IMG/VR virus record: IMGVR_UViG_3300021178_000044
Span: 1-23,346 of that record
DNA: 23,346 nt
Strand: one strand, 5' to 3'
From: a virus
The notes under the pieces were generated by a model, which saw only the letters and a program-made list of their open reading frames with translations, did no database searches and was not told the origin of the DNA. Both the position numbers and the translations under genes were made by a program. Positions within the stretch are counted from its first letter, which is position 1, and each line of letters starts with the position of its first letter. This document shows positions 1 through 23,346 of this stretch, in pieces.

Positions 1-1
1 G

Positions 2-1333
2 GCCTGCGCAGGTCCCGGCAAGACGGCGGTGCTTGCCTGGCTCGCATGGAATTTCCTGCTCACGCGCCCGCATCCGGTTGCGGGCTGCACCTCGATCACG
101 GGACCAAACCTCAAAGCTAACCTCTGGCCGGAGCTCGCGCGCTGGCGTTCAAAATCACCCCTGCTCCAGCAAGCCTTCGAGCAATCGTCGACGGCGATCT
201 TCTGCAGGGATCACCCACGCACGTGGAAGCTTGAGGCGCGGACCTGGCCAACGGACGCCGACGCGAACCAGATCGGCAACGCGCTCAAGGGGCTGCATGC
301 GCCTTATGTGGCATGGTTTCTGGATGAGACAGGCGATTATCCCGATGCAGTCATGTCCGCGTGCGAGAACATCTTCGCCGGCGCGCCGATTGAGGCGCAT
401 ATCGTGCAGGCGGGTAACCCGACAAAGCGTTCAGGCCCGCTTTTCCGTGCCGTGAAGTCAATCGCACGTGACCTCTGGAAGCTCATCGAGATCACCGCGG
501 ACCCCGACAGCCCCAAGCGCACCCCGCGCGTCTCGATCGAGCACGCCCGCGACCAGATCAAGCAATACGGCCGCGACAATCCCTGGGTGCTGGTCAATAT
601 CTTCGGCGAGTTCCCACCCTCCGACATCAACGCGCTCATCGGCGAGCAGGAGGTGGAGGATTCGTTCAACCGCATGTACCGCGAATGGGACTATCGCGGC
701 GCGCCTAAGATTCTCGGCGTGGACGTGGCGCGGGAGGGTAACGACGCCAGCGTGATCGTGCCGCGGCAAGGGCTGCAGTGCTTCCCGATCCAGAAATACC
801 GCAACATCGATTCCCTCCAAGGCGCCGGCCAAGTGGTGCGCAAGTGGAACGAGTGGCAGGCCGACGCGTGCTTTGTGGACGCGACCGGCGGCTACGGCTG
901 GGGCTGGATCGACCAGCTGCGCCAGCTCGGCAAGTCGCCGATCCCAGTGCAGTTCGCAGGCGAGGCGCACAACAAGGACCGTTATTACAACAAGCGCACG
1001 GAGATGTACTTTGACACCATCGAATGGATTCGCCGCGGCGGGGCGATGATTCGCTCGACCGAGCTCATGCTGGCGTTGACGCAGACCACGTATACGTTCA
1101 AGGGCGACCGCCTATTGCTCGAGGAGAAGGCGATGATCAAGGAGCGGTTGGGCTTCTCGCCGGATGAGGCTGATGGCTTGGTGGAGACCTTTGCCGAGCC
1201 TATCGCCCCCAAAGGCGGCGTTGCCCTCCTCAGGCCGGTTATCCACCAGCCCACCTATGACCCGTTCGCGGAATTTGACAGAATGGCCAAGGGTGCCGCT
1301 GATTCGGGCGGCTATGATCCGTTCAAGGCATAG
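2..1333 (+). CDS. Terminase large subunit (TerL), 5' end missing
   Basis: ATP-driven DNA-packaging motor and nuclease that cuts concatemeric phage DNA and pumps it through the portal. The reading frame is open from base 2, so the N-terminus lies outside the window. A Walker A loop (GPGKT) is at 11-25, and a Walker B with catalytic Glu (VAWFLDE) is at about 308-328. The RNase H-like nuclease domain starts with GVDVAREGNDAS at about 716-751. Further acidic motifs follow: FVDATGGYG near 874-900 and SPDEADGL near 1160-1180. These are the expected three metal-binding acidic positions in the expected order. About 443 codons are visible, which is nearly a full-length TerL. The next gene starts 9 bases after the stop. 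Upstream there should be a small terminase, which is not in view. The family call is firm; the packaging type (cos or pac) cannot be read from this. Confidence 0.95.
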   Translation, partial: ACAGPGKTAVLAWLAWNFLLTRPHPVAGCTSITGPNLKANLWPELARWRSKSPLLQQAFEQSSTAIFCRDHPRTWKLEARTWPTDADANQIGNALKGLHAPYVAWFLDETGDYPDAVMSACENIFAGAPIEAHIVQAGNPTKRSGPLFRAVKSIARDLWKLIEITADPDSPKRTPRVSIEHARDQIKQYGRDNPWVLVNIFGEFPPSDINALIGEQEVEDSFNRMYREWDYRGAPKILGVDVAREGNDASVIVPRQGLQCFPIQKYRNIDSLQGAGQVVRKWNEWQADACFVDATGGYGWGWIDQLRQLGKSPIPVQFAGEAHNKDRYYNKRTEMYFDTIEWIRRGGAMIRSTELMLALTQTTYTFKGDRLLLEEKAMIKERLGFSPDEADGLVETFAEPIAPKGGVALLRPVIHQPTYDPFAEFDRMAKGAADSGGYDPFKA

Positions 1334-1342
1334 GGGGCGGCC

Positions 1343-3427
1343 ATGATTCTCCGTTGGCTGATGGTTGTGGGGCTTTGGCTCCTCTGCGCCGATCCCCTTA
1401 TGGCGCAGGTTGGCGGGGCCGTACAGCAAGGCCCAGGAACGATCATCGCCAACGACTGCGCCAAATGGTCGGCTTCCGGGGTCATCGTGGACAGCGGCGG
1501 AAGCTGCGGCGGTGGCAGCGGAACGATTACGGCCGGCACCACGCCCACATCGGGGATCACTAGCGGCCACTCGATCATAAGCACCTCGAACGTGGTGCAG
1601 GATGGCGGCGTCGCGGGGACCGTTACTTCAATTGCGCCTGGTTGTGGAGCATCAGCCAGCCCAAATCCGATTACGGCAACAGGAACGATAAAATTCGTCT
1701 ATCCGTCCAACAATGTATCGTCCGGCTCATTTCCCTACGCCGTCCAAACGAGTGATTGCGCAACCAACGTCGTCATTCCATCAGGCGCGGCGGGCAATGT
1801 GACGATCGGTGCGGCCAGCGGCTTTGGCAACGGTTATGTTGTCTCTGTCGTCAATGAAGACGGATCAAGCCATACGGTCACTCCAACGGGCGGATTTGGA
1901 GGAGCCGGGTCGGTCGCAGCGATCACGCTTGCGGCGGCCACATCTTCGAACTTTGCAAGCATATTTTTCCAAGGCGACGGCACGAACTGGCATTGCATCG
2001 CTGGGTGCCAAGCGGGCGGAAGCGGGTCTCCAACCGGCGCCGCTGGCGGATCATTAGCTGGCACGTACCCAAATCCTAGCATCGCAACTTCTGTGGCGCT
2101 GCCCGGATCGCCAACAACCACAACTCAGAGCCAGAACGACAACTCAACAAAAGTTGCTACCACGGCCTACACCGATCTGGCGATAAGCAATGCGGTGGCG
2201 GGTGTCAATCCGGCGATCTCGGTTAGTGCGGCCACGACCGTCGCAGGCGATACCAGCGCGTGGACCTACGCCAACGGTGTGAGCGGGGTAGGTGCAACCT
2301 TCACCGGACCTATAAACACCGCCATCACGATCGACGGGTTCACGTTCACGACCATCACAACGCAGCGCTTGCTGGTCAAGAATGACACGCAGAGTCCGTC
2401 TGGGGCGTTTAACGGAATCTATACGCTCACTGCGCTGCAAACCGTTGGAACGGGAGCCATCTTCACCCGCGCGCTTGACTACGACATGCCGAGCGACATC
2501 AATAACACAGGGGCGATACCGGTTATTAATGGCACAGTGAATGCTGTGACATCGTGGTTGCTCACGACCAACGTGACCACGGTTGGAACGAGTCCACTAA
2601 CGTTCACGAAGTTTTCGTTCAATCCAGCTACAATTTTTGCCAATCCTACCGCGACGGCGGGGCCGACGGCGGTCAACGGTGCGGCCACGACGGCGATGCG
2701 ATCGGATGGGGCGCCAGCCGTACAGAAGGGCACGTCGGCGCAGTTCGGCATCCTGGAAACCGATGGCGCGACCATCAATGCGACGAATTGCAATCTGACG
2801 ACGCCTGTTGCGAGCGTTGTATGCTCATATGTGCCGGCGGCAAGTGCATCAAATTACTGGCGAGTGGCTGGCCCTGGCGTAACCACCTCATCGGGCGGCG
2901 CGCAATCCGTCAACAACGCGCAGTACTGTTACATAGGTGGAGTACCATCCCAAACAACGATAAAGAAGCTTGGCGTTTACGTCATTACGGGAGCGGCGAG
3001 CACAACTGTCGATATCGGGCTCTATTATGTAACGGTCACTGCGGGGGTGATCACATTCAATTTCATCGACCATATTGGCGCACAATCGACAGCATCTACC
3101 AACTCGGAAGCCTCGGGAGCGTTGCTTTCCAATGCGACTTATGTCCTTTATCCAGGCATACTTTATGGATGGTGCGCTCAAATTAACAACAACGGCGGCG
3201 GCGGACAAACACTTGCTGGACCTAACACAACTTCAAATGTGGTCCCCTTATTGGTTGGCTCAAAGACAATCGGAAATGCTATGCAGCAAAACACCAACCT
3301 TACCGGGTGGGTGCAAACCGGCATCACGGTTGGAACTTGGGCCACTCAGACGCTTAATAGTGGGTCCGGTGACATGACGGAGACCGGAAGTCTTCGCGTC
3401 CCAATGATCGGGTATTTGGTGAACTGA
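1343..3427 (+). CDS. Mosaic tail-fibre-like protein with N-terminal signal peptide
   Basis: Predicted surface or fibre protein of 694 residues. The N-terminus has a hydrophobic stretch ending near LMAQ (residues 1-22), typical of a Sec signal peptide. It is followed by a spacer with NDCAKW and IVDSG, which resembles the fibre repeat seen at 22386-22646. Further on are a fibre motif close to GGSLAGTYPNPSIA (about residues 234-247) and a segment containing TRALDYDMPSDINNTGAIPV, a module I know from many phage tail fibres. The second half is Ser/Thr/Gly/Ala-rich beta-type sequence ending in PMIGYLVN. No enzyme motif is visible. Base composition is lower in GC than the capsid genes. Its stop overlaps the next start (TGATG at 3425-3429), so the two fibres are probably translated together. 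The host-binding role is inferred from composition and modules, not from a recognised receptor-binding domain. Confidence 0.75.
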   Translation: MILRWLMVVGLWLLCADPLMAQVGGAVQQGPGTIIANDCAKWSASGVIVDSGGSCGGGSGTITAGTTPTSGITSGHSIISTSNVVQDGGVAGTVTSIAPGCGASASPNPITATGTIKFVYPSNNVSSGSFPYAVQTSDCATNVVIPSGAAGNVTIGAASGFGNGYVVSVVNEDGSSHTVTPTGGFGGAGSVAAITLAAATSSNFASIFFQGDGTNWHCIAGCQAGGSGSPTGAAGGSLAGTYPNPSIATSVALPGSPTTTTQSQNDNSTKVATTAYTDLAISNAVAGVNPAISVSAATTVAGDTSAWTYANGVSGVGATFTGPINTAITIDGFTFTTITTQRLLVKNDTQSPSGAFNGIYTLTALQTVGTGAIFTRALDYDMPSDINNTGAIPVINGTVNAVTSWLLTTNVTTVGTSPLTFTKFSFNPATIFANPTATAGPTAVNGAATTAMRSDGAPAVQKGTSAQFGILETDGATINATNCNLTTPVASVVCSYVPAASASNYWRVAGPGVTTSSGGAQSVNNAQYCYIGGVPSQTTIKKLGVYVITGAASTTVDIGLYYVTVTAGVITFNFIDHIGAQSTASTNSEASGALLSNATYVLYPGILYGWCAQINNNGGGGQTLAGPNTTSNVVPLLVGSKTIGNAMQQNTNLTGWVQTGITVGTWATQTLNSGSGDMTETGSLRVPMIGYLVN

Positions 3428-6400
3428 TGCGGCTCGCAGTCTTCTTAGCGGCGCTGTGGTTCTCCAGCGCGGCGAGCGCCGCAACGCTCATTTCAACAGC
3501 CACCGGGAACATAAACGCGACCGGAACGTGGTCGGTCGTGGATACGACCGGCACGAATGCGCTGCTCAATTCCGAGACTGCCAACACGGCGCTGACCACG
3601 AGCCCGGTTGCGTCCTCGACGTTCACGCCTGCGGCCGAAACCTTGACGGCTATCGGCGTGAAGCTCGCCTCGGTCGCCGCGTCCCCTACGGGCACGATGA
3701 CGATCAAGCTGGCAAACTCGACCTCGGCCGGCAATCGCGAATGCACACAAACCGTCAACGTGACTGATCTGGTGACGGCATCGACGGCCACGCTTGAAGG
3801 CGGGTGGGTCATCCTGACGTGCGCGGCATCGCCCAACGGCACCGATAACTACACGATCAATGCGAACACATCATCGGGCTCCCAAGTTAACCTGTTCAGT
3901 CTCGCCACTACGAACTGGTCGCGGCTTCTGGTCACGAATGGCACGAAGGCCAGCGGCCCGGCGGCGGGAGATAGCTTTCTCGTCTACGGTAATCTTACCG
4001 GAGCGGGAACTCACAACGCCTTCACCGTCACGGTGAACACGACCTCGAACATCAACTATGGCAACGTCGCCAACACGATGGTCGCGCCGTCGATCGCGAT
4101 TGGCCAGTTCGGTACGCTCGCGTTTGGCACGACCGCTTCCACGAATTTCACGATGGAAGTCGCCGGGCCACTGGTCTGCTATAACGGCGGCACTTTTACG
4201 GTTGGCACGGCTGCGACACCAATTCCCGGCACAAGCACGGCCATTCTAACTCTTAATACTACAGTCGAGGGCGACACCGGGATCACCAACCGGAACGGTT
4301 GCACCTTTAACACCAACGGCTCTCCTCGCACGGTCGGCAAGAACGTCGTGCAGACACATCTCACGGCCAACCTGAGTGCTGGAGCCGTCACGTCGATCCC
4401 GGTTGCCGACGACACGGGCTGGCTCAGTGGAGACGTTATCGTTTTGACCGCGACTGACGTGAACACGGGAGCGTCGCATAGCGAGAAGCTAACGCTGACC
4501 GGGCCCGCGACCGCGACCTCTCTACCAGTCTCGGCCACGCTGTCGTTTGCTCATCTTGGACGGAATGTGTCTTATTTAAGCGTCAATAACGGCCTTGCAT
4601 ACAGTATGGATAACAAGGCTGAGGTCCTTCTGCTGACGGGCAACGTGAAAATCATTGGGTCGGGGGACGCGACGCCGGGGTACATATATTGCGGTCCCAC
4701 CGCGAATTGCTCAATGGCGGGAACCGAGTTGCAATGGATCAGTGGAAACTCGGCCGGCAAGTATGGCTTGGACTCCGACACCATTCCAGGCGGTATATTC
4801 TCTTTCACAAATTCAAGTTTCCATGACTCCCGTCACGCCGGGATCATTTTGGCGGAGACTCAAACAAATTGGGGTGGCACATCTGGTGCGCCAGCAACAG
4901 TTCAAAATGTTGTTCTGTACAACGTTGCAGAGGCGGGAGGATCGGCTCCGTTTACTGGCGTAGCGCTTTCGATCGCAAGCTTCATCTCTAACCCGAATTG
5001 GTTGATCGATCACGTCACGATCGACACTTATGGAGCCAGTTCAGATGCCTTATTTCTACGGGCGTTCGCTGGGACACTCACCAATTATGTTGCCTCTAGT
5101 GGCGGCAGCAACAGCAACGGCCTGGCTTGTCAAACTCCCGGCGCGGGTCTGGGACGGTATCTCGGAACGTGGGGACCACTTACATTTCATTCAAATGGCG
5201 GCTTCGACACTGATTGCGGCGCCAACGGGACCTATACCCAGAACTGCATCGCGGGTGTCTACTCGTATCATAGCTACGGTCCGTTTCTAACCGGCTCCAA
5301 CATGAATTGGTGCATCGACCCGCTCTATTCGCTCGGCAACACGGTTTTCCAGGCGGGGAGCAAGGGCTTCGTCATCATGACGATGCGCAACGGTTTCCTA
5401 GCCAATGACGCAGCATCAGGCGCGCGACCTCCGTTCGGTATCGATGAATCGTTCAATAGCTTGGAGTTCGACAACGAGGAGCTTTGCCCGACGCAGACCG
5501 TGACGATCGCGCAAAGTACTGGCACAGCGACGGGACAGACAGTCTTCGCCTCTTGCGCTGGAAGCGGCAGCGCCACGAGCATTACGCCAGTCAATGATGT
5601 CGGCGTTGTTTCGTCGGCTCCGAACACACTTCATGCTGTGGGGCGCAATTCACCTTTCCTGTCTTCGGCCGATGCGACTTTGCCGGGGCTGCTCGGCCAG
5701 CAATTGATGAGTGCGGACAGCTTCGCGTGCTCGGATTGGATCAACAATCATAAGTGCTTTATGACCTACGGGGTCACCAGCAACGACTCCGTGATTTTCC
5801 ACTCGGCGAACGCGCCATATTCGACCCGCTTGACCCCACAGATCACTCGCTTCACAGGGTCAATAGCCGGGACGATCTTGACCGTGACCGGGACACCTTA
5901 TCCGGCGATCTCCGTCACCCCGAATCTCCCGATACTCGGGACTAGCGCTCCACTGCTCGCAGGCACAACCATCATAGGCGTGGGCACCGGGACCGGCGGT
6001 AGCGGCACCTACACGGTCAACAACTCGCAGACAATCTCATCTGAGACGATGACCGGCCCGCTCGGTCGCCTGCAAAGCGCCCCACTCTACCAGGGCGTCA
6101 AGGTCGCGGTGGTCAAAGGCAATACCGCCAACGTCTGCGTCTGGGTGCGCGAGAGCCTCAACACCGATGCCGGTGGGGTGACCTATAACGGAGATGCACC
6201 GCGCCTGATCGAGCGCGCCAACCCCTATATGGGGGTGCAGAGTGACACGGTGCTGGCGACCTATACCGCGAGTGCCGGGACGTGGCAGCAGCTCTGCTCG
6301 ACCACCGCTGTGGCGGCGAACGATGGGGAGTTTGAGTTCGTGGTGGATGCCGATCAGACGGCGACCTCGAATGCTGGCGGATGGGTCAATATCGCGGATT

Positions 6401-6513
6401 GGGGCTGCGCCAACGGGTGCATAAGCCCGCAAGGAAGTCAGCAGTTCTTCTTTAATGCGGTGCCGTTCCAGAGTATAACTCCGTCACTAGCCGGTGGATT
6501 CAGCTTCAACTGA
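3427..6513 (+). CDS. Large secreted beta-helix fibre, possible polysaccharide-binding or depolymerase protein
   Basis: 1028 residues with a classical signal peptide (MRLAVFLAALWFSSAASA, cleavage near residue 20). Residues about 30-320 are Thr/Ser/Asn-rich beta sequence. Residues 332-411 resemble the region between the G8 domain and the beta-helix of CEMIP/TMEM2-type proteins: W..GD.IVL, then FAHLG, then AEVLLLTGNVKIIG. Residues about 430-720 look like a right-handed parallel beta-helix, with many short Asn/Gly turns. A module containing FTGSIAGTILTVTG (about 815-830) is common in phage fibres. The C-terminal domain (about 890-1010) looks like a carbohydrate-binding beta sandwich. The protein ends PFQSITPSLAGGFSFN, a motif repeated after the next gene. 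More than 15 cysteines are present, often as close pairs, which suggests an oxidising location. No catalytic residues can be assigned. It could equally be a passive adhesin. Confidence 0.7.
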   Translation: MRLAVFLAALWFSSAASAATLISTATGNINATGTWSVVDTTGTNALLNSETANTALTTSPVASSTFTPAAETLTAIGVKLASVAASPTGTMTIKLANSTSAGNRECTQTVNVTDLVTASTATLEGGWVILTCAASPNGTDNYTINANTSSGSQVNLFSLATTNWSRLLVTNGTKASGPAAGDSFLVYGNLTGAGTHNAFTVTVNTTSNINYGNVANTMVAPSIAIGQFGTLAFGTTASTNFTMEVAGPLVCYNGGTFTVGTAATPIPGTSTAILTLNTTVEGDTGITNRNGCTFNTNGSPRTVGKNVVQTHLTANLSAGAVTSIPVADDTGWLSGDVIVLTATDVNTGASHSEKLTLTGPATATSLPVSATLSFAHLGRNVSYLSVNNGLAYSMDNKAEVLLLTGNVKIIGSGDATPGYIYCGPTANCSMAGTELQWISGNSAGKYGLDSDTIPGGIFSFTNSSFHDSRHAGIILAETQTNWGGTSGAPATVQNVVLYNVAEAGGSAPFTGVALSIASFISNPNWLIDHVTIDTYGASSDALFLRAFAGTLTNYVASSGGSNSNGLACQTPGAGLGRYLGTWGPLTFHSNGGFDTDCGANGTYTQNCIAGVYSYHSYGPFLTGSNMNWCIDPLYSLGNTVFQAGSKGFVIMTMRNGFLANDAASGARPPFGIDESFNSLEFDNEELCPTQTVTIAQSTGTATGQTVFASCAGSGSATSITPVNDVGVVSSAPNTLHAVGRNSPFLSSADATLPGLLGQQLMSADSFACSDWINNHKCFMTYGVTSNDSVIFHSANAPYSTRLTPQITRFTGSIAGTILTVTGTPYPAISVTPNLPILGTSAPLLAGTTIIGVGTGTGGSGTYTVNNSQTISSETMTGPLGRLQSAPLYQGVKVAVVKGNTANVCVWVRESLNTDAGGVTYNGDAPRLIERANPYMGVQSDTVLATYTASAGTWQQLCSTTAVAANDGEFEFVVDADQTATSNAGGWVNIADWGCANGCISPQGSQQFFFNAVPFQSITPSLAGGFSFN

Positions 6514-6529
6514 GAAATGGGAGATTTGA

Positions 6530-6847
6530 ATGGTCAAAAAGCCCCGCGTCGCTATCATAATCACAGCCCTGATCGCCTATACGGTTGCAGTAGGCGCCAT
6601 GATGGCGGCCCCAATCAAGCCGGGTGGAACTGGAATCTACGGAAAGATGAAAGTGGTTCTGTCCTCGCCTCAATATGTTGGGGATGACAAAACGAGGGCG
6701 TGTGTTATCGAAACTGTCCCCAATGATGGTCTTGGTTCAGCAGTCTTTATCGACAACTGCAATACTTCGAATGTCGGCATTGGGGTCGATAACAGCAGTC
6801 GGCAAGTGTGGGTTGCCGTCCCACCTTCGGCTCAGTTTACCCCGTAA
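6530..6847 (+). CDS. Small exported or membrane-anchored protein, probably frameshifted at its 3' end
   Basis: 105 residues preceded by GGGAG six bases before the start. Residues 8-27 (AIIITALIAYTVAVGAMMAA) form an uncleaved anchor or signal peptide. Residues about 28-105 form a small beta-rich domain with two cysteines (ACVIE and DNCNTS). The frame stops with TAA at 6845-6847, directly after QFTP. Skipping one base there (+1 frame) continues as KYGTPFQSVTPSLNGGFAFN, which matches the C-terminus of the previous fibre. Either a single base was gained (for example in the CCCC run at 6840-6843), or a +1 frameshift at the stop codon extends the protein to about 125 residues. Function unknown; its position and ending suggest a partner or short relative of the upstream fibre. 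Confidence 0.6.
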   Translation: MVKKPRVAIIITALIAYTVAVGAMMAAPIKPGGTGIYGKMKVVLSSPQYVGDDKTRACVIETVPNDGLGSAVFIDNCNTSNVGIGVDNSSRQVWVAVPPSAQFTP

Positions 6848-6908
6848 GTATGGTACGCCGTTCCAGAGCGTGACTCCGAGTCTAAACGGCGGCTTTGCGT
6901 TCAATTGA
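6846..6908 (+). other. Orphan C-terminal coding segment (+1 frame continuation of the 6530 gene)
   Basis: Sixty-three bases that encode KYGTPFQSVTPSLNGGFAFN and a stop in the frame +1 to the preceding gene. The last 51 bases (6858-6908) align without gaps to 6463-6513, the end of the large fibre gene. Eleven of 16 residues are identical, including the pattern PFQS.TPSL.GGF.FN. There is no start codon or ribosome-binding site of its own, so it is either a broken tail or a frameshift extension. Confidence 0.6.
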
Positions 6909-6918
6909 GGGACTGAGC

Positions 6919-7029
6919 ATGTACGACCAAGTCGATGGCAAATTCTGGCGCGGTGCACGTATCGGCCTCCTCCCGACCCTGATGCTGTGGGGCGCAATCG
7001 CCTTCGCATTCTACGAGGTGCTCCAATGA
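6919..7029 (+). CDS. 36-residue single-span membrane protein
   Basis: Very short gene starting at ATG 6919, with GAGGGA (6906-6911) about seven bases upstream. The product begins MYDQVDGKFWRGARIG and continues into one hydrophobic stretch (LLPTLMLWGAIAFAFYEVL) that would span a membrane with its basic N-terminus inside. The stop overlaps the next start (ATGA at 7026-7029). Small single-span proteins among virion genes can be holin-like or assembly factors, but nothing here assigns a role. The ribosome-binding site and the tight coupling make it likely to be real. Confidence 0.6.
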   Translation: MYDQVDGKFWRGARIGLLPTLMLWGAIAFAFYEVLQ

Positions 7030-7244
7030 GCTTCCTGGCTCCGTCCATGCAAGCCGCGCCAGCTCCGCCGCCACCGCCGCCGGCACCACCCACCTTTGCC
7101 TCTACGATGGGAAGCGGCTATGCGGCCCGCGCTGCGGCCGCAGCGGCCGGCGGGATGGGCTTTGCCAACACGCTCAAGACCTCGGCTGAAGGGGCGCCAC
7201 CGCCGGATACGACGGCGGGCGCCAAGACCCTGACGGGGCAGTAG
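7026..7244 (+). CDS. Pro/Ala-rich small phage protein found upstream of portal genes
   Basis: 72 residues. The N-terminus carries a polyproline run (APAPPPPPPAPP). A conserved-looking core (YAARAAAAAAGGMGFANTLKTSAEG) follows, and the end is TLTGQ. I recognise this architecture (polyproline, then R.AAAAA.G...T..TS..G, then TLLG-like ending) as a common short protein next to phage portal genes. Its function is not established to my knowledge; a structural or portal-associated role is inferred. The start at 7026 is chosen because it overlaps the previous stop as ATGA. An upstream start at 6987 would run through the neighbouring gene. Confidence 0.7.
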   Translation: MSFLAPSMQAAPAPPPPPPAPPTFASTMGSGYAARAAAAAAGGMGFANTLKTSAEGAPPPDTTAGAKTLTGQ

Positions 7245-7253
7245 GAGGAAGAT

Positions 7254-7433
7254 TTGGGACAACAACCGCTCGGGAGCCCGACTGGTGGTGATCGCAGGCC
7301 GGCGGTTGCCGCATGTCGTTATCCGGTCTGCCCGGACCAATGGGCTTGCTGGGGAGCAGATCGGTGCCTGTATCCCTTTCACAGAGCGACGGATGACCGC
7401 TCGGAGCCTAAGCAACCGCAAGCGAAGCCTTGA
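7254..7433 (+). CDS. 59-residue cysteine-containing protein with TTG start
   Basis: A strong GGAGGAA (7244-7250) lies four bases before TTG 7254, and the frame is open for 59 codons to TGA 7431-7433. The product carries four cysteines in the order CRYPVC, then WAC, then DRC (C-x4-C-x5-C-x5-C, residues 21-38), with two tryptophans and a final basic Pro/Gln tail. The spacing would allow a small metal site but matches no family I can name. Its TGA overlaps the TTG start of the portal gene (TTGA at 7430-7433), so it probably delivers ribosomes to the portal. Without this gene the 185 bases before the portal would be empty in an otherwise packed operon. Confidence 0.5.
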   Translation: MGQQPLGSPTGGDRRPAVAACRYPVCPDQWACWGADRCLYPFHRATDDRSEPKQPQAKP

Positions 7434-9268
7434 CCCAAATGGCCTACATCGCCCCCGACAGCCTCGACGGCCCGACCCTCCTCTCCCGCCTTCACGCGAC
7501 CTCATCCGACAAGCCGGATAAGGAGGCCGAGGACTGGAACCGCATCTTCACCCACCTCGAAGCCCGCCTCGGGATGCTGCGCAACTGGCGCTATTCCTGG
7601 TGGGCCTATTGGGCGATCCTGGCGCAGTTCTTCAATCCACGGCGCTACCACTGGGTCATCGTCGCCAACCGCATGTGGAAGGGCTCGCCCCTCAACGATT
7701 CGATCATCGATTCGACCGGACTGCAGGCGCTGCGGACCTGCGCCCACGGTATGTGGTCGGGGCTCACCAACCCCTCGCGCCCGTGGCTCAAGCTCGACAA
7801 GGCGTTACCGTGGATGGAATTGGATCCCGACGCCAAGGACTGGATCGACGACACCACGCAACGCTGCGAAACTGTTCTGGCGCAGTCCAACTTCTATACG
7901 GAGATGGCACAGGCCTTCGAGGACCTGACGCTGTTCGGCACCGCGCCCCCGATCATCTACGAGGACGCGGAGGACGTGATCCACCTCTACCTGCCGTGCG
8001 CGGGGGAATACTATCTCGCCTGTGGCTCGCGGAACGAGCCCAACACGCTCTACCGCGAGTTCGCCTATACGGTGGCGCAGATTGTGGAGTGGTGCGCGTC
8101 CAATAATGGGACCTGCCCACAGCAGGTCAAGAAGCAGTATCAGGAAGGCTCGCTCGACATCGAGCATGTGGTCTGCCACGCGATCCAACCCAATGCCCCG
8201 CTCTCGGGTAAGGGCTGGACCGAAAGCGGCAGCGAAGTTCACATCGTGCCGGCACGCTTCCCATGGTGCGAGGTCTATTGGCTCAAGGGCAACAAGACCG
8301 CGGCGCCCTTGTCCAAGCGCGGATTCCTCGAGCAGCCGTTCATCCCGATGCGCTGGTCGAAGGTATCGAACGACGCCTATGGCCGCTCCCCCTGCATGGA
8401 TGCGCTCGGCGACAACAAGCAGGTGCAGGCCGAGACGCGGCGCAAGGGCGAGTTCATCGAGAAGGGCGTGCGGCCCCCGATGGGTGCGGACGTGGAGCTC
8501 GACAACAAGCCCTATTCGATCATGCCGGGGCAAGTGACGTTCTTCTCGACCGGCAACGGGCAGAACAAGAAATTCTTCCCGCTGTTCGAGGTCAACGCCG
8601 CGTGGCTCCAAGGCATCACCGCCGACATCGACATGGTGAACAAGCGTCTCGAAAAGTGCCTGTTCGTCGACATCTTCATGGCCATCACGCAAATGCAGGG
8701 CGTGCAGCCGCGCAACGAATTGGAGCTGACCAAGCGGGACCTCGAACGCCTCCAAGTGCTCGGCCCCGTGATCGAGATTGTCGAGGGGCAACTCGCGATC
8801 GCCATCCGCCGCGTGCTCGCCATCATGGACCGCCGCGGCATGCTCAAGCCCAGGCCCAAGAGCCTGCAGGGATTGCCGCTCAAGATCAGCTTCATCTCCA
8901 TCATGCGCTTGGCGCAGAAGTCGGCGCAGGCTGTGGCGATGAAGGATATGTTCGCCACGATGGGCGAACTGTCGTCCGCTGCAAAAGCGGCCGGTATACC
9001 GGACCCTCTACGCAAGATGAAACTTGACCAAGCGGCCGAAGATTATGGCGATGCGACCAACTTCCCGAGTCATCTGTGGTGGACGCCGCAGGAGGTGCTG
9101 GAGCACGACCAGGCGCGAGCAAAGGCGATGTCGCAGCAGCAGGCGCCTGGGCAGGCGATGGCGGCGGTGACGGCGGCTAAGACGTTGAGCGAGACGCCGC
9201 TGGGTGGGAATTCGGCGCTGTCGGCTTTGACCGGTGGGGCTGGTGGTGGAGCGGCTGCTGCGGCATGA
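7430..9268 (+). CDS. Portal (bacteriophage head-to-tail connecting) protein
   Basis: Dodecameric ring at the capsid vertex through which DNA is packaged and ejected; terminase docks on it and the tail attaches to it. At 612 residues it has the usual size of the podovirus-type head-tail connector family (T7 gp8-like, as in BPP-1). Recognisable blocks are WWAYWAILAQFFNPRRYHW (about 57-75), STGLQALRTCAHGMWSGLTN (about 93-112), and a segment centred on YGRSPCMDALGDNKQVQ then EKGVRPPMGADVEL (about 320-356). The C-terminal 50 residues are Ala/Gln/Gly-rich. The TTG at 7430 overlaps the previous stop; ATG at 7439 is an alternative start nine bases on. The stop overlaps the next start as ATGA. Confidence 0.92.
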   Translation: MTQMAYIAPDSLDGPTLLSRLHATSSDKPDKEAEDWNRIFTHLEARLGMLRNWRYSWWAYWAILAQFFNPRRYHWVIVANRMWKGSPLNDSIIDSTGLQALRTCAHGMWSGLTNPSRPWLKLDKALPWMELDPDAKDWIDDTTQRCETVLAQSNFYTEMAQAFEDLTLFGTAPPIIYEDAEDVIHLYLPCAGEYYLACGSRNEPNTLYREFAYTVAQIVEWCASNNGTCPQQVKKQYQEGSLDIEHVVCHAIQPNAPLSGKGWTESGSEVHIVPARFPWCEVYWLKGNKTAAPLSKRGFLEQPFIPMRWSKVSNDAYGRSPCMDALGDNKQVQAETRRKGEFIEKGVRPPMGADVELDNKPYSIMPGQVTFFSTGNGQNKKFFPLFEVNAAWLQGITADIDMVNKRLEKCLFVDIFMAITQMQGVQPRNELELTKRDLERLQVLGPVIEIVEGQLAIAIRRVLAIMDRRGMLKPRPKSLQGLPLKISFISIMRLAQKSAQAVAMKDMFATMGELSSAAKAAGIPDPLRKMKLDQAAEDYGDATNFPSHLWWTPQEVLEHDQARAKAMSQQQAPGQAMAAVTAAKTLSETPLGGNSALSALTGGAGGGAAAAA

Positions 9269-9453
9269 CTGGCGACAAGCGCACCAAAAAGAGCGTCAAC
9301 TACACGCCGCGCGCCACCAACATGCACGAGCGCTGTAAACTCTGCGAGCACTTCTCAAGCTTCCGCCTGGTCTATGGGGAGTGCACGAAGGTGCGGGGCA
9401 GCATTTCGCCGCGCGGGTGGTGCGAGTTGTTCAAGCGTGCTTCAAAAGCCTGA
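9265..9453 (+). CDS. HiPIP-like four-cysteine small protein coupled to the portal gene
   Basis: 62 residues, translationally coupled to the portal (ATGA at 9265-9268). Four cysteines at residues 24, 27, 40 and 53 follow C-x2-C-x12-C-x12-C. The context CKLCEHF, then CTKVRGSISPRGWCELF, matches the order seen in high-potential iron-sulfur proteins (C..C..F, then C.V.G.I.P.G[WY]C). The length is also in the range of the smallest HiPIPs. HiPIPs bind a [4Fe-4S] cluster and normally carry electrons in the periplasm, but this protein has no export signal. An iron-sulfur or zinc site in a virion- or portal-associated protein is therefore possible. I have seen similar short proteins in alphaproteobacterial phages, without a known function. 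Confidence 0.65.
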   Translation: MTGDKRTKKSVNYTPRATNMHERCKLCEHFSSFRLVYGECTKVRGSISPRGWCELFKRASKA

Positions 9454-9457
9454 AGAC

Positions 9458-9715
9458 CTAGCGACCAGCTTCGGCATCCTCGCTCGTGCACTCAATATCC
9501 CGGATACGGTCTATGAGGTGCACCACAGGCTCTCGCGCCCAATCCTCCATGCGGAGTAACGCGTTGCGGTCGCGAATGGCCCGCACATCGCACCGCACGC
9601 GGATGGTTCGATTGCAGTAGATTACCGATTTGGCCTTGATCTTGACTAAGCTTGTTGCCGCCAGTAGTGATGCGGACAAGCCAGCAAGAAATCCGCGCCT
9701 GGACAGATCAAGCAT
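9458..9715 (-). CDS. Tat-leader protein carrying a diverged major-capsid C-terminal segment
   Basis: 85 residues, last gene of the minus-strand cluster. The start at 9715 is preceded by GGGAGGGGGGA and overlaps the previous stop. Residues 5-22 (SRRGFLAGLSASLLAATS) form a textbook twin-arginine signal. From residue 31 the sequence aligns without gaps to residues 293-325 of the major capsid protein at 12779-13825, with 21 of 33 identical (Y.NRT.R..CDV.A.RDRN.LLR.ED.A..P). Of the 21 identical residues 13 use different codons, so this is an old protein-level relationship, not a recent DNA copy. The capsid family's following GIPIR-like strand is degraded. It ends four bases from the stop of the convergent HiPIP-like gene. 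Tat-leader small proteins occur in other phages, mostly without known role. Confidence 0.7.
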   Translation of the reverse strand: MLDLSRRGFLAGLSASLLAATSLVKIKAKSVIYCNRTIRVRCDVRAIRDRNALLRMEDWAREPVVHLIDRIRDIECTSEDAEAGR

Positions 9716-10052
9716 TCCCCCCTCCCAACTTCCGCACCAACTCCGCATCCCCCTGCGCCGCCGGCATCGGCCGTACCGGAATCTTCCCCAACTCCTCAAC
9801 GAACGCATCCTTGCAGCGCTTGCGCAGCTGAAGGATCGGCCCGATGTCGCCGGCCGACAAGGTGGCCCCGACCGCGCTGCCGAACAGTCCGCAGATCATG
9901 ACCATCACCTCTTCGACGGGAATCTGCGGCATGGAGCGCAGCACACCGTTGACGACGCAGACGATGGCGGGCTGGATGAAGCTTTTCATCCAGGCGCGGA
10001 CCTCGGCAACCGAGGGGGCCCGGGCGGCGCGGCCGTTCATTTCTTCGGACAT
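9708..10052 (-). CDS. Hypothetical phage protein, helical, 114 residues
   Basis: Starts MSEEMNGRAARAP at 10052; a longer frame exists upstream, but this start overlaps the end of the previous gene and avoids a long arginine/proline-rich shadow stretch. The middle contains a hydrophobic helix-rich region (QPAIVCVVNGVLRSMPQIPV, then VMVMICGLFGSAVGATL). The segment DIGPILQLRKRCKDAFVEEL follows, and the tail is GGGNA. It resembles helper proteins encoded near phage structural genes in alphaproteobacteria, in which a Q.R...K..F.EG-like helix is conserved; I cannot name a function. It is the fourth gene of the minus-strand cluster and its stop overlaps the next start by eight bases. Confidence 0.6.
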   Translation of the reverse strand: MSEEMNGRAARAPSVAEVRAWMKSFIQPAIVCVVNGVLRSMPQIPVEEVMVMICGLFGSAVGATLSAGDIGPILQLRKRCKDAFVEELGKIPVRPMPAAQGDAELVRKLGGGNA

Positions 10053-10252
10053 AGCGTCTCCAATGTCTGCCGCATCTTGTTGACCGTGATGCTCTCGTGC
10101 GCGAGCATGTGGAACAGCAACTCGCGCTGGTCTGCGGGAGCGAGGCTGCGGAAGCGCTTGGCCTGCTCCAGGATGACGGGGTGCGAGATACTGCGGTATT
10201 GTTCGAGCACTTCGGCGGGGTGCTTGGAGTCGATGGTGCCGGTTTCGCTCAT
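10037..10252 (-). CDS. Hypothetical 71-residue helical protein
   Basis: Begins MSETGTIDSKHPAEVLEQYR and is predicted to be almost entirely helical, with alternating charged and hydrophobic residues (VILEQAKRFRSLAPADQREL, then LLFHMLAHESITVNKMRQTL). It ends CPKK. Its start overlaps the stop of the HTH gene as ATGA, and its own end overlaps the next gene by 16 bases, so all of these are read from one transcript. No family recognised. Given the HTH gene before it, a small regulatory partner is possible but not shown. Confidence 0.6.
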   Translation of the reverse strand: MSETGTIDSKHPAEVLEQYRSISHPVILEQAKRFRSLAPADQRELLFHMLAHESITVNKMRQTLETLCPKK

Positions 10253-10488
10253 CCCACTCTCGCCTTCCTCGCCTCGCTCCAGGCGTCCAGGTCATCCTTG
10301 AGATACTTGACCGTCTTCCACCCGAAGCGGGTGAAGGCGGGGCCTTTGCCGGCGTTGTTGTTGGAGGCCATGCGGGCCAAGGTGGTCTCCGTCATGGCGA
10401 AGCCCTTGAGGCGAAGATAGTGCGCGGCGGCCTTGCGGGTGAGCCAGACTTCGGGCGGTGTGTTCGTGGTGGTGTTTGTTTGGGTCAA
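10249..10488 (-). CDS. Excisionase/AlpA-like helix-turn-helix DNA-binding protein
   Basis: 79 residues. The core reads W-L-T-R-K-A-A-A-H-Y-L with TLARMASN as a turn and recognition helix. Then come GKGPAFTRFGWKTVKYLKDD and LDAW. That is the layout of the HTH_17/AlpA/Xis family of winged-helix proteins: W/L..KEAA.YL, a second helix, G.GP.F...G....Y...DLD.W. Such proteins act as small transcription regulators or as recombination directionality factors. No integrase is in view, so regulation of this cluster or of the divergent late genes is the better guess. The start is TTG 10488, overlapping the previous stop as TTGA; no other start precedes the domain. Confidence 0.75.
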   Translation of the reverse strand: MTQTNTTTNTPPEVWLTRKAAAHYLRLKGFAMTETTLARMASNNNAGKGPAFTRFGWKTVKYLKDDLDAWSEARKARVG

Positions 10489-10715
10489 GGTGCCGCCTGC
10501 GGTTGCTTGCTCTCTGAGCGGTCAGGCGGCGCCGAGCGAGCGTGATGCAAGAGGGCCGCAACATCCTCGGTAATGTCGATGACGTAAGGCTCGCTTGGAT
10601 TCTTTGCCACGATAGAGCGAAGTGTTTGCCCGTCCATCACGGCAAAAATCTGCCAAGCAACACCTTCAGGCCTCTGATCACCAGTCGTGATCGCGCCTCT
10701 TGCCGTGTCGGTCAT
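10485..10715 (-). CDS. Hypothetical 76-residue protein, first gene of the minus-strand cluster
   Basis: The chosen start (ATG 10715) has AGGAAGG about ten bases upstream; a TTG at 10781 would add 22 residues and sits against the palindrome at 10791-10806. The product begins MTDTARGAITTGDQRPEG. Residues about 20-57 look like a small alpha/beta domain (WQIFAVMDGQTLRSIVAKN, then PYVIDITEDVAALLHHA), and the tail is polar (PDRSESKQPQAAP). No family recognised. Being promoter-proximal and followed by an HTH protein, it may be regulatory, but nothing in the sequence proves that. Confidence 0.55.
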   Translation of the reverse strand: MTDTARGAITTGDQRPEGVAWQIFAVMDGQTLRSIVAKNPSEPYVIDITEDVAALLHHARSAPPDRSESKQPQAAP

Positions 10716-10790
10716 GGTCCCAATACCTTCCTGCAAACGCCGCCAAAAGCCTTGATTGTCATGGATGATTCTCGCTACCAATCACTGCTT

Positions 10791-10806
10791 TATAATGCCC
10801 ATTATA
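10791..10806. promoter_or_regulatory. Palindrome TATAATG-CC-CATTATA in the divergent control region
   Basis: Perfect 7-base inverted repeat with a 2-base spacer, in the 163-base gap between the divergent genes starting at 10715 and 10879. Each arm contains TATAAT, the bacterial -10 consensus, one per strand. An outer pair, GATTGTCA at 10754-10761 and TGACAATC at 10831-10838, is inverted around nearly the same centre. No -35 box lies at the usual 16-18 bases from either -10. The safest reading is an operator or a pair of overlapping, activator-dependent divergent promoters. The HTH protein at 10249-10488 is the obvious candidate ligand. Confidence 0.45.
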
Positions 10807-10878
10807 GGCCAAACCCGCAAGCCTCCCTTGTGACAATCCTGCGACTCGTCCACCACTTCACCCCTCACGGGGAAGGGC

Positions 10879-11370
10879 ATGGGCGATCTTACCGAACGGG
10901 AAATCTTCGACTGCCTGGAGGAAAACTTCCGCCTTGCGGCCGATAACGCCGAGAAGCTCGCCCATGTACCCGCCAAGGGCCCCGTCTATGCCCAGTTCCG
11001 CGACAACCTCTGCCTGATCGAGGGGGCCTGCCGGCAGGCCAACTACTGGCGCCAGGATACCCGCTGGCTCGACATCGCCAAGTGGTGCGGGACCGTCCAC
11101 CAGACCTGTGGGGACTGGCTGCGGGGCATCAAGGTCAAGGGCGGCCCGCGCGTCAAGCTGGCGGATGGGCATCTCCACCCGAACTTCATGAGGGCCGCGC
11201 AGCGCCTCAAGGCGTGCCACCAGGTTGCGATCGACTTCCGCGACAAGGCCACCGGCAAGGTCGGGATGATCCTGCCCACACCGCTGCCGGGCCCGCACCG
11301 TGACACGCGACCGGTCGGCTGGTCACGCACCAATTCAGGCCTCTTCCTCCCCGCCGGTGCTGGAGCATGA
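10879..11370 (+). CDS. Hypothetical phage protein upstream of the capsid genes
   Basis: 163 residues, first gene after the divergent control region. The start at 10879 has GGGGAAGGG directly upstream. The N-terminal half is helical (LTEREIFDCLEENFRLAADN, then RDNLCLIEGACRQANYWRQD). Tryptophans and cysteines are scattered to about residue 78 (WLDIAKWCGTVHQTCGDWLR). The last 40 residues are Pro/Gly/Arg-rich and probably disordered. I recognise the EIFDCL.ENF.LA and LIEG.CRQA segments from proteins near phage capsid genes in alphaproteobacteria, without known function. Its stop overlaps the Bbp19-like start (ATGA at 11367-11370), so it belongs to the head operon. Confidence 0.7.
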   Translation: MGDLTEREIFDCLEENFRLAADNAEKLAHVPAKGPVYAQFRDNLCLIEGACRQANYWRQDTRWLDIAKWCGTVHQTCGDWLRGIKVKGGPRVKLADGHLHPNFMRAAQRLKACHQVAIDFRDKATGKVGMILPTPLPGPHRDTRPVGWSRTNSGLFLPAGAGA

Positions 11371-11801
11371 TGGGCGATGACGACGCTCCGCAGCCCAGTG
11401 ACGACGATCCAGAGGACGACGGGACGGCCCCGACCGAGCAAGCCACCACTGACGCTTCCAAATCCACGACCCTGCGCAAGCAGCGCATCAAGGCCCTCAC
11501 CGAATGGGAGAAGGCACGCGAGTTCTGGTCGCGTTCGCTACGCGATCCGGTCGGCGGTCAAATCCTGTTCAATCTCCTGCGCGAGCTCCATGTCTTCGAG
11601 GATGCCCAGTTCGGCTGCGGCCCCAACGGCTTTCCGCAACCGGAGGCTACCTGGCACGCCGCCGGCCAGCGCGACTTCGGGCTTCGCCTTTACCGCACGC
11701 TCATCAAGCACGACCGCGAAGCGGTCTTTGCGCTCCACGACCGATTCGATCCGCTATTCGCGCGCCCCAAGACAGCGCGCAAGTCTCCAAAGGCTGACTG
11801 A
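11367..11801 (+). CDS. Bbp19-like phage head-module protein
   Basis: 144 residues. The N-terminal 35 are acidic and disordered (DDDPEDDG). Residues about 51-112 match the Bbp19-type domain: E.WSRSLRDPVGGQILFNLL, then ELHVFEDAQFG, then WHAAGQRDFGLRLYRTLI. In that family a F/W-x-A-G-x-R-D-x-G-L helix follows an L.DP.G...L..LL helix. The namesake is a gene of Bordetella phage BPP-1 in the head cluster; its biochemical function is unknown to me. The position here, between portal and capsid and just before the scaffold-like gene, mirrors BPP-1. Start and stop both overlap neighbours (ATGA before, TGATG after). Confidence 0.75.
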   Translation: MMGDDDAPQPSDDDPEDDGTAPTEQATTDASKSTTLRKQRIKALTEWEKAREFWSRSLRDPVGGQILFNLLRELHVFEDAQFGCGPNGFPQPEATWHAAGQRDFGLRLYRTLIKHDREAVFALHDRFDPLFARPKTARKSPKAD

Positions 11802-12757
11802 TGCCGCCTGACGACAAGAATCCAATAGCCGCTTCCGCAGCGGCCCCGCCTGCCGATTCGGCCCCAGCATCCGCACCTCCTGCGGGATCGTCCTCCCAGA
11901 CTGCCGAACCGGCCGCCGCTGCGGCTTCTCCTGCCCCCGAGCGCCCCGCGGCCTATGAAGGCTCGGAGCCCTCGCTCCTGCAGAAGACGGCGGCAAACGA
12001 GCCGCCAAAGGCGGAGGCCAAGCCGGCCGAGGCTGCCTCCCCGGATGGTGCAAAGCCGGCAGAAGGGACACAGGCTCCTCCCAAAGACGCGAAAGTCGAA
12101 GACAAGACCGCGAAACCGGGCGAAGCGGCGAAGCCGGAAGGCGATGCCGCCAAGCCTGCGGAAGCTAAGCCAGCGGAACCCGAGAAGCCCGCAGCGCCCG
12201 CTCCCGTCGAGTACAAGTACGCGCTGCCCGAGACCATCAAGCTTGACGACGCCGCCAAGACCCAGCTTCACACCGTGCTCGACACCTTCCGCGCCGATCC
12301 GGCCAACGTGCAGCCGCTCATAGACTACCACACCGAGCGCATGGCGGAGCACGCCAAGCAGGTGGACGCGCACAACCGCACCGTCTTCAACGAGATGCGC
12401 GCGGAGAACCGCAAGGCCATCATGGCCGATGCAGTCCTCGGCGGCTCCGGACACCAGACGACTTCGCAAGCTGTCGCTCGTATGCGTGACTTGTTGGTCC
12501 GCAAGGAGTTTCAGCAACCGCGAAAATTCGATGATGGGCGCCCGCGCCTTTCTGTTCTGGACGAATACCTCGAATCGACGGGCAGTGGCGATCATCTCGT
12601 TATGTGGGACATCCTCCACAACGCCGCGCGTTATCTAGACGAGCCGCAGGCCAACGAATTGCCAGCGAACCCGCGACCACCCAAAGACCTCGGCAAGAGG
12701 CCGAAAGGCTCGATCCGCGACCTCTACGATCACCCGCGTTCAAACGGGCAAACATAG
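11801..12757 (+). CDS. Scaffold-like capsid assembly protein
   Basis: 318 residues located immediately before the major capsid gene, the usual place for a scaffold. Residues 1-140 are low-complexity Ala/Pro/Glu/Lys (repeats such as AKPAEAASPDGAKPAEG). Residues about 145-285 are helical, with an amphipathic segment (FRADPANVQPLIDYHTERMA, then EHAKQVDAHNRTVFNEMRAE). The C-terminus is basic and ends DLYDHPRSNGQT. A disordered acidic N-terminus, long helices and a short basic C-terminal tail fit known scaffolding proteins, whose C-terminal tail binds coat protein. The YDHPRS end recurs in other small proteins of this window. No protease motif is visible. The assignment is by position and composition, not by a diagnostic motif. 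Confidence 0.65.
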   Translation: MPPDDKNPIAASAAAPPADSAPASAPPAGSSSQTAEPAAAAASPAPERPAAYEGSEPSLLQKTAANEPPKAEAKPAEAASPDGAKPAEGTQAPPKDAKVEDKTAKPGEAAKPEGDAAKPAEAKPAEPEKPAAPAPVEYKYALPETIKLDDAAKTQLHTVLDTFRADPANVQPLIDYHTERMAEHAKQVDAHNRTVFNEMRAENRKAIMADAVLGGSGHQTTSQAVARMRDLLVRKEFQQPRKFDDGRPRLSVLDEYLESTGSGDHLVMWDILHNAARYLDEPQANELPANPRPPKDLGKRPKGSIRDLYDHPRSNGQT

Positions 12758-12778
12758 CGCCCACAAGGAGAGCATCCG

Positions 12779-13825
12779 ATGGCGACTGGCCAATGGCCGA
12801 CCCTGGCCGACCTCACCTCCCGCAGCGATTCGATGGGCAAGCAGCACATCATCGCCGAGATGCTCTCGCAATCGGTGGTGCTCCACAAGGATACGCCCTA
12901 TCGCGAATCCTCCGAGATGGGCGGCCATGAGTTCAGCTTCCGGGAATCGATTCCGGCTGGTGCCTGGCGCCAGATCAACATGGGCATCCCCTACGCCAAG
13001 AGCACAACCGGGAAGTCGCGCATCGGCCTTGGCACGCTGGAAGCCTATAGCCAGGTTGACCGCCTCCTGGCCGAAATGTCAGGCGACGTCGAGCGCTTTC
13101 GGGAGGGCGAGGATGTCTCGTTCTTCGAGGGCATGGGACAGACCTGGGAGGAAAACACCTGGTACGGCAACACGGCCGCCACGCCTGCGCAGTTCATGGG
13201 TCTGTCGGCATTCTACAACACCGTTTCTACCGTCAATGCGCAGAACGCGGCGAATTGCATCGACGGCGGCGGCACGGGATCCTCCAATCTTTCCTTCTGG
13301 CTCATCGGATGGGGTCTGCGCACGATCTTCATGTGCTATCCGCGCTCGACCAAGGCGGGTTTGGCGATGGAGGATAAGGGCGACACCGTGCCCGGCTTCG
13401 ACTCGCTCGGCAACCGGTTCGAGGCCTATACTTCATGGTTCCGCCAAATGGGTGGCATCTGCCCGCAGGACTGGCGCTACGGCGTGCGCATCCCCAACGT
13501 CGATGTGACCAATGCCGGCCTCGCTGGCCCCAACGCGATCGATATCTTCGCCACCATGCGCCAGGCCATGTTGCTGATGCCGACCCTGACGGCACAGTCC
13601 TCTGGCATCACCGAGGTCGACGCGCCTGACGAATCGTCGCCGGGCATCCGCCCGGTCTGGTACATGAACAGGACCGGCAGGCACTGGTGTGATGTTCAGG
13701 CGATGAGGGACCGCAACGTTCTGTTGCGCCTTGAGGACTACGCCGGCAAGCCGACCATGGGCATCGACGAGATACCCATCCGCGTCTCCGACCAACTCCT
13801 CACCACGGAAGCCCGCGTCGTCTGA
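12779..13825 (+). CDS. Major capsid protein (BPP-1 Bbp17-like)
   Basis: 348-residue shell protein of the HK97 fold class, forming hexamers and pentamers of the head. A good AAGGAGAG precedes the start. The N-terminus (WPTLADLTSRSDSMGKQHII) and the segment HEFSFRESIPAGAWRQINMG are typical of this podovirus-type capsid family. So are EGEDVSFFEGMGQTWEENTWYGN and the C-terminal block YMNRTGRHWCDVQAMRDRN. IPIRVSDQLLTTEARVV closes the protein, the characteristic GIP.R..D.LL.TEA.V ending. It lies between the scaffold-like gene and the Bbp16-like cement gene, the same order as in BPP-1. A diverged partial relative of its C-terminus is encoded on the minus strand at 9461-9625. Confidence 0.9.
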   Translation: MATGQWPTLADLTSRSDSMGKQHIIAEMLSQSVVLHKDTPYRESSEMGGHEFSFRESIPAGAWRQINMGIPYAKSTTGKSRIGLGTLEAYSQVDRLLAEMSGDVERFREGEDVSFFEGMGQTWEENTWYGNTAATPAQFMGLSAFYNTVSTVNAQNAANCIDGGGTGSSNLSFWLIGWGLRTIFMCYPRSTKAGLAMEDKGDTVPGFDSLGNRFEAYTSWFRQMGGICPQDWRYGVRIPNVDVTNAGLAGPNAIDIFATMRQAMLLMPTLTAQSSGITEVDAPDESSPGIRPVWYMNRTGRHWCDVQAMRDRNVLLRLEDYAGKPTMGIDEIPIRVSDQLLTTEARVV

Positions 13826-13882
13826 TCAAGCAAACCCTCTCAGGACCACACTGTAAACCGCACCGAAGCAAGGACATAAAAC

Positions 13883-14437
13883 ATGATCACCGACGCACTG
13901 TTGAACTTCCTGGGGCTCGGCGCGAATCAATCGATGGTTGGCGCCGCCGGCACCTCGATCCAGATCGGCAACGTCATAGACCTCTTGGGGCTTGGCGTAG
14001 GAGTTCCTCCGACCAACGTGAATATCGGGAACGTCACCAACTATGGCGCGGCTGATGCGATGGGCGTGGGTGCGAATCGTCCCGAGCTCAACATCTCCGT
14101 CGGCACGGCATTCGTGACCGCCAATGCCGCCACGCTTGAAGTCGTACTGCAAGCTGCAGCCGACTCGGGCACGCCGACCTATCAGCCGGGCGCGTGGAAC
14201 GACCTCGGCACATCCGGCCTGATCACCGCCGCCAATCTGACTGCCAACCAGGTTATTGCGCGGCTGCCGTGGCTGCCGCCGTTCCCGCCGGGACTTCGGC
14301 CGCGCTTCCTGCGCCTTCTGGGCCGCATCCCTTCGGCGACCAACTTCACCGCCGGCACGATTGCCTCCGCGCTGGTCACCCTCGTGCGCGACGATCAGTT
14401 CAACAAATACGCGGCCAAGAACTTCACCGTCTCCTGA
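13883..14437 (+). CDS. Bbp16-like capsid cement protein
   Basis: 184 residues; in BPP-1 the homologue binds the outside of the capsid and locks neighbouring capsomers. AAGGAC is seven bases before the start. The layout fits the family: an N-terminal MITDALLNFL, then GTSIQIGNVIDLLG (in relatives T..STN.IDLG), then ELNISVGTAFVTANAATLEVVLQ. That last piece matches the family's L.V.V.TAF..AGAATL.V.LQ strand pair. The C-terminal half contains PWLPPFPPGLRPRFLRLLGR and ends in FNKYAAKNFTVS. It directly follows the major capsid gene. The 13 bases around its start (AAACATGATCACC) are identical to those around the 17262 start, probably by chance. Confidence 0.75.
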   Translation: MITDALLNFLGLGANQSMVGAAGTSIQIGNVIDLLGLGVGVPPTNVNIGNVTNYGAADAMGVGANRPELNISVGTAFVTANAATLEVVLQAAADSGTPTYQPGAWNDLGTSGLITAANLTANQVIARLPWLPPFPPGLRPRFLRLLGRIPSATNFTAGTIASALVTLVRDDQFNKYAAKNFTVS

Positions 14438-14463
14438 CCGAGACATATCCGACGCATAGACCA

Positions 14464-15336
14464 ATGCCTACGGGCAGAAAATCGAGAGCAGAGATCATGG
14501 CCGAGCAAGCACGTACCGCCGCCGTCACCGACTCGCTTGAGTTCAAGGCCGCGGTCGCCGCGGAAGTTGCCAAGGCGAATGCCGCCTCGATCGCTAGCGC
14601 CGTGCAGGCCGAGGTCGCCAAGATCATCGGCTCGCTCAAGGATCAGGGCAGCGATGTCAGTCCGTCCGACAAGCGCTTCGCCGAGACCTTGGCGATGGCC
14701 TTCGCGCAGCTCAACGAGCAGGGTAATGGCCGCAAGTACGTCGACCCGAAGATTCTGCGCCAGCGCTCGGAAGCGCGCGAGAAAATGAGACAACTGATCA
14801 TCGCGGCGCGCAAGAACCATCAAGCCGCAATCAATGCGGCCGTGGATCGGCTTGGCCGGGTCCTGACCGAGGCAGAGCTGACCAAGATCAGCGCCGATCA
14901 TGTGCCATCCTATACGGTCGTCGCCAAGACGCTCCTCGATGACCAAGTGGTGCAGCCGTTCTGGGTCGACAGTGCCCATATTATGCAGTCCACCGCCATC
15001 GATTGGCCGGGCGTGCCCAACGATGCCATGCGTCCACTCAACGAGGTGGCGCGTGAAATCTATGGTGCTTTCGTGGAATCCACTGGCTCGCGCGCGGAGA
15101 GCAAGAACGGCGTGGTGCCCGACGTGGCACTGGATGATCAGTTCGGGGTCATCGGCAATGGCCTGGTCGTGCGCAATGGAGCAATCCCGGCCTACAACCG
15201 CAAATCCAATGAAGGGCGCACCATGAGCGAGGTCGGTGGACAGGGCCTATCGCTGCACCACAAGAATCAATCCGGCCGCGCGGTGCTCAAGAATGTGCTC
15301 GGCACCATCGCCGAGCCGGCGATGCAAAACATCTGA
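14464..15336 (+). CDS. Hypothetical virion-region protein with coiled-coil N-terminus
   Basis: 290 residues from ATG 14464; ATG 14497 (MAEQARTAAV), with a GAGAGCAGAGA upstream, is an equally plausible start 11 codons on. Residues about 12-60 form an Ala/Glu/Lys-rich helix likely to be a coiled coil. A second helical block (RSEAREKMRQLIIAARKNHQ) follows. The C-terminal domain has HVPSYTVVAKTLLDDQVVQP, then AIDWPGVPNDAMRPLNEVAR and IGNGLVVRNGAIPAYN. No family is recognised. The last part reads like a compact beta domain ending TIAEPAMQNI. Position, directly after capsid and cement, suggests a minor head or head-completion protein; this is inference only. Confidence 0.65.
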   Translation: MPTGRKSRAEIMAEQARTAAVTDSLEFKAAVAAEVAKANAASIASAVQAEVAKIIGSLKDQGSDVSPSDKRFAETLAMAFAQLNEQGNGRKYVDPKILRQRSEAREKMRQLIIAARKNHQAAINAAVDRLGRVLTEAELTKISADHVPSYTVVAKTLLDDQVVQPFWVDSAHIMQSTAIDWPGVPNDAMRPLNEVAREIYGAFVESTGSRAESKNGVVPDVALDDQFGVIGNGLVVRNGAIPAYNRKSNEGRTMSEVGGQGLSLHHKNQSGRAVLKNVLGTIAEPAMQNI

Positions 15337-15365
15337 GGCTTGCAAGCGAAAGACCATGAACGCGC

Positions 15366-16274
15366 ATGTCGATTCCGGCCCCCAACGGCGTAGATGCTCC
15401 TGGCCTGCCCGCTCCGGGCGACCAGGCCAACGCCGTGCTGTACGGCACGATCACGGGGGTCGGCCCGACCGCGCCGTTTGCGTTCCGTGGGCCGATGAAT
15501 CTCGCGCTGTGGGATTCGATCAACACGGCGCTGACCACGACGGCCGCTTCGCTCAACATCTCGGTTGCGAGCGCGACCGGCTTGGCCGTGGGCAACGCGA
15601 TCAACAGCGTGAACGTGCCGCGCGGCGCGACCATCGCGACCTTCAACGCGGGCGCCAAGACGGGCACCTTGGCGCTGCCGCCGGTCTCCTATCCGGCCTC
15701 CGGATTCTCCGTCAGCAACGCCAATATCATCTTGCCGCCGGGCTCGAATGTCGGGGCGCTGGTGGGGGCGACCGTGACGGCGCCGGCCGGCAGCGGCGTG
15801 ACGCTGCCGGCGGTGACCACGGTCGTTGCCGTGGTGCAGAGCGATGTCGCACCCTCGCTCAACAGCAGCGGCGTACCGGGGATAGTGCAACTCTCGGCTG
15901 CGCCCACGGCGGTGCCGACCGATCCCAATCCGCGCTTCCTGGTCTTTGCCCCGACCGCCAACGCCATCACGGTGACCGGCGCGGACAACGCCGCGACCTT
16001 CACCGGCGGGTTGATCACATTCAACGCCACGATTCAGCTGGAGCGCTCCTTCGACGGCGGGGCGACATGGATTGTTGCCAACCTCGGCAGCGCGGGCGCC
16101 TTGGCGCAGTGGACCACGGGCCCCATCAGCCTGACGTTCGGCGAGCCCGAGCGGCAGACGCTCTACCGCTTCAATTGCATCGCCTACGCGGCACAAGGCA
16201 CCATCAACTATCGCATCTCGCAGACCGGCGGTGCGGCTGAATCGCTCGCCATTGGCCCGCTCACGGGCGGATAA
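15366..16274 (+). CDS. Virion structural protein with fibre-type modules
   Basis: 302 residues without a signal peptide. The N-terminus (MSIPAPNGVDAPGLPAPGDQ) leads to a stretch with NLALWDSINTALTTTAASLN. Two related beta modules follow: VGNAINSVNVPRGATIATFN and LVGATVTAPAGSGVTLPAVT, the second ending in VPGIVQLSAAPTAVP. These share the V.G..V.G.gIP.GT.I pattern with the 17262 gene. The C-terminal part has TIQLERSFDGGATWIVANLG, then PERQTLYRFNCIAYAAQGTI, a domain I have seen at the end of phage tail proteins. It is likely a tail or fibre-attachment component; the exact role is unknown. ATG 15366 is used; there is only a weak ribosome-binding site (AAGCGAAAGA). Confidence 0.65.
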   Translation: MSIPAPNGVDAPGLPAPGDQANAVLYGTITGVGPTAPFAFRGPMNLALWDSINTALTTTAASLNISVASATGLAVGNAINSVNVPRGATIATFNAGAKTGTLALPPVSYPASGFSVSNANIILPPGSNVGALVGATVTAPAGSGVTLPAVTTVVAVVQSDVAPSLNSSGVPGIVQLSAAPTAVPTDPNPRFLVFAPTANAITVTGADNAATFTGGLITFNATIQLERSFDGGATWIVANLGSAGALAQWTTGPISLTFGEPERQTLYRFNCIAYAAQGTINYRISQTGGAAESLAIGPLTGG

Positions 16275-16286
16275 AGAGGCCAGGAC

Positions 16287-17237
16287 ATGAAGACGCGCCA
16301 TAAGCTCATTGCCGCCGCGGTTGCCGCTCTCCTCGTTGCGGCGGGCGTTGCCATCGCGCAGATTCCAACGCTGTTCGTCACCACCCTGACCGGCAACGAG
16401 CAGGTCAACGTGATCGTGCCTGCAACGGGAACGCTCACCACCAACCCGCAGACACAAGCGACGACCATCAACACCATCAAGAGTTTCGTTGCCGCGACCA
16501 GCAACGGCGTCAACAACCAGATCGGCACGTCCTACACCATCGCCGCGACCGACTGCGGCAAGCTGGTTACCTTCAACAATTCAGGCGCCATCGCCGTTAC
16601 GCTGCCGCAGGCAACGGGCGCTTTCGCGACGTGCCAATTCTCGACGCAGGACATCGGCACCGGCGCGGCCACCATCACGCCCACCACGTCCACCATCGAC
16701 GGTGCGGCCACACTGGTGCTCAACCAGAATCGCGGGACGCAGATATTCTCGGACGGCACCAACTGGCAGATCGAGGCCGGCGCGGTCGGCTTGCAGGTGA
16801 CGCCCGCCGCTATTGCGGAAGGCGGCACTGGCTCGGCAACCGCCGCGACCGCACGCACCGCTCTTGCTGTGCCAGGATTGGCGTCCAACAACACGCTGAC
16901 GGGCACCAACACGTTCTCGAGCCAGATCATCTCCACCGCGGGCCTGCCCACCATCGCCAGCGGCGCCTGCGGAGCGACCACCAATGGCGCCGTCGTCGCC
17001 GGCAGCACCAACCAGACCGGTAACATCACGATTGCATCCGCCACCACGACAACGTGCACGGTGTCGTTTTCGGCCACGCTCGCAGTCGCGCCGCAGGCCT
17101 GCGTCATATTTCCAACCAACGCCACGGCAGCGGCGACCGGCACCACGGTGGCGCGGGTCTCTTCCGTCACGACGTCGCAATTCGTGATCACGGGATCGGC
17201 ACTCGCGAGCGCCAACTACGAATACATCTGCCTTTAA
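16287..17237 (+). CDS. Secreted tail-fibre-like protein
   Basis: 316 residues with a Sec signal peptide (MKTRHKLIAAAVAALLVAAG, cleavage near VAIAQ, residue 24). Residues about 78-165 form a fibre domain: SYTIAATDCGKLVTFNNSGA, then VTLPQATGAFATCQF, then GTQIFSDGTNWQIEAG. This is the common D.GK.V..N...A.T.T.P.A...F..G module of tail fibres, but two positions are cysteine and could form a disulfide. AIAEGGTGSATAATARTAL (about 180) is the frequent GGTG.....AR.AL fibre motif. The C-terminal 100 residues are Thr/Ala/Ser-rich beta sequence. Seventeen bases at 16542-16558 are identical to 22686-22702 in the last gene. Confidence 0.7.
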   Translation: MKTRHKLIAAAVAALLVAAGVAIAQIPTLFVTTLTGNEQVNVIVPATGTLTTNPQTQATTINTIKSFVAATSNGVNNQIGTSYTIAATDCGKLVTFNNSGAIAVTLPQATGAFATCQFSTQDIGTGAATITPTTSTIDGAATLVLNQNRGTQIFSDGTNWQIEAGAVGLQVTPAAIAEGGTGSATAATARTALAVPGLASNNTLTGTNTFSSQIISTAGLPTIASGACGATTNGAVVAGSTNQTGNITIASATTTTCTVSFSATLAVAPQACVIFPTNATAAATGTTVARVSSVTTSQFVITGSALASANYEYICL

Positions 17238-17243
17238 CCACGA

Positions 17244-17260
17244 TTTGATCGGAGATCAAA
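17244..17260 (+). promoter_or_regulatory. RBS hairpin before the 17262 gene (TTTGATC-GGA-GATCAAA)
   Basis: Perfect 7-base-pair inverted repeat with a three-base loop, one base before the ATG at 17262. The GGAG ribosome-binding site (17251-17254) lies in the loop and the first closing base pair, so the folded mRNA would hide it. This arrangement resembles translational operators in phage mRNAs where a protein or a melting event controls translation. No T-run follows, so it is not a terminator. Confidence 0.55.
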
Positions 17261-17261
17261 C

Positions 17262-18359
17262 ATGATCACCTCTCCTTCCGGCGCGCAGAAGATCACGGTT
17301 CACGGCAGCGGCCCGCAGAGCGAGACGATGAGCCTCGCCCAGTTCCGCGATGCCGCCGGCTACTCCAAGCAGAGCCCGCTGCCGGCGCGCGAGGTGACCA
17401 TGCCGGGCGTGGTGAAGCTCGCCGGTTCGACCTTTGCAATCGAGACGACAGGCATAGTGGACGGGAACCAGATCGATGCGCTGACCGCTACCGATGGCCT
17501 GCTCGGCGCGGCGGTCGCGACCGAGGGCGTGCCGGAAGGCACCGTCGTGAGCTCCATCGTCGTACACGCGCGCCCCGGCGTGCAAGGCGTGGTGCAACTC
17601 TCCAACGTCGAGCCGTTCGCGCCCTCAAGCGGCATGGCGCAGCCGGTCACCTTTACGATCTCCGTGCGCCGCAGCACCATCACTGGCCTTCTGGCCACGG
17701 ACGGGCTCGACGGCGCGCAAGTTTCCGGCGGAGGCCTCCCCGAAGGCGCCACGGTCGCCAGCGTCAGCAGACCCGCCGTCGCGGCGAGCAACATGCAGGC
17801 TGGAGTGCCCGGCGATGTGCTGTTGACGGTGCCCCCGCCCAAGGTAGCACCGCCCGCAGCTCCGGCCGCTCCTGCGGCTCCCGCAGCTGCCCCGGCAGCA
17901 GCCGCGCCGGCGCAAATGGCAGGCGCTGCCGCGACGCCGCCCGCACCGGCGGTGCCTGCAGCGCCAGCGGCGCCCGGCGCACCCGCTGCTGCAACAGCGG
18001 CCCCGGCGGCAAATGCCGCTCCGGTCGACCTCACCTTCAAGATTCCGACCGCGCCGATCGTCATCCCGGACGGCGTATCGCGGCTGGTGCTTACGCCGAC
18101 CGAGCCGATTGAAGCCTTGACCGTCATGCTCCCCAAGGATCCGGTGGATGGGCAACTCGCGCTCATCTCTTCGACGCTCCCGATCGCCGAATTGACCATC
18201 CTCGCGAACGCGAATCAAGTACTCAACTGGTCGCCCCCGGTCGAGAAGCCCGCACCCGGCGATCCAAACGCCAAGAAGCTGTTCCTCGCGCTCCCCGCCA
18301 ACGGAACCGTTGGCTATCTCTATTCCGCCCCGGACACCACCTGGGACCGGATTCAATAA
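17262..18359 (+). CDS. Virion/fibre-like protein with duplicated module and Ala/Pro linker
   Basis: 365 residues, start fixed by GGAG in the hairpin loop at 17251. Residues 1-45 contain ITVHGSGPQSETMSLAQFRD. Two related modules follow: IDALTATDGLLGAAVATEGV with PEGTVVSSI (residues about 70-125), and ITGLLATDGLDGAQVSGGGL with PEGATVASV (about 131-190). Both end in a G-V-Q-L or G-D-V-L-L strand. Residues about 190-255 are an almost pure Ala/Pro linker. The C-terminal domain (about 257-365) contains IPTAPIVIPDGVSRLVLTPT, then DGQLALISSTLPIAELTILA and GTVGYLYSAPDTTWDRIQ. That is a fibre-type domain without cysteines. No signal peptide. Likely a tail-associated structural protein; function not established. 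Confidence 0.65.
   Translation: MITSPSGAQKITVHGSGPQSETMSLAQFRDAAGYSKQSPLPAREVTMPGVVKLAGSTFAIETTGIVDGNQIDALTATDGLLGAAVATEGVPEGTVVSSIVVHARPGVQGVVQLSNVEPFAPSSGMAQPVTFTISVRRSTITGLLATDGLDGAQVSGGGLPEGATVASVSRPAVAASNMQAGVPGDVLLTVPPPKVAPPAAPAAPAAPAAAPAAAAPAQMAGAAATPPAPAVPAAPAAPGAPAAATAAPAANAAPVDLTFKIPTAPIVIPDGVSRLVLTPTEPIEALTVMLPKDPVDGQLALISSTLPIAELTILANANQVLNWSPPVEKPAPGDPNAKKLFLALPANGTVGYLYSAPDTTWDRIQ
17830..18025 (+). repeat. Ala/Pro low-complexity linker coding sequence
   Basis: About 65 codons that are nearly all Ala and Pro, with occasional Gly, Gln, Thr and Met. They separate the duplicated module of the 17262 gene from its C-terminal domain. It is a flexible, extended linker in the protein; at DNA level it is a GC-rich imperfect GCNCCN/GCN repeat. 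Confidence 0.75.
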
Positions 18360-18390
18360 CGCCCAAACCAAGTTTCAACGGAGAAGACAA

Positions 18391-19737
18391 ATGAAGCATA
18401 ACCGCATCGGCTTTGGGCTCGGATTGCTGGCGCTTGGCGCACTGGTCGCCGCAGGGCTGGCGCAAATCACGCCGCGGCTCCAAGCGCAGCCTATCCCCGT
18501 GCCGCAGGTGCAGTCGATCGGCCCGACCGATCTCTTTCAGGACGTGGTAGGCGGTCAGCCTTCGGCGCAGAACTTCTACGCCTCTGCGCTTCTTCTCGGC
18601 AACTTCGGCGCCACCCAGCCCGGCAACAACGCCGAGAACTGGCTGATCGGCGGGGACGCCACGACCAATCTCTTCCAGCGCGGCACATCCGGATCGTCGG
18701 TCACCACCACCTTGACCTATGGCGGTCCGGACCGCTGGGCCTACTGGTCGGGCACCGGAACTGCGATGACGGTCTCGCAAGACACCACCGCAGCCGATCT
18801 GCGCCCCGGCTACAAGGCCGCGTTCAAGATGGCGCGCACCTCCGGGCAGACCGGCGTCGTGCAGATGTGCATGATGCAGGTCTTGGAAAGCGTCAACTCC
18901 TACGCCTTCCAAGGCGGCACCGCGGAAGTCGATTTCGACGCAGTGACCGGCGCCAACTTCTCGGCCGCGTCCGGGAACATGACGGTCGTCTATATCACCG
19001 GCACCGGCGTTGACGGCTCGGCCTCGACGGCGGCGTTCAACTACAACGCAGGCGGGGGCGGCTCGAGCACTTGGACTGGCCAGGTCAACACCGCCGTGGT
19101 CGTGAGCCTGGGCGGCGCCGGCACCACCGGCCGCTACGGCGCGGTATTCCCGACCACGGCCACCACGGCGCAGGTTGCGGTCGCACTCTGCTATACCCCA
19201 GTTGGGACGGCCGGCACCAACGACTACATCGCCTTCGGCAACATCCAGCTGACGCGCAACTCCGCCTTCACGACGCTTGCCGGGACCGGCGGCGCGGCCG
19301 TGCCCGCCAACGATCCCCGCCTCAAGGCGTTCTCGCGCCGCAGCCAGGCGGTCGAATCGTTGTTGCAGTACCGCTATGCCTACGTGATCGCCGAAGGTGC
19401 GGCTGCGACGTTCCGAGGCGTTGGCCATGTCACGACGGCCGGCGCGGGAGACGGAAACGGCAAACTGCAGTGGCTGATCAACTTTCCAGTCGTGATGCGT
19501 GCCGTCCCGACCATGACCTATGCAGCAGGTTTTGCGGGCTTCACCACCACGGCTGAAACCACCGCGACCAATTGTTCCGCCTTGGCCGCCGACGCCACGC
19601 TTGCGACGATGGCGGCTTCGACATCAATGACGGTGGCGCAGTGCTCGTTGACCTCTTCCACGATTGCGGTCGGTCTGTCGATGACGGTCGTGGATAATGG
19701 GGGCAGCGGTAAGGTCACGGCCTCGGCAGAGTTGTAA
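18391..19737 (+). CDS. Secreted virion protein with fibre-type carbohydrate-binding-like domain
   Basis: 448 residues from ATG 18391, nine bases after GGAGAAG; a longer frame to 18310 runs back through the previous gene and is rejected. A hydrophobic N-terminus (IGFGLGLLALGALVAAGLAQ) looks like a signal peptide or anchor. Residues about 75-235 resemble the fibre domain that starts N.LI.GD...N.FQRG and continues TLTYGGPDRWAYWSG (the DRW block is a landmark). It ends near DYIAFGNIQLTRNSAF, typical of jelly-roll, sugar-binding-like domains in phage tail proteins. Residues about 310-330 (DPRLKAFSRRSQAVESLLQYRY) match the E..LQ.R.Y linker found after this domain. The C-terminus is beta-rich (TMTYAAGFAGFTTTAETTATNC). 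Confidence 0.7.
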   Translation: MKHNRIGFGLGLLALGALVAAGLAQITPRLQAQPIPVPQVQSIGPTDLFQDVVGGQPSAQNFYASALLLGNFGATQPGNNAENWLIGGDATTNLFQRGTSGSSVTTTLTYGGPDRWAYWSGTGTAMTVSQDTTAADLRPGYKAAFKMARTSGQTGVVQMCMMQVLESVNSYAFQGGTAEVDFDAVTGANFSAASGNMTVVYITGTGVDGSASTAAFNYNAGGGGSSTWTGQVNTAVVVSLGGAGTTGRYGAVFPTTATTAQVAVALCYTPVGTAGTNDYIAFGNIQLTRNSAFTTLAGTGGAAVPANDPRLKAFSRRSQAVESLLQYRYAYVIAEGAAATFRGVGHVTTAGAGDGNGKLQWLINFPVVMRAVPTMTYAAGFAGFTTTAETTATNCSALAADATLATMAASTSMTVAQCSLTSSTIAVGLSMTVVDNGGSGKVTASAEL

Positions 19738-19943
19738 TGCCCTGGACCGGGAAGCAGTTCGCCAAGAAGCACAACAGCAAGCTTCATGGGCAAGCTGCTT
19801 CCAAGGCCGCCAGCATGGCGACCGCGATGGTGAAGGAAGGCGTGCCCGAAGGGATAGCCATCGCGACCGCCAACAAGCACGGCAACAAGATGCAGTCGCG
19901 CCGCAAGACGTTGTATGATCATCCTCGCTCATCGAATCGCTGA
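19737..19943 (+). CDS. Small basic phage protein ending in YDHPRS motif
   Basis: 68 residues, start overlapping the previous stop (TAATG at 19735-19739). The body (TGKQFAKKHNSKLHGQAASK, then GVPEGIAIATANKHGNKMQS) matches a widespread short phage family with KHN.KL...AA..A..AN..L..G..EG.AI..AN. The function of that family is unknown to me. The C-terminus RRKTLYDHPRSSNR shares YDHPRS with the scaffold-like protein's tail (12757 end). The charge and size suit an internal, DNA-contacting virion protein, but this is inference. Confidence 0.7.
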   Translation: MPWTGKQFAKKHNSKLHGQAASKAASMATAMVKEGVPEGIAIATANKHGNKMQSRRKTLYDHPRSSNR

Positions 19944-20227
19944 TGCCATCGCTCACCCTCGCCGACGCCGCAACAAGGATCGCCCCGGTGGCCGAAAAGA
20001 AGAAGAAATGGATCCAGAAGGCGACGGCCAACAGCCATGGCCAATTCCGCCGCAAGGCGGAGGCCGCTGGCGAATCGACCAAGGAATTCGCGCGTGAGCA
20101 CGAGAATTCCGGCGGCACTCTGGGCAAGGAGGCAAACCTCGCGCTCAACCTGATGGGCGCGAGCGGCGCTGCCAAGAAGCCGAAGAAGCATCGCTCCAAA
20201 TTCTACGACCACCATGCGGAGGACTGA
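19943..20227 (+). CDS. Small basic phage protein ending in YDHH motif
   Basis: 94 residues, start overlapping the previous stop (TGATG). It contains KKKKWIQKATANSHGQFRRK and a helix-rich middle (EAAGESTKEFAREHENSGGT, then LGKEANLALNLMGASGAAKK), ending KKHRSKFYDHHAED. The K..WIQKA..K.G..R..A block recurs in short phage proteins next to structural genes. The end carries a YDH variant of the motif seen in its neighbours. The final AED codons double as the ribosome-binding site (GGAGGAC) of the next gene. Likely a virion or packaging accessory protein; no proof of function. Confidence 0.65.
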   Translation: MPSLTLADAATRIAPVAEKKKKWIQKATANSHGQFRRKAEAAGESTKEFAREHENSGGTLGKEANLALNLMGASGAAKKPKKHRSKFYDHHAED

Positions 20228-20547
20228 TGGACGCCGCCCCGCAGGTCCGCACCGATTCGGCCCAATGCCCGCATAGCGACCTCGACATCAATTTTCACCT
20301 GACCAGCATGGTGGATAGCAACGTTGGCTCGCTGCATCTGTGGGCGATCTGCAAGATTTGCCAAAAGCGCATGAATTTCGGCCGTGGATTACCCATGGGG
20401 GCGAGCAGCCGCGGGCCATCGCGTGATTCCGAATCAGACAAACTTGGGATACTCATTCCCATGATCGCCGAAGGCGACGAGCCGTCGAAGGAGTGGGGGT
20501 TCTTCCTCTCCGGGCCGCGTCTGGTCGCAAGCAACGCGGAGGACTAG
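20227..20547 (+). CDS. Zinc-ribbon-like small protein
   Basis: 106 residues. It has CPHSDLDINFHL (residues about 14-25) and then ICKICQKRMNFGRGLPMGAS (about 42-61). This gives a C-x-H plus C-x2-C set able to bind zinc, followed by an F.GLP.G block. I recognise the family from phages and bacteria: a C.H.....V.R..D....F.ADI.V.C..CG..F.F.GL..G pattern with unknown function. The start has GGAGGAC directly before it. The product is soluble and shows no export signal. The next gene starts five bases after the stop. Confidence 0.65.
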   Translation: MDAAPQVRTDSAQCPHSDLDINFHLTSMVDSNVGSLHLWAICKICQKRMNFGRGLPMGASSRGPSRDSESDKLGILIPMIAEGDEPSKEWGFFLSGPRLVASNAED

Positions 20548-20552
20548 GACTT

Positions 20553-20984
20553 ATGGCCGAAAAAGAGAAAGAGAAAAAGGAAGAGAAGCCGGCAGAGAAG
20601 AAGCCCTCCCGCCGCGAGACCCTCTACGACCACAAGAAGGGCGGCGAGAAGAAGGCCGAGCACAAGGCCGAATCCAAGCCGGCCGAGAAGAAAGGCGGCG
20701 CGCACGAAGGCGGCGGCGAGAAGCCGCTGCACGAGCGCCATGCCGAGGCCCGCCACGCCATGCACAAGCGCCACGAGACCGAGCGGCGCGACATGCACGG
20801 CAACCATCGCGAGGAGCACCGCAAGATGGCCTCTCGCCATGAGTCGGAATCCAAGGATATGGCGCTGCAGCAGGAAGCCGAGATGGCGGGCGCTGCGCAA
20901 CAGCCGCAAGGCGGGGAGCCTGGGGTGCCTGGGGCGCAGGCGGCCGCAACTGCGCCGCCGGTCGCGCAAGGCGCCGCCGCCTGA
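20553..20984 (+). CDS. Charged, histidine-rich helical protein with YDH motif
   Basis: 143 residues from ATG 20553, with GGAGGAC upstream (20538-20544); a longer frame from 20493 is rejected. Residues 1-60 are almost all Lys/Glu/Ala/Pro and include RRETLYDHKKGG at about 21-32. Residues about 62-110 form a long, strongly charged helix rich in His and Arg at regular spacing: HERHAEARHAMHKRHETERR, then DMHGNHREEHRKMASRHESE. The final 35 are Gln/Gly/Ala/Pro and disordered. No fold can be named. The regular histidines could bind metal or nucleic acid phosphate when protonated. Similar His/Glu/Lys-rich proteins are found near phage structural genes. An internal or scaffold-like role is inferred. 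Confidence 0.6.
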   Translation: MAEKEKEKKEEKPAEKKPSRRETLYDHKKGGEKKAEHKAESKPAEKKGGAHEGGGEKPLHERHAEARHAMHKRHETERRDMHGNHREEHRKMASRHESESKDMALQQEAEMAGAAQQPQGGEPGVPGAQAAATAPPVAQGAAA

Positions 20985-21033
20985 CGCGCCGCAGCGGATC
21001 ATGCTGGCGCGCATCGCGCGCAGGGAGAAGAAG

Positions 21034-21336
21034 ATGCGGACCATGGCCTCGATGGAATTGGACGACGAGGAGAAGATCGACTTCTGCGCGCCCATGCCAT
21101 GCGAGAAGCCGGAATTCCCCTATGGGCTGCGCATCACGCTCACCGACGCCGAGTTCCGCAAGCTCAAGTGCGACCCATCCGAGGCCGAGGTCGGCGGGAT
21201 CTGCCACGGCCACTTCCTCGCCCGCGTCACCAGCGTGAGCCAGGACAAGAACGCCGACGGCGAGCAGCGCTGGCGCGTCGAGTTGCAGATCGAGGATTTG
21301 GACATCGAGTCGGAAGACTTGGAAAACGAGGACTGA
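21034..21336 (+). CDS. Capsid staple-like (decoration) protein
   Basis: 100 residues. The start at 21034 is selected because AGGGAGAAGAAG lies directly before it; 21001 is a weaker alternative and 21043 is also possible. The sequence fits the capsid staple family: an acidic N-terminus (MELDDEEKIDFCAPMP), then FPYGLRITLTDAEFRKL, then VGGICHGHFLARVTSVSQD. WRVELQIEDLDIESED follows. The family has YPYGL.I.L....L.KLG, then VG......A.VT..S and a closing .V.LQI.D. strand. These proteins bind between capsomers and strengthen the shell. The acidic tail (DLENED) is typical. Together with the Bbp16-like protein this gives two capsid-stabilising families in one head module. Confidence 0.75.
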   Translation: MRTMASMELDDEEKIDFCAPMPCEKPEFPYGLRITLTDAEFRKLKCDPSEAEVGGICHGHFLARVTSVSQDKNADGEQRWRVELQIEDLDIESEDLENED

Positions 21337-21337
21337 C

Positions 21338-21529
21338 ATGGTGCACAAGCAGAGCGATAACGACCCGCAAGCCCGCGTCCACGCGAGCTTGCAGGAGCTT
21401 CACATCAAGTTCGACCAGATGCTCGCCCACCTCGCGACCATCGCAGGTGCGGTCAAGGCACCGGGCCCAAACCTCCAAACGCCGCCGTCGCCATCCTCAC
21501 CGGAAAGCAGCGGCGCCTCGCAGACTTGA
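21338..21529 (+). CDS. Hypothetical 63-residue helical protein
   Basis: The start (ATG 21338) follows the previous stop by one base, with GAGG seven bases before it. The product contains one amphipathic helix (QARVHASLQELHIKFDQMLA, then HLATIAGAVK) and a Pro/Ser-rich tail (PPSPSSPESSGASQT). No family recognised. The end overlaps the next TTG start as TTGA at 21526-21529. It probably works with, or is a translational leader for, the coiled-coil protein that follows. Confidence 0.5.
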   Translation: MVHKQSDNDPQARVHASLQELHIKFDQMLAHLATIAGAVKAPGPNLQTPPSPSSPESSGASQT

Positions 21530-21945
21530 CGGGCGCGGGTCGCAGGCTCGATACGCTCCTGTCGGCCGCCATCGAGCGATTCGGAGGAGACGTGCCCCAG
21601 GAACTCAAACGCCCGATCGAGCTCGCCGCCCTCAAGGGGCGGCTTGAGCGTGCGCAGCGCGTTCACGGGCGCATCGCCGATACCGGCAAGCGCTACGATA
21701 AGGTGCTCGACGCGATCGAGGAGAAGGAGGCGCAGGCCGCCTCCCACGTGGGCTATCTCGAGCAATACGACCAGGCGCTCGGCCAGACCATCAAGGAGAT
21801 GATCGGCGGGTCCAATTTTCCTCCCGAGGGGGCCGATGGCCCCCATATCGCCACCAATGGCTCGGGAGAGGCGCTTGAGCCTGCTGCTACGTCAAAACCT
21901 GACGTAGCAAGTACCATTGCCGCGAACGAAGGTCGAACGGGATGA
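21526..21945 (+). CDS. Hypothetical helical (coiled-coil) protein
   Basis: 139 residues with a TTG start overlapping the previous stop; no upstream ATG fits. Residues about 5-100 are mostly helical, with heptad-like spacing: AIERFGGDVPQELKRPIELA, then LKGRLERAQRVHGRI, then YDKVLDAIEEKEAQAASHVG. Residues about 80-92 are QYDQALGQTIKEM. The last 45 residues are Gly/Ala/Ser/Pro-rich. No family recognised. Its stop overlaps the start of the final fibre gene as ATGA at 21942-21945, so it is co-translated with that gene. This could make it a fibre chaperone or trimerisation helper, though nothing in the sequence tests that. Confidence 0.6.
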   Translation: MTGAGRRLDTLLSAAIERFGGDVPQELKRPIELAALKGRLERAQRVHGRIADTGKRYDKVLDAIEEKEAQAASHVGYLEQYDQALGQTIKEMIGGSNFPPEGADGPHIATNGSGEALEPAATSKPDVASTIAANEGRTG

Positions 21946-23346
21946 GAACGATTCTGGTACTGCTGATTCTGTCCTTTTCGACCCTGGCCTTCGGCCAAGG
22001 CACCCTTCTGCAAGGCAGCGCCACCACGGCGGGCCACGTCCCCGAATACGTCACCCAGGGCACCGGGCAGGCCGTCGTCATCGATGCGGGCGGTGCTGGC
22101 GGCGGCGGGCCCGGTGTTGGGCTCTCCGAGCTCGGCATCACGGCGCGCGGCACCGGCACGCCGCCCTTCATCGGGCAGGGCACCGGCCCGTTCGGGACCA
22201 ATGACTGCGACTACGACGCGCCGACCACCAACGCGACCGGCTACCACTTCCTTTGCTTTTCCGCCAACGTCTCAGGCGCTGGCTTGATTGCCTATGGCGC
22301 GAGCGGCGGCCAGCCCCAGCAACCGCTCGCGCTCAATCTCAACGGCACGGTCTATCAGTTTCCCTTCGCGATCAGCGGCATCGTCGGGCCACCGACCAGC
22401 ATCGTCAACGATGTCGCGTGCTGGAACAATCTCGTTGGCACATTGCTCAAGGATTGCGGCCCCTTCATCGCCGGCCCAGTCAGCAGCACCGTCAACGACG
22501 TGGCGTGCTGGAACAACACGACCGGAACGGCGCTCAAGGACTGCGGCGTGGCCGTCACCGGCCCCGTCAGCAGCACCGTCAACGACGTGGCCTGCTGGAA
22601 CAACACCTCCGGCACCTTGCTCAAGGATTGCGGGGGTGGTGCCGACCTCAATATCCTCAACAGCCAGACTGCCAACTATTCGGTTGCCGCGACCGACTGC
22701 GGAAAAACAATTCAACTCGGCACGGGGGCGACGGGATTCTTCACGCTTACCTTTCCCTCGGTATCCGGGTTCTCGACGACGTGCTCGGTCAAGGTCATAG
22801 ATGGCGATACAGGGCGCGGCAAGGCCATCGCTGGCCTCACGGGCATCACCAAGCTCTATCCGGGCCAGACCTTTACCGCCAAGATCGTCAACGGCGCGTG
22901 GGCGCTGTTCGACAAACCGCCGCGGTGGCTTGTCCCCAGCAGCCTGAACGTCTACGTCGACTTTGGCGCCGGCACCGACACCAACGATTGCCTTGCCGCT
23001 GGAACTGGTGCCTGCGCAACCCCTAACCAGGCGATGACGGATATCGCGCGCCTCTACGACAACGAAGGTGCCATCACCATCCAGTGGGGCTGCATTGCCG
23101 GCACGCCATGCACGTGGGGCGACACCGTGATGTTCGGCGCGCAGTCCTATGTGGGCAAGGGAACCATCATCCTGCAGGGCGACATCATCACCCCTGATAA
23201 TTTCCTGATCAATTGCACCGCTTGCAGCAACACCGGGGTGTTCACATTTTCAAATTCGCCCGGCGGGCAGGCTGGTGGAATATGGACCGTTCAAGGATTC
23301 AAGCTCGCTTCCGGCAAGACCGGCGAGTTCGGCCTGTTCGTGGGAT
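21942..23346 (+). CDS. Secreted tail-fibre protein with three repeats and beta-helix, 3' end missing
   Basis: Open from ATG 21942 to the right edge (468 codons) without a stop. A Sec signal peptide (MRTILVLLILSFSTLAFGQG) is followed by GTGT-type turns. Three 29-residue repeats at 22386-22646 come next. Each is a cysteine-bearing variant of the fibre linker usually written as N.I.RFDGTTGKLLQDSG. Then comes the VAATDCGKTIQLG to STTCSVKVID domain, which also occurs in the 16287 gene. After it, VYVDFGAGTDTNDCLAAGTG marks the usual entry into a right-handed beta-helix. The visible part of the helix has further cysteine pairs (GCIAGTPC, NCTAC). This looks like a host-binding or sugar-degrading fibre; the catalytic or receptor part would lie beyond the window. 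Confidence 0.8.
   Translation, partial: MRTILVLLILSFSTLAFGQGTLLQGSATTAGHVPEYVTQGTGQAVVIDAGGAGGGGPGVGLSELGITARGTGTPPFIGQGTGPFGTNDCDYDAPTTNATGYHFLCFSANVSGAGLIAYGASGGQPQQPLALNLNGTVYQFPFAISGIVGPPTSIVNDVACWNNLVGTLLKDCGPFIAGPVSSTVNDVACWNNTTGTALKDCGVAVTGPVSSTVNDVACWNNTSGTLLKDCGGGADLNILNSQTANYSVAATDCGKTIQLGTGATGFFTLTFPSVSGFSTTCSVKVIDGDTGRGKAIAGLTGITKLYPGQTFTAKIVNGAWALFDKPPRWLVPSSLNVYVDFGAGTDTNDCLAAGTGACATPNQAMTDIARLYDNEGAITIQWGCIAGTPCTWGDTVMFGAQSYVGKGTIILQGDIITPDNFLINCTACSNTGVFTFSNSPGGQAGGIWTVQGFKLASGKTGEFGLFVG
22386..22646 (+). repeat. Three tandem 87-base (29-residue) repeats in the last fibre gene
   Basis: Units at 22386-22472, 22473-22559 and 22560-22646, in frame. Shared core is VNDVACWNN....G..LKDCG. 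Units 2 and 3 begin with the identical GPVSSTVNDVACWNNT; unit 1 is more diverged (GPPTSIVNDVACWNNLVGTL). Every unit carries two cysteines, at ACW and DCG. The 1343 gene contains one related copy near its N-terminus (NDCAKW, then IVDSGG). Confidence 0.85.

Follow-up and report, generated by a model that had tools for sequence, protein, structure and literature searches.

The small antisense gene and its surroundings

We analysed a stretch of 23,346 bases from an IMG/VR virus record (the window), in which a small minus-strand gene lies between the genes for the portal and the major capsid protein (MCP). The features at and around this gene are:

7430–9268, plus strand: portal / head-tail connecting protein (PF12236, phrog_332)
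9458–9715, minus strand: Tat-leader gene, 85 residues, C-terminal part capsid-derived
9527–9625, minus strand: capsid-like segment, residues 31–63, 21/33 identical to MCP residues 293–325
9632–9715, minus strand: Tat-type leader, residues 1–28, SRRGFL motif and hydrophobic stretch (from the sequence, an alignment and a TAT_signal_seq match that is under the cut-off at E = 0.036)
9708–10052, minus strand: 114-residue antisense ORF adjoining the Tat gene upstream
9717–9726, minus strand: Shine-Dalgarno-like GGGAGGGGGG ahead of the start codon (ATG at 9715), read from the sequence
10037–10252, minus strand: 71-residue antisense ORF of the same cluster
10249–10488, minus strand: excisionase-like HTH gene, head of the antisense cluster
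12779–13825, plus strand: MCP of the GP7/epsilon15 type (PF20911, phrog_212)
13655–13753, plus strand: MCP codons 293–325, the homologous segment

The ORF at 9458–9715 translates to MLDLSRRGFLAGLSASLLAATSLVKIKAKSVIYCNRTIRVRCDVRAIRDRNALLRMEDWAREPVVHLIDRIRDIECTSEDAEAGR. Its ribosome-binding sequence (GGGAGGGGGG, 9726–9717) is graded strong, and its start overlaps the stop of the antisense ORF upstream. A PHROGs search with the 85-residue protein returned one weak match of unknown function (E = 0.023), and neither the protein nor the leader consensus had a match among 50,697 cultured-phage records. The modelling proposed by the first-pass annotation, which was made from the letters of the window, gave a structure with a mean pLDDT of 62 and no useful structural match.

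In phages with GP7-type capsids, the Tat gene is the last member of an antisense cluster headed by the excisionase-like HTH gene. Of 35 GP7 loci searched, 20 have the HTH gene, mostly without an accompanying Tat gene, and relatives of the 114- and 71-residue ORFs were not found in GP7 loci. Since it occurs in only a minority of the GP7 loci with the HTH gene, the Tat gene appears to be accessory cargo. This accessory distribution fits a possible role in superinfection exclusion or anti-phage defense. A scan of the antisense cluster found no promoter-like site and terminator-like sites near the level of chance, and no convincing repeats join the Tat and capsid genes in the window. Two other features of the window were recorded: an ORF at 21942–23346 (plus strand) contains three to four copies of the repeat unit GPVSSTVNDVACWNNTxGTxLKDCG, and at 6460–6908 (plus strand) a 1028-residue ORF ends in nearly the same motif as a short ORF that lies downstream of it in a different frame (FQSITPSLAGGFSFN / FQSVTPSLNGGFAFN).

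The passenger is homologous to the MCP C-terminus

Residues 31–63 of the protein had been said to align with residues 293–325 of the MCP encoded on the other strand; the two genes are separated by a gap of 3.06 kb. This alignment holds: it is gapless over nt 13655–13753, with 21 of 33 residues identical, 13 of them encoded by different codons and eight by the same codon. Local alignment extends the similarity to residues 29–79, with a score of 108 compared to 48 for the best of 2000 shuffles. The MCP itself matches PF20911 at 1.8e-86, and this Pfam GP7 model independently detects the capsid piece in the 85-residue protein (E = 0.0011; 18.4 bits, below the gathering cut-off of 27). The profile of the corresponding capsid cluster, of which the window's own MCP is part, matches at iE 2.3e-11. 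Profile searching, suggested earlier as a check, therefore leads to the capsid family, and homology between residues 29–79 and the C-terminus of the window's GP7/epsilon15-type MCP is confirmed. Only ~50 of ~313 positions are represented and the Pfam score is under the cut-off, so we do not class the 85-residue protein as a capsid protein.

The leader has the twin-arginine motif and hydrophobic stretch of Tat substrates (SRRGFLAGLSASLLAATSLV), and the SRRGFL sequence noted earlier is intact. The curated model NCBIfam TIGR01409 (TAT_signal_seq) scores it at 14.4 bits against a cut-off of 16.7 (E = 0.036). Among the family members described below, RR is present in 83 of 85 proteins and KR in the other two, and most continue after the leader with a conserved mature start, [GS]S-L-M-P-V-K, which the window copy lacks. 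Around the cleavage region the window has LAATSLVKIKAKSV in place of AAPAIV(R) followed by SLMPV(K), motifs on which family membership does not depend, and alignment shows that it also lacks the AAPAIVRAGSLMPVK form frequent in relatives. Judged by these alignments, the window's leader is a diverged form of the family leader, which resembles alphaproteobacterial Tat signals. The proteins resemble known Tat substrates (PF10518 / TIGR01409) in the RR motif, the hydrophobic stretch and, in most members, an A-x-A-like site. They differ in that their passengers are pieces of virion proteins rather than folded enzymes, and in model scores that stay under the cut-off.

Tat-leader proteins with head-protein passengers recur

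Related phages were gathered by a scan with the window's MCP. Two of these loci, L025 and L019, have an antisense ORF with a Tat-type leader inside the portal–MCP interval; the MCP C-terminal piece is clear in L025 and weak in L019. When the L025 protein was used as query, its leader, SRRGFITGLISLVAAPAIVRAGSLMPVK, turned out to be common to phages with very different passengers. A leader profile scan and motif searches of viral contigs then yielded 85 distinct Tat-leader small proteins, including the window's. This set rests on leader similarity, a single collection and 80 of 123 confirmed loci, and the contigs with Tat genes total ~2.9 Mb of DNA.

We compared the 85 proteins with profiles of five capsid clusters and two portal clusters. 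At iE < 0.01, the window protein and 29 others have both the leader and a capsid or portal piece within a single small ORF (30/85). The profiles reach this level in 2 of 1581 other small genes from these contigs and in 1 of 850 Tat proteins after shuffling. Capsid genes could be recognised in no more than 39 contigs, so 30/85 is probably an undercount. BLAST (E < 1e-3) gave a similar picture, with matches for 24 of 82 Tat proteins and 7 of 1582 control small genes. Since the starting query held a GP7 capsid piece, this count was repeated without the GP7 group, and 13 of 76 Tat proteins still match. The matched targets are major head proteins of phrog_371, 9953, 334, 283 and GP7/phrog_212 and portals of phrog_332 and 156, and passengers with matches mostly match one gene per contig. 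That the pattern turns up in five capsid clusters, at rates far exceeding the controls, suggests common selection and not a single aberrant gene. The segments are short and the contigs metagenomic, as would be expected if chance similarity or assembly chimeras had produced the pattern, but we consider this explanation extremely improbable: the controls lie near 0.1%, DNA divergence is far above the level of chimeras, and near-identical Tat genes occur in contigs of different samples (L038/L075 and L064/L065).

The expectation that relatives would share the Tat-capsid architecture was borne out in L025, L056 and L060 and, with other head pieces, in many phages. The carriers found are environmental contigs rather than known prophages. 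When genome contigs were scanned with the L025 protein, nothing was confirmed, and the strict leader pattern had no match there. Four loci (L072, L083, L097 and L132) form a sub-family: their leader reads ...SLMKLHHIPERWATVWGVGxD, and they share a longer passenger of unrecognised source, unlike the variable passengers elsewhere.

No source was recognised for 55 of the 85 passengers. Together with the conservation of the leader and SLMP-type start beside variable passengers, this is what one would expect if the leader and mature start did the work at the envelope and the passenger were an interchangeable filler tail captured by recombination. Captured tails should, however, sample all genes. 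Among the 19 passengers with any gene match at E < 1e-3, 17 match capsid or portal, which make up 3.0% of residues, and none matches terminase at E < 0.01 (terminase was identified in only 12 contigs). The Tat gene is also usually distant from the capsid gene, with a median gap of 10.5 kb, and the window copy dispenses with the conserved mature start. We therefore regard a filler tail as rather unlikely. With such a gap, the similarity cannot be put down to the two genes being neighbours. Antisense placement, which the first-pass annotation had put forward, is real in the window and yet typical only of the GP7 group; across all groups, 24 of 35 Tat genes are on the MCP strand.

Passengers are cut from many parts of the capsid

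The claim that the passenger is a capsid C-terminus is correct for the window and too narrow for the family, in which N-terminal, middle and portal pieces also occur. Pieces come from the capsid N-terminus in L064, L102, L085, L086 and L110, from the middle in L129, L062 and L036, and from the C-terminus in the window, L025, L056, L060 and L104. The C-terminal ~50 residues of GP7 are the homologous source of the window, L025, L056 and L060 passengers, and this is the likeness to the GP7 MCP family (PF20911; epsilon15 gp7, 3j40; BPP-1, 3j4u). The difference is that these Tat-leader proteins hold a fragment only and cannot form an HK97-fold subunit. Order can be scrambled: capsid positions 117–146 precede 15–44 in L124, and 359–398 precede 95–128 in L102:9998. 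L056 and L060 each have a protein that combines a capsid piece with the portal motif YGRSPAMD. Where Tat genes stand in tandem, as in L060, L085 and L102, their pieces differ or are cut differently; at L102:9615–12048 (plus strand), three Tat genes, two of them adjacent, hold the N-terminus, the C-terminus plus middle, and the C-terminus, respectively. The L102 contig has a fourth leader match elsewhere. With pieces taken from so many regions of the capsid protein, no single binding surface is implied.

One contig departs from the fragment pattern. At L319:3026–3814 (plus strand; G073, IMGVR_UViG_3300047160_011757), a Tat-type leader of another kind (MFTRRQILATGTAATVITPAIAPAATQAAPK) precedes a nearly whole GP7 capsid protein (PF20911, 60 bits), which retains most of the family length without the long spine-helix region. 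The contig has a normal capsid gene too, on the opposite strand. The predicted model resembles the BPP-1 and epsilon15 capsids, which is weak evidence since the model was built from capsid alignments. A search for further proteins of this kind returned L319 alone.

Passengers derive from the phage's own capsid family and are constrained

In all 21 clear cases, where the phage's own MCP is known and the passenger recognisable, the two fall in the same capsid cluster; L105 is ambiguous. The best-matching MCP is the phage's own for nine of 22 passengers and another phage's for 13. In a comparison restricted to a 26-residue core, none of the 74 MCPs is a better match for the window passenger than its own, but many other MCPs are closer for L025, L056 and L060. 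From the shared clusters, the best matches and the core comparison, the source is the own capsid lineage or close kin, with capture mostly long ago. Recent self-duplication in the window is ruled out by a pS of 0.82 against its own MCP. Capture from unrelated phages is ruled out by the 21 of 21 own-family cases, although another phage's MCP scores higher in 13 of 22.

Passengers arose from capsid genes in sense and in frame. At the DNA level they match the sense strand of capsid genes, and the antisense search gave one marginal match. Identity is 87.5% over 40 nt for L064 and its own capsid gene, 71% over 93 nt for L118, and 74–76% over 66–88 nt for the window against L025 and L056. A tree on 62 columns gave no resolution on a single ancestral GP7 fusion. 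Among the four GP7 passengers, pN/pS is 0.26–0.49, compared to ~0.85 in neutral simulations. This result, in line with the dN/dS check proposed earlier, shows that passenger protein sequence is under constraint, part of which may predate capture. It also agrees with the proposal, drawn from the 13 of 21 differing codons, that capsid similarity has been kept at the protein level.

These data bear on two further explanations. If passengers were decayed capsid duplicates kept by chance beside a leader and functionless, they should be short, diverged and often unrecognisable, as they are. Open frames, tandem paralogues, recurrence across five capsid clusters and the low pN/pS run against such relics, and we consider them very unlikely. 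Alternatively, membrane-held capsid and portal pieces could nucleate or anchor the phage's own prohead at the inner membrane. The match to the own capsid family in 21 of 21 clear cases is consistent with such an assembly or docking factor, as is the occurrence of capsid and portal pieces, sometimes together. This explanation is nevertheless improbable: the majority of GP7 relatives that have this HTH cluster lack the gene, the pieces vary in region and order, and another phage's MCP outscores the own in 13 of 22.

Exported mimics of head proteins as a possible function

We tentatively favour the idea that these genes encode accessory proteins that are directed to the envelope and imitate head proteins of the phage's own capsid family, in conflict with related superinfecting phages or with host capsid and portal sensors. 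Each protein would have two parts, a conserved Tat-type leader and a variable passenger taken from head proteins (the MCP and sometimes the portal). The predicted leader would direct its passenger to the periplasm or inner membrane, where the passenger may mimic the surface of a capsid or portal. Its targets could be the head proteins of related superinfecting phages or the host sensors, to which we give about equal weight. We put forward with some reserve the fuller version, in which a Tat-leader cassette is repeatedly reassorted with short capsid or portal pieces, often several per genome, into dedicated exported decoys against related phages or host sensors.

Location is the weak point of this mimic hypothesis, because head assembly and sensing take place in the cytoplasm and a Tat leader moves its passenger out. 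Membrane tethering, or hitchhiking export of a bound partner, would reconcile the two. Also against a role in conflict are the scattered origin of the pieces within the capsid protein, the large share of passengers with no recognised source, a TAT model score under the cut-off, and constraint that may partly predate capture.

Blocking of another phage's virion assembly is established for Tab (PMC10884400) and Rcm (PMC12409344). Tab is a prophage tail assembly blocker that targets the tail tape measure protein. Like the proteins proposed here, it is an accessory phage product directed at virion proteins of another phage, in a conflict at assembly; the abstract of PMC10884400 does not report it as a capsid fragment or Tat protein. 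Rcm / CpmB of SaPIs are similar in that a small protein binds the phage MCP and interferes, and differ as satellite-borne scaffold mimics with a cytoplasmic role (PMC12409344). Capsid proteins also directly trigger host defense, as with CapRel-SJ46, and Gol, a short peptide of the T4 capsid, is able to activate Lit (PMC9712102). In these systems a capsid protein or short capsid peptide is a bacterial signal and thus a plausible target for mimicry; they are host sensors, and an exported capsid decoy encoded by a phage is not described there. A search of open-licence papers on Tat, phage and capsid returned nothing relevant, which is weak evidence for novelty, and a family that joins an export signal to virion-protein pieces appears undescribed.

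If the passengers act as mimics, they would represent a new kind of conflict between phages or between phage and host, one that could be tested directly with short synthetic genes. Such mimicry would also be relevant to the question of why the copied proteins are capsid and portal, both known to be sensed by bacteria.
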